This document shows positions 1 to 64,000 of a stretch of DNA of 64,000 bases, piece after piece. The translations under genes and the position numbers were made by a program. The DNA comes from Microvirga arsenatis (GTDB lineage: Bacteria; Pseudomonadota; Alphaproteobacteria; Rhizobiales; Beijerinckiaceae). The stretch lies in assembly GCF_009910705.1 (NCBI RefSeq), contig NZ_JAAAXJ010000001.1, positions 186,001 through 250,000 of the forward strand, read 5' to 3'. The first letter of the stretch is position 1. Each line of letters begins with the position of its first letter. Below the pieces are notes generated by a model that searched no databases, was not told where the DNA came from, and saw only the letters and a list, made by a program, of their open reading frames with translations.

Positions 1-230
1 TGGGAGGTGGGGATGTGAGCGAGTGCCTATCAAGGTCTGGCGCCGGCACCCCCAACCTTGATCCCTCCCCACAAGGGGAAGGGAAACAGGCAGTGCCTCT
101 TTTATGAGCCAGCCTCTCAGGATGAGGGTTGAGGCTGATCTGCAAGATGGGAACACGAAGACTTCATCGCCCAAATCCTTGCCCTAGAGGGCATGACCTC
201 CAGTTTCAGGCAGGCCACAAGGATAGATCG

Positions 231-1775
231 ATGATCCGAAGCCTTCGCCTTGCCCTCCATGCTGCCCTTGCCCTCTCCCTTGCGATGCCCTTCGGCGCCG
301 GCGCTCAGGAGCAGCAGCCTCAAGGGCAGCAGCAGGAGCAGCGGCGCCCGCGGCCGGAGGCGAGGGATTCGCAGGCGCTGCCGCCGGAATCGGTGACGCG
401 GCACAGCCTGCAGCTTCCCGGGCGCACCCTGTCCTTCACCGCCACCGCCGGGCACCTGACCCTGACCGACCAGGGGGGCGCCCCCCAGGCGGAGATCGGG
501 TTCGTGGCTTACGCGAAGGACGGCTCCGATCCGGCTTCGCGGCCCGTGACCTTTGTGGTCAACGGCGGGCCGGGGGCCTCCTCGGCCTACCTGCACCTTC
601 TCGCCATCGGGCCCTGGCTGCTGCCCCTCGACGGGCCCGCAATCAGCCCCTCGGCCCCGCCGGCGCTTGTGCCGAACGCGGAGACCTGGCTCGACTTCAC
701 GGATCTTGTCTTCATCGACCCGCCGGGGACCGGCTACAGCCGGGTGACCGGCGGCGATCAGGTGCGGGAGCGGTTCTACTCGGTCCAGGGCGACATCGAC
801 GGGCTTGCGGCCTTCGTCACGCGCTGGCTGAAGGAGAAGGGCCGGCTCGTGTCCCCGAAATTCTTTGCGGGCGAGAGCTATGGCGGCTTCCGCGGGCCGC
901 TGCTGGCGCAGAAGCTTCAGAGCGACCAGGGGGTGGGCTTCAGCGGGCTCGTGCTCGTCTCGCCCGTCTTCGACTTCGACTGGCTCGACCAGGGCTCGGG
1001 CGCTCCCTGGACCAGCGCCGCGATCCTGCCATCCCTGGCCGCGGCCAATCTCTCCCGCCAGGGGCCCGTGTCGCGGGAGGCGCTGAGGGAGGCCGAGGCC
1101 TATGCTTCCGGCGAGTACCTCGTCGACCTCATGCGGGGGCTTCAGGACAGGGAGGCGGTCGAGCGGGTGAGCCGCCGGGTGGCGGAACTCAGCGGGCTCA
1201 GCCCCGAGGTGTCGCGCCGGCTTGCCGGGCGCATCGACATGAGGGCCGCTCAGAGGGAGCTGCGGCGCGGCTCGTCCGAGATCGTCAGCGCTTACGACAC
1301 CAACGTCGCCATCGCCGATCCGAACCCGAACGCCCAGGTCTCCCGCTTCGAGGACCCGGTGCTCGACGGCATGACGGCGCCCCTGTCGAGCGCGATCGTC
1401 CATCACCTGACCCATACCCTGAACTACAAGGCGGAGGGGCGCTACAGCCTGCTCAACGGCTCCGTCAACGGCGCGTGGCGCTGGGGCGGAGGCCGAAACG
1501 GCCCGGAGAACCTCGACGAATTGCGGCAGGCGCTCTCCCTCGACGGCAGGATGCGCGTGCTCGTCAGCCACGGCTTCACCGATCTGGTGACGCCCTATTA
1601 CGCCTCGCAGCTTCTCCTGAACCAGCTGCCCGAGCTCGGCCCGCAGAAGCGTGTGGCGCTCACGGTTTACGAAGGCGGCCACATGTTCTATTCGCGGCAG
1701 GCGTCGCGGCAGGCCTTCAAGGCCGATGCGCAGCGGCTCTTCGAGGAGGCCCTGCAGGCAAGGGCAGGCGAGTAG
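231..1775 (+). CDS. Secreted S10-family serine carboxypeptidase-like protein
   Basis: A 514-residue exported alpha/beta-hydrolase of peptidase family S10. The chosen ATG starts directly with a signal peptide (hydrophobic core HAALALSLAM, cleavage near AGAQ), followed by a Gln-rich linker; an in-frame ATG 102 bases upstream would bury the signal peptide. The oxyanion-hole motif NGGPGASS lies near residue 110, the nucleophile in GESYGG near 215, the acid in TDLVTPY near 451 and the base in GGHMFY near 484, so the catalytic triad looks intact. Periplasmic peptide trimming is inferred from the family; bacterial members are little studied. The next gene starts 11 bases after the stop and is probably cotranscribed. 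Confidence 0.88.
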   Translation: MIRSLRLALHAALALSLAMPFGAGAQEQQPQGQQQEQRRPRPEARDSQALPPESVTRHSLQLPGRTLSFTATAGHLTLTDQGGAPQAEIGFVAYAKDGSDPASRPVTFVVNGGPGASSAYLHLLAIGPWLLPLDGPAISPSAPPALVPNAETWLDFTDLVFIDPPGTGYSRVTGGDQVRERFYSVQGDIDGLAAFVTRWLKEKGRLVSPKFFAGESYGGFRGPLLAQKLQSDQGVGFSGLVLVSPVFDFDWLDQGSGAPWTSAAILPSLAAANLSRQGPVSREALREAEAYASGEYLVDLMRGLQDREAVERVSRRVAELSGLSPEVSRRLAGRIDMRAAQRELRRGSSEIVSAYDTNVAIADPNPNAQVSRFEDPVLDGMTAPLSSAIVHHLTHTLNYKAEGRYSLLNGSVNGAWRWGGGRNGPENLDELRQALSLDGRMRVLVSHGFTDLVTPYYASQLLLNQLPELGPQKRVALTVYEGGHMFYSRQASRQAFKADAQRLFEEALQARAGE

Positions 1776-1786
1776 GGGAATCGACG

Positions 1787-2176
1787 ATGATGGGGGCGAA
1801 GGTTCTGGTGAGCGTGGCGCTCGTGGCGCTGGCCGTGTCCGCGTGCAACAGCACGCGCAGCAGCCAGGCCCCCGCCGCAGCCATGCCGATGGCAGCGGCT
1901 CCGGCTGCTCCCGCTGCGGCAGGCCCCGTCATCGACGGGCCGCTTCTCGGCCCGGACGGACGCTGCACCGGGACGCCGGCGGGGACGGCCACCGCCATCG
2001 AGCCCGGCATTTCCGAATGCGACCTCGTGCGCCTCAAGGGCAAGCCCGCCACCGACGTGCTCGTGGGCGAGAGCGGCAAGGGGCAGCGCGAGGTGCAGGT
2101 GCTCTATTCCGAGCCGGGCGGCCGCGAGCTGTACTTCTTCGTCGACAACCGGCTCGACCGGATCGTGAAGCCGTAG
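1787..2176 (+). CDS. Small lipoprotein, possibly BamE-like fold
   Basis: A 129-residue predicted lipoprotein. The N-terminus (MMGAKVLVSVALVALAVSAC) ends in a lipobox, VSAC, so the mature protein would begin at Cys20 or Cys19 depending on which of two adjacent ATGs is used. An Ala/Pro-rich tether follows, then a compact domain (about residues 45-129) with the pattern GISECDLVRLKGKPATDVL and an end reading LYFFVDNRLDRIVKP. That pattern (a G-x-S/C-D-V-like turn, then strands ending in V-D-N-R-hydrophobic) recalls SmpA/BamE-type periplasmic domains, but I cannot confirm membership. It directly follows the carboxypeptidase gene and probably shares its transcript. Confidence 0.75.
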   Translation: MMGAKVLVSVALVALAVSACNSTRSSQAPAAAMPMAAAPAAPAAAGPVIDGPLLGPDGRCTGTPAGTATAIEPGISECDLVRLKGKPATDVLVGESGKGQREVQVLYSEPGGRELYFFVDNRLDRIVKP

Positions 2177-2201
2177 GCGCAGTGGCTGCCTCGCGGCCGC
2201 G

Positions 2202-2645
2202 TCAATAGACCTCGAACTCCCGGTAGGTGCGGCGGTAGCCGTCGTCATCCTCGCGGTAGCGCCGGTCATCCCTGCGGTACTCCCGCTCATAGCCGCCGTA
2301 ATCCTGCCCGTAGGCGCGAGGCGGCCTGCGATAACCGTCGTCGTATCCGCCATAGCCGCGGTCGAAGCCGCGGTCATAGCCGCCGCGGGCCACGAAGGCG
2401 CAGCGCTTCACGATGCCGGGCGCCGGGTCGCCGAAGACGCGGTTCGAGCAGGGAACTCCGCCGCCGCGCACGAACATCTCGACGCTGCGGCCGGGCACGC
2501 CGTAGATCACGCGGGTCGGATAGGGGACGCGGCAGAACCCATGCTCCCGCGCGCAGGGCACCAGCCCCTGCGCCTGGGCTTCCGGCAGGGTCCCGAGGAA
2601 AGCACCGGTGGCGAGCACCGCAGTGGCCAAGATCGCACGAAGCAT
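2202..2645 (-). CDS. Secreted Cys-rich protein with RYG/FGDP-type domain
   Basis: A 147-residue secreted protein of unknown function. The start chosen has a GGGAG ribosome site and begins a signal peptide (MLRAILATAVLATGAFLG, cleavage near AQAQ). The first half has the pattern CAREHGFCRV ... VIYGVPGR ... VPCSNRVFGDPAPGIVKRC. This matches a recurring small extracellular module, with spaced Cys pairs, an RYG-like strand and FGDPxxGxxKxC, that is found at the ends of polysaccharide-active and other secreted proteins. The C-terminal third is a low-complexity tail rich in Tyr, Arg, Asp and Gly. A hairpin with 9-bp arms (GAATGCCGC/GCGGCATTC, 2690-2724) separates it from the ABC-F gene upstream. Confidence 0.75.
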   Translation of the reverse strand: MLRAILATAVLATGAFLGTLPEAQAQGLVPCAREHGFCRVPYPTRVIYGVPGRSVEMFVRGGGVPCSNRVFGDPAPGIVKRCAFVARGGYDRGFDRGYGGYDDGYRRPPRAYGQDYGGYEREYRRDDRRYREDDDGYRRTYREFEVY

Positions 2646-2739
2646 GGTCGTTCTCCCAGATGAGGGCCTCACTGTACGGACCACAGGATGAATGCCGCCG
2701 GAACGCTGCGGTTGCGCGGCATTCAGGTGCCGGCATCCT

Positions 2740-4617
2740 TCAGGCGCCGGCCTCTTCGATCTCGCCGCTGACCATCAGCCATTCCTCCTCGACCGAGGCC
2801 AGGGTCGCGGCCGCCTCGGCGCGCATGCGGGAGAGTTCGGCGGCCTTCGCCGGGTCCTTCTGGAAGGCGGTGCCGTCGGCGAGCGCCGCATCCACCTTGC
2901 CGATAACCTCGGTGAGCTTCGCCATCCGGGCCTCGAGCCCCTCCAGCTTCTTCCTGAGGGGCGCGAGGGCCGCGCGCCGTTCGGCGGCGGCGCGGCGCTC
3001 GTCCACCTTCGAGCCGGCGGGTGCCTGCGGCCTGTCGGAGCGCTTCCCCGGATCGAGCTCGCCGGAGAGCACGAGCTGGCGGTAATCGTCCATGTCGCCG
3101 TCGAAGGGCCTCACGCTGCCGTTGCCGACGATCCAGAGCCGGTCGGCGCAGGCTTCGATCAGGAAGCGGTCGTGGCTGACCAGGATCACGGCGCCGGTGT
3201 AGTCGTTGATCGCCTCCATCAGGGCCGTGCGGCTGTCGATGTCGAGGTGGTTGGTCGGCTCGTCGAGGATGAGCAGGTGAGGGCCGTTGAAGGCGGCAAG
3301 GCCCATGAGCAGGCGCGCCTTCTCGCCGCCGGAGAGGGCCGAGACCGGCGTGTCGGCCTTGGCGCCCGGAAAGCCGATCTGCGCCGTGCGGGCGCGGATT
3401 TTCGCGACCGGCGCGTCGGGCATGCGCTCGGCCACATGGTCGTAGGCGGTCGCCTTCGGGTTCAGCTCGTCGAGCTGATGCTGGGCGAAATAGGCCACGT
3501 CCATGCGCGTGGGCGTGCGCATCTCGCCCTTCATGGGCGCGAGCCTGCCGCCGATGAGCTTGCAGAAGGTGGACTTGCCGTTGCCGTTGGAGCCCAAGAG
3601 CGCGATGCGGTCGTCCGGCGAGATCGTGAGGTTGAGGCGGTCGAGCACGATGCGCTCGCCATAGCCCACGGCGCCGCCTTCGATGGTGATCAGCGGCGGC
3701 GCGGCCGGGCGCTCCGGCCCCGGCAGGTTGAAGGGCAGCACGTCGTCTTCCACGATGGTGGCGATGGGCTCGAGCTTTGCGAGCCGCTTGACGCGCGACT
3801 GCGCCTGCCGGGCTTTTGAGGCCTTGGCCTTGAAGCGATCCACGAAGGCCTGCAGGTGCTTGCGCTCGGCCTCCTGCTTGGCCGCCATCTTGGCGGTCAG
3901 TTCGCGCCTCTCCGCATATTGCCTGGCGAAGGAGGTGTAGCCGCCGCGATAGATCGTGAGCTTGCCCCTGTCGAGGTGCAGGATGTGGTTGACGCAGGTG
4001 TCGAGCAGCTCCCGGTCGTGGCTGATGATCAGCACCGTGTGCGGGTAGCGTCCGAGATAGTCGTAGAGCCAGAGCGTGCCTTCCAGATCGAGGTAGTTGG
4101 TCGGCTCGTCGAGGAGCAGCAGGTCGGGCTCGGTGAAGAGCACGGCGGCGAGCGCCACGCGCATGCGCCAGCCGCCGGAGAAGTCCGAACAGGGGCGGTT
4201 CTGCGCCTGCGCATCGAAGCCGAGGCCGTGGAGGATGGCAGCCGCGCGGGCGGGGGCCGAATGGGCGCCGATGTCGGTCAGCCGCGTCTCGATCTCGGCG
4301 CGGCGCAGGCCGTCGGCGGTTTCCGCCTCGGCGAGCAGGGCGGCGCGCTCCTTGTCGGCGGCGAGCACCACGTCGATGAGCCTCTCCGGCCCGCCCGGCG
4401 CCTCCTGGGCCACGGCCCCGACCTTCATGCCGCGGGGCAGGGTGACGGTGCCGCTCTCGGTGGAAAGCTCCCCCTGGATGATCCTGAACAGGGTGGTCTT
4501 GCCCGCGCCGTTGCGGCCGACGAGCCCCACCTTGGCGCCTGTCGGCAGGTTGAAGGAGGCGCGGTCGAGGATCAGCCGGTCGCCGATGCGGTAGGTCAGG
4601 TCGTTGACGTGGAGCAT
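2740..4617 (-). CDS. ABC-F family ATPase, YheS-like
   Basis: A 625-residue soluble protein with two ABC ATPase cassettes and no membrane segments, the ABC-F plan of ribosome-associated translation factors. Cassette 1: Walker A GRNGAGKTT near residue 35, signature SDFSGGW, Walker B LLLLDEPTNYLDL. Cassette 2: Walker A GSNGNGKST near 340, signature SALSGGEKARL, Walker B LLILDEPTNHLDI. The arginine/lysine-rich linker (RFKAKASKARQAQSRVKRL) and the phrase YFAQHQLDEL are typical of the YheS branch rather than EttA. A C-terminal coiled-coil extension (about residues 530-625) follows. The ATG at MLHVNDL is preceded by AAAAGGCGG. The Crp/Fnr gene is divergent, 121 bp away. Confidence 0.9.
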   Translation of the reverse strand: MLHVNDLTYRIGDRLILDRASFNLPTGAKVGLVGRNGAGKTTLFRIIQGELSTESGTVTLPRGMKVGAVAQEAPGGPERLIDVVLAADKERAALLAEAETADGLRRAEIETRLTDIGAHSAPARAAAILHGLGFDAQAQNRPCSDFSGGWRMRVALAAVLFTEPDLLLLDEPTNYLDLEGTLWLYDYLGRYPHTVLIISHDRELLDTCVNHILHLDRGKLTIYRGGYTSFARQYAERRELTAKMAAKQEAERKHLQAFVDRFKAKASKARQAQSRVKRLAKLEPIATIVEDDVLPFNLPGPERPAAPPLITIEGGAVGYGERIVLDRLNLTISPDDRIALLGSNGNGKSTFCKLIGGRLAPMKGEMRTPTRMDVAYFAQHQLDELNPKATAYDHVAERMPDAPVAKIRARTAQIGFPGAKADTPVSALSGGEKARLLMGLAAFNGPHLLILDEPTNHLDIDSRTALMEAINDYTGAVILVSHDRFLIEACADRLWIVGNGSVRPFDGDMDDYRQLVLSGELDPGKRSDRPQAPAGSKVDERRAAAERRAALAPLRKKLEGLEARMAKLTEVIGKVDAALADGTAFQKDPAKAAELSRMRAEAAATLASVEEEWLMVSGEIEEAGA

Positions 4618-4738
4618 GCCGCCTTTTGGCGCGAGACGGGGGTGCTGGCAAGCCGTTTGGAGGCAGGGCTGGCGCGCCGTTACCGGCTTCCTAGAATCTA
4701 TGCTATAGCCAAGGATCGCGTACAGGGGGAGAGGATCG

Positions 4739-5425
4739 ATGGCACGGCTTGCAGGGATCAAGCTGTTCAAGGGGCTGGAGATCGAGCTCGAGCGCTTTGA
4801 GGCGCGGGCTAATTGGCGCCGCTTCGATCCCGACGAGGTTCTGGTCGATTTCGACGAGCCCTCCACGGATGTCTACTTTCTCCTGTCCGGCGAGGTGCGG
4901 GTGCTCATGCGCACCGCCTCCGGCAAGGAGGTGATCCTCTACGAGATGAAGCCCGGCGACCTGTTCGGGGAGCTCGCCGCCCTCGACGGCGTGCCGCGCT
5001 CTGCGAACGTTACGGCACTCACCCGGGGCGAAGCCTGCGTGATGCCGGCTTCCGTGTTCAAGGAATTGCTCTTCTCCCATCAGGCGGTGGCGGAGCGGCT
5101 CTTCTGCCTCATGGCCTCGCGCATCCGCGAGCTGAACGCGCGCTTCATGGAGCAGACGGTGCTCGACCTCCGGCACCGGCTCTACTCGGAGCTCCTGCGC
5201 CTGTCGACGCCGCGGCAGGACAAGTCGGGCGAGCGGGTGATCACGCCGCCGCCCTTCCATCACATCGTCGCCGCCCGCATCGGCTGCCGCCGGGAGCAGA
5301 TCACCCGCGAGTTCACCATGCTGACCCAGGAGGGGCTGATCGAGCGCACGAGGGGCGCCCTGATCCTGCGCCAGCCGGACGTGCTGAAGGCCCGCGTCGC
5401 CGAAGCCATGAGGACGGACGGCTAG
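4739..5425 (+). CDS. Crp/Fnr family transcriptional regulator
   Basis: A 228-residue regulator with an N-terminal cyclic-nucleotide-binding-type beta-barrel (roughly residues 20-135; LSGEVRVL, PGDLFGELAAL and VPRSANVTA mark the cNMP fold) and a C-terminal winged helix (VAARIGCRREQITREFTMLTQ is one residue too long to be the whole unit; the recognition helix is around CRREQITREF). No N-terminal Cys cluster like that of Fnr is seen, so oxygen sensing by an Fe-S cluster is unlikely. A GGGGGAGAGG ribosome site precedes the ATG. Its stop codon overlaps, head to head, the stop codon of the convergent EamA gene in the tetranucleotide CTAG. Confidence 0.88.
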   Translation: MARLAGIKLFKGLEIELERFEARANWRRFDPDEVLVDFDEPSTDVYFLLSGEVRVLMRTASGKEVILYEMKPGDLFGELAALDGVPRSANVTALTRGEACVMPASVFKELLFSHQAVAERLFCLMASRIRELNARFMEQTVLDLRHRLYSELLRLSTPRQDKSGERVITPPPFHHIVAARIGCRREQITREFTMLTQEGLIERTRGALILRQPDVLKARVAEAMRTDG

Positions 5426-6342
5426 CCTGCTTCCCTCGGCCGGGACAAAGGCCGTCCTTCGGTCATGGCCAGGGCGGTGGCGGAGAGCATCGCCGTCATG
5501 CCGAGGGCTTCGGGCCAGCCGAAGGCCTCGTTCGCAAAGGCGACGCCGACGGCGACCGCAACAACGGGGCTGACGAACGAGTAGAGCCCGGCCCGGAAGG
5601 CGCCCCAGTCGCGCACCAGCCAGAGATAGATCGAGAATCCGCCGAGCGAACCGCCGAGGACGAGGATGGCGAGGCCGAACGCCGCGCGCGGGTCCGCGAG
5701 CCCGGCGAAATAGGCGGGATCGTAGCCCTCCACCAGGAGCGACACGGGAATGAGGCCGAGCGCGCCGATGCTCGTCTCCCAGAAGGCAAGGGAGATCGGG
5801 TGCATCGTCTGCATCAGCGGCCGGCTGACCACGGCGCCCCAGGCATAGCTCAGGGTGGCCCCCGCCACGGCGGCGAGGCCGAGAAGGGCTCCCTCCTGCC
5901 CGCTGCCGGTGCGGCCTGAAAAGAGCATCACGAGGCCGAGTACGCCGAGCCCGATGGCACCGACCCGGCGCAGGGTGATCCGCTCCTGCCGGTAGAATGC
6001 GGCGACGAGGATCACGAAGATCGGCATGAGCGCAAGGTTGACGATGGAGGACAGGCCCGTCGGCGCCCTCGCCACGCCCCAGAAGAGAAGGCTGTAGCAG
6101 CCGGTGGTGATGAGAAGGGAGGCCACGATCACCCGGCCGGGCTGGTTCACCTTCAGCGGCAGGCCGCGCGCGAGGATGAAGGCGAGGTAGCAGAGCCCGG
6201 CGAGCAGGAACCGCATGGCCGCGAGAAAGATCGGCGGCACGGCCTCGGAGGCGATCTTCATGGGCAGCCAGGTGAGGCCCCAGATCAGGGCCATGAGGGC
6301 GAAGGCCGCAATCCTCCTCGTCTCGCTGCCCTGCCGCCGCAT
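5422..6342 (-). CDS. EamA/DMT-superfamily inner-membrane transporter
   Basis: A 306-residue membrane protein with about ten hydrophobic segments and two EamA repeats. The first begins FALMALIWGLTWLPMKIAS and the second AGATLSYAWGAVVSRPLM, which is the usual layout of drug/metabolite exporters of the RhaT/YdcZ/EamA class. The substrate cannot be told from sequence. The ATG at MRRQGSE has a GGGAGG ribosome site; longer in-frame starts upstream lack one and precede a non-hydrophobic, shadow-like stretch. It runs toward the Crp/Fnr gene and the two genes share 4 bp at their 3' ends. Confidence 0.85.
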   Translation of the reverse strand: MRRQGSETRRIAAFALMALIWGLTWLPMKIASEAVPPIFLAAMRFLLAGLCYLAFILARGLPLKVNQPGRVIVASLLITTGCYSLLFWGVARAPTGLSSIVNLALMPIFVILVAAFYRQERITLRRVGAIGLGVLGLVMLFSGRTGSGQEGALLGLAAVAGATLSYAWGAVVSRPLMQTMHPISLAFWETSIGALGLIPVSLLVEGYDPAYFAGLADPRAAFGLAILVLGGSLGGFSIYLWLVRDWGAFRAGLYSFVSPVVAVAVGVAFANEAFGWPEALGMTAMLSATALAMTEGRPLSRPREAG

Positions 6343-6409
6343 TCGCCCACCCTCCCATTGCTCGCGGCTAACCCTAGTGGAGGGCAGGGCGCCGGGAAAG
6401 CGGCTCCAC

Positions 6410-7090
6410 CTAGGGCCGTGGAGCCCCAGGGCCGTAGGCCGCGAAGAACACGCGCACCGCATGCTCCACATTGGCCCTGATCTCGTCCGGAGTCGGCGGA
6501 TCGCCGACGGCAAAGAGTTGGCGGCGCATCAGGCCGGAGACGCAGAGGTCCAGGAAATGCTGGGCCGCCACACTGGTATCCGCGATCGAGAGGCGCCCGG
6601 CCTGGACTTGGCGGTCGAAATAGGCGGCGAGGCGGGCGGTGCCCTGGCGCGGGCCGGCTTCATAGAAGGCGCGGCCGAGGGCAGGGAACTTCTCCGCCGC
6701 GCCGATCACCATGCGGATCGAGGAGATGTGCTCCGGCGTGCCCATGCGGCTGAGATAGGTATGGCCGAGCTGGGTCAGGACGGAGCGCACGTCCGGATCG
6801 TCCGCATCCAGCTTGAAGAGAACCTCGGCGAGCCCCTGCTTCTCCTCGGCCGTCAGGGCCGCGAACAGGCTCTCCTTGCTGTCGAAATAGACATAGAGCG
6901 TCCCCTTGGAGACGCCGGCCGCCTTGGCGATCTCGCCCATGCTGGCGCCGTCGAAGCCTCGAGCCAGGAATACCTTGCGGGCACCCTCCAGGATCTGGCG
7001 GCGCTTGGCGCTCTCGGTCCCATCCTCCATCGCATCGGGGAGTTCCCGATCCTGAGGGCTGTCATGCGCGGCACTCATAACTGCAATCAT
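6410..7090 (-). CDS. TetR/AcrR-family repressor of the adjacent efflux genes
   Basis: A 226-residue (or 222 from the second ATG at 7078) TetR-family regulator. The N-terminal DNA-binding domain is clear: RRQILEGARKVFLARGFDGA, then MGEIAKAAGVSKGTLYVYF, then KESLFAAL. The C-terminal ligand domain resembles the TetR_C_AcrR group. It is transcribed away from an EmrA/EmrB-type pair, and a perfect inverted repeat lies between the two starts, so autorepression plus repression of the pump is the obvious model. An AGGAA sits next to the first ATG, with very short spacing, and 12 bases from the second, so the start is not settled. Confidence 0.9.
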   Translation of the reverse strand: MIAVMSAAHDSPQDRELPDAMEDGTESAKRRQILEGARKVFLARGFDGASMGEIAKAAGVSKGTLYVYFDSKESLFAALTAEEKQGLAEVLFKLDADDPDVRSVLTQLGHTYLSRMGTPEHISSIRMVIGAAEKFPALGRAFYEAGPRQGTARLAAYFDRQVQAGRLSIADTSVAAQHFLDLCVSGLMRRQLFAVGDPPTPDEIRANVEHAVRVFFAAYGPGAPRP

Positions 7091-7105
7091 TTCCTGTTTC
7101 GACTA

Positions 7106-7126
7106 TTGACCGAACGGTTCGGTCAA
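7106..7126. promoter_or_regulatory. Perfect inverted repeat, likely TetR operator over the efflux promoter
   Basis: A 21-bp palindrome with 10-bp arms TTGACCGAAC and GTTCGGTCAA around a single central G. It sits 16 bp before the TetR start and about 100 bp before emrA. TTGACC at its left end can serve as a -35 element for the rightward promoter, with CATATA (7129-7134) 17 bp further on as a poor -10. Size, symmetry and position fit a TetR dimer site that blocks the pump promoter. Binding is inferred. Confidence 0.75.
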
Positions 7127-7224
7127 ATCATATATGTTCAGGCCATCAAGGCAGATCAAGGCTGTAACGGCAAGCCTGATCCTTTTGGTCCTTCGGGCTT
7201 CGAGCCGGCTTTGCAGAGGTTCAC

Positions 7225-8415
7225 ATGGCTTACCGGGAAGAGTTCGATCAGGGGGCAAAGGTCGGTGCCGGGTCCGCCGGGGAAGGGCACCCGGCGTCGA
7301 TGGTCCAGCCTGAGCAGAGGTCCGATGACACGGCTCCGGCCCGGAAGAAGGCGCGCAGCAAGAAGCCGCTGCTCCTCGCCGTCGTGGCGGCTGCGCTCGG
7401 CTTCGGAGCCTACGAAGGCTATGGCTGGTGGACCGATGGGCGTTTCATGGTTTCGACTGAAGACGCCTATGTGCAGGCCGACATCACCATCCTCTCGGCC
7501 AAGGTGTCCGGCTACGTCCAGTCGGTTGCGGTCACGAACAACCAGAGCGTCAAGGCGGGCGACCTGATCGCTAAGATCGACGACGGCGACTATCGCCTGG
7601 CGCTCCGTTCGGCCCAGGACAAGCTGTCGACGCAGCAGAGCGCCATTGCACGCATCGGCCGCCAGATCGAGGCAGGCCGCGCCTCGGTGGCCCAGGCGCA
7701 GGCGCAGATCGCCGCCGCGCAGGCGGATGCCGAGCGCGCCGAGAGCGACTACGCCCGCCAGCAGCAGCTCGCCCGCTCCGATTTCACCAGCCGTGCGGCG
7801 CTGGAGAACGCCAAGGCGGCCCGCGACCGCGCCGTAGCCAATGTGCAGAGCGCGCAGGCGGCCCTTTCCGCTGCCAGGGCGAATGTCGACGTTCTCGCCG
7901 CCCAGCAGACGGAGGCCCAGCGCGTGGCCGCAGAACTGCAGACGGCTGTCGAAAGGGCCGAGCGCGACCTCTCCTTCACCGAGATCCGCGCGCCGGTCGA
8001 CGGCGTGATCGGCAACAAGGCCATGGAGGTCGGCACCTTCGTGCAGCCCGGCGCTCGCCTTGCAGCCCTCGTGCCGCTCGCGAGCGTGCGCGTAGATGCC
8101 AATTTCAAGGAGACGCAGCTCGCCTCCCTGAAGGTGGGCCAGAAGGTGCATATCGAGGTGGACGCCTTCCCCGATGCCGAGGTCGTCGGCACGGTGGAGA
8201 GCGTGTCGCCGGCCTCGGGCGCGGTGTTCAGCCTGCTGCCGCCGGAAAATGCCACCGGCAATTTCACCAAGATCGTTCAGCGCGTTCCCGTGCGCGTCTC
8301 GGTCGATCCAGCCGTCGTCCGGCAGGGCATCCTGCGTCCGGGCCTCTCGGTGGTCGTCGACGTGGACACGCGCGTCTCGGCCGAGTCTGAAAAGACGGCG
8401 AGCCTCAGGAAGTAA
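7225..8415 (+). CDS. emrA: EmrA/HlyD-family membrane fusion protein
   Basis: A 396-residue periplasmic adaptor. After a cytoplasmic Arg/Lys-rich N-terminus comes one membrane anchor (LLLAVVAAALGFGAYEG, about residues 51-67). Then come the half-lipoyl motif TEDAYVQADITILSAKVSG, a long Ala/Gln-rich alpha-helical hairpin (about residues 140-240), the second half-lipoyl motif (FTEIRAPVDGVIGNKAMEVG) and a beta-barrel (VDANFKETQLASLKVGQ). This is the standard EmrA plan for linking an inner-membrane pump to an outer-membrane channel. No TolC-type gene is present nearby, so the pump must use one from elsewhere. emrB begins 6 bases after the stop. Confidence 0.92.
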   Translation: MAYREEFDQGAKVGAGSAGEGHPASMVQPEQRSDDTAPARKKARSKKPLLLAVVAAALGFGAYEGYGWWTDGRFMVSTEDAYVQADITILSAKVSGYVQSVAVTNNQSVKAGDLIAKIDDGDYRLALRSAQDKLSTQQSAIARIGRQIEAGRASVAQAQAQIAAAQADAERAESDYARQQQLARSDFTSRAALENAKAARDRAVANVQSAQAALSAARANVDVLAAQQTEAQRVAAELQTAVERAERDLSFTEIRAPVDGVIGNKAMEVGTFVQPGARLAALVPLASVRVDANFKETQLASLKVGQKVHIEVDAFPDAEVVGTVESVSPASGAVFSLLPPENATGNFTKIVQRVPVRVSVDPAVVRQGILRPGLSVVVDVDTRVSAESEKTASLRK

Positions 8416-8421
8416 GGAGCC

Positions 8422-10014
8422 ATGGCCGCTTCAGCCGCGATCGCGGGCAAGCCGCAGGGCGCCGTGCCGGCAAGGCCTGCGCCCGTCGGCGCGCGCAGGA
8501 CCTTCGCATTCTTCTGCATGGTCTTCGGCATGTTCATGGCGATCCTGGACATCCAGATCGTCTCGGCCTCCCTCGCCGAGATCCAGGCCGGCCTGTCCGC
8601 CTCCTCGGAGGAGATCTCCTGGGTGCAGACGAGTTACCTGATCGCGGAAGTGATCATGATCCCGCTCTCCGGAACGCTGTCGCGCGTGCTCTCCACGCGC
8701 TGGATGTTCGTGATCTCGGCGGGCGGCTTCACCTTCATGAGCTTCCTGTGCGCGACGGCCACCAACATCGAGCAGATGATCGTCTACCGGGCGCTGCAGG
8801 GCTTCATCGGCGGCGGCATGATCCCGACCGTCTTCGCCTCGGCCTTCACGGTCTTCCCGCCCGAGAAGCGGCCGGTGATCTCGCCGATCATCGGCCTCGT
8901 GGCGACGCTCGCGCCCACCATCGGCCCGACCCTCGGCGGATACCTGACCGACCTGTTCTCCTGGCACTGGCTGTTCCTGGTCAACATCGTGCCCGGCATC
9001 CTCGTGACCATCTCCACCTATCTCCTGGTCGATTTCGACGAGCCGGATTTCAGCCTCTTCAAGTCCTTCGACTGGGCGGGACTCGGCTTCATGGCCGCCT
9101 TTCTCGGCAGTCTCGAATACGTGCTGGAGGAGGGGCCCCTCAACGAGTGGTTCCAGGACGAGATCGTGCTGATCCTGACGATCGTCTGCGTGGTCGGCGG
9201 CCTGGGCTTCTTCTACCGCGCCTTCACCGCGAAGCAGCCCATCGTGGACCTGCGCGCCTTTGCGGACCGAAACTTCCTCGCAGGCTCGTCCTTCAGCTTC
9301 GTCATGGGCATCGGCCTCTACGGCCTCACCTACCTGTACCCGGTCTATCTGGGGAGCGTGCGGGGCTATTCGTCCCTGCAGATCGGCGAGACCATGTTCG
9401 TGTCGGGTGCGACCATGTTCCTGACGGCGCCGGTCGCAGGCATCCTGTCGCGGAAGATGGATCCGCGGGTCATGATGGGCATCGGCTTCGCCGCCTTCGC
9501 CTTCGGCACCTGGATGATGTCCGGCCTCACCAAGGACTGGGATTTCTGGGAACTCTTCGTGCCCCAGATCTTCCGCGGCGTGGGCCTCATGATCTGCATG
9601 GTGCCGATCAACAACATCGCTTTGGGCACCCTTCCGCCGGAGCGGATCAAGAACGCCTCGGGGCTCTACAACCTGACCCGCAACCTGGGGGGCGCCGTGG
9701 GCCTGGCGCTCATCAACACCATCCTCAACAACCGCCTGGACCTCCATCTCCAGCGGCTGCGGGAGAGCGTCAACTGGGGCCGTTCGACGGCGGTCGAGAC
9801 GCTCGATGCCATGACCCTGAAGTTCCATGCGCTCGGCACCGATGCGGGAGCGGCCGCGATCAGGACCCTCTCCGACATGGTCCGTCGCGAGGCGACGGTC
9901 ATGTCCTTCGCCGACGTGTTCCTTCTGCTGACGATCCTGTTCCTGGCGCTGGTTCTCGCCCTTCCGTTCATCGAGAAGCCCCGGGCGGCCCCTGCCGGGG
10001 CCGGCGGCCACTGA
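8422..10014 (+). CDS. emrB: EmrB/QacA-type MFS efflux transporter (DHA2, 14 TM)
   Basis: A 530-residue major facilitator protein with about 14 hydrophobic segments, the DHA2 layout of drug:H+ antiporters. Segment 1 contains FGMFMAILDIQIVSASLAEI, the family motif LDxxIVxxALP in variant form. WVQTSYLIAEVIMIPLSG follows, and the proline/glycine-rich antiporter motif C is visible as GPTLGGYLTD. Its AAGGAG ribosome site overlaps the emrA stop codon, so the two are translationally linked. The EmrA-EmrB pair under a TetR repressor points to export of a toxic hydrophobic compound, identity unknown. About 220 non-coding bases follow before potG. Confidence 0.92.
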   Translation: MAASAAIAGKPQGAVPARPAPVGARRTFAFFCMVFGMFMAILDIQIVSASLAEIQAGLSASSEEISWVQTSYLIAEVIMIPLSGTLSRVLSTRWMFVISAGGFTFMSFLCATATNIEQMIVYRALQGFIGGGMIPTVFASAFTVFPPEKRPVISPIIGLVATLAPTIGPTLGGYLTDLFSWHWLFLVNIVPGILVTISTYLLVDFDEPDFSLFKSFDWAGLGFMAAFLGSLEYVLEEGPLNEWFQDEIVLILTIVCVVGGLGFFYRAFTAKQPIVDLRAFADRNFLAGSSFSFVMGIGLYGLTYLYPVYLGSVRGYSSLQIGETMFVSGATMFLTAPVAGILSRKMDPRVMMGIGFAAFAFGTWMMSGLTKDWDFWELFVPQIFRGVGLMICMVPINNIALGTLPPERIKNASGLYNLTRNLGGAVGLALINTILNNRLDLHLQRLRESVNWGRSTAVETLDAMTLKFHALGTDAGAAAIRTLSDMVRREATVMSFADVFLLLTILFLALVLALPFIEKPRAAPAGAGGH

Positions 10015-10167
10015 AGCGCCCTTCGATGATCTCGTGCCCGGCCTCACTTCGGGTTCCCTTTGTGCCGCGGCCTGCGTGAGGATTGCCTGCTGCCCCAGCG
10101 GCACGGGCTCGGGCGGCCGGGGTCGATGGAACCGTGCAAAGGACAGGGGAGGAGGACTTTTAAGCTG

Positions 10168-10196
10168 TTGTTCTTGCAGCCCAAACATCCTAGTTT
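10168..10196 (+). promoter_or_regulatory. Possible sigma-70-type promoter for potGHI
   Basis: TTGTTC (10168-10173) and TAGTTT (10191-10196) are separated by exactly 17 bp in the 220-bp gap before potG, the most A+T-rich part of that gap. This would give a 5' leader of about 30 bases. Neither hexamer is a perfect match, and alphaproteobacterial promoters are hard to call by eye. Confidence 0.35.
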
Positions 10197-10235
10197 GCGC
10201 GCTGGTTTTTCTCAGACAGGTGAAGTTCAAGCATC

Positions 10236-11405
10236 TTGCCTCCTCCATCCCGTCAGTCCTCCTCCGTCGGCGCCGTGCGCCGCTCCTTCGCCCCCTGGGC
10301 GAATCCCGACGCCAAGCCGCTCATCCGCTTCGAGAACGTCACCAAACGTTTCGGCGAGGCCGTCGCGGTCGATCATCTCTCCCTGGACATCTTCGAAGGC
10401 GAGTTCTTCTGCCTGCTGGGCCCCTCCGGCTGCGGCAAGACGACTCTCATGCGCATGCTCGCCGGCTTCGAGGCTCCCACCGAGGGCACGATCACCCTGG
10501 GCGATCAGAACCTCGCCGGCGTGCCGCCCTACCGCCGCCCGGTGAACATGATGTTCCAGTCCTATGCGCTCTTCCCGCACATGAGCGTGGAGAAGAACAT
10601 CGCCTTCGGGCTCAAGCAGGACGGCCTGCCCAAGGACCAGATCGCGGATCGGGTCGGCGAGATGCTGCGCCTCGTCCAGCTCGAGAAGCTCGCCCGCCGC
10701 TATCCGAGCCAGCTCTCCGGCGGCCAGCGCCAGCGCGTGGCCCTGGCCCGGGCGCTCGCGAAAAGGCCCAAGGTGCTCCTCCTCGACGAGCCCCTCGGCG
10801 CCCTCGACAAGAAGCTGCGCGAGGAAACCCAGTTCGAGCTGATGGACATCCAGCACGATCTGCACATGACCTTCGTGGTCGTCACCCACGACCAGGAGGA
10901 GGCGATGACCATGGCCGACCGGATCGCGGTGATGGACCACGGCCGCATCGTGCAGGTCGCCACCCCGGGCGAGATCTACGAACAGCCCAAGACCCGCTTC
11001 ATCGCCGAGTTCGTCGGCGACGTGAACATCATCGAAGGCCATGTGCAGGGGCAGGAGAACGGCCTCTGGCGGGTGAAGACGCCCTCTGCCGAAGTGCCGC
11101 TCACCATCGACGACCCGGACGAGGTGCTGCATTCCGGCCAGGCGGTGGCGATCGCCGTGAGGCCGGAGAAGATGGTGATCCAGCGCGACCCGCCGGGGCC
11201 GGACGCCATCAACGTGCTCACCGGCGAGGTGTGGGACATCGGCTATCTCGGCGACTGGACCGTGTACCGCGTGCGGCTCGCCACCGGCGAGATCCTGCGC
11301 GTCACCCGCGCCAACGCCTCCCGCTTCGTCGAGAACCCCATCGACTGGGACGAGCAGGTCTACGTTACCTTCGCGCCGGATGCGGCGGTGATCCTGGCGG
11401 AATAG
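10236..11405 (+). CDS. potG: Polyamine ABC importer ATP-binding protein, PotG-like
   Basis: A 389-residue ABC ATPase of the spermidine/putrescine (PotA/PotG) group. The nucleotide-binding domain has Walker A GPSGCGKTT near residue 67, signature [15 protein letters not shown] near 160, and Walker B VLLLDEPLGALD. A C-terminal TOBE-type regulatory domain (about residues 255-389) includes FVGDVNIIEGHV. The start is a TTG with AGGTGAAG 11 bases upstream; a GTG at 10275 is the alternative. The gene lies 2 bases upstream of potH, in one operon with both permeases. It would power uptake of putrescine or a related polyamine, judged mainly from the close resemblance of the two permeases to PotH and PotI. 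Confidence 0.88.
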   Translation: MPPPSRQSSSVGAVRRSFAPWANPDAKPLIRFENVTKRFGEAVAVDHLSLDIFEGEFFCLLGPSGCGKTTLMRMLAGFEAPTEGTITLGDQNLAGVPPYRRPVNMMFQSYALFPHMSVEKNIAFGLKQDGLPKDQIADRVGEMLRLVQLEKLARRYPSQLSGGQRQRVALARALAKRPKVLLLDEPLGALDKKLREETQFELMDIQHDLHMTFVVVTHDQEEAMTMADRIAVMDHGRIVQVATPGEIYEQPKTRFIAEFVGDVNIIEGHVQGQENGLWRVKTPSAEVPLTIDDPDEVLHSGQAVAIAVRPEKMVIQRDPPGPDAINVLTGEVWDIGYLGDWTVYRVRLATGEILRVTRANASRFVENPIDWDEQVYVTFAPDAAVILAE

Positions 11406-11407
11406 CC

Positions 11408-12313
11408 ATGATGGAGCGCTCCTTCACGCGGCGCCTCGCCGCAGGCCTCGTGCCCGCCGTGCCTTATCTCTGGCTCGGCGTGCTCTTCCTCGTGCCGTTC
11501 CTGATCGTGCTCAAGATCAGCCTCTCGGATCCGGCGGTCTCGCAGCCGCCCTACAAGCCGGTCTTCGAGTGGGGCGACATGGCCGCCTTCTTCGGCGATC
11601 TCGACCTCGAGAACTTTGCGCTGCTCACCGAGGATGACCTCTATTTCAGGGCGACGCTCTCCTCCGTGCGCATCGCGGCAATCTCGACCGCGCTGCTGCT
11701 CCTCGTGGGCTTTCCCATCGCCTACGGCATGGCGCGCGCGCCGGAGCGCTACCGGGGGCTCCTCGTCGCGGCGATCATCCTGCCGTTCTGGACCAGCTTT
11801 CTGATCCGCATCTATGCGTGGGTGGCGATCCTCAAGCCCGAGGGCCTGCTCAACCAGGCGCTCATGGGCGCGGGCCTCATCGCCGAGCCGCTCGACATCC
11901 TGAACACCGAGACGGCGGTCTATATCGGCATCGTCTATGCCTATCTGCCCTTCATGGTGCTGCCGCTCTACGCCACCCTCGAGAAGATGGACGACACGCT
12001 GCTCGAGGCGGCGCTCGACCTCGGCTCCACGCCCTGGCGCTCGTTCTGGACCATCACCGTGCCGCTCGCCATGCCCGGCATCATCGCCGGCTCGCTCCTC
12101 TGCTTCATCCCGGCAGTCGGCGAGTTCGTGATCCCGGACCTGCTCGGCGGCTCGGAAACGCTGATGATCGGCCGTCAGCTCTGGAGCGAGTTCTTCTCCA
12201 ACCGCGACTGGCCCCTGGCCTCGGCGGTGGCGATCCTGCTGCTCGTCATCCTTGTGGTGCCCATCGTGATCTATCGCGACGTCGAGGCCCGGCGGGTGGA
12301 GGTGCGGCCATGA
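11408..12313 (+). CDS. potH: Polyamine ABC importer permease, PotH-like
   Basis: A 301-residue inner-membrane permease with six expected TM segments. Phrases characteristic of PotH are present: LPFWTSFLIRIYAWVAILK, YIGIVYAYLPFMVLPLY, the EAA loop LEAALDLGSTPWRSF, then IPAVGEFVIPDLLGG and FFSNRDWPLASAVAI. These match the putrescine-specific branch more closely than PotB. Two ATGs stand in tandem at the start (11408 and 11411). The stop codon overlaps the potI start in ATGA. It acts as a heterodimer with PotI over a PotG dimer. Confidence 0.9.
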   Translation: MMERSFTRRLAAGLVPAVPYLWLGVLFLVPFLIVLKISLSDPAVSQPPYKPVFEWGDMAAFFGDLDLENFALLTEDDLYFRATLSSVRIAAISTALLLLVGFPIAYGMARAPERYRGLLVAAIILPFWTSFLIRIYAWVAILKPEGLLNQALMGAGLIAEPLDILNTETAVYIGIVYAYLPFMVLPLYATLEKMDDTLLEAALDLGSTPWRSFWTITVPLAMPGIIAGSLLCFIPAVGEFVIPDLLGGSETLMIGRQLWSEFFSNRDWPLASAVAILLLVILVVPIVIYRDVEARRVEVRP

Positions 12314-13113
12314 ACCGGCGCCTGAGCGTCTTCAACGTCACCTCGCTCGTGTTCGGCTTCGCCTTCCTCTACCTGCCGATCCTGCTGCTGGTGATCTATT
12401 CCTTCAACGCTTCGCGCCTCGTGACGGTGTGGGGCGGCTTCTCGACTCAGTGGTACGGGGCTCTCTTCCGCAACCAGGCGCTCATGGAGGCGGCCTGGGT
12501 GACGCTGCGCATCGCGCTCCTGTCCGCGACCCTCGCCACCGTTCTCGGCACGCTGGCAGCCCTTGCGCTCACCCGCTACGGGCGCTTTCCGGGACGCACC
12601 CTCTTCACCGGCATGGTCTATGCGCCCATGGTCATGCCCGAGGTCATCACCGGCCTGTCGCTGCTGCTCTTCTTCGTGGCCGTCGACCTCGACCGCGGCT
12701 TCTGGACGATCACGCTGGCCCATACCACGCTCACCATGTGCTTCGTGACCGTGGTGGTGCAGTCGCGGCTGATGACCTTCGACCGGTCGCTCGAGGAGGC
12801 GGCGATGGATCTCGGCGCGCCGCCGCTGCGCACGTTCTTCTCGGTGACGCTGCCGCTGATTGCGCCCTCCATCGTGGCGGGCTTCCTGCTCGCCTTCACC
12901 CTGTCCATGGACGACCTGGTGATCGCGAGCTTCAATGCCGGTCCGGGAGCGACGACCCTGCCGATCCGGATCTACAGCGCGGTGCGGCTCGGGCTGTCGC
13001 CGGAGGTCAATGCGGCTTCGACCATCCTGATCGGGATCGTGACCCTCGGCGTGATCTCGGCGACGCTGCTGAGCAAGCGCTCGGTCCTGCGCTCACGTCG
13101 AAACGCTCATTGA
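12310..13113 (+). CDS. potI: Polyamine ABC importer permease, PotI-like
   Basis: A 267-residue permease, the second membrane half of the importer. PotI signatures are visible: FAFLYLPILLLVIYSFNASR, LVTVWGGFSTQWYGALF, YAPMVMPEVITGLSLLLFF, EAA loop LEEAAMDLGAPPLRTFF, and SMDDLVIASFNAGPGATTLP. The start overlaps the potH stop. The last 7 bases overlap the 3' end of the convergent AsmA-family gene. No periplasmic binding protein (PotF/PotD) gene lies in this operon or anywhere in the window, so it must be encoded elsewhere. Confidence 0.9.
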   Translation: MNRRLSVFNVTSLVFGFAFLYLPILLLVIYSFNASRLVTVWGGFSTQWYGALFRNQALMEAAWVTLRIALLSATLATVLGTLAALALTRYGRFPGRTLFTGMVYAPMVMPEVITGLSLLLFFVAVDLDRGFWTITLAHTTLTMCFVTVVVQSRLMTFDRSLEEAAMDLGAPPLRTFFSVTLPLIAPSIVAGFLLAFTLSMDDLVIASFNAGPGATTLPIRIYSAVRLGLSPEVNAASTILIGIVTLGVISATLLSKRSVLRSRRNAH

Positions 13114-14918
13114 GCCGTGGCCTGGGGGCGCTGCTCGTTCGCGGGCACCCGCTGCGGCGGGAAAAGGGGCTTGGCGGCGCCCGACCGCTCGATCAGGGAC
13201 CGCACCTGGGGCGCGACCGCCACGTTGTCCCAGTCGCCCGTGACGTCGAACACGAGGGCGGGGGACTGGCTCGCCGGCGCGCTGGCCTGCGAAACGTTCG
13301 CGGTGACACGAAGCTCCCGCTCGATCAGCAGGATCTGGCCGCGGAGCACCGCCTGCACGGCGGGTCCCTGGAGCTGACCCTCGACGATCTCGCCGATTCC
13401 GTTCTTCACGGCGATCTGGGCCTCGGCCCTGTCGAACGGGGTGCGGCCGCCCTTCCAGTTGAGGGAGGCCAGGAGCGGCTTCTGCTCGACCCGGCGCAGG
13501 GCGTCCTGAAGGGTGATGCCGACGAGCTCGCCGTCCTTCAGTTCGATGGAGGAGCGCCCCTCCGCCTGGCGGATCACATCCGCCGGGTTCCGCCCGAGGC
13601 CTTCGAAGCTGAACTGGCCCTGGGCCCGCCCCGTGATCCAGCGCGGCTCGCCCATGGCGGCCAGGAAGGGGGCGATCTTCACGCCCGAGAAGGTGCCCTG
13701 GCTCCTGAAATCGACAAGGCCGTTCTGGGCTGCAAGGGAGAGACGGCCCTTCAGGGTGCCGTCATAGAACGCCGCCCGCCCGATGGAGGCCTCGATCCGG
13801 CCCGGCTGCACGAGAACGCTGGCCGCCATGTCGTCGAGGCTCAGGCGGCCGAGGTTGGCCGTGGCGGCCGACAGGCGCAGATCGAGATCGGCGCCCGTGG
13901 TGCGGGTGAGGTCGATGGCTTCCTCGCTCCAGGAGCCGTTGGAGGTCTGGGCTTGGGCGAAGGGAGCGAACAGATCGGAGAGGTTGAGCGAATCCGCAGC
14001 GAGCGTACCCGTGACAACGGGGCGTTCCGTATCGAAGCGCACGCCCAAGGTGCCTTCGAGCTTGTCCGCTCCGAGGGTGAAGGCGACGGCGGGCCAGGAC
14101 AGGCGCCGGCGGTCCATGGAGAAGTCGCCGCTGATCGATACCGAGTGGAGTAGAGGCCCGAAGGGCAGCTCGACGCCGCTCCAGCGGGTGAAGTCGCGAA
14201 CGGACGTCGCCTCGATGCTGCTCTCGCCCGTCAGCCGCGGCGTGTCGCCGAGCTGCGCTTCCCCCTCGGCCGCGAGGCGGGCGGAGCGGGAGGACAGGGA
14301 AAGGGAGAAGGGGCTGATCTTGTTCGAGGCGAGAAGGTCCGGGAACACCGAAGCCCGCTCGAGGGTGACCAACTCGTCGCGCCAGAGGGCCGATCCCACC
14401 ACCATCAGGGGCTCGGACGGGTCCGTCCAGCGGATGACGGCGTCGATTCTGTCCAGATCGGCGTTCTTGAGGTCCGTCCAGCGCAGGGCGGACTTGCTGA
14501 CGATGAGCCGGCGGGCGTGGGGCTCGGCGGCCCGATCCCTGAAGAGGCCTGCCCAGTCGATCGCCCGGAGCTTCTCGATGGAGGCCGTGATGCGCGTCTG
14601 GGTCAGGTCGAAATCGGAGAGCTCGATACGGCCGAAGAGCAGGGGCAGGAGGCGAAGCTCGCCCCTCAGGGTGCCGCCCTCGGCTCTGAGCGCGTCACCC
14701 GGGGCCTGGAGCGTCACGTTCTCGAACTTGACGCGGGGGATGGGCAGGACCGCGAAGGTGCTCCGCCCCCTGACCTCCAGGTCGAGCCCGTACCGGTCCC
14801 TCACATGCTCCCTGAGCTCCGCCGACAGGCCGCCCCCGGGCAGCGTCCAGGGGGATGCGGCCGTCCCGAGAACGGCAAGCGATATCAGCGCGATGAGAAA
14901 GACGACGCGGCGGGACAT
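13107..14918 (-). CDS. AsmA-family envelope protein
   Basis: A 603-residue AsmA-like protein. One N-terminal membrane anchor (VVFLIALISLAVLGTAAS) is followed by the AsmA_N beta-rich region (YGLDLEVRGRSTFAVLPIPR, then FENVTLQAPG). A long repeat-like beta structure follows, with the AsmA_2 C-terminal section (FSGVKIAPFLAAMGEPRWITG, cut short here, then GRNPADVIRQAEG and SIELKDGELVGI). Such proteins form periplasmic grooves thought to help phospholipid transfer or outer-membrane assembly. No good ribosome site precedes the ATG. The gene is convergent with potI and stands alone on its strand. Confidence 0.85.
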   Translation of the reverse strand: MSRRVVFLIALISLAVLGTAASPWTLPGGGLSAELREHVRDRYGLDLEVRGRSTFAVLPIPRVKFENVTLQAPGDALRAEGGTLRGELRLLPLLFGRIELSDFDLTQTRITASIEKLRAIDWAGLFRDRAAEPHARRLIVSKSALRWTDLKNADLDRIDAVIRWTDPSEPLMVVGSALWRDELVTLERASVFPDLLASNKISPFSLSLSSRSARLAAEGEAQLGDTPRLTGESSIEATSVRDFTRWSGVELPFGPLLHSVSISGDFSMDRRRLSWPAVAFTLGADKLEGTLGVRFDTERPVVTGTLAADSLNLSDLFAPFAQAQTSNGSWSEEAIDLTRTTGADLDLRLSAATANLGRLSLDDMAASVLVQPGRIEASIGRAAFYDGTLKGRLSLAAQNGLVDFRSQGTFSGVKIAPFLAAMGEPRWITGRAQGQFSFEGLGRNPADVIRQAEGRSSIELKDGELVGITLQDALRRVEQKPLLASLNWKGGRTPFDRAEAQIAVKNGIGEIVEGQLQGPAVQAVLRGQILLIERELRVTANVSQASAPASQSPALVFDVTGDWDNVAVAPQVRSLIERSGAAKPLFPPQRVPANEQRPQATAQ

Positions 14919-15213
14919 GAGATGAATGTTGTAAACCTTGGGGCCTGCTCTGCAAGCAATGGAAGGCGGTATTCGCAGGCAAGACCGAAATCACGACTCG
15001 TTTCCATATATCCATACGAAGGGATTGTCTAAATTGAGGCCAGGTTGCAGGGTGGCCGCCATTCGGGCCGGATCGCCCCGCGGATCCATCCGCGGGCGAC
15101 CCGTCCGGCTTTCTCGGGCGCAGCGTCGGGCAAGCGAACCGGGTCCGCGCCTCCCGAAGGCGCCTCGGAACGCTTCGAACGGGCATGAACGCTGCCCATA
15201 AGGAGGGGATTTG

Positions 15214-15951
15214 ATGGACAAGGTTTACAGCGATGCGCGATCGGCGCTGGCTGGGTTGGTGAAGGATGGCATGACCATCATGGCGGGAGGCTTCGGCCTC
15301 TGCGGCATTCCGGAGACGCTGATCGAGGCGATCCGTGATTCGGGGGCGAAGGACCTGACCTTCATCTCGAACAATGCGGGCGTGGACGGCATCGGTCTCG
15401 GCCGCCTGCTGGAGACCCAGCAGATCCGCAAGATGATCTCGTCGTATGTGGGAGAGAACAAGCTCTTCGCGCAGCAGTATCTCTCCGGGGAGCTGGAGCT
15501 GGAATTCAATCCTCAGGGCACTCTCGCCGAGCGCATCCGCGCCGGCGGCGCCGGCATCCCGGCCTTCTACACCAAGACCGGGGTCGGCACCCTCATCGCC
15601 GAGGGCAAGGAGGTGCGCGAGTTCAACGGCGAGAAATACGTCATGGAGACGGGTCTCTTCGCCGACATCTCCATCGTCCATGCCTGGAAGGGCGACACGG
15701 AAGGCAATCTCGTCTACCGGAAGACCGCCCGCAACTTCAATCCGATGATGGCCACCGCCTCGCGGCTCACCATCGCCGAGGTCGAGCACCTGGTGCCGGC
15801 CGGCGAGATCGATCCGGATTGCATCCACACGCCGGGCATCTTCGTGAAGCGCATCGTCCATGTGCCGAACCCGGTCAAACACATCGAGCAACGCACAACC
15901 CGCAAGCGCGCCGAGGCTGCGGCGCCTGCCGGAGCAGGGGAGGAAGTCTGA
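15214..15951 (+). CDS. scoA: 3-oxoacid CoA-transferase subunit A
   Basis: A 245-residue alpha subunit of succinyl-CoA:3-ketoacid CoA-transferase, which moves CoA from succinyl-CoA to acetoacetate in ketone-body or PHB breakdown. Motifs: [15 protein letters not shown] near residue 25, [14 protein letters not shown], and [20 protein letters not shown]. The ATG has an AGGAGG site 7 bases away; a TTG just upstream is less likely. The stop overlaps the scoB start (TGATG). The 295-bp gap before it holds only an inverted repeat (CCCGCGGAT/ATCCGCGGG, 15077-15096) and no recognisable gene. Confidence 0.95.
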
Positions 15952-16631
15952 TGGCCTGGACCCGTGAGCAGATGGCCGCCCGCGCCGCCAAGGAGCTGCG
16001 CGACGGCTACTATGTGAACCTCGGCATCGGCATCCCGACGCTGGTCTCCAATTTCATCCCGAAGGGCATGCGCGTGCAGCTCCAGTCGGAGAACGGCATG
16101 CTGGGCATGGGCCCCTTCCCCTTCGAGGGCGAGGAGGATGCGGACCTCATCAATGCCGGCAAGCAGACGATCACGGAGCTGCCGACCACGAGCTATTTCT
16201 CCTCCGCCGATTCCTTCGCGATGATCCGCGGCGGCCATATCGACCTGTCGATCCTGGGCGCCATGCAGGTGGCCGAGAACGGCGACCTCGCCAACTGGAT
16301 GATCCCGGGCAAGATGGTGAAGGGCATGGGCGGCGCCATGGACCTCGTGGCGGGCGTCAAGCGCGTCGTCGTGGTCATGGAGCACGTGGCCAAGGCCAAG
16401 GACGGTTCCGTGGAGCCGAAGCTGCTCAAGAGTTGCACTCTGCCGCTCACCGGAGCGGGCGTGGTCGACATGGTGATCACCGATCTCGGCGTCTTCACCA
16501 TCGACAAGAAGGGCGGCTCCGGCATGACCCTGATCGAGCTCGCCGAAGGGGTGACGGTGGATGAAATCAAGCAAAAGACGGAAGCCGAGTTCAAGGTAGC
16601 CTTGAACGGGGGTCGGTCCAACGCGGCGTAG
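15951..16631 (+). CDS. scoB: 3-oxoacid CoA-transferase subunit B
   Basis: A 226-residue beta subunit that carries the catalytic glutamate in [13 protein letters not shown] (about residue 48). Other family marks are [17 protein letters not shown] and [20 protein letters not shown]. The start codon shares a base with the scoA stop, the usual arrangement for an equimolar A2B2 enzyme. A Rho-independent terminator follows 22 bases after the stop. Confidence 0.95.
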
Positions 16632-16653
16632 GTCAAAGCGCAGATGAAGGGAG

Positions 16654-16679
16654 AGCGGCCCGGGAGGGCCGCTTTTCTT
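16654..16679 (+). terminator. Rho-independent terminator of scoAB
   Basis: Perfect 8-bp stem AGCGGCCC/GGGCCGCT around the loop GGGA, followed by TTTTCTT. It directly follows scoB and reaches the last bases of the convergent iron permease gene. Confidence 0.88.
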
Positions 16680-18411
16680 ATGGGCTGGAGCTGCCCGACG
16701 AAGCTTCCGCCTCGGCTCTCTTCGGATGGGCCTCGGCGCTGCGGACGAGCTGGATGACAGGGATCAGGCCCACCAGCACGATGACGAGGGCGGCGAGCGA
16801 GCCGTCCTCGAACCGGCCGCGAGAGGCATAGGTGTAGACGAGGGTCGAAAGCGTCTCGGTGTTGAGGGGCCGGAGCAACAGGGTTGCCGGCAGCTCCTTG
16901 ATGCAGTCCACGAAGATCAGCAGGGCGGCGCTCGCCAGGGCCGGACGCATGAGCGGGATCTGGATCGTCCAGACCATCTCCCGCCGCGAGGCGCCGAGCG
17001 TGCGCGCCGCATCCTCGAGGCTCGGCGAAACCCGGTCGAGGCCCGCCGACAGCGAGCCGGTCGCGATCGACAGGAAGCGGATCACGTAGGCGATGACGAT
17101 GCCGCCTGCAGCTCCCATGAGAAGGAGGCCGAGGCGCTCGCCGGTCAAGGTGCGCCAGATCATGCCGATGAGATTGTCGAAGCCGACGAGCGGCGTCATG
17201 AGGCCCAAGGCGAGCACCGTCCCGGGAAGGGCGTAGCCGAGGCCTGCCGCGAAGAGCGCTCCCTTCGTCAGGGGGGTCTTGGACAGCCGGGCGGCCGAGA
17301 CCATCATGACGGCCACGACCAGCGTTGCCGCCGTCGCAACGAGCGACAGGCCGATGGTCGTCAGGAAATGAGCCAGGAAATCCGCATCCAGCTGCGTGAA
17401 CAGGCTGCCGCGCAGGGTCTCGCGCAGCAGGAATCCCGTCGGCAGGATGAAGCCCAGCACGGCCGGCACCGCGCAGAGCACGGCAGCGAGCCAGGCGCGG
17501 CCGCCGACGAGCGGAACGGGATGCACCGTGCGATGACGCTTGGGCGAAGGGGCGTAGCGCCGGTCCCGCCGGCCGTAGCGCTCGATCAGGATCAGGCCGA
17601 CCACGAAGGCGAGCATGACGCAGGCGATCTGGGCCGCGCCCGCCAGGCTGCCGCGGTTGAGCCAGGTATTGTACACGGACACCGTCAGCGTGCGCACGCC
17701 AAGGTACTCGCTCGCGCCGATGTCGTTGAGCGCCTCGAGCAGGGCGAGCGAGACGCCGACGGCAAGAGCGGGCCGGGCGAGGGGGAGCGCGATGATGCGG
17801 AAGAGCTTGATCCTGCTCGCGCCCAGGGTGCGCGCCACCTCCAGCATGCTGGCGCTCTGCGTCAGGAACATCGCCCGCGCCGCAATGTAGATGTAGGGAT
17901 AGAGCACCACGGACATCACGAGGATGCAGCCGGGCAGGGACCTGATTTCGGGAAACCAGTAATCCGCTCGCGACCTCCAGCCCATGAACTCGCGCAGGGC
18001 CATCTGCACGAGGCCGGCGGAGTCGAACATTTCCACGTAGATGTAGGCGGTGATGTAGGTGGGCACCGCGAGCGGCAGCGGCAGGAGCCAGACCAGCATG
18101 CCGCGGCCCGGGAACCGGTGCGCGGTGACGAGCCAGGCGGTGGTGATGCCCATGGAGCCTGCAACGACGGCAACGCCCGCCAGGAGGGCGAGCGTGTCGA
18201 CGATGCTGGACGGCAGCACATTGGCGAGGAGGTGCGGCCAGATTTCCGCATCGCCCTCGGCCGCGATGCCGATCAGGGAGGCGAGCGGCAGGAGAACGAG
18301 CATGCCGACAGCCGCCACGGCGGCCGAGAGCCACCACGGGATGCGCTTTGCCTTTCGCCGGGGCGAGGAGCGGAATGCGGTCGGGGCTTGGACGATCACG
18401 GTTGAACGCAA
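16678..18411 (-). CDS. fbpB: Ferric iron ABC transporter permease (FbpB type, fused double permease)
   Basis: A 577-residue membrane protein made of two permease halves of about six TM segments each. The EAA loops are LEVARTLGASRIKLFRIIAL (first half) and LEDAARTLGASRREMVWTIQ (second half). This tandem architecture is typical of FbpB/SfuB iron importers. The start is uncertain: the longest reading begins with TTG, and a GTG lies 12 bases inside; neither has a clear ribosome site. A strong hairpin lies just upstream, between it and fbpA. No FbpC ATPase gene accompanies the pair, so the ATPase must be supplied from another locus. Its end meets the scoAB terminator. Confidence 0.88.
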   Translation of the reverse strand: MRSTVIVQAPTAFRSSPRRKAKRIPWWLSAAVAAVGMLVLLPLASLIGIAAEGDAEIWPHLLANVLPSSIVDTLALLAGVAVVAGSMGITTAWLVTAHRFPGRGMLVWLLPLPLAVPTYITAYIYVEMFDSAGLVQMALREFMGWRSRADYWFPEIRSLPGCILVMSVVLYPYIYIAARAMFLTQSASMLEVARTLGASRIKLFRIIALPLARPALAVGVSLALLEALNDIGASEYLGVRTLTVSVYNTWLNRGSLAGAAQIACVMLAFVVGLILIERYGRRDRRYAPSPKRHRTVHPVPLVGGRAWLAAVLCAVPAVLGFILPTGFLLRETLRGSLFTQLDADFLAHFLTTIGLSLVATAATLVVAVMMVSAARLSKTPLTKGALFAAGLGYALPGTVLALGLMTPLVGFDNLIGMIWRTLTGERLGLLLMGAAGGIVIAYVIRFLSIATGSLSAGLDRVSPSLEDAARTLGASRREMVWTIQIPLMRPALASAALLIFVDCIKELPATLLLRPLNTETLSTLVYTYASRGRFEDGSLAALVIVLVGLIPVIQLVRSAEAHPKRAEAEASSGSSSP

Positions 18412-18413
18412 AC

Positions 18414-18437
18414 GGCGCCGCCGTTGCCGGCAGCGCC
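18414..18437 (-). other. Strong hairpin between fbpA and fbpB
   Basis: On the minus strand GGCGCTGCCG pairs with CGGCGGCGCC around a GCAA tetraloop, ten pairs with one G-T wobble. It fills much of the 66-base gap between the fbpA stop and the fbpB start and lacks a strong U tract. Such a structure would partly terminate transcription or protect the fbpA message from 3' decay, raising binding protein over permease. The role is inferred. Confidence 0.6.
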
Positions 18438-18477
18438 TCTCTGAAGTGGAAGTGGGCGGCTGATGCCGCTCACCGTC

Positions 18478-19518
18478 TTATTGATCGAAGCCGACCTTGT
18501 CGACCAGCTCGCTGGCCTTCTTGCGGAGCTTCGCGATCTCGGCGATCGGCACGTTGTCGGCCTTGAGCTCGCCGAAGGAGGCGATGGTCGGGTGGATCTT
18601 GATGCCGGCCTTGATCGGGTATTCCGAGTTGAGCTCGGCATGGATCTGCTGCGACGCGTCGGAGACCATGTACTCCATGAACTTCACGGCATTGGCCTTG
18701 TTCGGAGCGTTCTTCGCCAGCGCCAGGCCGGAGACGTTCACGTGGGTGCCGCCGCCCTCGAAGGTGGGGAGGATCACGTTGATCGCCTGGCCCCACTTCT
18801 TCTGCTCCTCGTCCTTGCCGTTGAGCATGAGCGAGACGTAGTAGGTGTTGCCGACGGCGATGTCGCAGACGCCGGCCAGAATGTCCTTGGCCTGCTCGCG
18901 GTCGCCGCCCGAGGGCTTCCTGGCGAGGTTGGCCTTCACACCCTTCAGCCATTCCTCGGCCTTGGCCTCGCCCTTGTGGGCGATCATCGCGGCGATGAGG
19001 CTGACATTGTAGAGGTGCTGGCCGGAGCGGATGCAGACCTTGCCCTTCCACTTGGGATCGGCGAGCTCCTCATAGGAGATCTTGTCCTGCTTCACGCGCT
19101 CCTTGGAGGCGTAGACGACGCGGCCGCGCAGGGCGATGCCGAACCAGTGGCCTTCCGGATCGCGGTAGGCGGCAGGAATGACCTTCTCGAGGGCGTCCGA
19201 CTTCACGGGCTGCGTCACGCCGTAATCCTTGGCGGCCTGGAGGCGGCCGATATCGACCGTGATGATCACGTCGGCCGGGCTGTTCGCGCCCTCGGTGCGG
19301 ATGCGCTCCTCGAGGCCGTTGTTGATGAATATCGTGTTGACCTTGATGCCGGTCTCTTTCGTGAACTCGTCGAGGACGGGCTTGATCAGGCCGGGCTCAC
19401 GGGTGGTGTAGATGTTCAGCACTTCCTCGGCCGAAGCCGGAAGGCCCGTCCCCGCCAGGGTGCCCAGGGCAGCCGCACCGAAAAGCAGGCCGCGCGCAAA
19501 CGAGATGTTCGCCATCAT
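18478..19518 (-). CDS. fbpA: Periplasmic ferric iron-binding protein (FbpA type)
   Basis: A 346-residue extracellular solute-binding protein with a signal peptide (FARGLLFGAAALGTLAG, cleavage near ASAEE). The start of the mature protein, LNIYTTREPGLIKPVL, and the iron-binding Tyr pair in VGNTYYVSLML mark the FbpA/FutA class. Two ATGs stand in tandem (19518 and 19515); the AAGGA site fits the second slightly better. It delivers Fe(III) to the FbpB permease encoded after it. The 150-bp region upstream is A+T-rich and carries a directly repeated, palindrome-containing motif that looks like a regulator site. Confidence 0.9.
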   Translation of the reverse strand: MMANISFARGLLFGAAALGTLAGTGLPASAEEVLNIYTTREPGLIKPVLDEFTKETGIKVNTIFINNGLEERIRTEGANSPADVIITVDIGRLQAAKDYGVTQPVKSDALEKVIPAAYRDPEGHWFGIALRGRVVYASKERVKQDKISYEELADPKWKGKVCIRSGQHLYNVSLIAAMIAHKGEAKAEEWLKGVKANLARKPSGGDREQAKDILAGVCDIAVGNTYYVSLMLNGKDEEQKKWGQAINVILPTFEGGGTHVNVSGLALAKNAPNKANAVKFMEYMVSDASQQIHAELNSEYPIKAGIKIHPTIASFGELKADNVPIAEIAKLRKKASELVDKVGFDQ

Positions 19519-19633
19519 AGGTTCCTTCGAAAAAAATCGATCCAGGTCGGCGTAGCGCCGTGACCCGTTGATGCCGCAGGAACCATGATCGATCTTTGCG
19601 GTCAATCAAAAAACAAATCAAATCAATAACTTA

Positions 19634-19681
19634 TAGAAATTCTAAACTGCGGCCTCCTTGTAGGAATTCTAAGCTGAGGCC
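19634..19681. promoter_or_regulatory. Two direct copies of a TAGAAATTCTA-type motif upstream of fbpA
   Basis: Two 21-base copies start at 19634 (TAGAAATTCTAAACTGCGGCC is one base too long to quote whole; core TAGAAATTCTAAACTG) and at 19661 (core TAGGAATTCTAAGCTG). They agree at 18 of 21 positions and start 27 bp apart. Each contains a short inverted repeat (TAGAA/TTCTA; GAATTC). Read on the minus strand, the first gives TTTAGAATTTCTA, close to the iron control elements bound by the rhizobial regulator Irr. They lie 115-165 bp upstream of fbpA; the second overlaps the stop codon of the preceding gene. Confidence 0.5.
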
Positions 19682-20331
19682 GCTTTCTGCACCGTCTCGA
19701 CCTGGGGCAGCGCGGCGCGCAGGCGGGCGATCTCCTCCTCCATTCTCTGCATGTTGTGGAACAGCCGCTCACTGGACAGGCGCAGGAAGTAGAAGCCGAA
19801 TTGCGGGTTCTGGAAGTAGAGCTGGCGCACCTCGTCATAGGAGATGCTGAGCACCTCGCCCCCCTCGATGCATTCGAGAGTCTGTGTGCGGGTGTTGTCG
19901 GGCGAGAGGAAGCCCATTTCGCCGACGACCTGCCCCTGGACCAGCTCGATGCCGATCTCCTTGAGGCGATAGCGCCCCGAGAGCGTGTAGAACATGCAGG
20001 TGGCGACATCGCCCTTGGCGAAGAGCACCTCGCCAGCCTTCGTCTTGCGGCGGGTCATGAAGGGCTTGAGCCAGTCCATGGACAGGTCGCTCTTCGAGGC
20101 CTTCTTGACCCGCTTGATCAGGCCCAGCATTTGGTAGAGCCGCACGCTGTTGAGCGGCAGCAGAATCAGGTTCACCACCAGGCTCGGATAGTTGTGCGTG
20201 AACGACGAGAAGATCAGCGAGCAGATGTTCGCTGCAATCCCGATGCAGCGCAGCGGGATGATGGTCTTCATCGCGCTGCCCGTGATGGCAAGGGCTGCTC
20301 CGAGCCAGCCGATTGCCTCAACCCATGTCAT
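19669..20331 (-). CDS. Membrane-anchored cyclic-nucleotide-binding-domain protein
   Basis: A 220-residue protein with an unusual layout. The first 70 residues hold three hydrophobic segments (WLGAALAITGSAMKTIIPL, GIAANICSLIFSSF, SLVVNLILLPLNSVRLY). Residues 90-190 form a Crp-like sensor barrel (KAGEVLFAKGDVATCMFY, VVGEMGFLSPDNTRTQTL). The end is a short coiled coil (MQRMEEEIARLRAALPQV). There is no DNA-binding domain. It probably senses a nucleotide or acts as a structural module at the inner membrane. The gene lies upstream of fbpA on the same strand, but the long A+T-rich gap suggests separate control. Confidence 0.75.
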   Translation of the reverse strand: MTWVEAIGWLGAALAITGSAMKTIIPLRCIGIAANICSLIFSSFTHNYPSLVVNLILLPLNSVRLYQMLGLIKRVKKASKSDLSMDWLKPFMTRRKTKAGEVLFAKGDVATCMFYTLSGRYRLKEIGIELVQGQVVGEMGFLSPDNTRTQTLECIEGGEVLSISYDEVRQLYFQNPQFGFYFLRLSSERLFHNMQRMEEEIARLRAALPQVETVQKAASA

Positions 20332-20450
20332 GGAAGTCCATCCCGCTGTTGTTGGTTTGCCGCAGGGTCATATACCACCGGCACAGGAAGCGGCGCCAGC
20401 TACGCATTGGCGCATGATGGGATGCTCTTTCGAGGGGTGTCCGGCCCAGC

Positions 20451-20675
20451 TCAGGGGCGGGGAGCGGCGCCCTGGCCCGGAACGCTGAGCCCCCGGCGCT
20501 GTGCGGGGCCGGCGGCCCCTTGGCTCGTCCCGCGCGGCCCTGTTTCCCGGGCGATGGACGGGGGAGGCGGGACGGGATCGCGCGGCAGAACGCCGACGGG
20601 GGTCGTCGATGCGACGCAGCCGCTCAAGGCGGACCCGGCCAGCAGGGCGGCGGGAAGGGCGACAAGGAAGCGCAT
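20451..20675 (-). CDS. Small Pro-rich lipoprotein
   Basis: A 74-residue predicted lipoprotein. The ATG with GGAGC upstream gives MRFLVALPAALLAGSALSGC, with lipobox LSGC, so the mature protein would be about 55 residues, rich in Pro, Arg and Gly (VLPRDPVPPPPS). A longer reading from 20744 would put 23 charged residues ahead of the signal sequence. Function unknown; it may be one of the many small outer-membrane lipoproteins seen in this group. Confidence 0.55.
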   Translation of the reverse strand: MRFLVALPAALLAGSALSGCVASTTPVGVLPRDPVPPPPSIARETGPRGTSQGAAGPAQRRGLSVPGQGAAPRP

Positions 20676-20837
20676 GTCTTGCTCCATGGGAATCGCGGCT
20701 GAAGCTAGACCATACGTTGGGGAAGTCGAGTCGGGGAAATCCACACAAAATCGCGCCGCTGGGCCTCCTCCCAGGGACCGGACCGCCTAATTCATCCTGC
20801 ATGGCTTCGAAGAAGGCTTGATGAGGAGCGTTTTCGC

Positions 20838-21611
20838 GTGCGGATGCGTCGACCCGAGCTTCGGACAAGGATGGGCCCGCAGGTTTCCGGAGTTCTGCTG
20901 ACGGCCTTCCTCTGGGCCGGGCCTGCTGCCGCCAAGTGCCAGGATGCGCCCGGACCGGGCGTCGACTGGTCGGGCTGTTCGAAGGCACGCCTGGTGCTGG
21001 CGGGCGAGGACCTGACGGGCACGATCTTCACGCGCTCGCTCCTCACCCTGAGCGACTTCGCATCTTCGAAAATGGCCGGCGCGAACCTGAGCGAGACGGA
21101 GATCAGCCGCACCCGGTTCGAGGGGGCCGATCTGTCGCGGGCGAATTTTACCAAGGCCCTCGGCTGGCGCGCCAATTTCGGCCAGGCCAATCTCACCGAT
21201 GCGGTGTTCGTCTCGTCCGACATGAACCGGTCGAACTTTGCCGGAGCGAAGGCAGCGGGGGCGAACTTCAACAAGGCCGAGCTGAACCGGTCGGATTTCA
21301 GCGGTGCGGACCTCACCGGCGCCAACCTGTCGAAGGCCGAGCTGGCCCGGGTGCTCTTCCAGAGCGCAAAGGCCGCAAAGGTCGATTTCAGCTACGCGAA
21401 CCTGTCGCGCTCCCGCCTCGACGGGCTCAATCTGCAGGGCGTCAACCTGACCGGCGCCTATCTCTTCCTGACCCAGATTGGTGGTGCCGACCTGAGCGGG
21501 GCCACGGGCCTCACCCAAGCCCAGGTCGATGTCGCCTGCGGCACCCCCGAGACCAAGCTGCCGCCGGGTCTGGTCGCGCCGAAATCCTGGCCCTGCAAGG
21601 AGGAGGAGTGA
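20838..21611 (+). CDS. Exported pentapeptide-repeat protein
   Basis: A 257-residue protein. It starts at GTG with AGGAG nine bases upstream; inner ATGs at 20844 and 20871 have poor spacing. After a signal-like segment (VSGVLLTAFLWAGPAAAKC) comes a Cys-containing stretch, VDWSGCSKARLVL, then about 25 tandem pentapeptide repeats of the A(D/N)Lxx type (residues 55-225; ADLSRANFTKA, ANFGQANLTDA, ADLTGANLSKA). These predict a right-handed quadrilateral beta-helix. The C-terminus has paired Cys (DVACGTPET ... SWPCKEEE). Function unknown; export and the capping Cys make a cytosolic gyrase-mimic role unlikely. Confidence 0.82.
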   Translation: MRMRRPELRTRMGPQVSGVLLTAFLWAGPAAAKCQDAPGPGVDWSGCSKARLVLAGEDLTGTIFTRSLLTLSDFASSKMAGANLSETEISRTRFEGADLSRANFTKALGWRANFGQANLTDAVFVSSDMNRSNFAGAKAAGANFNKAELNRSDFSGADLTGANLSKAELARVLFQSAKAAKVDFSYANLSRSRLDGLNLQGVNLTGAYLFLTQIGGADLSGATGLTQAQVDVACGTPETKLPPGLVAPKSWPCKEEE

Positions 21612-21729
21612 TGCGCCCGAGCCTCTGTCGAAACCAAGATTCAGCGTGGCCGTTGATAGGGAGGGGCGGAGCCGCAGCAGGGGCTCTGCTATCCGGCCGG
21701 GGCTGTTTTCGTAAAGGAGTGCGCTCAGC

Positions 21730-22179
21730 TTGACCACGCTCAAGGAATTCGAGGAAGCGCTGCGGGAGCAGGGGATGCACATGGCCCTCGCCATCCTGCA
21801 GAAACTTCGCGAGCGCGATCGCAGCAAGCGCTCGATCGCTCCCGCCCGCCGGATTGCCGGGCGCAAGATGACCCCGGATCTGGCCCGGCGCATCCTGGAA
21901 CTCCACGCCACCACGGAGATGACCCAGCAGGAGATCGCCTTCGAACTGGGCGTCAATCAGGGGCGGGTCAACGAGGTCATCAAGCGTGGCAAGTGGCTCG
22001 ACGACAACCCCGCGGCGCCCGAAGCCGTGGCGCGGGACAAGGCGAAGGCCCGCATGGGCGAGACGCGGCTTCGGAAGCGGGCGATGAGCAGGGAGGCTGG
22101 GGGCGCGGTGTCCGACAAGAGGCGCCCGGCGGCCGCGAAGCCGGGCAACCCGGCCCAGCTGATGCTCGGCGATCTCTAG
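21730..22179 (+). CDS. Small helix-turn-helix protein
   Basis: A 149-residue basic protein, read from a TTG with AAAGGAG upstream (an ATG at 21775 would shorten it by 15). The middle carries an apparent helix-turn-helix, DLARRILELHATTEMTQQEIA followed by FELGVNQGRVNEVIKRGKW, of the kind that reads DNA in resolvases and sigma region 4. The C-terminal 60 residues are Lys/Arg/Ala-rich and probably disordered. No partner domain is visible. Known homologues cannot be named; a DNA-binding role is inferred from the motif. Confidence 0.65.
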   Translation: MTTLKEFEEALREQGMHMALAILQKLRERDRSKRSIAPARRIAGRKMTPDLARRILELHATTEMTQQEIAFELGVNQGRVNEVIKRGKWLDDNPAAPEAVARDKAKARMGETRLRKRAMSREAGGAVSDKRRPAAAKPGNPAQLMLGDL

Positions 22180-22226
22180 CGGCTTGGGTCATCGGGTGCA
22201 GCCCCTTGGGCTGGCAGCCAGGTCAC

Positions 22227-22296
22227 AAGAAAGGCCGCGACCGTCCCTCGAGAGGATCTGTGGTCGCGGCCCCCGGCCCGTGATTGCCCCCACGGG
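22227..22296 (-). ncRNA. Candidate two-hairpin RNA with GGGGCAAU loop
   Basis: Read on the minus strand: hairpin 1 (CCCGTG/CACGGG, loop GGGGCAAT), 5 bases, then hairpin 2 (perfect 10-bp stem GGCCGCGACC/GGTCGCGGCC, 19-base loop), then TTTCTTG. Hairpin 2 plus the T tract resembles a Rho-independent terminator. No minus-strand gene ends just upstream; the nearest stops more than 300 bases away at 22600. The same architecture occurs on the minus strand at 54.6-54.7 kb. It may be the end of a small RNA or only a terminator; no promoter was recognised. Confidence 0.4.
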
Positions 22297-22372
22297 AAGC
22301 TCTGCCTTAGACTCAGAAAACGTGACCTGAATGAGGCGCTGGTGAGACCTGAAAATTTTTTAAGATTTTTTC

Positions 22373-22397
22373 GGAACCAACTCGGAGCACTGACGTT
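22373..22397 (+). promoter_or_regulatory. EcfG-type general stress promoter, GGAAC-N16-CGTT
   Basis: GGAAC (22373-22377) and CGTT (22394-22397) with exactly 16 bases between, an exact match to the consensus used by the alphaproteobacterial general stress sigma factor EcfG. A run of A and T (22351-22371) lies directly upstream and could act as an UP element. No coding sequence begins downstream before a strong terminator 45 bases further on, which points to a small-RNA transcript. Confidence 0.7.
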
Positions 22398-22402
22398 AAT
22401 AG

Positions 22403-22472
22403 GCATCTCCGGTCATTTTTGCCCCTACGGCCGGACACCTTAGAGCACCCTTTTGGGTGCTCTTTCTTTTTC
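22403..22472 (+). ncRNA. Candidate EcfG-dependent small RNA with C-rich loop (GsrN-like)
   Basis: A roughly 70-base transcript is predicted between the EcfG-type promoter and a strong terminator. The 5' hairpin pairs TCCGGTC (22408-22414) with GGCCGGA (22429-22435), seven pairs with one wobble, and exposes the 14-base loop ATTTTTGCCCCTAC. Six bases later comes the terminator stem. The plan of a 5' hairpin with an exposed C-rich loop under EcfG control resembles GsrN, the stress small RNA known from Caulobacter and predicted across Alphaproteobacteria. Homology is inferred from architecture, not from alignment. Confidence 0.6.
22442..22472 (+). terminator. Strong Rho-independent terminator
   Basis: Perfect 9-bp stem AGAGCACCC/GGGTGCTCT with a TTTT loop, followed by TTCTTTTTC. 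It ends the candidate small RNA. The opposite strand lacks a U tract on its 3' side, so it acts on the plus strand. Confidence 0.88.
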
Positions 22473-22599
22473 TGCTGTTGGAAAACCCGGGTGCTTCGAA
22501 TCACCCACAAGCTTGAGATTATGGGCTGCGAGTCAGCGGTTCAAGCTTGGCCTTTTATGCGTTCTCGCAAAGCCCGATTGCCGCAGTGAAAGGTCGATC

Positions 22600-23847
22600 T
22601 CAGTCGTACTTCCGCTCGTCCGCAATGACCTTGCCGTCATTGGGGATGGTGCCCGGGGGGACGAGGGCCACGGCACCCTTCAGCTTCGCGACGCCCTGCA
22701 GCGTTGCCGCAACGGCAGCCGCAAGGTCGTCGCTCGGCGCCGCGGTTTCCGCGTTCAGGGTCATGACGTCGGTTTCGCCCTCGCGGGTCACCACGAGGCG
22801 CAGGCGGCTCAGTTCCGGGTGGCGGCGGCCGATCTCCGCCACCTGCTCGGGGCGCACGAACATGCCCTTGACCTTGGTCGCCTGATCCGCCCGTCCCATC
22901 CAGCCCCTGATGCGCATGTTGGTGCGTCCGCAGGGGCTCCGGCCCGGCAGCACGGCGGTGAGATCGCCCAGCGCCAGGCGAATGATGGGATGGTGCGGAT
23001 CGAGGGTCGTCACCACGATCTCCCCGACTTCGCCCTCCGGCACCGGGTCTCCCGTGCCGGGCCGCACGATCTCGACGATGATGTCCTCGTTGACGACGAG
23101 GCCTTCGCGGGCGGATGTCTCGTAGGCGACGAAGCCAAGATCCGCCGTGGCATAGGCCTGATAGGCTTCGATCCCCTTCGCGGAGAACTCCTCCTGCAAG
23201 GATTTCGGGAAGGCCGCGCCGGAGACGAGCGCCCGCCTGATCGATGAGACGTCCCGTCCCGCGGCCGCCGCGCCGTCGAGCAGGATCTTGAGGAAGTCGG
23301 GCGTGCCGCAATAGGCCGCCGGGCGGTAGGCTTCGATCAGCTCGAATTGCTGCTCCGTGTTGCCGGGGCCGGCCGGAATGACGGCGCAGCCCAAGGCCCT
23401 CGCTCCGGAATCCAGGATGAAGCCGCCCGGCGTCAGATGATAACTGAAGGTGTTGAGCACCACATCGCCCTTCCGGAATCCGGCGGCGAAGAGCCCGCGT
23501 GCCGAACGCCAGGGGTTGGAGGTGGCGGATTCCGGCTCGAAGATCGGTCCCGGCGAGGTGAAGAGACGGCCGAACGAGCCGGGCGCCTCGGCCACAAAGC
23601 CGCCGAAGGGGAGGGCAGCCTTCTGCAGGATCGGCAGTTCGGCCTTACGCAGCAAGGGTAAGGTTGCCAGAGCCTCGCGGCTCGTGACAGCGGCAGGGTC
23701 GATCCCCCTCAGCCGCTCGGCATAGGCTGGCGAACGGATGGCCTGCCTCAGAATCTCAGGCAGCTGGGCGAAGAGCGAAGTCTCACGCTCGGCGGGATCA
23801 CGGGTTTCGAGAGCGTCGTAGTGATCAGCCAAGGGCGTGTCTCCCAT
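22600..23847 (-). CDS. Phenylacetate-CoA ligase-like AMP-forming ligase (PaaK family)
   Basis: A 415-residue adenylate-forming enzyme of the PaaK group, which activates an aromatic or other carboxylic acid to its CoA thioester. Visible marks are the short N-terminus with SPAYAERLRGID, the YHLTPGGFILDSGARALGC segment, the aryl pocket region YCGTPDFLKILLDG, the acceptor motif AYATADLGFVAYE, and the C-terminal hinge with RADQATKVKGMFVRPEQ. The canonical phosphate loop SSGTTGKP is not obvious; the equivalent position reads TSPGPIFEPE, as in the divergent PaaK-like branch near Liv transporters. It stands 1.8 kb upstream of (to the left of) livF on the same strand, separated by the DUF805 gene. Confidence 0.82.
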   Translation of the reverse strand: MGDTPLADHYDALETRDPAERETSLFAQLPEILRQAIRSPAYAERLRGIDPAAVTSREALATLPLLRKAELPILQKAALPFGGFVAEAPGSFGRLFTSPGPIFEPESATSNPWRSARGLFAAGFRKGDVVLNTFSYHLTPGGFILDSGARALGCAVIPAGPGNTEQQFELIEAYRPAAYCGTPDFLKILLDGAAAAGRDVSSIRRALVSGAAFPKSLQEEFSAKGIEAYQAYATADLGFVAYETSAREGLVVNEDIIVEIVRPGTGDPVPEGEVGEIVVTTLDPHHPIIRLALGDLTAVLPGRSPCGRTNMRIRGWMGRADQATKVKGMFVRPEQVAEIGRRHPELSRLRLVVTREGETDVMTLNAETAAPSDDLAAAVAATLQGVAKLKGAVALVPPGTIPNDGKVIADERKYD

Positions 23848-23924
23848 TCAACAGAAAGCTGTTTCGGAGAGGTCGTCGGAGCTGCCCGATGACCTCTCCG
23901 TAGCGTGCCGGCGCAGGCCGAGCG

Positions 23925-24314
23925 TTAAGCACGGGCCATATGCGCGTTTGCGATGGACGCCTGCAGGGGGTCCGGCCCGAACTGGTTCGGCCCTACGGTG
24001 CCGCGCTGGCAGAAGAACACGATCAGCACGATGGCGCCGACCACCGGAATGAAGCCGAGAAGCAGCCACCAGCCTGACTTGTCCGTATCGTGCAGGCGGC
24101 GCACGCCCGCAGCAATGCTTGGAACCAAGAGAGCCAGCGTGGCGATCAGGTAGAGGACCGGGATGTCGCCGAAGATTGCGGAGTCCAGAACGCTGGCGAC
24201 GATGTTCGCGAGCACCATGAACAGGAAGAAGTACCAGTACTCCGAACGCTGGGCGCGTCCCGAGAAGGCGGCGTACTTGTTGAGACAGGTTTTGACTGCT
24301 TGTGCGAAATCCAT
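23925..24314 (-). CDS. DUF805 inner-membrane protein
   Basis: A 129-residue protein of the DUF805 (YhaH-like) family with four hydrophobic segments. Typical features are the N-terminal FSGRAQRSEYWYFFLFMVL and the central RRLHDTDKSGWWLLLGFIPVV motif. Function is not established for the family. The ribosome site lies in a G-rich stretch (CTGGGGGCATTCAATG). A TGACGT inverted repeat stands 70 bp upstream. Confidence 0.88.
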   Translation of the reverse strand: MDFAQAVKTCLNKYAAFSGRAQRSEYWYFFLFMVLANIVASVLDSAIFGDIPVLYLIATLALLVPSIAAGVRRLHDTDKSGWWLLLGFIPVVGAIVLIVFFCQRGTVGPNQFGPDPLQASIANAHMARA

Positions 24315-24382
24315 TGAATGCCCCCAGCAAGGTATCGCGTGAGCAACTCATCGCTCACGAGACCGGACCGTAAGAAAAGCTA

Positions 24383-24395
24383 TGACGTAACGTCA
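24383..24395. promoter_or_regulatory. TGACGT-A-ACGTCA inverted repeat upstream of the DUF805 gene
   Basis: Perfect 6-bp arms around a single A, in the 105-bp gap between livF and the DUF805 gene on the minus strand. It is a plausible dimeric regulator site for the DUF805 gene. The regulator is not known. Confidence 0.4.
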
Positions 24396-24419
24396 AGTGC
24401 GGTTTGGCACATCCCCATA

Positions 24420-25253
24420 TCAAGCCAGCCAGCGCTTGCGCCGCTTGTAGCTCTTCACGGCGCGGAACGACTTGCGGTCGCCCTCCGACACGCCGAGGTA
24501 AAACTCCTTCACGTCCTCGTTCTCGCGCAGCATCTGCGCCGGGCCGTCCATGACGACGCGTCCGGTCTCGAGGATGTAGCCGTAGGTGGCGTATTTCAGC
24601 GCCATGTTGGTGTTCTGCTCCGCGAGGAGGAATGAGACGCCCTCCGTTGCGTTGAGCTTGCGCACGATCTCGAAGATCTCCTCCACGATCTGCGGCGCAA
24701 GGCCCATGGACGGCTCGTCCAGCAGGATCATGGAGGGGCGGGACATCATCGCCCGGCCGATGGCGCACATCTGCTGCTCGCCGCCGGAGGTGTAGCCCGC
24801 CATGGAGGTCCGCCGCTGCTTGAGGCGGGGGAAGTATTCGTAGATCGCCTCCAGGTCGCGCCGGATGGCGGCATTGCCGTCGCGCCGGGTGAAGGCGCCG
24901 GTGAGCAGGTTCTCCTCGATGGTGAGATGGCCGAAGCAGTGCCGGCCCTCCAGAACCTGAATGCAGCCGCGGCGCACGAGCTCGTTCGGGGAGAGCTTGT
25001 CGACGCGCTCGCCGTTGAACTCGATGGAGCCCTTGGTCACCTCGCCGCGCTCGGCGCGCAGCAGGTTGGAGATGGCTTTGAGGGTGGTGGTCTTGCCCGC
25101 GCCGTTGGCCCCGAGCAGCGCCACGATGCCGCCCTTCGGCACGGTGAGCGAGACGCCTTTCAGGACGAGGATCACGTGGTCGTAGACGACCTCGATGTTG
25201 TTGACCGTGAGGACGGTTTCGACGGCTGAAACAGGTTGTGCGGCGGCGGTCAT
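24420..25253 (-). CDS. livF: Liv-type ABC importer ATP-binding protein LivF
   Basis: A 277-residue ABC ATPase of the LivF subgroup. Walker A is GANGAGKTT near residue 55, the signature is SGGEQQMCAIGRAMM near 155, and Walker B is MILLDEPSMGLAPQ. The C-terminal extension (YLGVSEGDRKSFRAVKSYKR) is longer than in E. coli LivF. The ATG at MTAAAQPV has a GGAG site; further upstream the frame runs through an intergenic palindromic repeat and is not coding. It is the last gene of a six-gene minus-strand run that starts with an acyl-CoA synthetase. Confidence 0.92.
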   Translation of the reverse strand: MTAAAQPVSAVETVLTVNNIEVVYDHVILVLKGVSLTVPKGGIVALLGANGAGKTTTLKAISNLLRAERGEVTKGSIEFNGERVDKLSPNELVRRGCIQVLEGRHCFGHLTIEENLLTGAFTRRDGNAAIRRDLEAIYEYFPRLKQRRTSMAGYTSGGEQQMCAIGRAMMSRPSMILLDEPSMGLAPQIVEEIFEIVRKLNATEGVSFLLAEQNTNMALKYATYGYILETGRVVMDGPAQMLRENEDVKEFYLGVSEGDRKSFRAVKSYKRRKRWLA

Positions 25254-25261
25254 TTCAATCT

Positions 25262-25394
25262 CCAGGCCCTCTCCCCTTTGCGGGAGAGGGTGCCCTGCGA
25301 AGCAGGGTGGGAGAGGGGCTGTGCTTGTGATTAACTGCCCCTCTCCCGGCTCACTTCGTTCGCCACCCTCTCCCGCGAAGGGAGAGGGCAGGGT
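25262..25394. repeat. Intergenic palindromic repeat (CCCTCTCCC/GGGAGAGGG family)
   Basis: The 145-bp gap between the binding-protein gene and livF is almost wholly filled by nested inverted copies of CCCTCTCCC and GGGAGAGGG (near 25267, 25280, 25309, 25342, 25370 and 25381), with spacers such as GCGAAGCAGGG and CTTCGTTCGCC. This is the look of dispersed intergenic repeats common in rhizobial genomes. In the message it would fold into strong hairpins between two operon genes. Confidence 0.75.
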
Positions 25395-25398
25395 TGCA

Positions 25399-26721
25399 CT
25401 AGCTCGCCTTGTCGCAGGCTTCCGTGCGCTTGGGCCAGCCGGCGTTCTTCTCGGCATAGTCCTTCGCGGCGGCCTCGAGCTGGCCGCGGACGCGATCGGT
25501 CATCGGCTCGATGGGGTTGGAGATCTTCACCCACTTCGTGCCGTCCCATTCCTGCATGAAGGCGGCGCGGTGGCCGTTGTGGTCCGAGCAGGAGAGAACG
25601 AGCTGGTCGGTGAAGCCCTCGAGGCCGAGCGCCTTCAGGCGGGCCGGATCGAGCTTGATGTTCTCCATGCCGCGGCGCACGTCCTCGCCGGTGACCACCT
25701 TCTTGCCGGTGATCTTCTGCGCCGTGGCGATGCCCTCGGCGATCAGCAGCGAGTTGTAGATGCCGCGGTTGTAGAGAAGCTCGCCGACCTTGTCCTTCGG
25801 AGCCTTGGAGAGGCCCTTGTCGACCACATGCTTCTGGATGTCCTGAATCGCGGGGAAGTTGGCGCCCACCGCATGCCAGTTGAGCATCTTGAAGCCCTTG
25901 GCTCCGGCGCCGCCGGCGCGGGCGTCGTCCTCACCCGGCCACCAGATGGAGTAGAACTTGTCCATCGGGTAGCCCGAACGCACCGCTTCCTTCACCGCGG
26001 CGCCGTTCATGGAGCCCCAGCCCCACATGATCATGTAGTCGGGCCGGTCGCGGCGCACGCTGAGCCATTGCGAGGACTGGTTCTGCATGTCCTGGGCGGC
26101 CACGGGGTAGAGCGCCACCTCGAAGCCGATATCCTTCGCCATTTCCTGGAGCAGCGGAATCGGCTCCTTGCCGAAGGCGGCGTCCAGATGCAGGAAGCCG
26201 ATCTTCTTGCCCTTCAGCTTCTCGAGGCCGCCTTCCTTCTCGCCGATGTACTTCACGATCATCGACATGCCGTCCCAGTAGGTGGCCGGCGGGTTGAACA
26301 CCCAGGGGAAGATGTCGCCGCGGGCCGAGGCCGAGAGGCCGTAGGCCATGGAGAGGATCGGGATCTTGTCCACGGAGGCGCGCGGGATGAGCGGCAGGGT
26401 GATGCCCGTGGACCACGGGTTCACGATGACCGGGTTCTTGCCCTTCACGGACTCATAGCATTCGACGCCCTTCTTGGTGTCGTAGCCGGTCTCGCACTCC
26501 TCGAGCACGAGCTTCACGCCGCCGATGCCGCCGTCGCGCTCGTTCAGCATGCGAAGATAGTCGTGCATGCCGTCGGCGATGGGCGTTCCGGATCCGGCGA
26601 AGGGGCCGGTGCGGTAGGTGAAGAGGGGAACGTAGACCGAGTCCTGCGCGAGGGCAGGCAGGGCAGTGCCGGCGAGCAGGGTCGCCACGGCTAGTCCTAG
26701 ACCAAACTTGCGAAACGACAT
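25399..26721 (-). CDS. Liv-type ABC importer periplasmic binding protein
   Basis: A 440-residue type 1 periplasmic binding protein (Peripla_BP_6 class) with a signal peptide (GLGLAVATLLAGTALPALAQ). Notable stretches are FTYRTGPFAGSGTPIADGM, ECETGYDTKKGVECYE, NPWSTGITLPLIPRA and GWGSMNGAAVKEAVRSGYP. It has paired Cys in the N-terminal lobe (ECETG ... VECYE), as in Liv-family receptors. It lies between livM and livF. A ribosome site GGGAGGAAA precedes the ATG. The ligand need not be an amino acid, given the CoA ligase at the head of the operon. Confidence 0.9.
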   Translation of the reverse strand: MSFRKFGLGLAVATLLAGTALPALAQDSVYVPLFTYRTGPFAGSGTPIADGMHDYLRMLNERDGGIGGVKLVLEECETGYDTKKGVECYESVKGKNPVIVNPWSTGITLPLIPRASVDKIPILSMAYGLSASARGDIFPWVFNPPATYWDGMSMIVKYIGEKEGGLEKLKGKKIGFLHLDAAFGKEPIPLLQEMAKDIGFEVALYPVAAQDMQNQSSQWLSVRRDRPDYMIMWGWGSMNGAAVKEAVRSGYPMDKFYSIWWPGEDDARAGGAGAKGFKMLNWHAVGANFPAIQDIQKHVVDKGLSKAPKDKVGELLYNRGIYNSLLIAEGIATAQKITGKKVVTGEDVRRGMENIKLDPARLKALGLEGFTDQLVLSCSDHNGHRAAFMQEWDGTKWVKISNPIEPMTDRVRGQLEAAAKDYAEKNAGWPKRTEACDKAS

Positions 26722-26791
26722 GTTTCGTTTCCTCCCGTTGCATCGGCCGGAGGGCCGAATTCTTGTTCCGTCGTCTCCTTCGATCCGCCGT

Positions 26792-27877
26792 TCAGTAGGG
26801 GAACGGCCAGACCAGGAGCTTCTGCTTGCCGATCTGCCAGAGCCGCGCGAGGCCGTGCGGTTCGACGATCAGGAAAAAGATGATGAGCGCACCCACGATC
26901 ATGAAGCGCAGGTGCTCGATCACGTCGGCGCCCACCGAGATGCCGAAGGGCGACAGGATCGCCGGCAGCACGATGCCCAGCACGATGGGCAGGATGAAGA
27001 TGAGCGCTGCGCCGAAGAACGAGCCGATGAGGCTGCCCAGTCCGCCGATGATCACCATGAAGAGGATGAAGAAGGACTGGTTGATGTTGAAGACGTCGTA
27101 TTCCGCGCCGCCATACCAGAGAAAGACGAGGAGCGCGCCGGCGACGCCGCAGTAATAGGACGAGACGGCAAAGGCCAGGAGCTTCGTCTGCAGGGGGCGG
27201 ATGCCCATGAGCTCAGCCGCCAGATCCATGTCGCGGATGGCGATCCACATGCGCCCGATGCGGCCGTGGACGAGATTCGAGGCGAGCCAGGTGAGCAGGA
27301 TCACGATGGTGAGCACCACGAGGTAGCGCGTCTGGGGAGTGGCGGTCGCGCCGACGATCGGGATGCCGAACAGGGTGCGCAGCGGCGCATCGAGCGCGCC
27401 CGAGACGTTGTAGTTCACCAGCCACGGGATCCGGATGAAGCACCATTGCAGGAAGAACTGCGCCGCGAGAGTCGCGACGGCCAGATAGAAGCCCTTGATG
27501 CGCAGGGAAGGCAGGCCGAACAGGGCGCCGATGGCGGCAGAGAAGAAGCCGGAGACGAAGATCCAGACGATGACGTTCACCTCCGGAAAGGCGGTCATCA
27601 GCTTGTAGCAGGCATAGGCGCCCACGCCCATGAAGGCACCGGTGCCCAGCGACAGCAGGCCCGTATAGCCCGTGAGGATGTTGAGCCCGATGGAGGCGAG
27701 GGAGAACACCAGGAAGGGGATCATCACCGCCTGAAGCAGGAAGCTGTTGCCGATGAAGGCAAGAGCATAGGCGGCGAGGATGATGAGCCCGATCCCGATC
27801 CGGTCCTGGCGCAGGGGAAAGATCGCGCTGTCGGCGACGTAGCTGGTCTTGAACTGGCCGGCCTCGCGGTAGAGCAC
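26792..27877 (-). CDS. livM: Liv-type ABC importer permease LivM
   Basis: A 361-residue permease with about ten hydrophobic segments. Family marks are the LNILTGYTGLLSLGTGAFMGVGAYA region, PSLRIKGFYLAVATLAAQF, the cytoplasmic loop GRMWIAIRDMDLAAELMGI, and IGGLGSLIGSFFGAAL. GTG at 27877 is preferred because AAGGGG lies 7 bases upstream; a TTG six bases earlier is too close to it. It pairs with LivH. Confidence 0.92.
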   Translation of the reverse strand: MLYREAGQFKTSYVADSAIFPLRQDRIGIGLIILAAYALAFIGNSFLLQAVMIPFLVFSLASIGLNILTGYTGLLSLGTGAFMGVGAYACYKLMTAFPEVNVIVWIFVSGFFSAAIGALFGLPSLRIKGFYLAVATLAAQFFLQWCFIRIPWLVNYNVSGALDAPLRTLFGIPIVGATATPQTRYLVVLTIVILLTWLASNLVHGRIGRMWIAIRDMDLAAELMGIRPLQTKLLAFAVSSYYCGVAGALLVFLWYGGAEYDVFNINQSFFILFMVIIGGLGSLIGSFFGAALIFILPIVLGIVLPAILSPFGISVGADVIEHLRFMIVGALIIFFLIVEPHGLARLWQIGKQKLLVWPFPY

Positions 27878-27890
27878 TGGCAAACCCCTT

Positions 27891-28847
27891 TTAAATGCGT
27901 TCGATGATCTTTTCGCCGAACAGGCCCTGCGGCCTGTAGAGCAGGAAGATGAGGGCGATCACGTAGGCGAGCCATGTCTCGACCCCGCCGCCCACCAGCG
28001 GCCCCCAGTAGAACTCCCCGATCTTCTCGCCGACCCCGATGATGAGCCCGCCGATGATGGCGCCGGGAATGGAGGTGAAGCCGCCGAGGATGAGCACGGG
28101 CAGGGCCTTCAGGGCGATGATCTGGAGCGAGAAGGAGACGCCGGAGCGCGCGCCCCACATGATGCCGGCCACCAGCGCCACGATGCCGGCGGCAAACCAG
28201 ACGATCACCCAGATCTGGTTGAGGGAGATGCCGACCGATAGCGCCGCCTTGTGGCTGTCGGCGACCGCGCGCAGGGCCCGGCCGATGCGGGTCTTGGAGA
28301 AGAACACCGCCAAGAGGCCGATCATGATCGAGGCGATGACCGCCGCGGCGATGTCGAGGTGCTGGAGGCGCACCCTTCCACCCAGCATGTCCAGTTCAGT
28401 CGTTCCCTGCGGCAGGAACAGCGCGTCGGTGATCATCTCCTTCGGATTGCCGCCGAAGATGAGTTCGCCGAAGCCGATGAGGAAGTAGGTGAGCCCGAAA
28501 GTCGCCATGAAGAGGATGATGTCGGGCTGGTTGACCAGCGGTCGCAGCACGATCCGCTCCACCAGCACGGCCAGCACGAGCATCGTCACGGCCGCAAGGA
28601 TCAGGGCCAGGAAGGCCGGCACGCCCTTCTCGTAGAGACCCACCAGGGTCAGGGCCGCAAACACGACCATGATGCCTTGGGCGAAGTTGAACACGCCGGA
28701 GGCCTTGAAGATGAGCACGAAGCCCAGCGCGATGAGCGCATAGAGCACGCCGGAGACGAGCCCCTCCCAGAGGGTCTGGATCAGGAGATCCGGCGCCTCA
28801 CCCATGAAGACGAACGGCTCGATGAGAATCTTATAGAGAATGTCCAT
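27891..28847 (-). CDS. livH: Liv-type ABC importer permease LivH
   Basis: A 318-residue permease with eight or nine hydrophobic segments. LivH hallmarks are LVSGVLYALIALGFVLIFKA, GVFNFAQGIMVVFAAL, the cytoplasmic loop GRALRAVADSHKAALSVGI, and GGFTSIPGAIIGGLIIGVGE. The gene follows livG by 9 bases and precedes livM by 13. The N-terminus (MDILYKILIEPFVFMGEAPD) is longer than in E. coli LivH. Confidence 0.93.
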   Translation of the reverse strand: MDILYKILIEPFVFMGEAPDLLIQTLWEGLVSGVLYALIALGFVLIFKASGVFNFAQGIMVVFAALTLVGLYEKGVPAFLALILAAVTMLVLAVLVERIVLRPLVNQPDIILFMATFGLTYFLIGFGELIFGGNPKEMITDALFLPQGTTELDMLGGRVRLQHLDIAAAVIASIMIGLLAVFFSKTRIGRALRAVADSHKAALSVGISLNQIWVIVWFAAGIVALVAGIMWGARSGVSFSLQIIALKALPVLILGGFTSIPGAIIGGLIIGVGEKIGEFYWGPLVGGGVETWLAYVIALIFLLYRPQGLFGEKIIERI

Positions 28848-28856
28848 CGCCCGCCC

Positions 28857-29657
28857 TCAATGCGCCACGCCGAGATAGGCATCGATCACCCGCTGGTCGC
28901 CCTTGACCTCGGCGGGCGTGCCGTCGGCGATCTTGCGCCCGTATTCCAGCACCACGACCCGGTCGGAGAGATCCATCACCACGCCCATGTCGTGCTCGAT
29001 GAGGGCGATGGTGGTGCCGTATTGCTGGTTCACTTCGAGGATGAAGCGGGACATGTCCTCCTTCTCTTCCAGGTTCATGCCGGCCATGGGCTCGTCGAGG
29101 AGCAGCAGCTCCGGCTCCATGGCGAGCGCCCGCCCGAGTTCGACCCGCTTCTGCAGCCCGTAGGGCAGGCGTCCTACCGGGGTTTTCCGGATGTGCTGGA
29201 TCTCGAGGAAGTCGATGATCTCCTCCACGACGCGGCGGTGCTCGACCTCCTCCCTCATGGCCGGACCGTGCCGGAAGAGCTGCCAGAAGAAGTTGGAGTT
29301 CATCTTGATGGAACGCCCGGCCATGATGTTGTCGAGCGTCGACATGCTCTTGAACAGGGCCACGTTCTGGAAGGTGCGGGCGATGCCGCCGCGCGCCGCC
29401 TCGTAGGGGCGCATCTTCGGGCGCTTCACGCCCTTGAAGGTGATGCGCCCCTCGGTCGGGTAGTAGAAGCCGTTGATGCAGTTGAGCATCGAGGTCTTGC
29501 CCGCGCCGTTGGGGCCGATGATCGCGCGGATCTCGCTCTTGCGGATGTCGAAGGACACATCGGTGAGCGCCTTCACGCCGCCGAAGCTTAGCGACACGTT
29601 CTCGACCGCGAGCAGCACGTCGCCCTTGGCGAAGACGGGATTGTCGGGCGCTCTCAT
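28857..29657 (-). CDS. livG: Liv-type ABC importer ATP-binding protein LivG
   Basis: A 266-residue ABC ATPase of the LivG subgroup: Walker A GPNGAGKTS near residue 46, FKSMSTLDNIMAGRSIKMNS in the helical domain, LPYGLQKRVELGRALA as signature and LLLLDEPMAGMNLEE as Walker B, ending in GDQRVIDAYLGVAH. The Walker A ends in Ser-Met rather than Thr-Thr, and the signature LPYGLQKR replaces LSGGQQ; both variants are common in this transporter class. The ATG overlaps the stop of the acyl-CoA synthetase gene in ATGA. Confidence 0.93.
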   Translation of the reverse strand: MRAPDNPVFAKGDVLLAVENVSLSFGGVKALTDVSFDIRKSEIRAIIGPNGAGKTSMLNCINGFYYPTEGRITFKGVKRPKMRPYEAARGGIARTFQNVALFKSMSTLDNIMAGRSIKMNSNFFWQLFRHGPAMREEVEHRRVVEEIIDFLEIQHIRKTPVGRLPYGLQKRVELGRALAMEPELLLLDEPMAGMNLEEKEDMSRFILEVNQQYGTTIALIEHDMGVVMDLSDRVVVLEYGRKIADGTPAEVKGDQRVIDAYLGVAH

Positions 29658-31657
29658 TCTGCAGCCTCCGGTAGGGGCGTCGTGTGTTCGGCCGGATACA
29701 GCTTCATGTCCCTGATCTTGACCCGTGCGGAGATGACGCCCTTGCGGCCGTCCTCGAACGTCACCTCGGTCGAGATGTCGGCCTCGGTCGAGCCGTCGTA
29801 GAGCGCATGGATGAGGGGAGCGTAGCGGTCGGCGATGAAGCCGCGGCGAACCTTCTGGGTACGCGTCAGTTCGCCGTCGTCGGCGTCGAGTTCCTTGTGC
29901 AGGATGAGGAAGCGCTTGATCTGGGCGCCGCCCATGCGCGGCTCGGCGGCGAGCGAGCGGTTCACCTCGTCCACATGCTTCTCGATCATGTCGTAGACCA
30001 GGCGGTGACCTGCGAGCTCCTGGTAGGAGGCATAGGTGACGCCGTTGCGCTCGGCCCAGTTGCTCACCGCCACGAGATCGATGTTGATGAAGGCCGCCAC
30101 GTAATCCCGGCCGTCGCCGAAGCAGACCGCCTCCTTGATGTTGGGATAGAACTTCAGCTTGTTCTCGACATATTTCGGCGGGAAGAGCGAACCGTCCCGC
30201 ATCTTGCCCACGTCCTTGGCGCGGTCGATGATCTTGAGATGGCCGTTCTGGTCGAAGAAGCCGGCATCGCCCGAATGCACGAATCCGTCGGGCGTCTTCG
30301 TCTCCGCCGTCTTCTCCTCGTCCTTGTAGTAACCCACGAACACGCCCGGCGAGCGGTAGAGCACCTCGCCGTTGTCGGCGATGCGGATCTCCACCTGCGG
30401 GGCCGGGCGGCCCACCGTGTCGGCGCGGATCTCTCCGTCCGGCTGCATGGTGATGTAGACGGATGCCTCGGTCTGGCCGTAGAGCTGCTTCAGGTTCACG
30501 CCGATGGAGCGGTAGAAGCGGAAGATCTCCGGCCCGATGGCCTCGCCGGCCGTGTAGCCCACCTTCACCCGCGTCATGCCGAAGCGGTTGCGCAAGGGGG
30601 CATAGACGAGTACGTCGCCGAGCTTCCAGAGGAAGCGGTCCCACAGGCCGACGCCGGGCTCCCGGTTCAAGATCCTCTCGCCCACCTTGTTGGCGTGGTC
30701 GATGAAGAAGTGGAACATGCGCCGCTTGAGCGCGCTGGCATCCTCGATGCGCACCATGGTGAGCGTGAGCATGCTCTCGAAGATGCGCGGCGGGGCGAAG
30801 ACGTAAGTGGCGCCGATCTCGCGCCGGTCGTCTGCCACCGTCTCCGGGCTCTCGGGACAGTTCACGCACAGGCCCGCCAGGAACGCCTGCGCATAGGAGA
30901 AGATGTGGTCGCCGACCCATGCGATCGGCAGATAGGCCATGATCTCGTCGGTCTCGTCCAGCTTGTCGAATTCGCAGCCGATCCGGGCGGCGGCAATCAC
31001 CGCGTCGGAGGTGAGCATCACCCCCTTGGGGCGGCCCGTCGTGCCGGAGGTGTAGAGGATGATGGCGAGGTCCGAGCCCTTGCCCTCCTGCAGGACGCGC
31101 TCGATCCCCTCCGCCTCCTTCGGATCGGCCAGGCGCGCACGTCCCTCCTCGACGACGGATGCGATGGAATGCAGGCGGCTGTGGTCGTAGTCCCGCAGGC
31201 CCTTCTGCTCGTCGTAGAGCACGTGCTGAAGCTGCGGCAACTGGTCCGACACGGAGAGAATCTTGTCGACCTGCTCCTGGTCCTGCACGGCCGCATGGGT
31301 CACTTCGGCGTGGCTGAGCACATAGGCCATCTCCTCCGCGACCGAATCCGCATAGACCGGGATCGGGATCGCCCCGAGCCACTGGGCGGCGGCGATGGTC
31401 CAGTAGAGATAGGGACGGTTATAGCCGATGATGGCGATCTTGCCGCCGCGCTTCAGGCCGAGCGCCTGCAAGCCGCTGGCATAGGCCCGCACGATCTCGT
31501 GTACCTCGCCCCAGGTCCATGATTGCCATATCCCGAGGTCCTTGTGCCTGAACGCGGTGCGGTTCGGGCGTATGCCCGCGTTGCGCACAAGCAGTTTCGG
31601 GAATGTGTCTGCGCGCGCATCTGCTGCCGTCGTCAAAGACGTCAACCTCCCTGGCAT
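29654..31657 (-). CDS. AMP-forming acyl-CoA synthetase heading the Liv operon
   Basis: A 667-residue ANL-superfamily ligase resembling FadD15-type long-chain acyl-CoA synthetases. Motifs: YTSGTTGRPKGVMLTSD (A3) near residue 205, YAPLRNRFGMTRVKVGYTAG (A4/A5 region), QLYGQTEASVYITMQ (A5) near 405, HSGDAGFFDQNGHLKIIDRA (A7-A8), and a late DGELTRTQKVRRGFI (A10 Lys region). The ATG lacks a ribosome site; GGGAGG lies just inside and could serve a TTG at 31636, removing seven residues. It is first in an operon with livGHM, binding protein and livF, coupled to livG by a 4-base overlap, which suggests that the imported ligand is a carboxylic acid activated on entry. Confidence 0.9.
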   Translation of the reverse strand: MPGRLTSLTTAADARADTFPKLLVRNAGIRPNRTAFRHKDLGIWQSWTWGEVHEIVRAYASGLQALGLKRGGKIAIIGYNRPYLYWTIAAAQWLGAIPIPVYADSVAEEMAYVLSHAEVTHAAVQDQEQVDKILSVSDQLPQLQHVLYDEQKGLRDYDHSRLHSIASVVEEGRARLADPKEAEGIERVLQEGKGSDLAIILYTSGTTGRPKGVMLTSDAVIAAARIGCEFDKLDETDEIMAYLPIAWVGDHIFSYAQAFLAGLCVNCPESPETVADDRREIGATYVFAPPRIFESMLTLTMVRIEDASALKRRMFHFFIDHANKVGERILNREPGVGLWDRFLWKLGDVLVYAPLRNRFGMTRVKVGYTAGEAIGPEIFRFYRSIGVNLKQLYGQTEASVYITMQPDGEIRADTVGRPAPQVEIRIADNGEVLYRSPGVFVGYYKDEEKTAETKTPDGFVHSGDAGFFDQNGHLKIIDRAKDVGKMRDGSLFPPKYVENKLKFYPNIKEAVCFGDGRDYVAAFINIDLVAVSNWAERNGVTYASYQELAGHRLVYDMIEKHVDEVNRSLAAEPRMGGAQIKRFLILHKELDADDGELTRTQKVRRGFIADRYAPLIHALYDGSTEADISTEVTFEDGRKGVISARVKIRDMKLYPAEHTTPLPEAAE

Positions 31658-31872
31658 CCGCGCAATGATATCGCGCGGGATGGTTCCGTTCCCTCTCGCG
31701 CAGGGTTGAACCCTTGCGCCTGACCGGTCGGCGCCGGCCGTGCCCGTTACGGGCTTGGTTGGGAGGCATTCTGTCGTGCCGGGGCAGGGACGGCAAGGTG
31801 CCAGCCACCGCTACCATGGGATAATGCCGGGCTGTTGCGGGAGCCTGCTTGTTCCGGCTCCGCCTGCAGCGC

Positions 31873-32076
31873 TCACGGCACGGCTGTCATGGCGGCGGGC
31901 TCGATCTCGTCGGCTCGCACCAGGCGCTCGATGCCGACCGTGTTCTTGATGCGGTAGACCGGCGTTTCGCCGGGATGGGAGACGAGGCAGACGATGCAGT
32001 AGGTGCGGCGGTCCGAGGCGCCCGAGGCGGGCCTCGTGACCCGAACGAGCTGGCCGATGTGAAATGCCTCTTTCAT
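31873..32076 (-). CDS. Small conserved-looking hypothetical protein
   Basis: A 67-residue protein, MKEAFHIGQLVRVTRPASGA at the start and VYRIKNTVGIERLVRADEIE near the end. The second ATG is chosen because GGAG lies 6 bases upstream; an upstream ATG sits directly on AGGAA. The SH3-like beta pattern (GQLVRV ... YCIVCLVS ... VYRIKN ... ERLVRADEIE) suggests a small barrel. Two Cys (residues 27 and 30 of the chosen frame) stand close together. Function unknown. About 215 bases before the acyl-CoA synthetase gene on the same strand hold nothing I can identify. Confidence 0.6.
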   Translation of the reverse strand: MKEAFHIGQLVRVTRPASGASDRRTYCIVCLVSHPGETPVYRIKNTVGIERLVRADEIEPAAMTAVP

Positions 32077-32288
32077 CGACGTCTCCATTTCCTGAGGCCC
32101 GCTGCCGGAGCTTGGAAGATCGGGTAGGCCGGGTCTCGCTTTCTCGAGCCTCCCGTCAAGCTTCGGCGCCGTTCATGTGCCTTCTCGGGCTTCGGCCGGG
32201 ATCAAGAACGATGGCTGGGGCGAAACGATGGCGGAGCGTCCTTTCCGGTCATCCAGGGGCATGATGTCGTGCCGCTCCCGATGCGCGA

Positions 32289-32318
32289 AAAGGACCCCGG
32301 GCGCCATCGCGCCCGGGG
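32289..32318 (-). terminator. Terminator after the small lipoprotein gene
   Basis: Perfect 10-bp stem (CCCCGGGCGC/GCGCCCGGGG, loop of 4) followed on the minus strand by TCCTTTTCG. It lies 27 bases after the stop of the 53-residue lipoprotein. Confidence 0.7.
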
Positions 32319-32344
32319 CTCTCTGCACGGGAGGGGAATGGCGG

Positions 32345-32506
32345 CTACTGAGCCGGCGGGGCCGGGTTGGCGCGCGGATTGGCGGGGGCCGAGTTGTTGG
32401 CGGGCTGGTTCGCGTTGTCCGTGCTGCCGGTCTGGTCCGGTCCGTCCTCGCCGCAGGCGGCGAGGGCGAGCAGGGCGGCCAAGGGCAGGATCAGCTTCAA
32501 GCTCAT
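32345..32506 (-). CDS. 53-residue lipoprotein
   Basis: A very short lipoprotein gene. The protein begins MSLKLILPLAALLALAAC, with the lipobox LAAC giving Cys18 as the first mature residue. The 35-residue mature part is rich in Asn, Pro, Ala and acidic residues near the N-terminus (CGEDGPDQTGSTDN) with no predicted fold. A GAGGAG ribosome site stands 7 bases before the ATG, and a terminator follows, so it looks like a complete single-gene unit. It may be an envelope spacer or stress lipoprotein; the function is unknown. Confidence 0.75.
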   Translation of the reverse strand: MSLKLILPLAALLALAACGEDGPDQTGSTDNANQPANNSAPANPRANPAPPAQ

Positions 32507-32554
32507 GTTGGTCTCCTCTCATGGACCTGTTCAACTCCAGCCCGCCCGGGAGGT

Positions 32555-34123
32555 TCAGGCGGGCTGGATCGGCATCGTCACCGTGAAGCGGGCGCCGGAA
32601 GGGGTGTTGGGGCCGGCCTCCACCTGGGCCTGGAGCTGACGGGCCGTGTTCACGATGAGGCGGGATCCGAGGCTTCGCCGGTTCTTGGAGAGGTCGAAAT
32701 CCGCCGGAAGTCCCACGCCCAGATCCGTCACTTTGAGCCGGAGCTGCCCGCCTTTTGCCGAGAGGCGCACCTGGACCGGCCCGCCGCCGCCTTCCGGGTA
32801 GGCGTACTTGAAAGCGTTGGTGACGATCTCGTTCAGCAGGAGGCCGAGGGAGATCGCCCGGTCGATCGAGATCATGACCGGGTGGCCGTGAAATTCCAGG
32901 CGGTGCTCCACTGCGGTTTCCTGCAGCTTGCGGCACAGGTCGTTCAGGAAGCCGCAGAGATCGACGCTCTCCGCATCGTATTGCCGCCAGAGCCTGTCAT
33001 GGATCTGCGCGATCGTCTGGACTCGGGCATAGGCATCCTCCAGCGCCTGCCGGGCTTCGGCGCTCGCGGTCGAGCGGGACTGGAGGCCGAGCAGGCTCGC
33101 CACGAGGGCGAGGGAGTTCTTCACCCGGTGGCTGACCTCCTGGGTCATGAGCTGGCTGCGCTCCTCGGCCTCGCGCTGCCGGGTCACGTCCGTGCCGGTG
33201 CCGAACCAGCGGAGGATCCTGCCGTCCGCATCCCTGACGGGAAGGGCGCGGGAGAGGAACCAGCGGTACTCGCCGTCGCGGCCGCGCAGGGGGAAGGTGT
33301 CCTCCCAGTTTTCCCCGGTTTCGAAGGCGTGACGGATCCGCTCGACCACGCCCTCCACGTGGTCCGGGTGGTGCACAGCGCGCCAGCCCCAGCCGCGCAT
33401 CTCGTCCAGGGTGGATCCCGTGTACTCGAACCAGCGGTCGTTGTACCAATAGACCGCCCCGGAAGGGTCCGCCATCCAGGCGAGCTGCGGGATTGAATTG
33501 GCCAGGGTGCGGAAGCCCTCCTCGCTTTCCTGCACGGCTCTCTCCATCCTGATGCGCTCCATCGCCACGCCCAGGATGTTGGCCACGCCTCCGAGGAAGG
33601 TGATGTCGGCCTGCGTGAACTTGTTCTCCTGCGGGCTGTCGACCTCCAGCACCCCGTACGACCACTCGCGTCCGCGGATCGGCACGTTGATGGCACGCCG
33701 GACGCCATGCTCGACCATGATCTGGGAGGCGCGGAAGCGGTCCTCGCCCTCGGCGGCAGCGGCTCCGAGATGGCTGGAGATCACGGCCTCGCCGGTACGA
33801 AAGGCATAGCCTGCTGCCGATGCGATGTCCGAGCCGACGAGCGCATGCCCGACCAAGCCCGGCCGCCACCCGACGCCCGCACGCAGGAGGAACTTGTCGT
33901 CCTCGGGGCGGTATTCGAGCACCTTGGACAGCTCGCTGCCGAGACCGTTCGCGCTGACGCGACAGGCCTCCTGCAGCAGAAGGTCGAGCTCGGTGGCCTG
34001 GAGCGCAAAGAGAGCGAAGCCGGCGAGAGCCTCCTGCTGGCGGAGCCTGTAGGCCAGCTCCTCGGATCTCTGCGACAGGGGCAGGAGTTCGGGACCCTTG
34101 GGATGCGATGGGCTGATGCTCAC
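32555..34123 (-). CDS. GAF-PAS sensor histidine kinase of the HisKA_2/HWE group
   Basis: A 522-residue soluble sensor kinase. A GAF domain spans about residues 30-190 (EVLEYRPEDD-type start, then GVGWRPGLVGHALVGSDIAS and SYGVLEVDSPQENKFT), and a PAS/PAC domain about 205-325 (LANSIPQLAWMADPSGAVYW, WEDTFPLRGRDGEYRWFLS). The phospho-acceptor box is EVSHRVKNSLALVASLLGLQ near residue 335. The ATPase domain has LLLNEIVTNAFKYAYPEG (N box) and VTDLGVGLP (G1). The HRVKN box places it in the HisKA_2/HWE class, the class that feeds the PhyR-NepR-EcfG general stress pathway. No TM segment. A match to the EcfG promoter lies upstream, and a receiver gene is divergent. Confidence 0.9.
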   Translation of the reverse strand: MSISPSHPKGPELLPLSQRSEELAYRLRQQEALAGFALFALQATELDLLLQEACRVSANGLGSELSKVLEYRPEDDKFLLRAGVGWRPGLVGHALVGSDIASAAGYAFRTGEAVISSHLGAAAAEGEDRFRASQIMVEHGVRRAINVPIRGREWSYGVLEVDSPQENKFTQADITFLGGVANILGVAMERIRMERAVQESEEGFRTLANSIPQLAWMADPSGAVYWYNDRWFEYTGSTLDEMRGWGWRAVHHPDHVEGVVERIRHAFETGENWEDTFPLRGRDGEYRWFLSRALPVRDADGRILRWFGTGTDVTRQREAEERSQLMTQEVSHRVKNSLALVASLLGLQSRSTASAEARQALEDAYARVQTIAQIHDRLWRQYDAESVDLCGFLNDLCRKLQETAVEHRLEFHGHPVMISIDRAISLGLLLNEIVTNAFKYAYPEGGGGPVQVRLSAKGGQLRLKVTDLGVGLPADFDLSKNRRSLGSRLIVNTARQLQAQVEAGPNTPSGARFTVTMPIQPA

Positions 34124-34167
34124 GAACCGGACCCGACGCGATGGAGACGGGGATAGCGACTATTCCA

Positions 34168-34193
34168 AACGCCCCTGCCCGCCGCTCCGTTCC
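34168..34193 (-). promoter_or_regulatory. EcfG-type promoter of the sensor kinase, GGAAC-N17-CGTT
   Basis: On the minus strand GGAAC (34193-34189) and CGTT (34171-34168) are 17 bases apart, within the accepted 16-17 spacing. Transcription would start near 34161, giving a leader of about 38 bases before the kinase ATG. This predicts that the kinase is itself a general-stress-response gene. Confidence 0.65.
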
Positions 34194-34238
34194 TCAGGCG
34201 ACATTCCCAGCATGCATGGGTCGGACCCTTCGACATCT

Positions 34239-34263
34239 GGAACAGCCAAAGGGATGGCGAATT
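34239..34263 (+). promoter_or_regulatory. Weak EcfG-like promoter of the response regulator
   Basis: GGAAC (34239-34243) is followed after 16 bases by AATT (34260-34263). The -35 is exact but only TT of the -10 matches CGTT. It lies 43 bases before the response regulator start. It could give stress-dependent expression of both divergent genes, but it is a weak call. Confidence 0.3.
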
Positions 34264-34305
34264 GACTCGGACTGGAAACCTCGCCCTGCGATCCAGGAGG
34301 CTGGG

Positions 34306-34683
34306 ATGTTGAACGGCATGCGTGTTCTCGTCGTCGAGGACGATCCGGCCATCGCCACGGACATCAGCGACCTCATCGAGCGCGCTGAAGGGGAGGTGGT
34401 CGGGCCCGTCGGGTCCCTGCGCGAGGCCCGGCAGACGGTCAAAAGCGATCAGGCGATCGACGCCGCCGTTCTCGACGTCAACCTGGGGGATGGCGACATC
34501 ACGCCGGTGCTGGAAACCCTGCGGGCGCGGCACGTGGGCGTGGTGGTCTATACGGGCGCCAGCGGGCTGCCGGCCGGCGTGGGCGAGCGCCATCCCGACA
34601 TCGTCGTGCTTCAGAAGCCCGTACAGCCCGGGCGCATCGTCGGCGAGATCCAGCGTGCCCGCCGCGCCGTGAGCGCCGCCTGA
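34306..34683 (+). CDS. Single-domain response regulator (receiver only)
   Basis: A 125-residue CheY-like receiver. The acidic pair is in VVEDDPAIATDI near residues 10-12, the phospho-acceptor Asp is in AAVLDVNLGDG near residue 55, the conserved Thr in VVVYTGASG near 84, and the Lys in VVLQKPVQPG near 103. There is no output domain and no sigma-like PhyR domain. The ATG at MLNGMRV has AGGAGG 5 bases upstream. Divergent from the HisKA_2 kinase, so the two probably form a phospho-relay; single-domain receivers beside such kinases often act as phosphate sinks or modulators. Confidence 0.9.
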   Translation: MLNGMRVLVVEDDPAIATDISDLIERAEGEVVGPVGSLREARQTVKSDQAIDAAVLDVNLGDGDITPVLETLRARHVGVVVYTGASGLPAGVGERHPDIVVLQKPVQPGRIVGEIQRARRAVSAA

Positions 34684-34693
34684 GCCTGGGCCA

Positions 34694-36016
34694 TCATTCC
34701 CACGCGATGGCGTGAAAGAAGCTGCCGGTCACGAGGCCCCGGCGATGGCCGGCGGTGCCGAGATCGTTGCCCTCCGCATCGGCGATGGAGGCGAAGGCCG
34801 CCTCCCGCGACGGGTCGCTCCCCGTCACCGAGGCGTAGTGGAACTCATGCCCGACGAGGCGTCGGCCCGCCGCTCCCAGCACGCCGTCATGCAGCAGATG
34901 CGCCACCCGGTAGCCGAGATGCATCCGCCGCTTGGCGTAGCTCGTCTCCACGGGCAGCAGATCCGCCATGGCATGGACGTTCCCGTCGCCGTCCTCGAGG
35001 GACCGGCCCAGCACCATGTAGCCGCCGCATTCGCCGTGAACGGGCCGGCTTTCGGCGAAGCGGCGCAGGCCTTCGAGGAAGCGCCGCGCACCCGCGATGC
35101 GCCCGGCGTGAAGCTCCGGGTACCCTCCGGGCAGCCAGCAGACATCGCAGTCCGACGGGGGCGTCTCGTCCGCCAGCGGCGAGAAGGTCACGACCTCCGC
35201 CCCTGCGCTGCGCCAGGCCGCAAGCACGTGCGGATAGACGAAGGAGAAGGCCCTGTCGGAGGCCAGCGCGATCCGCTGCCCGGGGGGCGGCACGGGGATT
35301 GCGCGCCCCGCCGTTTCGAGCCGCGTCGGGCGGGCGAGGGCCACCAGGCGGCCGAGGTCGAGAGCGGACTCCACCGCATCGGCGAGGCGTTCCAGCCGGG
35401 CGTCGAGTTCCTCAGTCTCGCCGGCCTGGACGAGGCCGAGATGGCGCTCGGGCAGGGCGAGGTCGGGGTTGCGCATGAGCGCGCCCAGCACGGGCAGGCC
35501 GATGCGCGCCATGCCGTCCTCCACCAGCCGGCGGTGGCGCTCGCTGGCGACCTTGTTCAGCACCACGCCGGCCACTTCGATGCGCGGATCGAAGCGGGCG
35601 CAGCCGAGCGCGACGGCGGCCGCCGATTGCGCATGGCCGGAGACGTCGAGCACGAGGATCACCGGCCAGCCGAACAGGGCGGCGATATCGGCGCTCGCAC
35701 CTGTGCGGCCGGTTTCCTGGCGGATCCCGTCGAAGAGGCCCATGGAGCCTTCGGCGATGACGATGTCGGCGTTCCCGGCGGCCCGGGACGCAACGGCTCC
35801 GAGCAGAGCACCGCTCATGGCGAAGCTGTCGAGGTTGAAGCTGGGTGCGCCCGTGGCGGCGGCGTGGAAGGCCGGGTCGATATAGTCCGGCCCGCATTTC
35901 ACCCCGCGCACACGTAGGCCCCGGCGGGCGAGCGCCCGCTGGAGGCCGAGCACCACGGTGGTCTTGCCCGAACCGGAGCGCGGGGCGGCGACGAGAAGGC
36001 CGGGGCCGAGGCTCAC
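34694..36016 (-). CDS. cobB: Cobyrinic (hydrogenobyrinic) acid a,c-diamide synthase
   Basis: A 440-residue glutamine-dependent amidotransferase that amidates side chains a and c of the corrin ring. The N-terminal P-loop domain reads LLVAAPRSGSGKTTVVLGLQ and the C-terminal glutaminase domain carries CDVCWLPGGYPELHAG, then the nucleophile in GECGGYMVLGRSLED. The start is a GTG whose bases overlap the cobA stop codon. It is the last of the cobA-cobB pair on the minus strand. Length and domain order are normal for CobB. Confidence 0.95.
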   Translation of the reverse strand: MSLGPGLLVAAPRSGSGKTTVVLGLQRALARRGLRVRGVKCGPDYIDPAFHAAATGAPSFNLDSFAMSGALLGAVASRAAGNADIVIAEGSMGLFDGIRQETGRTGASADIAALFGWPVILVLDVSGHAQSAAAVALGCARFDPRIEVAGVVLNKVASERHRRLVEDGMARIGLPVLGALMRNPDLALPERHLGLVQAGETEELDARLERLADAVESALDLGRLVALARPTRLETAGRAIPVPPPGQRIALASDRAFSFVYPHVLAAWRSAGAEVVTFSPLADETPPSDCDVCWLPGGYPELHAGRIAGARRFLEGLRRFAESRPVHGECGGYMVLGRSLEDGDGNVHAMADLLPVETSYAKRRMHLGYRVAHLLHDGVLGAAGRRLVGHEFHYASVTGSDPSREAAFASIADAEGNDLGTAGHRRGLVTGSFFHAIAWE

Positions 36017-36807
36017 TGGGCGGCCTCGCTGCCGAACTCGAGAAGGTGGTTGGCGATGGCCGCGCGGAAGGCGGCGATCGCTCCGACGGCGACGATGGCC
36101 GGCGAGCGGATGTGACCGTCCTCCGCAAGCTTCGGCAGGCTTTCGAGCGTTGCCTCCACCACGCTCTCCTTGGAGGTCGTGGCGCCGTGGACGGCGATGG
36201 CGGGCGTGTCGCCGGGAAGCCCGCCCTCCATGAGGCCCTGCACGATGGAGGGGAGGCTAGACACGGCCATGTAGAGCACGATGGGCGCGCCGGTGCGGGC
36301 CAGCGAGGTCCATTCGAGCTGCGCGTCGGGCGCAGGGTGGCCGGTGGCGAGGATCACCGCGTGGTTCGCCTTGCGCATGGTCGCCGGCACCCCATGAATG
36401 GCAAGCGCGGCGAGGCCGCTCGATACGCCGGGAATGATGCGGAACGGGATGCCCGCCTCCGACAGGGCCAGGGCCTCCTCGCCGCCGCGCCCGAAGATGA
36501 AGGGATCGCCGCCTTTCAACCGCAGCACCCGCTTGCCCTCGCGCGCAAGCTGGATCAGACGCTCGCAGATGTCGCGCTGGGACGCCGAGGGCCGCCCGCC
36601 GCGCTTGCCGGCAAATTCCAGGGCGGCGCCTTCGCGGGCGAAGGAGAGCACGGCCGGGTCGACCAGCGCGTCGTAGACGATGACATCGGCCTTTTCGAGG
36701 GCGTTCAGGGCGTGGATCGTGAGCAGGCCCGGATCGCCCGGGCCGGCGCCGACGAGCCAGACCGTGCCGGGGGCGAAGGGCGGCGTGAGGCGGGAGAGGG
36801 CGGTCAT
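36013..36807 (-). CDS. cobA: Uroporphyrinogen-III C-methyltransferase
   Basis: A 264-residue SUMT that methylates uroporphyrinogen III at C2 and C7 to give precorrin-2, the committed step from heme toward B12. SAM-binding marks are VWLVGAGPGDPGLLTIHALN, VIVYDALVDPAVLSFAREGA, LRLKGGDPFIFGRGGEEALA and IPFRIIPGVSSGLAALA. There is no CysG-type dehydrogenase domain, so it is the monofunctional form. GGAGGG precedes the ATG. It is divergent from cbiD across 71 bp. Confidence 0.95.
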   Translation of the reverse strand: MTALSRLTPPFAPGTVWLVGAGPGDPGLLTIHALNALEKADVIVYDALVDPAVLSFAREGAALEFAGKRGGRPSASQRDICERLIQLAREGKRVLRLKGGDPFIFGRGGEEALALSEAGIPFRIIPGVSSGLAALAIHGVPATMRKANHAVILATGHPAPDAQLEWTSLARTGAPIVLYMAVSSLPSIVQGLMEGGLPGDTPAIAVHGATTSKESVVEATLESLPKLAEDGHIRSPAIVAVGAIAAFRAAIANHLLEFGSEAAQ

Positions 36808-36878
36808 GAGACCCTCCGGCTGTGCCTGGGAGCCGCGATGTGGGTGTTGAAATTCATGGCGACGTTGTAAGAGGGCGC

Positions 36879-37982
36879 ATGGACGAGAGCAAACCCGCCG
36901 GATCGCTGCGCCGTGGCTGGACCACGGGCGCCTGCGCCACGGCGGCGGCCAAGGCGGCCTATATCGGCTGGCAGGCGGGCGAGTGCCCGGATCCCGTCGA
37001 GATCGTGCTGCCGGGCGGGGCGCGGCCGGCCTTTTCCCTGGCGCTTGCGGAAATCATCGCAGGCGGGGCGCGGGCGGGTGTCGTCAAGGATGCGGGCGAC
37101 GATCCCGATGTGACCCATGGCGCCCTGGTGATCGCGACCATCCGTGCCGGAGCGCCGGGCTCGGGCGTGACGTTCCGTGCCGGGGAGGGCGTCGGCACGG
37201 TCACCCGGGCCGGTCTTCCCTTGCCGCCGGGCGAACCCGCCATCAATCCGGTGCCGCGCCAGATGATCCGCGACAACCTGGAGGAGGCGGCGCGCAGCCT
37301 CGGCGGGGCTACCGACATCGAGGTCGAGATCGCCATTCCGGGCGGCGAGGCCATCGCGCAGAGGACGCTCAACCCGCGCCTCGGCATCCTGGGCGGGCTG
37401 TCGATCCTCGGCACCACCGGCGTGGTGGTGCCCTATTCCTGCGCGGCCTGGATCCACAGCATTTACCGCGGCATCGACGTGGCGCGCGCCGGTGGGCTCG
37501 ACCATGTGGCGGGCGCCACCGGCTCCACCTCCGAGAAGGCCGTGCAGGCGCTCCATGATCTGCCGGAGCAGGCTCTCATCGACATGGGCGACTTCGTCGG
37601 CGGCATGCTGAAGTACCTGCGCCGCAATCCCGTGCCGAAGGTCACCATCGCGGGCGGCTTCGCCAAGATGACCAAGCTCGGGCAGGGGCTGCTCGACCTG
37701 CATTCGCGCTCCGGTGCGGTCGATCTCGACTGGCTCGCCGAGCGTCTTGGAGAGACCGGCGCGGATGCGTCCGTCGTGATGCAGGCACGCAGCGCCAATA
37801 CCGCGCTCGAGGTGCTTGAGACTGCCAGGAGCCTCGGCCTGCCGCTCGGCGACGTCGTGGCGCAGCACGCGTGGGGCACAGCCGCCAAGGCCCTGCGCGG
37901 CGCGAGCATCGCACTCGAGGTCGCGGTGTTCGACCGCAACGGCCAACTCGTGGGCCGCGTGCCGTTCCATCCGGTTGTCTGA
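36879..37982 (+). CDS. cbiD: CbiD-type C1-methyltransferase (cobalt-precorrin-5B class)
   Basis: A 367-residue CbiD. Family marks: LRRGWTTGACATAAAKAAY at the start, VVKDAGDDPDVTHGALV, INPVPRQMIRDNLEEAA, NPRLGILGGLSILGTTG, and GGFAKMTKLGQGLLDLHSRS. In the anaerobic pathway CbiD methylates C1 of cobalt-precorrin-5B and releases acetaldehyde with CbiG. Here it sits among aerobic-route genes (cobG, cobN) and no cobF is present, so it most likely does the C1 methylation on a cobalt-free intermediate. The ATG with GAGGG upstream is used; a longer frame to 36822 has no ribosome site. Confidence 0.93.
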   Translation: MDESKPAGSLRRGWTTGACATAAAKAAYIGWQAGECPDPVEIVLPGGARPAFSLALAEIIAGGARAGVVKDAGDDPDVTHGALVIATIRAGAPGSGVTFRAGEGVGTVTRAGLPLPPGEPAINPVPRQMIRDNLEEAARSLGGATDIEVEIAIPGGEAIAQRTLNPRLGILGGLSILGTTGVVVPYSCAAWIHSIYRGIDVARAGGLDHVAGATGSTSEKAVQALHDLPEQALIDMGDFVGGMLKYLRRNPVPKVTIAGGFAKMTKLGQGLLDLHSRSGAVDLDWLAERLGETGADASVVMQARSANTALEVLETARSLGLPLGDVVAQHAWGTAAKALRGASIALEVAVFDRNGQLVGRVPFHPVV

Positions 37983-37993
37983 AGGCGCGCGCC

Positions 37994-38767
37994 TCATGGG
38001 CTCTCCCCGCGGGTGCCCGGGCGAAAGCGCCGGTCGTAGCCGGTCGAGTAGAGCGCGCTGTCGCGGAAGCCCCGCGCGTCGAGGGTGCGCCCCACCAGGA
38101 TCAGCGCCGTGCGCTCCAGCTTCTCCGCGCGCACCATCGCGGCGATGGTGGAGAGCGTTCCCTTGATCACCCGCTCGTCCGGCCAGGAGGCACGCCAGAC
38201 CACGGCTGTGGGGCAATCCGCGCCGTAGGCCGGCAGCAGCTCCTCGACCACCTGCTCGATCACGTGAATCGAGAGATGGATCGCGAGCGTCGCCTTCGTC
38301 TGCGCGAAGGTGGACAGCCGCTCCGTCTCGGGCATCGCGGAGGCGCGTCCCGACGTGCGGGTGAGAACCACCGACTGCCCGATCTCGGGGACCGTCAGCT
38401 CGCGCCCGAGGGCCGCCGCCGCCGCTGCGAAAGCGGGGACGCCGGGCGTGATCGTGTAGGGGATGCCCAAGCCGTCGAGCCGCCGCAGCTGCTCGCCCAT
38501 GGCACTCCAGATGGAGAGGTCGCCGGAATGCAGCCGCGCCACGTCCTCCCCGTTCTCGTGCGCCCGCACGTACTCGGCCGTGATTGCGTCGAGGTCGAGA
38601 GGCGCCGTGTCCACGAGGCGGGCACCGGGCGGACACCAGGAGAGGATCTCCGGCGGCACGATGGAGCCCGCATAGAGGCAGACGGGGCAGCGCTCGACGA
38701 GCGAGCGTCCACGCACGGTGATGAGATCGGCGGCGCCGGGGCCGGCGCCGATGAAGTGAACCGTCAT
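37994..38767 (-). CDS. cobM: Precorrin-4 C11-methyltransferase
   Basis: A 257-residue SAM-dependent tetrapyrrole methylase. [20 protein letters not shown] begins the protein; [32 protein letters not shown] and [20 protein letters not shown] are CobM/CbiF signatures. It methylates C11 of precorrin-4. Its start codon overlaps the stop of cobE. It is convergent with cbiD, 11 bases apart. Confidence 0.95.
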
Positions 38768-39150
38768 GGGTCGGTCTCCGAGCGGGCGAGGGCGCAGGTG
38801 GCGGAGGACGAAGCGATGCGCTCCAGGATGAGCTCGGCCCGGGGCCCTGCGGCTGCCAGCGCCGCCGCCTCCGCGACCGATCCGACCCCGTGGGCAGCGA
38901 TGGAGCGCGCCGATTGCGTGCGCACGCGCGGCGCTGCTTTGGCAAGGTCGGACGCCGCAACGGACGATGCCATGGCATTCAGTCTCCGGGCCGCTTCCGA
39001 GAAGGCGGGCAGGGTGGCGAGAACCTCGATGGTCGCAAGCCTGCTCAGGCTGTCGGGTGCAAGCGCCGCGCGTTCCAGCGCCAGCTCCACGAGCATCACG
39101 ATCTCGTCTGCGGCGACGCCACGCCTGAATCCTACGCCTGCCACGATCAT
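38764..39150 (-). CDS. cobE: CobE/CbiG C-terminal-type cobalamin synthesis protein
   Basis: A 128-residue protein beginning [20 protein letters not shown], the signature of the CobE/CbiG C-terminal domain. Later marks are [19 protein letters not shown] and [17 protein letters not shown]. CobE is needed for aerobic B12 synthesis, but its exact step is unsettled; in the anaerobic route the related CbiG opens the lactone and works just before CbiD. Finding CobE with CbiD therefore fits a joint role. It is overlapped by 4 bases at both ends, with cobL before and cobM after. Confidence 0.88.
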
Positions 39151-40358
39151 GGCTTCGTCACCACCCATTGCGTGACGGGCATGGCCGCCCGCCAGCCGTG
39201 CATGGAGCCGACGGACTCCAGGCGCGAGAGCGCGAGGCGCCGCATGATGCCGCCATGCCGGCTGTAGAGCGTCCCGAGCAGCGTCTCGGTTTCCAGCGTC
39301 ACCGCGTTGAGCACGAGGCGCCCGCCGGGCTTCAGCGCCGACCAGGCCGTGTCGAAGACGCCGGCTTCCGATGCGCCGCCGCCGATGAAGACCGCGTCCG
39401 GCGCCGGCAGATCGGCCAGCGCTTCCGGTGCGCGGCCGATGCGGATGTCGAGCGCCGTTGCGCCGAGTTCGAGCGCATTTCGCCGCGCCCGCTCGGCCCG
39501 CTCGGGCCGCTCCTCGATGCCGATGCAGCGGCTGCGCGGATGGCGCAGGCACCATTCGATGCCGACGGAGCCGGCGCCGAGGCCGATGTCCCAGAGCAAC
39601 TCCCCTGCCTTCGGCGCCAGGGCCGCGAGGGTCAGCGCGCGGATCTCCGCCTTGGTGAGCTGACCGTCGTTGTCGAACCACGCATCCGGCAGTCCCGGCG
39701 CGAGGGTGACGATGCGGGCATCGTGCGCTGCCGCAACCTCGATGGCGATTGTATTGAGCGGGTCGATACCGGCCATCTCAAACGCATCGGCGCGCGAGTG
39801 GCGGATGCGCTCGCGCGGGCCGCCCATGGCTTCGAGCACCGTGATTCTTGAGGCGCCCATGCCGCGAGCCTTCAGGAGTTCCGCAAGTTGTTCCGGCGTC
39901 GATCCGTCCCAGGACAGGGCGAGAAGACGTGCGCCGGGCTGCAGATAGGGGATGATCCGCCTCAGCGCCCGCCCGTGCAGGCTCACGCAATCGCAATCCG
40001 GCAGCGACCAGCCCATGCGCGCGGCGGCGAGGCTGAAGGCCGATGGGTGCGGGAAGCACACGATCTCCTCCGGCGCAATCAGGCGCGCCAGCTCCGCGCC
40101 GACGCCGTAATGGAACGGATCGCCTGTTGCCAGAACGCAGGTGGGCCGGCCGCGGCGCGCCAGGATCATGGGATAGCCCTCCGCGAAGGGGCTTGGCCAG
40201 GCCTGCGTCCGTGCCGGGAGGGGCGCCGCCAGGGCGAGGTGACGCGCGCCGCCGATCACGAACTCCGCCCGGTCGAGGGCGGCCAGAGCCGCGGGGGAGA
40301 GGCCCGCGCGCCCATCCTCCCCGATGCCGATGATGGTGAGCCAGGGAGCCTCAGCCAT
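39147..40358 (-). CDS. cobL: Precorrin-6Y C5,15-methyltransferase (decarboxylating), CobL
   Basis: A 403-residue fusion of two methyltransferases. Residues 1-200 are the CbiE-like tetrapyrrole methylase ([39 protein letters not shown]). Residues 210-403 are the CbiT-like Rossmann methylase ([38 protein letters not shown]). It methylates C5 and C15 and decarboxylates the ring. The start at MAEAPWL is fixed by GGAG seven bases upstream. It is divergent from cobK over only 37 bp. Confidence 0.95.
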
Positions 40359-40395
40359 GCTCGACTCCGCCGCGGAGTTGGGGGAAAAGAGGCGC

Positions 40396-41148
40396 ATGCG
40401 CATCCTCATTCTGGGCGGCACGACGGAAGCCGCCGCGCTCGCGGCGCGGCTCTCCGGCCATCCCGCCTACAGCCCGATCCTGTCCATGGCCGGGCGCACC
40501 AGCGACCCGCGGCCCCTGCCGGTTCCAACCCGCATCGGCGGCTTCGGCGGCGTGGAGGGGCTCGCCCGCTTTCTGGTGCAGGAGCGGATCGAGGCGGTAA
40601 TCGACGCGACGCATCCCTTCGCCGCCATTATGTCCCGCAACGCTGCCGACGCCTGCGCGCAGGCTCAGGTTCCGCTGCTCGCCCTGCGCCGTCCGCCCTG
40701 GACCGCGCAAGAAGGCGACCGGTGGATTGAGGTGGGGACCATGGAGGAAGCCGTCAGTGCATTGGGCGAGGAGCCCCGCCGCGTCTTCCTCACGGTCGGT
40801 CGTCTCGAACTCCCGCCCTTCGCAGCCGCGCCGCAGCACACCTATCTCGTGCGCACCATCGAGCCCATCGGCGATGCGCTGCCGGCGCCGAACGTCATCG
40901 CGATCCGGGACCGCGCGCCTTTCGACGAGGCGGCGGAGCGCGCGCTCATGGAGCGCGAGCGGATCGAGGTTGTGGTCACGAAGAACTCCGGCGGAGCCGC
41001 CACCTATCCGAAGATCGCCGCGGCGCGAGTCCTCGGGCTGCCCGTCGTCATCGTGGCGCGGCCCGAGAAGCCGCGCGGCGTCGATGAGGTTGCCACCGCC
41101 GAGGCGGCTTTCGATTGGCTCGAGCGCCGTCACGGCCGCACCCCGTAG
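40396..41148 (+). CDS. cobK: Precorrin-6A reductase
   Basis: A 250-residue NADPH-dependent reductase. The protein begins MRILILGGTTEAAALAARLS and has IDATHPFAAIMSRNAADACA, then RPPWTAQEGDRWIEV and VVVTKNSGGAATYPKIAAAR. These are the nucleotide-binding and substrate motifs of CobK/CbiJ. It is the only ring-synthesis gene between 38 and 50 kb on the plus strand. Its last 19 bases overlap the 3' end of cobJ on the other strand. A palindrome (ACTCCGC/GCGGAGT) between it and cobL supplies ribosome-site sequence to cobL. Confidence 0.94.
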   Translation: MRILILGGTTEAAALAARLSGHPAYSPILSMAGRTSDPRPLPVPTRIGGFGGVEGLARFLVQERIEAVIDATHPFAAIMSRNAADACAQAQVPLLALRRPPWTAQEGDRWIEVGTMEEAVSALGEEPRRVFLTVGRLELPPFAAAPQHTYLVRTIEPIGDALPAPNVIAIRDRAPFDEAAERALMERERIEVVVTKNSGGAATYPKIAAARVLGLPVVIVARPEKPRGVDEVATAEAAFDWLERRHGRTP

Positions 41149-41894
41149 AAGCGCGGCGTGTAGACCCAGGGCGCCGCACCCTCGTGCCGCTCGATCAGCC
41201 GCGTGGTGCTTGCGCCGATCATCACCAACGTGGACATGTCGGCCATGGAGGCCTCAACCTCCGAGAGGCTCAAGATCCTGATGCGCTCATCCGGCCGCAT
41301 GACGGCGCGGGCGAGCACGATCGGCGTATCCGGCCCACGCATCTCGGACACGATCCTGAACGCGGCGCCGAGCTGCCAGGGGCGCGCGGATGAGATCGGG
41401 TTGTAGAGCGCCACCACGAAGTCTGCCGTCAGCGCCGCGCGCAACCGCGCCTCGACCACCTCCCAGGGCTTCAGGTTGTCCGAGAGCGACAGGGCGCAGA
41501 AATCGCCGCCCAGGGGAGCGCCGACGCGTGAGGCTGCCGCGAGCATCGCGGTGATGCCGGGCTCCACGCGGATGTCGAGAGCGCGCCATGCGGGGTCGCC
41601 GTTCTCGATCGCCTCGAACACGGCTGCGGCCATGGCGAACACGCCGGGATCGCCGCCCGACACCACGGCGACCCGTGCGCCGCTCGCGGCAAGATCGAGC
41701 GCGAAGCGCGCCCGGTCGAGTTCCACGCGGTTGTCCGAGGCGTGCCGGCGCTGGCCGGGCCGCTCCGGCACGCGGTCCACATAGGGTCCGTAGCCCACGA
41801 GGTCGGTGGCCGAGGCGAGCGCCTCCGACGCGGCCGGCGTCAGGTAGCGCGGATCGCCCGGGCCGAGCCCGACGACGGTGACGAGACCCGTCAT
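41130..41894 (-). CDS. cobJ: Precorrin-3B C17-methyltransferase
   Basis: A 254-residue SAM methylase that contracts the ring while methylating C17. Signatures: VTVVGLGPGDPRYLTPAASE, VGYGPYVDRVPERPGQ, VAVVSGGDPGVFAMAAAVFE, DFVVALYNPISSARPWQLG, and the end STTRLIERHEGAAPWVYTPR. Length is that of the single-domain form. Its start codon overlaps the cobI stop. It ends inside the convergent cobK gene by 19 bases. Confidence 0.95.
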   Translation of the reverse strand: MTGLVTVVGLGPGDPRYLTPAASEALASATDLVGYGPYVDRVPERPGQRRHASDNRVELDRARFALDLAASGARVAVVSGGDPGVFAMAAAVFEAIENGDPAWRALDIRVEPGITAMLAAASRVGAPLGGDFCALSLSDNLKPWEVVEARLRAALTADFVVALYNPISSARPWQLGAAFRIVSEMRGPDTPIVLARAVMRPDERIRILSLSEVEASMADMSTLVMIGASTTRLIERHEGAAPWVYTPRFYGVRP

Positions 41895-42628
41895 ACGCGC
41901 CTCCCTTGCCCCGGCACGATGACGAGCGAGAAGTAAGGGGCGTCGAAATCCTCGGTCAGTTCCGGCAGCGGAACGATTCTCTCCTCCGTCATGGTGGCGC
42001 GCTCCACATAGATGGCGCGCTCCAGAAGGCCTGCGGTAGCGAGCGCTCTGCGGACCTTCGGGAGATTGCGTCCGAGCTTCATCACCACGGCGGCATCGGT
42101 GCAGGAGAGTCGCCGCGACAGTTCGGCCTCCGACAATGTTCCGGGCAGGACGGTGAGCACGTCGTCGCCCCAGGTGATCGGCGCGCCGGCGCGGGTCCAG
42201 GCGCCCGACATGCCGGAAACGGCGGGCACGACCTCAATCGATACCCTGTCCTTGAGGCGCCACCACAGATGCATGAAGGAGCCGTAGAAGAAGGGGTCGC
42301 CCTCGCAGAGGACGGCAACCGTGCGGCCGGCCTCCGTCTCCGCGAGAAGCTGCGCGGCGGCGGCCTCGTAGAACGGGTTGAGGGCGGCGGCGTAGTCCGG
42401 GTGGTCGGCGGGGATTTCGGTGGTCACCGGATAGACGAGGGCGATCTCCCGCTCGTGGTTGGCACCGACGACCGCATCCGCGATGCTGCGCGCGTTGCCG
42501 CGCCGCCCGCGCTTGCAGAAATGGACGAGCCGGTCGGCCGTTTCCAGCACCCTGCGGGCGCGCACGGTCATGTAGTCCGGGTGTCCGGGACCGAGGCCGA
42601 GGCCGAAGAGGCGGATGGTGTCGTTCAT
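41891..42628 (-). CDS. cobI: Precorrin-2 C20-methyltransferase
   Basis: A 245-residue methylase acting on precorrin-2. IRLFGLGLGPGHPDYMTVRA begins the protein; VAVLCEGDPFFYGSFMHLWW, VVPAVSGMSGAWTRAGAPI and DAAVVMKLGRNLPKVRRAL are typical. The start at MNDTIRL follows the cobH stop by 7 bases. It sits in the cobG-H-I-J run. Confidence 0.95.
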   Translation of the reverse strand: MNDTIRLFGLGLGPGHPDYMTVRARRVLETADRLVHFCKRGRRGNARSIADAVVGANHEREIALVYPVTTEIPADHPDYAAALNPFYEAAAAQLLAETEAGRTVAVLCEGDPFFYGSFMHLWWRLKDRVSIEVVPAVSGMSGAWTRAGAPITWGDDVLTVLPGTLSEAELSRRLSCTDAAVVMKLGRNLPKVRRALATAGLLERAIYVERATMTEERIVPLPELTEDFDAPYFSLVIVPGQGRRV

Positions 42629-42635
42629 GGCCGCC

Positions 42636-43268
42636 TCACTCCACCGGGCTCGCGAGGGCATTGACCGCCGCCGCCGCCATGGCGCTGCCGCCGCGACGTC
42701 CGTGCACGACGAGATACGGCACGCGCCCGTCCCGGGCGAGCGCCTCCTTGGACTCGGCCGCACCGATGAAGCCGACCGGGATGCCGATGACGGCGGCGGG
42801 CTTCGGCGCTCCGGCATCGAGCATCTCGAGCAGGTGGAAGAGGGCGGTGGGCGCATTGCCGAACACCACGAGCGCGCCTTCCAGCCGCTCGCGCCACAAC
42901 TCCATGGCGGCCGCCGAGCGGGTGTTGCCGAGCTCGGTGGCGAGCGCCGGAACGCGCGGATCGTCCAGCGTGCAGACCACCTCGTTCTTGGCCGGCAGAC
43001 GGGAGCGGGTGATGCCGTTCGCCACCATCTTGGCATCGCACAGGATCGGCGCACCGCGCCTCAAGGCCGCCTCCGCCGCTTCCGCGAAATCGGGCGAGAG
43101 CTCCACATCGCGCGGCAGGTCTGTCATGCCGCAGGCATGGATCATGCGCACGACCACGCGCTCGGCGGTGCCTGAAAAGCGGGTGAGATCCGCCTCGGCG
43201 CGGATGATCGCGAAGGAGCGGCGATAGATTTCCGCACCCTCGCGGATGTAGTCGCGGGGGGCGCTCAT
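42636..43268 (-). CDS. cobH: Precorrin-8X methylmutase
   Basis: A 210-residue isomerase that moves the C11 methyl to C12 to give hydrogenobyrinic acid. The catalytic His is in [13 protein letters not shown] near residue 44. [33 protein letters not shown] and [16 protein letters not shown] are family marks. Its start overlaps the cobG stop in ATGA. Confidence 0.96.
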
Positions 43269-44560
43269 CGCGGATTGCCCGCAAAGGCAAGGCGCAGGTC
43301 GTCGGCGGGTTTCAGCGGCAACAAACGGGTCATGAGATCGTCGATGGAAAGATGGAGGAGGGGCGCGTCGCGGGTCGAGCCGCCCGGCACCGCGTCATAG
43401 CGGCCATCGGGGCGTCCCACCAGGGTGAGATCGGCCCGGCCCGGATGAGCGCAGCCTTTCGCGCAGCCAGAAACGTGAAGAATGACGCCCTGCTGGAGGA
43501 GGCTTTCGCAGGATTGTGCCATCCGCATCGCATCGGCAGGTGCCGGCACCCAGGCGCTCCCGCAATCGGGCTTGCCGGGGCAGGCGATCAGGGAGAGGCG
43601 CGGGTCCTGCGCATCGGTGATGAAGCCGGCGCCATGGGCTTCGGCGAGAAGCGGCGCCATCGACTCCTCCGCAATCCCCGGCAGCAGGAGGCCGCGCGTG
43701 AAGGAGAGGCGGATCTCGCCGTGGCCGAAGCGCTCGCTCCAGGCCGCGGCTTGCGCGATCTGCGCGGCGGTGCAGCGGCCGAAGGGGAGGGCGAGGAGAG
43801 CGGCTTGCCCGTGGTTGAGAGCCATGGCGCCGGCGCGGGGAGCAGCGGGCCGCGGCGGCGGCGCCGCAGCCGGTTCGAGGGATGCGCGCTCCGACAGCGC
43901 CTGCACGAGGTCCGGTTCGAGATCCCGCAGCCGCCGTGCCTCGGTCCGGCCCGCGCGCCGCATCTCCGCGAAGCCTGAGAGGACGGCGCATGCGGCATCG
44001 GGCCCTCGCGCGTGGGAGGCGGTGCCGATCCAATGCAGGCCGCCGGGTGCGGCCGCGCCGAACGCGACGGCATTGTCGGCCGTCGCCACCAGGTGGAGAT
44101 CGGCGCCGACCGGATCGAGCGGCATCGCGCCACCGCCATCGACGGCCACGAAGACCTTTGCCGGAAGGCCCTCGACGGCACCCGCCATGGTTTCGATATC
44201 ACGCGCCAGGGTCGGCGCATCCCAGCGGTCGAGCGGGTCGAGGCCGGCCAGCGGCGACAGCACCGTCAGGCGGTTCGGTCCATCGCCCTCCGGCTCCGCG
44301 AGGCCTTCGCGGTCGAGAAGGGCGAGCAGGGGAGGATAGGTCTCTTCCTTCACGCCGCGGATCTGCAGGTTGCCGCGGGCGGTGACGTCGAGATGGCCGT
44401 TGCCGTGTTCATGCGCAGCCTGGGCGACGAGGCGCGCCTGGTGGGCGGTAAGCCTGCCGCCGAAGGGTTGCAGGCGCACGAGCAGGCCGTCGCCGGTTGC
44501 CATCGGGCGGCGCACGCCCGGACACCATCCCCTGCGTGCGATGCTGGCCTGGGCTCTCAT
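43265..44560 (-). CDS. cobG: Precorrin-3B synthase (aerobic, oxygen-dependent)
   Basis: A 431-residue siroheme/sulfite-reductase-like protein. Two ferredoxin-like half-domains are followed by [4Fe-4S]-binding Cys in [13 protein letters not shown] and [13 protein letters not shown] near the C-terminus. [13 protein letters not shown] marks the first half and [15 protein letters not shown] the second. CobG hydroxylates C20 using O2, the step that defines the aerobic pathway. The start ATG overlaps the cobN stop. Its presence next to a CbiD instead of CobF is the odd feature of this cluster. Confidence 0.94.
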
Positions 44561-47500
44561 TCGGCGGCCTCCCTGCGTCCATCCTCGAAGAAGGCTGCAA
44601 CGGAATTGAGGCGGCTCTCCCACAATCCTCGCCGGCGCGCATCGGCCAGCCGGTCGCGGATCGCCTGAGCGGCGGCGGGATTGGCTGCCGACAGCTGCGT
44701 CCAGGTCGCCTCGTCCGCGATCAGCGCGGTGAAGACGAGGTCGAGGCTCGTGGAGGATACGGCCTCCGTCGTGGCGGCAAAGGCGAAGAGCGCATCGACG
44801 CCTTGGGCGATCTCCGCCGCGCCGCGCCAGCCGTGGCGCAGCTGCCCCGCGATCCAACGCGGGTTCGTCAGGCGTCCGCGCACGAGCCGATCCACGTCTT
44901 CCGAAAGGGTGCGGGCCTTCGGCGCCTGCGGGCGGCTCGTGTCGAGGCTGTAGAGAGCAGGAGCCGCACCGAGCGTCTGCGCCGCCGCCGCGAAGCCGCC
45001 GATGGCATCCGCGGCGGAATCGCCGTCGAGAATGTCGCGCTCGGCCACGTCGCTCACATGGACGAAGGCCTCCGCCTGCCCGACCCGTTGCGGGAAGCTC
45101 GCATCCAAGCGGGCCTCGCCGCCCGCGCCGAGCGCATGGGAGGTGCCGTCCAGATAGGTGCGGCCGAGATCGTTCTTCGTCGCCCATTCCCCGTCGAGGG
45201 CCTGCGCGGACACGCCCGCGCCATAGGTGCCGGGCGCGGAGCCGAACACGCGCGCGAGCGCCTCGCCCCGGCGACGGGCGGCGGCGAGTGCGTTCCACTC
45301 GTCGTCCTCATCGAGCGCCGCGACCGCGCGGGCCGCCTGGTCGAGGAGCGCGATCTGGTCCGGAAAGGTGTCGCGGAAGGCGCCGGAGACGCGGACCGTC
45401 ACGTCGGCGCGGGGGCGGTCGAGGAGCGGCTGCGGCACGATCTCGAAGCCGGTCAACCGCGTCGAGGCATGATCCCAGGTCGGGCGCACGCCCATGAGCG
45501 CGAGGGCGTGCGCGATGTCCTCGCCGCCCGATCGCAGCGTCGGCGAGGCCCAGAGGTCCATCACGATCCGCCGCGGCCAGTCGCCCTGCTCCTGCAGGTG
45601 GCGGCGCACCACTTCCGCCGCAGCGCGCCAGCCGAGCTCGGTGGCGGCGCGGGTGGGGATGGCGCGCGGATCGAGGGTCGCGAGGTTGCGGCCGGTGGGC
45701 AGCACGTCCGTCTGCCCGCGCGAGGGCGAGCCGGAAGGTCCGGGCACCACGAAGCGGCCGTCGAGCGCCCGCAGCAGGCCCTCGCGCTCGCCTGCCGCGC
45801 AGGCATCGAATCCGTGGGGTGCCTGCCCGAAGACATGCAGCCCGTCGCGGATCGTCACCTCGCCGAGATCGCACAGATGCGCATCGAGGCGGGTCAGGGC
45901 CTCGTCCATCGGCATGGCGTGCTCGACGCCGCAGGCGGCCGCCAGCCCGCTGGCCTGCGCGCGTTCGAGGATCTCCTTCGCCACGAGCTCCGCGCGTCCG
46001 GGATGCAGCACCTGGGCGGAGGAGAACTCCTCCACCAGCTCGCGCAGGGCCGCGGCCTCGCCGTGAAGACCGGCTGCGCCGGTTTGCGGCGTGAGATGGC
46101 CGAGGGTGACGGCGCCGATGCGGCGCTTGGCGGGAGCGGCCTCGCCCGGATCGTCGACGATGAAGGGATAGATCACCGGCACCGCGCCGGCGACGAGGCG
46201 CGGCCAGCAGGTGGGGGAGAGCGCCACCGCCTTGCCGGGAAGCCACTCGGTCGTGCCGTGGGTGCCGAGATGGACGAGGGCGTGAATCCGCTCCAGCGAC
46301 CTCAGGCCGACATAGAACGCGAGATAGCCGTGGCTCGGGGGGCATTCGGGATCGTGATAGAAGCCCTTGCGATCCAGGCCATGGCCGCGATCGGGCTGAA
46401 GCGCCACGAGCACATTGCCGGCGCGCACCGCGCGGAAGCGGAAGGCATCCTGCTTGAAGGCAGGATCGCTCTCGATGCTGCCCCAGCGGGCAACGATGGC
46501 GGCTTGCTGCTCGGCGGGGAGCGTATCGAGCCATGCGCGATAGGCGGCGAACGGAACCTCGAACCTCGCTTCGCCTTCGGTGAGACGCGGCATCAGATCG
46601 TCGCCGGTGAAATCCCGCTTCGCCTCGTAGCCGGCATCGCGGAGCAGATCGAGGATCGCGCAGGCACTGGCCGGCGTGTCGAGTCCGACGGCGAATCCCG
46701 CGCGCCCGCCGCGAGCCGGGTAGTCCGAGAGAACGAGCGCCAGCCGGCGCTCCTGGCGCGGCGTGCGGGCGAGGCGCCCCCAGGCGGCGGCCATGTCGGC
46801 AATCGCGTCGATGCCCCCGGCATCCGGCGCCTGCACCCGGCGGGAGAAGGCGAGCGCCGGATCGGAGGCTTCTTCCGCCTTGAACGAGACGGGACCGGCC
46901 GCGATCCGCCCGTCGAATTCGGGCAGGGCGATCTGCATGGCGAGATCGGCGGCGGAGAGGCCGCGCGGCGAGGCCTCCCAGGCCTCCCGGGGGGTGCCGA
47001 CGGGAATGGCCTGCAGGATCGGGCAATCGGCCTCGTCGAGAACGAAGCTGTCGTCGTCGCGGGAGGAGAAGGCGGTGGTCGTGACGATGATGTCAGGGCG
47101 GCGCGCCCGGATCGTGCGCCGGAGGACCGCCACAGCTTCCGCGTCCTTCAGGCTCGATACCGCCAGCACGAGCGGATCGATGCCGCGTTCGGCGAGAGCC
47201 GTCGCCAATGCGTCGACGGCCTTTGTGTCGCCGGAGAGCACGGCGGAGCGGTAGACGAGGATATAGGCGAGGGGGCGCTCGCGGGAGAGGCGGGCGAGTA
47301 TGGCTTCCGGCTCGACGATGCAGCCGGAACCATTCCCACAGCCCTCATCCTGAGGAGCCTGCGGGGCAGGCGTCTCGAAGGAGCCTCCAGAGAGCACGGG
47401 ATCCTCCTTCGAGACGCAGCCTGACGGCTGCTCCGCAGGATGAGGTTCCTGAGTGGAAGACCGGTCTTGCTGCAACCCTCCTGCCATCCACGCGAATGCG

Positions 47501-48024
47501 CGCGGCGCGGCACGCGGCGGCTCGACGGCGGCACCGCCCTTGCCGATCTCGGCGCCGATGCGTGCGAGCAGGCGTTCCATGTTGTCGATGCCGCCGGCCT
47601 GGAAATAGGCCTCGATCTCGTCGCAGAGAGCCTGCGGAACGGTGGCATAGGCTGCAAGCCGCGGATCGGGGCGGTCGTCCCCGGGCAGCACGGCGAGCTT
47701 CACGCCGTGGGCGCGGCAGGTCTGCGAGAGGTGCTCGATGCCGTAGCGCCAGTAGTCGAGCCCACCGAGGCAGCGCACGAGGACGAAGCGCGCCTTCGAT
47801 GCCGTCCTGTCGATGTAGAGGTCGACGGAGAGGGGGTGGCGCAGGCGGCGCAGGGAGGCGAGGCGAAGCGAGGGGCCGCCCCGTTTCAGCCGATGCGCGG
47901 CCGCCAGCGCGCCGAGGTCACTGTCCGCGAACGAGAGGACGACGATATCCCCGGGCGGCTGCTGGAGGTCGATGGCCTCCGCGCCTTCCTCCAGGGATAC
48001 CGTTGTGACCGCAAGGAGGTGCAT
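44557..48024 (-). CDS. cobN: Cobaltochelatase large subunit CobN, with repeat-derived insert
   Basis: A 1155-residue cobaltochelatase subunit that inserts Co2+ into hydrogenobyrinic acid a,c-diamide together with CobS and CobT, which are not in this window. Motifs: LHLLAVTTVSLEEGAEAIDL at the start, LVRCLGGLDYWRYGIEHL, LVHLGTHGTTEWLPGKAVAL, and YGAGVSAQALDGEWATKNDL near the C-terminus. Between about residues 190 and 235 the chain is encoded by a palindromic repeat (EPHPAEQPSGCVSKED ... GGSFETPAPQAPQDEG) that has no place in the family, at a linker between the first and second domains. The frame is kept. The start lies one base after the cobW stop. Confidence 0.93.
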   Translation of the reverse strand: MHLLAVTTVSLEEGAEAIDLQQPPGDIVVLSFADSDLGALAAAHRLKRGGPSLRLASLRRLRHPLSVDLYIDRTASKARFVLVRCLGGLDYWRYGIEHLSQTCRAHGVKLAVLPGDDRPDPRLAAYATVPQALCDEIEAYFQAGGIDNMERLLARIGAEIGKGGAAVEPPRAAPRAFAWMAGGLQQDRSSTQEPHPAEQPSGCVSKEDPVLSGGSFETPAPQAPQDEGCGNGSGCIVEPEAILARLSRERPLAYILVYRSAVLSGDTKAVDALATALAERGIDPLVLAVSSLKDAEAVAVLRRTIRARRPDIIVTTTAFSSRDDDSFVLDEADCPILQAIPVGTPREAWEASPRGLSAADLAMQIALPEFDGRIAAGPVSFKAEEASDPALAFSRRVQAPDAGGIDAIADMAAAWGRLARTPRQERRLALVLSDYPARGGRAGFAVGLDTPASACAILDLLRDAGYEAKRDFTGDDLMPRLTEGEARFEVPFAAYRAWLDTLPAEQQAAIVARWGSIESDPAFKQDAFRFRAVRAGNVLVALQPDRGHGLDRKGFYHDPECPPSHGYLAFYVGLRSLERIHALVHLGTHGTTEWLPGKAVALSPTCWPRLVAGAVPVIYPFIVDDPGEAAPAKRRIGAVTLGHLTPQTGAAGLHGEAAALRELVEEFSSAQVLHPGRAELVAKEILERAQASGLAAACGVEHAMPMDEALTRLDAHLCDLGEVTIRDGLHVFGQAPHGFDACAAGEREGLLRALDGRFVVPGPSGSPSRGQTDVLPTGRNLATLDPRAIPTRAATELGWRAAAEVVRRHLQEQGDWPRRIVMDLWASPTLRSGGEDIAHALALMGVRPTWDHASTRLTGFEIVPQPLLDRPRADVTVRVSGAFRDTFPDQIALLDQAARAVAALDEDDEWNALAAARRRGEALARVFGSAPGTYGAGVSAQALDGEWATKNDLGRTYLDGTSHALGAGGEARLDASFPQRVGQAEAFVHVSDVAERDILDGDSAADAIGGFAAAAQTLGAAPALYSLDTSRPQAPKARTLSEDVDRLVRGRLTNPRWIAGQLRHGWRGAAEIAQGVDALFAFAATTEAVSSTSLDLVFTALIADEATWTQLSAANPAAAQAIRDRLADARRRGLWESRLNSVAAFFEDGRREAAE
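47343..47445. repeat. Dispersed palindromic repeat inserted in-frame in cobN
   Basis: About 103 bp with imperfect inverted arms: CCTCATCCTGAGGAGC ... GTCTCGAAGGAG on the left and CTCCTTCGAGAC ... GCTCCGCAGGATGAGG on the right. The arms are roughly 40 bases each. The sequence TCATCCTGAGGAGC ... GTCTCGAAGGA is a well-known type of intergenic repeat in rhizobial genomes. Here it lies inside cobN and codes for about 34 residues without a stop or shift. Confidence 0.8.
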
Positions 48025-48025
48025 G

Positions 48026-49063
48026 TCATCCCGCGCGCAGAGCCGCTTCGACCGCCTTCACGTCGAAGCCCTTGAGGCCGATGACCACCATGCGGCCGTC
48101 GCGCGCCTCGCCGGCCTTCCAGGGCCGGTCGAAATGATGCGCGATGCGCTGGCCGACGCCCTGCACCACGAGGCGCAAGGGCTTGCCGTCCACGGGCGCG
48201 AAGCCCTTGATGCGCAGCACCCCCGCGGCCTCCGCCGCGCGCTCGACGCGGGCGACAAGAGCTTCCGGCGTGGCGACGGGACCGACGGGGATCGCGACGC
48301 TCTCGAAATCGTCGTGGTCGTGATCGTCCGCCGTCTCGTGATGCGAGGGGCGGGAGTCGAGATCGGCTTCGGCCGCGGCGCCCATGCCGAGCAGCACTTT
48401 CGGATCCACCCTGCCGTGAGCGGTCTCGATCACCTTCACGGCCCGCGGCAGGTGCCCATTGATTTCGGCGAGAACCTTCGATTTATCGCCGGTCTGCATC
48501 TGGTCGGTCTTGTTAAGGATGATGAGGTCGGCGCAGAGGAGCTGGTCCTCGAAGACCTCCTCCAGCGGGTTCTCGTGATCGACGGAGCTGTCGGCCGCGC
48601 GCTGGGCTTCGAGCGCGTCCGGATCCTCCGCGAAGGCGCCGGAGGCCACGGCCGGGCCGTCCACCACGGCGATCACCCCGTCCACCGTCACGCGGGAGCG
48701 GATGTCGGGCCAGTTGAAGGCGCGGACCAGGGGCTTCGGCAGGGCGAGGCCGGAGGTCTCGATGAGGATGTGCTCAGGGGGGGTGGGCCGGTTGAGCAGC
48801 GTGTTCAGGGCCGGCACGAAATCGTCCGCCACCGTGCAGCACAGGCAGCCGTTGGGCAGTTCCACGATGTCTTCTTTCGTGCAGCCCTCGATGCCGCAGC
48901 CCTCGATGAAGGAGCCGTCGAAGCCGAGATCGCCGAACTCGTTGACGAGCACCGCCAGGCGGCGCCCGCCCGCATTCTCGAGGAGGTGGCGCACCAGGGT
49001 GGTTTTGCCGGCGCCGAGGAATCCGGTGATGATCGTGCAGGGGATCTTCGAGAGATCGCTCAT
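48026..49063 (-). CDS. cobW: CobW-family GTPase metallochaperone
   Basis: A 345-residue G3E-family GTPase. P-loop IITGFLGAGKTTLVRHLL near residue 10, switch region ELPNGCLCCTVADDF with the metal-binding CxCC motif near 75, and LIILNKTDQMQTGD for guanine recognition. A His/Asp-rich linker (SRPSHHETADDHDHDDFES) before the C-terminal CobW_C domain fits metal handling. It lies between DUF1636 and cobN, one base from cobN, so delivery of Co2+ to the chelatase is a reasonable inference. Confidence 0.94.
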   Translation of the reverse strand: MSDLSKIPCTIITGFLGAGKTTLVRHLLENAGGRRLAVLVNEFGDLGFDGSFIEGCGIEGCTKEDIVELPNGCLCCTVADDFVPALNTLLNRPTPPEHILIETSGLALPKPLVRAFNWPDIRSRVTVDGVIAVVDGPAVASGAFAEDPDALEAQRAADSSVDHENPLEEVFEDQLLCADLIILNKTDQMQTGDKSKVLAEINGHLPRAVKVIETAHGRVDPKVLLGMGAAAEADLDSRPSHHETADDHDHDDFESVAIPVGPVATPEALVARVERAAEAAGVLRIKGFAPVDGKPLRLVVQGVGQRIAHHFDRPWKAGEARDGRMVVIGLKGFDVKAVEAALRAG

Positions 49064-49089
49064 GAAAGCTTGCCTTCCGGCGGCGTGTC

Positions 49090-49485
49090 TCAAGCCGCGC
49101 TGTCTGTCTTGAACGGGGGAATGCGGGCAACGACGCCCTTGCGGAACGCCTCCGGCCGCTCGCGCCAGGGCACGAGGCCGTCGGCGGTTGCCGCATAGCG
49201 GCGCAGGCCGTCGAGGATGGTCTCGACCGAGGTCTCGGCGTTCAGGTCGCCGTAGATGTAGGTCCATCGTCCGGGGCCGGAGACCGCGATGGTGCAGGGA
49301 CGCTTGCAGACGGAGAGGCACTCGACCGCCTCCACCCGCACCTTCGGGGCATCGGGTTGCTCAAGCGCCTCGATCAGCGCCCGGTGGAGGATCGCACCGG
49401 GCCGCAGCGCCCTGTCGTCCGGGCCACCCGCCTGACGGCAGGTGACGCAGACATGCAGGCAGATCTCCTCGGGGGATGAGACCAT
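49090..49485 (-). CDS. DUF1636 putative metal- or Fe-S-binding protein
   Basis: A 131-residue protein of the DUF1636 family. The N-terminal ICLHVCVTCRQAGG and the central VEAVECLSVCKRPCTIAVSG place four or more Cys in the arrangement of a thioredoxin-like [2Fe-2S] ferredoxin. YIYGDLNAETSVETILDG follows. Members are usually next to cobW and cobN, as here, and have been suggested to act in cobalt handling or redox support of chelation. Function is not proven. It lies 18 bases after hupE and 26 before cobW. Confidence 0.85.
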   Translation of the reverse strand: MVSSPEEICLHVCVTCRQAGGPDDRALRPGAILHRALIEALEQPDAPKVRVEAVECLSVCKRPCTIAVSGPGRWTYIYGDLNAETSVETILDGLRRYAATADGLVPWRERPEAFRKGVVARIPPFKTDSAA

Positions 49486-49503
49486 GGCTTCAAGCCGTGC
49501 CGA

Positions 49504-50142
49504 TCAGGCGGAGGCTTGCAGCGACAGGACCAGGGTTGCCGCGCCCATCGCCGCGACGGCAAGCCCGGCGAGGCGAAGCTGGAGCGAGGCTGCAAGGGAG
49601 GCCTTCGCGAAACGCTGCGCCAGGAAGGCAATGCCGGTGGTGAGCGCCGTCTGAACCGCGACGAGGCCGACCAGATAGGCGGCGAGCGGGGTCGATTCGG
49701 CGCCGATGATCGACTCTCCGAGGGCATAGCCATGCACGGCGCCGCCGGCGGCGAAGAGGAGGGCGGTCAGAGCATAGGGGAGGGTGGTCCGGATCGTCGC
49801 CGCAAGGCCGATGATGACGACGCTCAGCGCCACGAGCGTCTCCGCATAGGGCAGGTCAGCGCTCATCAGATGCAGGCCGACGCCGGCCGCCATGGCCACG
49901 ATCCAGAAGGCCGGGAGCGTGAGGCCGCGGGCGAAGCGCGAGGCGACCAGGCCGACGCCCACCAGGGCGGCGAGGTGGTCGAGACCGATGACGGGATGGC
50001 CGAGGCCCGAGAGCAGGCCCTGCGCGAGGGTCTCCGGCGTCATGCCGCCCATGGGATGGTGGGCAAGGGCCGGGGTCGCGGCCATGAGGCCGGCGAATGC
50101 GAGGGCGAGGAGGCGGGTCTTGGGCAGAATCGGTGCGGTCAT
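49504..50142 (-). CDS. HupE/UreJ-family membrane protein, likely cobalt importer
   Basis: A 212-residue protein. A signal-like first segment (LLALAFAGLMAATPALAHHP) is followed by HPVIGLDHLAALVGVGLVAS, the His/Asp motif of the HupE/UreJ family, and five further TM segments including FAAGGAVHGYALGE. HupE-type proteins carry Ni2+ or Co2+. As the first gene behind a cobalamin riboswitch and ahead of cobW and cobN, this one is most likely a cobalt importer. The start has GGAGA five bases upstream; that site is inside a small hairpin. Confidence 0.88.
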   Translation of the reverse strand: MTAPILPKTRLLALAFAGLMAATPALAHHPMGGMTPETLAQGLLSGLGHPVIGLDHLAALVGVGLVASRFARGLTLPAFWIVAMAAGVGLHLMSADLPYAETLVALSVVIIGLAATIRTTLPYALTALLFAAGGAVHGYALGESIIGAESTPLAAYLVGLVAVQTALTTGIAFLAQRFAKASLAASLQLRLAGLAVAAMGAATLVLSLQASA

Positions 50143-50147
50143 CGTTC

Positions 50148-50161
50148 TCTCCGTCGGGAGA
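50148..50161 (-). promoter_or_regulatory. Hairpin hiding the hupE ribosome-binding site
   Basis: On the minus strand TCTCC pairs with GGAGA around CGAC, and GGAGA is the ribosome site of hupE. It lies about 110 bases after the B12 box of the riboswitch. This is the expected position for a ligand-controlled sequestering helix, but the stem is only 5 bp and the link to the riboswitch is inferred. Confidence 0.45.
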
Positions 50162-50273
50162 CTCAAGGGGCGAGAGTCTGGTGCGCTTCCACGGACGGAA
50201 CCGAACGACCGAGGGTCATTCGACTACGGTCACCGCCGGCACACCCCGTCCGACAGACCCGATAGAAGCAAAG

Positions 50274-50433
50274 GCTGACGGCAGGTCTCCTGGCTCGCGG
50301 GTCGATGCTTTTCGCCGCCTTCCCGGGATTGCATCCCAGTGGCATTTGGAGCGAAGGCTCGCCGCTTACAGTTGCGGGGGCAGCCGCGGTGTCTCACCGC
50401 ATTCCCTTTTCACCCCGTTGCCGGGGCACCGTC
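50274..50433 (-). promoter_or_regulatory. Cobalamin (adenosylcobalamin) riboswitch
   Basis: All the conserved blocks are present in order on the minus strand: GGTGAAAAGGGAA, GCGGTGAGACACCGCGGC, GCCCCCGCAACTGTAAGCGG, CCACTGGGATGCAATCCCGG, GGGAAGGCGG, and the B12 box GAGCCAGGAGACCTGCC at 50281-50296. It leads the hupE-DUF1636-cobW-cobN-cobGHIJ run, so adenosylcobalamin should repress metal uptake and corrin synthesis together. It does not face cobO, which is transcribed the other way. Confidence 0.95.
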
Positions 50434-50552
50434 GTCACCATGCTTATCTGGCCGGGAAGGATGTTTCAAGCCTGCGCCTCGGGCATGGCCGGCCTTGAAA
50501 TCCGGCCGGAGCCTGTTCATGGTGCGGCCCTTCCACAGGAAAGCAGGCCGGG

Positions 50553-51158
50553 ATGACCCAGGACGAAGAGGCGCGCCACCGCGCCAAGATGATCAAGCGC
50601 AAGGAGGTGCAGGACCGGGAGGTCGCCTCGAAAACCATCGAGAAGGGGCTGCTCATCGTCCATACCGGTCCCGGCAAGGGCAAGTCGACGGCGGCCTTCG
50701 GGCTGATGCTGCGGGCGCTCGGGCGCGGCTTCCGGGTCGGCGTGGTCCAGTTCATCAAGGGCGCCTGGGAGACGGGCGAGCGCATGGCCCTGGACCGCTT
50801 CGCCGATCAGGTCGAGTGGCACACCATGGGCGAGGGCTTCACCTGGGAGACGCAGGACCGCTCCCGCGACGTGGCGGCGGCGGAGCGCGCCTGGGCCAAG
50901 GTCAAGGAGCTGATGGCCCGCGAGGACATCCGCCTCCTGGTGCTCGACGAGCTCAACATTGCCCTGCGCTACGAGTATCTGGATCTGGCCGACGTGGTCG
51001 AAACCCTGAGGCGGCGCAGGCCCGATCTCCACGTCGTCGTGACCGGCCGCAACGCCAAGCCGGAGCTGATCGAGGCCGCCGATCTCGTCACCGAGATGAC
51101 CCTGGTGAAGCACCACTTCGCCGCGGGCGTGAAGGCGCAGGAAGGCGTGGAGTTCTAG
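50553..51158 (+). CDS. cobO: Corrinoid adenosyltransferase (CobO/BtuR type)
   Basis: A 201-residue ATP:co(I)rrinoid adenosyltransferase. The P-loop is LLIVHTGPGKGKSTAAFGL near residue 37; VGVVQFIKGAWETGER, GEGFTWETQDRSRD and LLVLDELNIALRYEYLD are family motifs, and VVTGRNAKPELIEAADLVTE follows. It attaches the 5'-deoxyadenosyl group to the corrinoid. It is immediately followed by cobQ with no gap between stop and start. The riboswitch just upstream is on the other strand. Confidence 0.95.
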   Translation: MTQDEEARHRAKMIKRKEVQDREVASKTIEKGLLIVHTGPGKGKSTAAFGLMLRALGRGFRVGVVQFIKGAWETGERMALDRFADQVEWHTMGEGFTWETQDRSRDVAAAERAWAKVKELMAREDIRLLVLDELNIALRYEYLDLADVVETLRRRRPDLHVVVTGRNAKPELIEAADLVTEMTLVKHHFAAGVKAQEGVEF

Positions 51159-52616
51159 ATGCGCGCGCTGATGATCCAGGGCACCGGCTCCAACGTGGGC
51201 AAGTCGCTCCTGGTGGCCGGCCTGTGCCGGGTCTTCGCGCGCAGGGGTTTGAGGGTCCGGCCCTTCAAGCCGCAAAACATGTCGAACAACGCCGCCGTCA
51301 CGGCGGATGGCGGGGAGATCGGTCGCGCCCAGGCGCTGCAGGCGCAGGCGGCGGGCGTGGCCCCCAGCGTCCACATGAACCCGGTGCTGCTGAAGCCCCA
51401 GAGCGAGATCGGCTCGCAGGTGGTGGTGCAGGGCCGTGTCGTCGGAACTGCGAAGGCGCGCGAGTACCAGGCCTGGAAGCCGCGCCTGATGGAGGCCGTG
51501 CTCGACAGCTTTTCGCGACTCTCCGAGGAGGCCGACCTCGTTCTCGTCGAAGGAGCGGGTTCGGCGTCGGAGGTGAACCTGCGGGCCGGCGACATCGCCA
51601 ATATGGGCTTTGCCCGCGCGGCGGACGTGCCCGTGGTGCTCGTGGGCGACATCGACCGCGGCGGCGTGATCGCGAGCCTCGTGGGCACCAAGGCGGTGCT
51701 CGACGAGGCCGATGCCGCGATGATCCGCGGCTTCATCGTCAACCGCTTCCGCGGCGATCCGGCCCTGTTCGACAGCGGCATGCGTTTCGTCGCCGAGCGC
51801 ACCGGCTGGCCGGCTCTCGGCCTCGTCCCGCATTTCGCCGACGCTGCGCGCCTGCCGGCGGAGGACGGTCTGGGATTGCGGCGCGAGGGGCGCAAAGGGG
51901 CCGTGCGCGTCGCCGTGCCGGTCACGCCCTGGATCTCCAACTTCGACGATCTCGATCCCCTGCGCGAGGAGCCGGGCCTCGAGGTGCTTCTGGTCGAGCC
52001 GGGGCAGCCGCTGCCGGCCGATGCGGCGCTCGTCCTGCTGCCGGGCTCGAAGACCACCATCGACGATCTTCTGTTCATCCGCGCGCAGGGCTGGGACATC
52101 GACCTCAAGGCGCATCTGCGCCGGGGCGGGCGGGTGCTCGGCCTCTGCGGCGGCTACCAGATGCTGGGACGGCGCATCGACGATCCGCTCGGCATCGAGG
52201 GGGAGGCCGGCCGCTCCATCGAGGGGCTCGGGCTTCTCGATGTTGCGACGACGCTCACCGCGAAGAAGCGTCTCGTGGCCGTGACCGGAACGACGATCCC
52301 CGATGAGGTGCCGTTCTCCGGCTACGAGATGCATATCGGCGAGACCTCGGGGCCGGATGCAGCTCACAGGCCCTTCGCGCAATTGGCGAACGGGCAGGCG
52401 GATGGTGCCGTCTCGGCGGATGGGCGCGTGGCGGGCACTTACGTGCACGGCCTGTTTTCGGATGACCGGCAGCGAGCGCGGTGGCTTCGGATGCTCGGGA
52501 CAGAGACGAGCGATCTCGCTTACGAATCCCTCGTCGACAGCATTCTCGACCGCTTCGCCGATCATCTGGAAGCGCATCTCGATTGCGAGCGGCTTCTCGC
52601 GATCAGCGGGCGATGA
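51159..52616 (+). CDS. cobQ: Cobyric acid synthase
   Basis: A 485-residue glutamine amidotransferase that adds four amides to the adenosylated corrin. The N-terminal synthase domain begins [20 protein letters not shown], then [20 protein letters not shown] and [19 protein letters not shown]. The glutaminase domain has the nucleophile in [15 protein letters not shown] near residue 330 and [13 protein letters not shown]. It starts directly after the cobO stop and its last 14 bases overlap the 3' end of cobD on the other strand. Confidence 0.96.
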
Positions 52617-53589
52617 TCCAGGCGAGCAGCGCCGATCCCGCCGCGAGGCCGAACAGCAGGGCACAGGCCGTGCGGTAGAGAGCAAGTGCCCGATCGATGT
52701 CGTCGGCCGTTGCTTCCGCACGTCCGTCTCCCATCCAGCGGTCCTCGACGCGCACGTCGCCATAGACGCGGGGGCCTGCCAGGCGCAGGCCGAGGGCTCC
52801 CGCCATCGCGGCCTCGGGCCAGCCGGCATTGGGCGAGCGGTGATGCGGGGCGTCCCGCCGGACCGCGCGCCATGCCCGGGCAGGCGAGGCTTCCCGGTGG
52901 AGAGCGGCTGCGGCAACGATCAGCAGCGCCGAGAGGCGCGAGGCGGGCAGGTTCACCAGATCGTCGAACCGCGCCGTCGCCCAGCCGAAGGCCTCGTGCC
53001 GGGGGGTGCGGTGGCCGATCATGCTGTCGGCGGTGTTCGCCGCCTTGTAGAGAGCGGCGCCGGTGAAGCCGCCCAGCCCGAGCCAGAAGGCCGGCGCGAC
53101 GATCCCATCGGAAAAATTCTCCGCGAGGCTCTCGATGGCGGCCCGGGAGACGCCCGCCGCGTCCAGGCTCTGCGGATTGCGCCCGACGATCATCGAGACG
53201 GCCCGGCGACCGCCGTCGAGACCGCCCTCGCGCAGCCCCTGCGCCACCGCCGCCACATGCTCGTGGAGGCTGCGCTGGGCAACGAGGCTGCTGGCGAGGA
53301 TAGCCAAGATCACGAGCCCCGCGAGACCGAGCGGGCGCAGAAGCATCTCGACCGTCGAAACCGTCAATCCCGTCACGGTCAGGAGAGCAAGCAGGGCGAG
53401 AACGCTCGCGCCGCGCCTCCGCCCGAAGGACCAGCCTTCCCGGTTCAGGGTCCGGTCGAGCATCTTGATCAGCCGCCCGATCCAGGTGACGGGATGCCCG
53501 ACCGCCGTGTAAAGGCGGGTGGGATAGCCGAAAGCCGCCTCCGCCGCGAGGGCGAGGCTTAAGATGAGAAGGCTGTCGGAGAGGGCCAT
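52603..53589 (-). CDS. cobD: Adenosylcobinamide-phosphate synthase (CobD/CbiB)
   Basis: A 328-residue membrane protein with about four TM segments that attaches the aminopropanol arm to adenosylcobyric acid. [20 protein letters not shown] begins the conserved region; [39 protein letters not shown] and [16 protein letters not shown] are typical. It is transcribed opposite to cobQ and cobC. The ATG has no strong ribosome site; an upstream extension reads through non-conserved Pro/Arg-rich sequence and was left out. Confidence 0.93.
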
Positions 53590-53600
53590 GGGTGGAAAGG

Positions 53601-54599
53601 ATGAGTGAGGCGCGGATCTGGCACGGGGGCGACCTGGACGAAGCCCGGCGGCTCTTTCCGGGGGCACCCGAGCCGTGGATCGACCTGTCGACGGGGATCA
53701 ATCCCATAGCCTATCCGGTGCCCGCCCTGCCAGCCTCCCTGTTCGAGCGGCTGCCGCTGCCTGCCGACCACCGCGACCTGGAGGCTGCCGCGGCCGAAGC
53801 CTATGGGGCGGCGGATCCTGCCATGGTCGTAGCCGCGCCGGGAACGCAGGTTCTCATCAATCTCCTGCCTCTGCTCCGGCCGCGATCGCGCGTCGCCATC
53901 CTGGGACCCACCTATGCCGAACATGCCCAGGCCTGGCGCGCCGCCGGGCACGAGGTCAGCGAGGTCGCCTCGCCCGAGGAGGCCGACCGGGCCGACGTCG
54001 TCGTGCTGGTCAACCCGAACAACCCGGATGGCCGCGCGGTCGCGCGCGACGTCCTGCTCGCCTTGGCGGAGCGCCTCCGGAGCCGGAGCGGCTGGCTGGT
54101 GGTCGATGAGGCCTTTGCCGATTTCGATGCGGACGAGACCATCGTTCCCGCTCTCCCGAGCAATGCGGTGGTCCTGCGCTCCTTCGGCAAGACCTACGGG
54201 CTGGCGGGGGTCAGGCTCGGCTTCGCGATTGCCGCCGGGGATCTGGCCCTGCGGTTCAGGCAAATGCTCGGGCCATGGTCCGTCTCGGGACCGGCCCTCG
54301 CCGTGGGGCGGCAGGCTCTGCGGGACCGGAAATGGCTCAACGCGGCGCGGGAGGGGCGAGGCCAGGATGCACGCCGCCTCGACGCCCTGCTGCAACCCTT
54401 CGCCAGCGGGCCGCTGCGCGGCACGAGGCTCTACCGGCTCCTGGAGACCATGCGGGCGCCGGACCTGTTCTCCCATCTCGGACGAAAGGGAATCTGGGTC
54501 CGCCGCTTCCAGTTCGATTGCCGCCTCCTGCGGTTCGGCCTGCCGGGATCGGCGGTCGCATGGGAGCGCCTGTCCGGTGCATTGGGCGAATTCGCATAA
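53601..54599 (+). CDS. cobC: Threonine-phosphate decarboxylase, CobC type
   Basis: A 332-residue PLP-dependent class I/II aminotransferase-fold enzyme. WIDLSTGINPIAYPVPALP marks the CobC start; VVVLVNPNNPDGRAVAR, WLVVDEAFADFDADE and the PLP lysine in LRSFGKTYGLAGVRLGF near residue 200 are the core motifs. It makes the (R)-1-amino-2-propanol phosphate used by CobD, which is divergent 11 bases away. A GTG 9 bases upstream of the ATG is an alternative start. About 480 bases of non-coding or small-gene sequence follow. Confidence 0.93.
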   Translation: MSEARIWHGGDLDEARRLFPGAPEPWIDLSTGINPIAYPVPALPASLFERLPLPADHRDLEAAAAEAYGAADPAMVVAAPGTQVLINLLPLLRPRSRVAILGPTYAEHAQAWRAAGHEVSEVASPEEADRADVVVLVNPNNPDGRAVARDVLLALAERLRSRSGWLVVDEAFADFDADETIVPALPSNAVVLRSFGKTYGLAGVRLGFAIAAGDLALRFRQMLGPWSVSGPALAVGRQALRDRKWLNAAREGRGQDARRLDALLQPFASGPLRGTRLYRLLETMRAPDLFSHLGRKGIWVRRFQFDCRLLRFGLPGSAVAWERLSGALGEFA

Positions 54600-54630
54600 A
54601 TATAGATGGCGAAGTCCCGAAGTAGACTAG

Positions 54631-54702
54631 GGAAAAGAAAAGCCGCGACCGGCATTGCTGCCAAGATCGCGGCTTGTGTCCGTGTCTGCCCCCAAAACAC
54701 GG
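54631..54702 (-). ncRNA. Second two-hairpin RNA element with GGGGGCA loop
   Basis: On the minus strand: hairpin 1 (CCGTGT/ACACGG, loop TTTGGGGGCAG), 4 bases, hairpin 2 (9-bp stem AAGCCGCGA/TCGCGGCTT, 18-base loop), then TTCTTTTCC. Hairpin 2 with its U tract is a good Rho-independent terminator for leftward transcription. It matches the element at 22.2 kb in order, spacing, stem core GCCGCGA/TCGCGGC and loop GGGGCA. The annotated cobC gene runs the other way, so this ends an unannotated leftward transcript. Confidence 0.5.
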
Positions 54703-54707
54703 AAGTG

Positions 54708-54782
54708 TTATTTAAAACTTCTTTCGTGACTCTTGAGCCAATTGCTCTCGATCAATAGGATCAGGTTATAAGCCGATTTCAT
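54708..54782 (-). CDS. Possible 24-residue small protein
   Basis: A short frame, ATG to TAA, encoding MKSAYNLILLIESNWLKSHE and four more residues (RSFK). It lies in an A+T-rich island just before the two-hairpin terminator and on the same strand, which gives it a transcript end. The first 12 residues are amphipathic or hydrophobic, the rest basic. No clear ribosome site is visible. It could be a genuine leader or small protein, or chance within a small RNA. The rest of the 54.6-55.08 kb gap holds no other recognisable gene. Confidence 0.3.
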   Translation of the reverse strand: MKSAYNLILLIESNWLKSHERSFK

Positions 54783-55030
54783 CTTGTTTGGGAATAGTGG
54801 AAATTACGTAAGACGATCAGTTAAGCTTGCTCGAACCTTGCGTTATGGACAAGGCTGCGGCCGATTGAAATAAAGTTTCGGTTGAAAAACAGCCATTTTC
54901 AGGCGCGAGCACGGCCGAGCTTGGTCGTGAATACTCAACCTCCTGACATTTTGACGCACCGGGCTGCGCCGGCCCTACGAGGTGCAGATCCCCTCCGAAC
55001 AAAGAGGCTCACCGTGAGGGTCATCTCGCC

Positions 55031-55055
55031 GGAACCTCGGACTCGTGCCCGAGTT
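55031..55055 (+). promoter_or_regulatory. EcfG-like promoter, GGAAC-N16-AGTT
   Basis: GGAAC (55031-55035) and AGTT (55052-55055), 16 bases apart; one mismatch to CGTT. Predicted start near 55061, about 23 bases before the ATG of the 56-residue membrane protein. Confidence 0.45.
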
Positions 55056-55083
55056 CAGCCTTCGCATTCGTCAGGAGAGCTTC

Positions 55084-55254
55084 ATGAACCCTCGCAACTG
55101 GACCGCCCTCGCGCTCGTGGCGCTGGCGGTCGTCGTCATTTTCTTCGCCCTGCGGGAAACCCACTCCGATCCGGAGAACGCGCCGGGCCGCAGCGCCGGC
55201 AAGGAGACGATCAAGCAGATCCCGTCCAATCCGGATACGGTCACGCCCCGCTAG
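55084..55254 (+). CDS. Small single-pass membrane protein
   Basis: A 56-residue protein with one TM segment (WTALALVALAVVVIFFAL, residues 5-22) and a polar, probably periplasmic tail (RETHSDPENAPGRSAGKETI). AGGAGAG precedes the ATG by 5-6 bases. A longer frame from 55045 lacks a ribosome site. An EcfG-like promoter lies just upstream, suggesting stress control. It ends 6 bases before the 3' end of the convergent phasin-like gene. Confidence 0.7.
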   Translation: MNPRNWTALALVALAVVVIFFALRETHSDPENAPGRSAGKETIKQIPSNPDTVTPR

Positions 55255-55260
55255 TCGCGG

Positions 55261-55533
55261 CTAGCGGCTGAGTCGCTGCGGACGGCGCAGCCGCTTCGCA
55301 TTGGCCCGCACCTTCCTGCGGTACCCCTTCACCACCTTGTGGGCCGATCCGCCGGCCGCGATCACGGCGGCCGCTTCGGCGAAGGCGGTTACCTTCTCCG
55401 TCACCATGAGCAGGTTCTCGGCAGGGGATCCTTGCCCGAGGGCGGCCTGCGACAGACGGGTCCAGATCACCGTCTGGGCCTCGAAGGCCAGCATCGTGGT
55501 GTCGGTGGCAAGCTTCATCCAGGGTATGAACAT
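55261..55533 (-). CDS. Small phasin-like helical protein
   Basis: A 90-residue protein beginning MFIPWMKLATDTTMLAFEAQ, then LLMVTEKVTAFAEAAAVIAA and a basic end (VKGYRRKVRANAKRLRRPQR). This helical core with a Lys/Arg-rich tail is typical of a small phasin-like or hypothetical family frequent in Hyphomicrobiales. It may associate with polyhydroxyalkanoate granules or nucleic acid; neither is shown. The ATG at MFIPWM is preferred because upstream sequence in the same frame is unlike the family. Confidence 0.7.
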   Translation of the reverse strand: MFIPWMKLATDTTMLAFEAQTVIWTRLSQAALGQGSPAENLLMVTEKVTAFAEAAAVIAAGGSAHKVVKGYRRKVRANAKRLRRPQRLSR

Positions 55534-55749
55534 CGGGCGTCCCGCATGGTGTCTGTTCCTCGTCAACGCATCGTTGCCCGCTGCGATCCAGACACAGTCC
55601 CGGTTCAGCCCTGATGGGCGGCAGGGTCGTCCGAAAGAGTGCACGGGGATTCAGGGTGTATTTCAGAAGCGGAGGCGTCGGATTAGCATAGGTAAAGATG
55701 AATGGGCGAAAAACCTTCGCTCATTTCTCAGGGCGGGCAGGGGGAAAGC

Positions 55750-55995
55750 GTGCCCCGATACTATATCGACATCAGAAGCCATTTCGGCATCGACGAGGAC
55801 CCGAGCGGGATCGAACTGCCCGACATCGCGGCCGCCGAGGCCGAGGCCCTGAAGATCGTGCGGGCGCTCCTGCAGCATTGGGCCGCCATGCCCCCGGATT
55901 ACAGCAGGGACATCATGATCGAAATCGTCGGGGAGGACCTGCGCCCCGTGCTCATCATCCCCTGCTTCGACGCAGGGTTGAGACTGCAGGACTAG
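55750..55995 (+). CDS. DUF6894-type small protein
   Basis: An 81-residue protein starting at GTG. The translation VPRYYIDIRSHFGIDEDPSG, then IELPDIAAAEAEALKIVRAL, matches the MPRYYFDI ... GVELPD ... A..EAL pattern of a family (DUF6894) that is highly multiplied in rhizobia and methylobacteria. AGGGGGAAAGC precedes the GTG. A longer frame from an ATG at 55702 adds 16 residues not found in the family pattern. Function unknown. Confidence 0.78.
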   Translation: MPRYYIDIRSHFGIDEDPSGIELPDIAAAEAEALKIVRALLQHWAAMPPDYSRDIMIEIVGEDLRPVLIIPCFDAGLRLQD

Positions 55996-56120
55996 GCTGA
56001 CATCGGGCTGAAGCTTTGGGTGCCGGCCGGTCGCCGACGTGTGCCTCTCACCTTCTCGGACGAGCTGTCCCTCGATGCCGCGCCCTCTTCAGGCGCGGCA
56101 CAGGAAAGGCAGATGCATGC

Positions 56121-56432
56121 TCAAGGGCTGCCCGCCCAGCTCACCAGTGAGCTTTCGGGATGAGTGTCCGTCGGAACCGCGACCCGCACGGGTGCGGGAG
56201 GATTGGCCCTGGTCATGCAGATTCGCATGTGCCCGCGACGGGCATCCTTGATGGTGGCCCGGTAGTCGCTCAAGGACATGTTGCGGGTCCGGTAGATCAG
56301 TCTCGTCTCTTTGTAGCAGGCATCCCAGCGCGCTTTCCCCTGGGGTGTCGAAGCCCACCCTCCGCTCTGCGCAAGGGCGCTTCCTGGGAGGAGAAGGGAT
56401 GCGGCAAGGGCGCATAGACTCAGAATACGCAT
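56121..56432 (-). CDS. Small secreted protein, function unknown
   Basis: A 103-residue protein with a signal peptide (MRILSLCALAASLLLPGSAL, cleavage near ALAQS). The mature part, about 80 residues, includes GKARWDACYKETRLIYRTR and MSLSDYRATIKDARRGHMRI, with two Cys that could pair. No family is recognised. There is no strong ribosome site. Next to it, 56433-56942 contains no supported gene. Confidence 0.6.
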   Translation of the reverse strand: MRILSLCALAASLLLPGSALAQSGGWASTPQGKARWDACYKETRLIYRTRNMSLSDYRATIKDARRGHMRICMTRANPPAPVRVAVPTDTHPESSLVSWAGSP

Positions 56433-56942
56433 GGACGGTGCTCGCAGTGTGAGTGATGGCTCACTTCTGGGAATATAACCGCCTCACGACATGAGTGTCC
56501 CCAGCAAGGACGCGGTTCAAAAGGAGATCTCCTTTTGAACCGTTGAAGGTTTTGGGGGGTAGGCCTGCGGCTCACCCTTCTCCAGCAGGGTTACGACCCG
56601 GCGTTTCAGGGAAGCTGGCAGCAGATCAGGAACGCTGCGAGGGCTGCCGTTATGGCCGTCGCGATCAAGCTTCCATCGACCGCACGGTCGAGCAGGAAGG
56701 TGCGTTTCAGCCGTCGCTCGAACAAGGCGCTCCTCGCAGGCAGAACTGGCGATAGCTGCTACCTGTGGCGCGGATTTGCAAAATCAAGCGTTCGGCGCCT
56801 TCGACCAAAGTTTCCCATCGGGTTCTGCTCACGCTTCGGAGCAAGCTCGACCGCTCCCGCTTGACAGGTCTGGCACCGGACGCCGTCCGATGATGCGGCC
56901 CTCTTCGAACCTTCAAGCGAATTTTGGGGAAACAGACTGGAA
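56433..56942. other. 510-bp stretch without a supported gene
   Basis: Between the small secreted protein and tRNA-Gln. It holds one 30-bp perfect palindrome (listed separately). Short open frames on both strands (for example 56652-56864 plus and 56707-56916 minus) have no ribosome sites, no family motifs and shadow-like Arg/Ser-rich composition. It may be a decayed gene or element, but nothing is identifiable. Confidence 0.6.
56513..56542. repeat. 30-bp perfect palindrome
   Basis: Left arm CGGTTCAAAAGGAGA, right arm its exact complement TCTCCTTTTGAACCG, with no loop. As RNA it would form a long hairpin closed by AGAUCU. The right arm contains CTCCTTTT. No T tract follows on the plus strand (GTTGAAGG). 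It is the longest perfect palindrome I noticed in the window. Confidence 0.85.
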
Positions 56943-57016
56943 TGGCTGGGGGACCTGGATTCGAACCAAGACTAACGGAGTCAGAGTCCGCTGTTCTACC
57001 ATTAAACTATCCCCCA
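56943..57016 (-). tRNA. tRNA-Gln (anticodon CTG)
   Basis: Cloverleaf on the minus strand: acceptor TGGGGGA/TCCCCCA, D arm GTTTAATGGTAGAAC, anticodon stem GCGGA/TCCGT with loop CTCTGAC, so anticodon CTG, T arm CTTGG TTCGAAT CCAGG, discriminator G and encoded CCA. U1-A72 is normal for bacterial tRNA-Gln. It is flanked by a gene-poor region on its 3' side, where integrations often occur, but no integrase is seen. Confidence 0.95.
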
Positions 57017-57197
57017 CCGAAGCTGCTCATGCCTCCGATCGTTCGGGAGCGTGTCCCAACGGCCGAGGTCTCGATCAGCGCCTGTGGTGGCGGTGAGATA
57101 GGAGGCTTTTGGCGTGGCGTCAAGCCTGGAAATCGACGCCGGGAGGCGCTGCAATCCTTCCTGCACGGCCTGGAGCGGCGGGAGGCGGATCCGCGCC

Positions 57198-57758
57198 TCA
57201 TTCGTTCATGGCGCCGCCTCCGGGTGGGGTTTCCATCCCGAGGCCGGTCCTGGCGGCCGCCTCGTCCTCCGCCTCCGCCGCATCGGCGGCGATCCGCTCG
57301 TAGCGGTCCAGCGCTCCCTGCAGGATGTAGGCGGCGGCCATCTTGTCCACCGCGTCCGCCCGCTTGGCCCGGGAGGCATCCGCATCGAGGAGGGTGCGCG
57401 TCACCACCATGGTGGACATGCGCTCGTCCCAGAACAGCACCGGCAGGGGCAGGAGGGGCTTGAGGTTGCGAACGAAGGCGCGGGTCGCCTGCGAGCGCGG
57501 GCCCTCCGTCCCGTCCATGTTGAGCGGCAGCCCGAAGACGAGGCCGCCGACCTCGTAGCGGGCGACGAGGTCCTTGATCCGTCCGACATCGGGCGTGAAC
57601 TTCACCCGCTTGATCGTCTCGAGGGGCGTCGCGATCCGCCGCTCCACGTCGGAGAGAGCCAGGCCGATGGTCTTGGTGCCGAGATCGATCCCCATGAGGC
57701 GGGCGCGCGGAGCCAGGCCGTCGATGAAGGCGACCAGCTCGTCATCCTTGGAAATCAT
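57198..57758 (-). CDS. ruvX: RuvX/YqgF family nuclease
   Basis: A 186-residue RNase H-fold protein, annotated either as a Holliday junction resolvase or as the nuclease that matures 16S rRNA ends. Catalytic motifs are [17 protein letters not shown] near residue 23, [14 protein letters not shown] (about 75-88) and [20 protein letters not shown] near 110, with [15 protein letters not shown] completing the site. The C-terminal 30 residues (Ala/Glu-rich, then [15 protein letters not shown]) extend beyond the usual 140-160 residues. AGGAGG precedes the ATG. Confidence 0.93.
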
Positions 57759-57823
57759 GGGCCTCCTCCTCGTGCCGCCTGCGGGAACACAGCCAGTATA
57801 GAGGAAGTCGCCCGGCGTCGAGA

Positions 57824-58957
<1,134 letters not shown>

Positions 58958-58973
58958 TGGGCAGCATCCTTGA

Positions 58974-59798
58974 CTAACCCTTCACCGCGCCGGCCGTGAG
59001 GCCCGCCACGATCTTGCGCTGGAACACGAGCACCAGCGCGATGATCGGCAGGGTCACGATGACGGAGGCCGCCATGATCGTTCCCCAGGGCAGCTCGTAG
59101 GCCGTCGAGCCGGTCATGAGGGCGATGGCGGGCGGCACGGTGCGCCGCTCGTTCGTGAGGGTGAAGGTGAGGGCGAAGAGAAACTCGTTCCAGGAGACGA
59201 TGAAGGCGAGAAGCCCCGTCGTGACGGCCGCCGGCGCCATGAGCGGCAGGAAGACGCGCCGCACCACGATCCAGGGCGTCGCGCCATCCACGAAAGCCGC
59301 CTCCTCGATCTCCTTCGGCAGCTCGCGCATGAAGGTGGTGAGCACCCAGATCGTGAAGGGCAGGGTGAGCATGAGATTGGCGAGGATCAGGCCCGGCAGG
59401 GTGTTGTAGAGCCCGAGGCTGCGGATGAGCTCGAACATGCCGGACAGCACGGCCACCTGCGGGAACATCGACACGGCGAGAATGGTCATCAGCAGAAGCC
59501 CGCGTCCCCGGAAAGGGATGCGCCCGAAGGCATAGGCTGCGGTCATGCCGAGCGCCAGCGAGATGGCGACCACGGATCCGGCGACGATGATGGAATTGAG
59601 AATGTTCTGGCCGAAGGGCTGGCGTTCGAAGACGGCGATGTAATTGGTGGGATCAAAGCGCTCCGGCAGGTAGGCGATGGTGAACAGCGCGGCGCCCGAG
59701 CGGAAGGACGAGATGATCGCATAGTAAAGCGGGAAGAGCGCGAAGAGGCCGATGGCGATCACGAGAAGCCAGAAGCCGATGCGGGTGACGATTTTCAT
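58974..59798 (-). CDS. Sugar ABC importer permease (MalG/ThuG class)
   Basis: A 274-residue inner-membrane permease with six TM segments. The N-terminal FWLLVIAIGLFALFPLYYAI, LTLPFTIWVLTTFMRELPKE, the EAA loop EEAAFVDGATPWIVVRRVFL and SWNEFLFALTFTLTNE are MalG-class hallmarks. The start overlaps the stop of the upstream permease by 4 bases. Confidence 0.92.
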   Translation of the reverse strand: MKIVTRIGFWLLVIAIGLFALFPLYYAIISSFRSGAALFTIAYLPERFDPTNYIAVFERQPFGQNILNSIIVAGSVVAISLALGMTAAYAFGRIPFRGRGLLLMTILAVSMFPQVAVLSGMFELIRSLGLYNTLPGLILANLMLTLPFTIWVLTTFMRELPKEIEEAAFVDGATPWIVVRRVFLPLMAPAAVTTGLLAFIVSWNEFLFALTFTLTNERRTVPPAIALMTGSTAYELPWGTIMAASVIVTLPIIALVLVFQRKIVAGLTAGAVKG

Positions 59799-60766
59799 CG
59801 TGGATCCTCCCCGAGGCGCACGCGTCCGGCCGCCAGGGTGATGACGACAATGATAGCAATGATGAGGAAGATCAGCGTAGAGGCGGCGGAACCCAAGCCC
59901 ACCTCCTGGAAATCCACGAGCTGCTGGCGCGCATAGATCGACATGGACGCCGTGTCGCGCGCGTTCGAGGTCAGCACGTAAATGAGATCGAAGACGCGCA
60001 ACGCATCGAGGGAGCGGAAGATCACCGCAACCAGCAGGGCCGGCTTGATCAGCGGCAGGGTGATGCGGAAGAACACGCGGATGGGGGAAACGCCGTCGAC
60101 CTTGGCGGCCTCATAGATGTCCTGCGGCAGCATCTGCAGGGCTGCCAGGATGAGCAGGGCCATGAAGGAGGTGTGTTTCCAGACATCCACCATGACGGCG
60201 GCCCATAAAGCCGTATCCGCATTGGCCGTCCAGGTCATGGGCGCAGCGATCAGGCCGAGGCGTAACAGGAGATCGTTGATGACGCCGAACTGGTCGTGGA
60301 GCATCCAGTTCCACATCTTGGCGGACACGATGGTCGGGATCGCCCAGGGAATGAGGATGATCGCCCGCATGAGGCCGCGACCCGGGAAGGCGGCGTTGAG
60401 GATCAGCGCCACGATGATCCCCAGCACGGTCTCGATGGACACGGAGACGAGGGTGAACCACACCGTGTTCCAGACGGAATGCCACCAGTCGGGATCGGTC
60501 AGAAGCCCGAGCCATTCGCCGTCGTAGTTGGCAAGGTAGTTCTCGAACCCGATGAATTCGTAATCGCTCAGGTTATTGAGGTTGGCGTCGGTGAAGCTGA
60601 ACCAGATCGTCCGCGCCAGGGGCCAGCCGGCGATGAGCGCGAGGATGATCAGGCTCGGTGCGATGAAAGCCCAAGCGGACCGGATGCGCGACCGCGTCAG
60701 TGACGAGCGTCGTCCCCGTGCCTGTTGCGGCACGGAGACGTTTCCTTGAGCCACCGCACTGGTCAT
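59795..60766 (-). CDS. Sugar ABC importer permease (MalF/ThuF class)
   Basis: A 323-residue permease. A cytoplasmic Arg-rich N-terminus (QARGRRSSLTRSRIRSAW) is followed by AFIAPSLIILALIAGWPLAR, the periplasmic loop FTDANLNNLSDYEFIGFENY, the EAA loop YEAAKVDGVSPIRVFFRITL and later VFDLIYVLTSNARDTASM. It pairs with the MalG-class partner. Only 2 bases separate it from the binding-protein gene. Confidence 0.92.
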   Translation of the reverse strand: MTSAVAQGNVSVPQQARGRRSSLTRSRIRSAWAFIAPSLIILALIAGWPLARTIWFSFTDANLNNLSDYEFIGFENYLANYDGEWLGLLTDPDWWHSVWNTVWFTLVSVSIETVLGIIVALILNAAFPGRGLMRAIILIPWAIPTIVSAKMWNWMLHDQFGVINDLLLRLGLIAAPMTWTANADTALWAAVMVDVWKHTSFMALLILAALQMLPQDIYEAAKVDGVSPIRVFFRITLPLIKPALLVAVIFRSLDALRVFDLIYVLTSNARDTASMSIYARQQLVDFQEVGLGSAASTLIFLIIAIIVVITLAAGRVRLGEDPR

Positions 60767-60768
60767 GC

Positions 60769-62034
60769 CTACTTCCAGCCGTCGCGCTTGATCCGCTTCA
60801 GGTCACGGTCGAGGCGGCCCAGCGCCTGCGCGGGCTCGGCGCGCTTCGACAGCACCTGATGCACCGCGTTGAAGAACTCGGTCGAGACCTTGTTGTAGTT
60901 CTGGCCCGTCGCGGTGGCGGGGCGGGCGACCGCGTTGGTGAACACGTCCACGAGATCGCCGATGAACGGGTTGGCCCTGGCGATGTCCGCATCGCTGTAG
61001 AGCGACACGATGGTCGGGTTGAACGAGCCCTCGACCGCACGGCGCTTCTGCTCCTGCTGCCCCGTCAGGTACAGGACGAGATCGGTCGCGGCATCCGCAT
61101 TCTTGGAGTACTTGGACACGGCGAGAAGCTGTCCGCCGAGGGTGCCGGCGTGGCGCCCGTCGGGGCCGCCCTTCGGCAGGGGCGCGATGCCGACCTTGCC
61201 CTTGATGGTGCTGTCGGCCCCTTGCGCCAGCGCCCAGGCATAGGGCCAGTTGCGCATGAAGGCGGCGTTGCCCGCCTGGAAGACGCCGCGGGATTCCTCC
61301 TCCGTGTAGTTGAGCACGCCCTCGGGCGTGACGGTGCCGACCCAGCCGGCGGCGGTCTTCAGGGCCTCCGCGGCCTTGGGGTTCTCGATCGTGACCTCGC
61401 CCTTGTCGTCGACGACGGTGCCGCCGCCGAAGGAGGCCACCCATTCCAGCGCGTTGGTGGTCAGGCCCTCATAGGCGCGGCCCTGCCAGACATAGCCCCA
61501 GAAGTCGCCGCGCCCCTCCTTGCGCTCGCCGTCCTGGATGATGCGGGCGGTCTCCGTGAGGTCTGCCCATGTCTGCGGCACCGGGCGCTTGTACTTGTCG
61601 AGAAGATCCTGGCGGTAGTAGAGCAGGCCCGCATCGGCGAACCAGGGCATCGCCATCAGCTTGCCGTTGACGCGGCTCGTCTCGACCATGGCGGGCAGGT
61701 GATCGTCGATGTCGGCCGCGCCCTTGGCGGAGAGGTCGACCAGGTGATCGGCCAGGATGCCGGTCCAGACCACGTCGATCTGGAACACGTCGATGTCGGA
61801 CGCGCCGGCGGCCAGAAGCTGCTGGTAGAGAGCGAGCCGCTCGGTGGCGGAATTGGGAGTGGAGACGATCTTGACCGTATTGCCAGTCCTCTTCGCCCAG
61901 GCATCGACGCCCTGCTTGCAGATCTCGTGCTCCTTGCCGAGCGCGCTGCACGAGATGGAGATTTCGACCGCCCAGGCGCTGGCCGAGGCAAGGATTCCGG
62001 CGGCAAGGCCGAAGCTGGCGATGAGGCGTGGCAT
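60769..62034 (-). CDS. Sugar-binding protein of a trehalose/maltose-type ABC importer (ThuE-like)
   Basis: A 421-residue extracellular solute-binding protein family 1 member. Signal peptide IASFGLAAGILASASAWA, then EISISCSALGKEHEICKQGV with two Cys, VKIVSTPNSATERLALYQQL, DIDVFQIDVVWTGILADHLV and GQLLAVSKYSKNADAATDLV. The STPNSxTERLALYQQLLAAG and IDVxQxDVVW phrases are those of ThuE-type trehalose/maltose receptors. GGAGG lies 7 bases before the ATG. The ligand (trehalose, maltose or sucrose) is inferred. Confidence 0.9.
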   Translation of the reverse strand: MPRLIASFGLAAGILASASAWAVEISISCSALGKEHEICKQGVDAWAKRTGNTVKIVSTPNSATERLALYQQLLAAGASDIDVFQIDVVWTGILADHLVDLSAKGAADIDDHLPAMVETSRVNGKLMAMPWFADAGLLYYRQDLLDKYKRPVPQTWADLTETARIIQDGERKEGRGDFWGYVWQGRAYEGLTTNALEWVASFGGGTVVDDKGEVTIENPKAAEALKTAAGWVGTVTPEGVLNYTEEESRGVFQAGNAAFMRNWPYAWALAQGADSTIKGKVGIAPLPKGGPDGRHAGTLGGQLLAVSKYSKNADAATDLVLYLTGQQEQKRRAVEGSFNPTIVSLYSDADIARANPFIGDLVDVFTNAVARPATATGQNYNKVSTEFFNAVHQVLSKRAEPAQALGRLDRDLKRIKRDGWK

Positions 62035-62079
62035 GGCTATCCTCCTGCAGGCTTGATGTTTATTGCTTAGCTTCTTAAA

Positions 62080-62119
62080 GCCCGACCCTGCGTTTTGTTC
62101 CTTTGGAACATGGTCGGGC
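62080..62119. promoter_or_regulatory. Nested inverted repeat between sugar operon and UPF0173 gene
   Basis: Outer arms GCCCGACC and GGTCGGGC (8 bp, perfect), inner arms GTTCC and GGAAC around TTT. The element sits in the 130-bp gap between two divergent genes. As DNA it is a candidate operator for the sugar operon; as RNA it would form a stem in the leader of the plus-strand gene. Confidence 0.5.
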
Positions 62120-62164
62120 GCAAAAGCCGCTCCATTTCATCTGGCCGAAAACGAGGGACTTTCC

Positions 62165-62866
62165 ATGAAAATCACGTGGTTCGGACATTCCGCCTTCCGG
62201 CTCGACTTCGCCGGAAAGGCCGTGCTCATCGATCCCTTCTTCACGGGAAACCCCGCCTTCCAGGGCGACAGGGCGAAGATCGTGGAGGGCGTGTCCCACA
62301 TCCTCATCACCCACGGGCACGGGGACCATGTCGGCGACGCCCTCGACATCGCGAAGGCGACCGGAGCCAAGGTGGTCACGAACTTCGAGCTCTGCATGTA
62401 CCTGGCCAAGCAGGGGCTCGGGAACTTCGATCCCATGAACACGGGCGGCACCACGGACCAGGGCGGATTCACCGTGACCCTGGTCCGGGCGGACCACTCG
62501 GCGGGCCTCGTCGAAATGGACGTGAACTTCCCGCTCGGCAACGCCAACGGGGTGATCGTGAAGGCGCCCGGCGAGCCGACGATCTACCACATGGGCGACA
62601 CGGACATCTTCGGCGACATGGCCCTGATCGCCGAGATCCATCAGCCGGACGTGGTGATCGTGCCCATCGGCGACCGCTTCACCATGGGCCCCGAGGTGGC
62701 GGCTCTGGCGGTGGAGCGCTACTTCGGCCGCGCGAAGGCGGCCATCCCCTGCCACTACGCCTCCTTCCCGCCGCTGGTGCCCAACGCCGACCGGTTCGTG
62801 GCGGCCCTCGACGGCAAGGGCATCCAGGTGGTGGTGCCGCACAAGACGGTGGGCGTGACGGTTTAG
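62165..62866 (+). CDS. UPF0173 metallo-beta-lactamase-fold hydrolase
   Basis: A 233-residue metal-dependent hydrolase. [20 protein letters not shown] begins the protein; the metal-binding HxHxDH motif is [14 protein letters not shown] near residue 57, and further ligands are in [23 protein letters not shown] and [12 protein letters not shown]. Members are often annotated YtkL-like; the substrate is unknown. GAGGG precedes the ATG by 7 bases. A longer frame upstream passes through the inverted repeat and is not coding. Confidence 0.92.
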
Positions 62867-62879
62867 GGCCTACCCTCCA

Positions 62880-63017
62880 CGTCATCACCGGCCTTGTGCC
62901 GGTGATCCCGATTGCATGAAGCGCCGAGCCTCGCATCATCGGGATGGCCGGGACAGGCCCGGCCATGACGGAGAGGGTGTCATCCCCGGCGAGCGGAGCG
63001 AGGGAAGGGGATCCATA
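62880..63017. repeat. Intergenic palindromic repeats between UPF0173 and gatC
   Basis: Two elements. One runs from CGTCATCACCGG (62880) to GGCCATGACG (ending near 62971), with inner pairs CACCGG/CCGGTG and CATCGGGAT near its centre. Directly after comes CATCCCCGGCGAGCGGAGCG ... GGGGATCC. Both are of the GTCAT/ATGAC-bounded type that recurs between genes in this group. The rest of the 303-bp gap (63018-63169) holds no gene; a GCGGGTGCTATAGCCCGC palindrome (63121-63138) precedes gatC. Confidence 0.7.
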
Positions 63018-63169
63018 GCGCCAAACGTGCAGGTGGCTTCCCTTCCCCTCCGATGGCTGCGCCATCTCCGGCCGGGAATCACAATGAGGAGCCCACATCC
63101 GCCGTTGCCCCCCGGCGCGGGCGGGTGCTATAGCCCGCGCCAGCAGATATCCAAGGGGTATGACCATCC

Positions 63170-63457
63170 ATGTCGGTCGATGAGAAAACGGTCCGCCGCA
63201 TCGCCCATCTGGCGCGCATTGCCGTGACGGATGAGGAGGTGCCCCATCTCCAGGGCGAGCTCAACGCCATCCTCTCCTTCGTCGAGCAGCTCAACGAGGT
63301 TGACGTGGAGGGCGTCGAGCCCATGACCTCCGTCACCCCCATGGTCATGAAGAAGCGCCAGGACGGCGTCACCGACGGCGGCTATCCGGAGAAGATCGTC
63401 CGGAACGCTCCCGCCACGGAAGACAACTTCTTCCTCGTGCCCAAAGTCGTTGAATAG
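63170..63457 (+). CDS. gatC: Aspartyl/glutamyl-tRNA amidotransferase subunit C
   Basis: A 95-residue Gat[21 protein letters not shown] and [20 protein letters not shown] at the start and [19 protein letters not shown], then [11 protein letters not shown] at the end, are the family pattern. It stabilises the GatAB amidase that turns Glu-tRNA(Gln) and Asp-tRNA(Asn) into the amidated forms, so tRNA-Gln elsewhere in the window depends on it. AAGGGG stands 14 bases before the ATG. Confidence 0.96.
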
Positions 63458-63460
63458 CAA

Positions 63461-63560
63461 CGTCATCCCGGCCGCAGCGCCTGCGGAGAGCCGGGATCGC
63501 CAAAACCAGTATCGCTTCCAGACGATCCCGGATCGCTGCAGGGCAGCGTCCGGGATGACG
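63461..63560. repeat. Palindromic repeat between gatC and gatA
   Basis: A 100-bp element bounded by CGTCATCCCGG and CCGGGATGACG, with inner pairs GCCGCAGCGCCTGCGG and GATCCCGG/CCGGGATC. It fills the 114-bp gap between gatC and gatA almost exactly. It belongs to the same loose family of intergenic repeats as the elements before gatC. Confidence 0.75.
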
Positions 63561-63571
63561 AGGATGATCCA

Positions 63572-64000
63572 GTGACCGAACTGACCCATCTCACGATTGC
63601 CGAGGCCCGCGACGGCCTGAAGGCCAAGTCCTTCTCCGCGACCGAGCTCGCCCAGGCCCATGTGGAGGCCATCGAGAAGGCGAGAGCGCTCAACGCCTAT
63701 GTGCTCGAGACGCCCGAGAAGGCGCTCGCCATGGCCAGGGCTTCCGACGAGAGGATCGCCAGGGGCGAGGCTCGCGCCCTCGAGGGCATACCGCTCGGCA
63801 TCAAGGACCTGTTCTGCACGGAGGGCGTGGTCTCCACCGCCGGCTCGAAGATCCTCGCCAACTTCAACCCGCCCTACGAATCCACCGTCACCAAGAATCT
63901 CTGGGACGACGGCGCGGTGATGCTCGGCAAGCTCAACATGGACGAGTTCGCCATGGGCTCCTCCAACGAGACCAGCGCCTTCGGCCCCGTCGTGTCGCCC
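63572..64000 (+). CDS. gatA: Aspartyl/glutamyl-tRNA amidotransferase subunit A (5' part)
   Basis: The first 143 codons of GatA, cut by the window edge. It starts at GTG with AGGATGATCC upstream. The reading goes [20 protein letters not shown], then [40 protein letters not shown] (catalytic Lys of the amidase triad in IKD) and [20 protein letters not shown] (conserved amidase segment before the Ser pair). It is the glutaminase/amidase subunit paired with GatB and GatC. Confidence 0.95.

Follow-up and report, generated by a model that had tools for sequence, protein, structure and literature searches.

The question raised by this locus is whether a short intergenic gene of Microvirga arsenatis, here called P1, is the counterpart in this genus of the Caulobacter stress RNA GsrN, as an earlier note had proposed, or one side of a different small RNA arrangement. 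The window is the whole stretch of 64,000 nucleotides that was analyzed, and the features discussed are collected in Table 1. The EcfG-type promoter GGAAC-N16-CGTT with an A/T tract upstream, followed by a 7-bp hairpin and a 9-bp terminator with a U tract, are present as the earlier note had read them, the promoter and tract in the letters and the two stems by folding. The predicted RNA from 22404 to 22472 (69 nt) folds at -27.6 kcal/mol with z = -6.7, and 0 of 200 shuffles fold as well. The terminator is also recovered by a consensus scan, which alone is no evidence, giving 1 site against 0.8 in shuffles. The window has 2 matches to GGAAC-N15-17-CGTT where 0.83 would be expected, and at least as many turn up in 19 of 100 shuffles, so that the promoter string alone is not significant and the weight of the case rests on conservation. 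The second of these matches, GGAAC-N17-CGTT at 34168-34193 on the minus strand, is about what chance would supply. Mechanical open reading frames overlap the P1 stretch on both strands; none was judged coding, by judgement rather than by a coding statistic.

Table 1. Features of the P1/M1 locus (window positions) and of related genes of the source genome.
Feature	Position	Strand	Basis
A/T-rich tract 5' of the P1 promoter	22352..22371	+	sequence
P1 promoter, EcfG-type: GGAAC (-35) 22373-22377, N16, CGTT (-10) 22394-22397	22373..22397	+	exact match; conserved in orthologues
P1 small RNA (predicted; start expected at ~22403-22406)	22402..22471	+	model R1 match G000:C1:208402-208471, 101 bits
P1 5' hairpin, 7 pairs 22408-22414/22429-22435, loop AUUUUUGCCCCUAC at 22415-22428	22408..22435	+	fold
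UUGCCCCUACGG, 12-nt M1-complementary stretch of P1	22419..22430	+	sequence match G000:C1:208419-208430; duplex calculation
P1 intrinsic terminator, 9-bp stem 22442-22450/22455-22463, then U tract UUCUUUUU	22442..22471	+	fold, consensus scan
M1, predicted divergent small RNA	22228..22300	-	model R2 match G000:C1:208228-208300, 81.5 bits
M1 hairpin CCCGUG[GGGGCAAU]CACGGG	22277..22296	-	fold; compensatory and wobble changes in helix 1
CCGUGGGGGCAA, M1 stretch that can pair with the P1 loop region, 12 bp including one G-U	22284..22295	-	
Putative M1 terminator: GC stem (GGCCGCGACC / GGTCGCGGCC) with partial U tract	22224..22271	-	
Block conserved 5' of M1 (GCCTCAttcAGGTCACGTTTTC), which may be its promoter or operator	22316..22340	-	conserved alignment columns
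P2, EcfG-type paralogue, loop AUUCUGCCCCCAC	L236 ~3165-3263 (G000:C1:515164-515262)	-	
Pg, EcfG-type C-loop sRNA gene directly behind phyR, loop UCCUCCCCGCAUUCCCC	L232 ~6080-6201 (G000:C17:18569-18701)	-	
P0, second EcfG-type sRNA gene at the stress locus, ~2 kb beyond Pg	L232 7990-8094	-	

By DNA search, the P1 unit is found in 27 of 61 genomes, the source genome included, and these are 27 of the 37 Microvirga and 0 of the 24 others of the order. Of the 27 orthologues, 26 retain the strict promoter and the 27th (L026) has TGTT; the spacer sequences differ, and a tract similar to the A/T tract of P1 can be read by eye in most. A 26-row alignment shows conserved columns in the -35 and -10 elements, the 3' arm and the loop. 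The 5' hairpin is nearly invariant among orthologues, and paralogues keep its loop core with a variable stem. A scan across named genomes gave at least 80 stretches, sorted as 27 P1-like, 36 P2-like (defined by a CUGCCCC loop; L171 and L180 belong to other locus types) and 17 other. The 27 P1-like stretches among the matches listed are all from Microvirga, and one of them (L149) is a paralogue. Within the 17, L108, L142 and L154 turn out to be P2-like with AUCUGCCCC, which brings the P1-like and P2-like stretches together to 66 and the P2-like ones to 39, and the remaining 14 look like chance matches.

Model searches extend this picture to the family. R1 was built partly from the P1 locus, so the 101 bits of P1 itself are by construction; it has matches in 126 of 298 genomes overall. 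The R1 matches outside Microvirga were rejected as family members, since among the 11 viewed (L071-L081), L075-L080 lack the C-loop and match by way of the terminator. R3, a sequence model of P0, P1 and P2 including their promoters, matches 36 of the 298 genomes of the family sample, made up of 24 of 24 Microvirga and 12 of 274 others, and in the source genome it finds three full members (P1, P2 at C1:515195 and P0 at C17:20528) and a partial match on C18. Over genomes of the class, R3 matched 1 of 385, the source genome, in a first look with 13 candidates scored per genome listed. These model searches score only the best first-look candidates of each genome, so that absences are soft. Rfam, at both thresholds and on both strands of the locus, gives no family at gathering score.

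P1 resembles GsrN and the GsrN-like EcfG sRNAs in having a GGAAC/CGTT sigma-T-type promoter, a small RNA, an exposed C-rich 5' loop and, as expected partners, G-rich RNAs; the GsrN loop has six tandem C and the P1 loop four (PMC5869019). Outside Caulobacteraceae, one criterion employed in that study was proximity to the phyR/nepR/ecfG locus (PMC5869019). A NepR search of the source genome gives six matches, four of them above the cut-off, and the region of the best match, on contig C17, encodes an ECF sigma factor, NepR and PhyR by Pfam. P1 is on contig C1 at 208 kb and hence not in proximity to the stress locus. The stress locus carries two EcfG-type promoters, each followed by a C-rich-loop hairpin and a terminator, which are Pg and P0. 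Pg stands behind phyR in three genomes of the family (the source, L117 and L309) with a nearly identical loop and an EcfG-type promoter. A DNA search for Pg finds 4 of 121 genomes of the order, being the source, that of L309 and two weak matches, and the stretches fetched around the weak matches contain no phyR motif. P0, found by DNA search in 21 of 61 genomes, all Microvirga, is convergent with the adjoining PRC-barrel gene, which has its own EcfG-type promoter.

The source genome has at least four EcfG-type C-loop genes (P1, P2, P0 and Pg), among which P1 resembles P0 and P2, a third copy; an EcfG-type promoter and a C-loop are insufficient to call any one of them the GsrN counterpart. From the interpretation in the earlier note we retain a short sRNA with an EcfG-type promoter and an exposed C-rich loop, a GsrN-like design for which conservation also speaks, and we drop the identification with GsrN, which is not supported when this genome has Pg and P0 at its phyR-nepR-ecfG locus. 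Pg is the likely positional GsrN counterpart of this family, and P1 is one of several EcfG-type C-loop sRNA genes, GsrN-like in design. One could still suppose that the true GsrN orthologue is P1, relocated from the stress locus, given its promoter and its C-rich 5' loop, and given that gsrN of C. crescentus is itself away from that locus (PMC5869019). We find this scarcely credible against Pg, placed directly behind phyR in three genomes with its near-identical C-rich loop and EcfG-type promoter, against P0, also at the stress locus of the source genome, and against the confinement of P1 to one genus. P1 also differs from the GsrN-like sRNAs in having a divergent complementary partner, the comparison being one of design and position.

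That partner, M1, is a predicted second RNA on the minus strand beside P1, and was absent from the earlier note. Its loop GGGGCAA is in place at 26 of 27 P1 loci, the exception being L005, where the sequence diverges near a contig end. The named genomes have it at 25 of 27 P1-like loci, L114 being the same place as L005 and L115 being cut off 20 bases from the promoter. In an alignment of 24 M1-like sequences, which we abbreviate as M, 97.1% of cells are paired, against 33-41% in slid versions, and 4 of the 16 pairs of the helices are changed on both sides, a number that appears in 1 of 500 shuffles. Over the 24 sequences, there are 18 G-U cells, 1 A-C and 10 other mismatches; the ratio of 18 G-U to 1 A-C points to the minus strand as the strand of the M RNA. 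The fold of M1 alone is mildly better than shuffles (z = -2.1, with 9 of 200 as good). R2, a model built with the M1 locus included, finds M in 14 of the 298 genomes of the family sample, all of them Microvirga (14 of 24), leaving 10 of the 24 with no M match.

The ends of M1 are less well marked. A consensus scan found no sigma-70-like site as its promoter, and the conserved block upstream may be a promoter or an operator. The consensus scan did not pick up the putative terminator. A short U tract (UUUCUU) follows its stem in the window, and the corresponding stems of L017, L018, L021 and L024 run out into UACCCC or similar, so M1 may not terminate well. The upstream neighbor of M1, at window 21730-22179 on the plus strand, encodes a 149-aa protein with a sigma-70 region-4-like helix-turn-helix, and proteins like it, recognized by eye, lie near the locus in L104, L113 and L121.

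The hairpins might be repetitive extragenic DNA elements or protein-binding sites instead of RNA genes, as they are multi-copy with an invariant core, reaching 16 R1 matches in one genome. We regard this as highly improbable, since promoter, hairpin and terminator come in a fixed order, the G-U pairs of M are tied to one strand, and the stems change with pairing kept.

The connection between M1 and P1 is complementarity. The 12-mer UUGCCCCUACGG has exactly 7 copies in the source genome and, together with one near match, these form three pairs 128-185 bp apart, in each of which the upstream member has, on the opposite strand, a G-rich-loop hairpin followed by a GC stem and a U-rich tail. The calculated M1:P1 duplex covers 12 bp, one of them a G-U, at -24.2 kcal/mol, and its GGGGCAA/UUGCCCC part lies within the loops, so the two have the complementary accessible stretches of an sRNA and anti-sRNA pair (12 nt, loop part included). 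With P2, M1 makes 12 Watson-Crick pairs at -28.8 kcal/mol; with P0 it is weaker, a 7-bp run at -23.0 kcal/mol. The other two M of the source genome make 12-14 Watson-Crick pairs with P1 and runs of only 6 with P2 and P0, and since they fit P2 poorly, M1 is the only one of the three that also reaches P2. As the M1 loop fits the loops of both P1 and P2, M1 is most likely an anti-sRNA for C-loop sRNAs.

In 48 stretches there are 49 M matches, 41 of which face a divergent P1-like (P) match on the other strand with 92-187 nt between, and 8 of which lack a P match in the 400 nt covered. The count leaves out duplicates in overlapping stretches (L199 is a duplicate), short reverse matches to the P1 terminator and, as weak, L204, L201 and L208 (13.5-13.6 bits), L205 (24.0) and L191 (21.8). 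In the 41 pairs, M with GGGGCAG is joined to P with CUGCCCC in 5 of 5 cases, and the other 36 M have a CUGCCCC partner in 2 (Fisher p 2.8e-5), counting L217 and L225, whose M loop is outside the expression, as not GGGGCAG. Uncompensated are thus 2 of the 7 CUGCCCC pairs among the 41 (L200 and L223). The mean duplex energy is -24.7 kcal/mol for cognate partners, -23.6 for permuted partners and -11.6 for shuffled P loops (the last over 39 unique pairs), and permutations are as good as the cognate duplexes in 11 of 20000, or 5 of 20000 on the 39 unique pairs. The p-values of loop co-variation are overstated because the sequences are related.

A further 39 CUGCCCC-type P loci, in stretches of up to 8 kb, were searched with R2, which found M in one (L171, E 2e-5) and none in 38. 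In L171, from Microvirga aerophila, M is at 5833-5903 on the minus strand and faces an EcfG-type P with a UUCUGCCCC loop; its own loop, GGGGCAGAA, is the form expected for a CUGCCCC partner, and so fits the rule that the two loops switch together. Since the six switched pairs are drawn from three genomes and roughly three locus types, the evidence they give is good without being overwhelming. In 38 of the 39 CUGCCCC-type matches, a few of them from other genera, the 12-mer with a perfect fit to M1 is present, and the exception is L171, with its own M.

Our preferred reading, with a probability of roughly 0.57, is that P1 is an EcfG-driven C-loop sRNA and M1 is an anti-sRNA, or sponge, that restrains it. 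Under stress, EcfG would make P1 as a trans-acting RNA of ~66-70 nt, whose exposed C-rich loop AUUUUUGCCCCUAC would pair with G-rich RNA. M1 would be transcribed divergently from a different promoter in the same intergenic region, and in the cell its G-rich loop would start pairing at the P1 loop and spread to 12 bp. By acting as a decoy for P1, and for P2, M1 would create a threshold, the C-loop sRNAs being held down until the stress sigma factor has driven enough of their synthesis. Sequence, structure, conservation, the strand bias of M1, complementarity and loop co-variation are what was observed; that both RNAs are transcribed, that P1 depends on EcfG, that the duplex forms in the cell and which RNA controls the other are inferred from them. 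As to the G-rich ribosome sites that the earlier note proposed as targets, the loop-complement pattern TAGGGGCAAN{2,14}ATG beats its reversed control in most of 41 Microvirga genomes, some matches being the P and M loci themselves (5 of 6 in the source genome), and no conserved gene target was recognized among the matches listed.

It may be asked whether M1 does anything. P1 could be an ordinary EcfG-driven GsrN-like sRNA working on G-rich mRNA sites, with M1 a by-product, an old tandem hairpin copy that has no role in control. The design of P1, P2 and P0 matches GsrN-like sRNAs, the 38 of 39 CUGCCCC-type loci that have no M match in the fetched stretch presumably work alone, and on one DNA strand the cores of M and P form direct repeats. 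A useless copy would be hard to reconcile with M1 kept at 26 of 27 P1 loci, with compensatory changes and G-U substitutions that are minus-strand-specific, or with M loops that co-vary with the loops of their neighbors, and we consider the by-product account rather doubtful.

The direction of control is a separate matter, and M1 could equally be the regulated partner. Complementarity is symmetric, and the roles may be reversed, with a G-loop sRNA, M1, as the effector and P1 as a stress-induced antisense RNA that removes it; the 8 of 49 M that have no P neighbor indicate that M may have a job without P. P without M is the commoner state, however, with an R3 match in 24 of 24 sampled Microvirga genomes compared to M in 14 of 24, and this makes the full reversal unlikely. 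If the sponge reading of M1 is extended from one locus to the genus, Microvirga may possess a dispersed family of divergent sRNA/anti-sRNA pairs with co-evolving complementary loops, in which M1 serves the EcfG-driven C-loop sRNAs as a shared buffer (a loop G makes a wobble with P1 and belongs to a perfect 12-nt match to P2) and so gives the RNA arm of the general stress response its threshold. We offer this tentatively, at somewhat less than even odds.

The neighborhoods of the paralogous pairs are mixed. Origin from a mobile element or plasmid was considered and rejected, because the 10 neighbor proteins of paralogous pairs are varied and include no transposase or replication gene; they are RTX-repeat proteins at three loci, an ABC ATPase, a methyltransferase and others. 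The pairs in L197, L203 and L208, which are without an EcfG promoter, adjoin genes of RTX calcium-binding repeat proteins. P2 adjoins a gyrB-type gene in L126, from another Microvirga, and in L122 an rnr-like gene, identified by eye, comes after.

Several known systems resemble this one in part. SdsR and RyeA of enterobacteria are a stress-sigma-driven sRNA and an antisense partner from a different promoter, encoded by overlapping antisense genes. P1/M1 is like SdsR/RyeA in having a stress sigma factor on one side and another promoter opposite, and unlike it in that the genes are separate and divergent. The sbrA RNA of Listeria (RF01489), which is under sigma-B control, is like P1 (22403-22470) in carrying a terminator behind a 5' hairpin with a CCCCUA loop. 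P1 scores 17.6 bits as an sbrA member against a gathering score of 45, so it is at most a look-alike, and the likeness is probably convergent.

Antagonists of sRNAs have mostly been found singly, often through interactome experiments. Anti-sRNAs as such are already known, for example CJnc180 against CJnc190 in Campylobacter jejuni, where a trans-acting sRNA that works on a G-rich ribosome site is antagonized by an RNA of the same locus (PMC8687705). That likeness goes with a difference, as CJnc190/CJnc180 is a cis-encoded antisense pair (PMC8687705), and P1/M1 is divergent, matches between hairpin loops and is repeated at several loci, with antagonism here inferred. The model matches of P1 (22402-22471 plus) and M1 (22228-22300 minus) do not overlap, the RNA ends being predicted ones, which sets the pair apart from cis-antisense RNAs. 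A literature search, mostly of titles and abstracts, found no divergent non-overlapping pair with complementary loops recurring across the loci of one genus, and a search of titles and the beginnings of abstracts found no paper naming the P1 or M1 RNAs. Here the sequence, taken alone, points to a design of two genes with co-varying loops that recurs across loci and is linked at one of them to the stress sigma factor EcfG. Should this hold, buffering of a stress sRNA would become testable by simple deletions in a soil genus, with natural loop variants available for specificity tests.

Two other elements were seen in passing. L032 of contig C4 of the source genome has, at 1438-1526 on the minus strand, a hairpin with a UUUUGCCCCUACGG loop and a large structured terminator, with GGAAC-N16-CGTG upstream and, on the divergent side, 330 nt that contain no GGGGCAA. 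The window also contains a cobalamin riboswitch, scoring 146 bits, at 50263-50448 on the minus strand.
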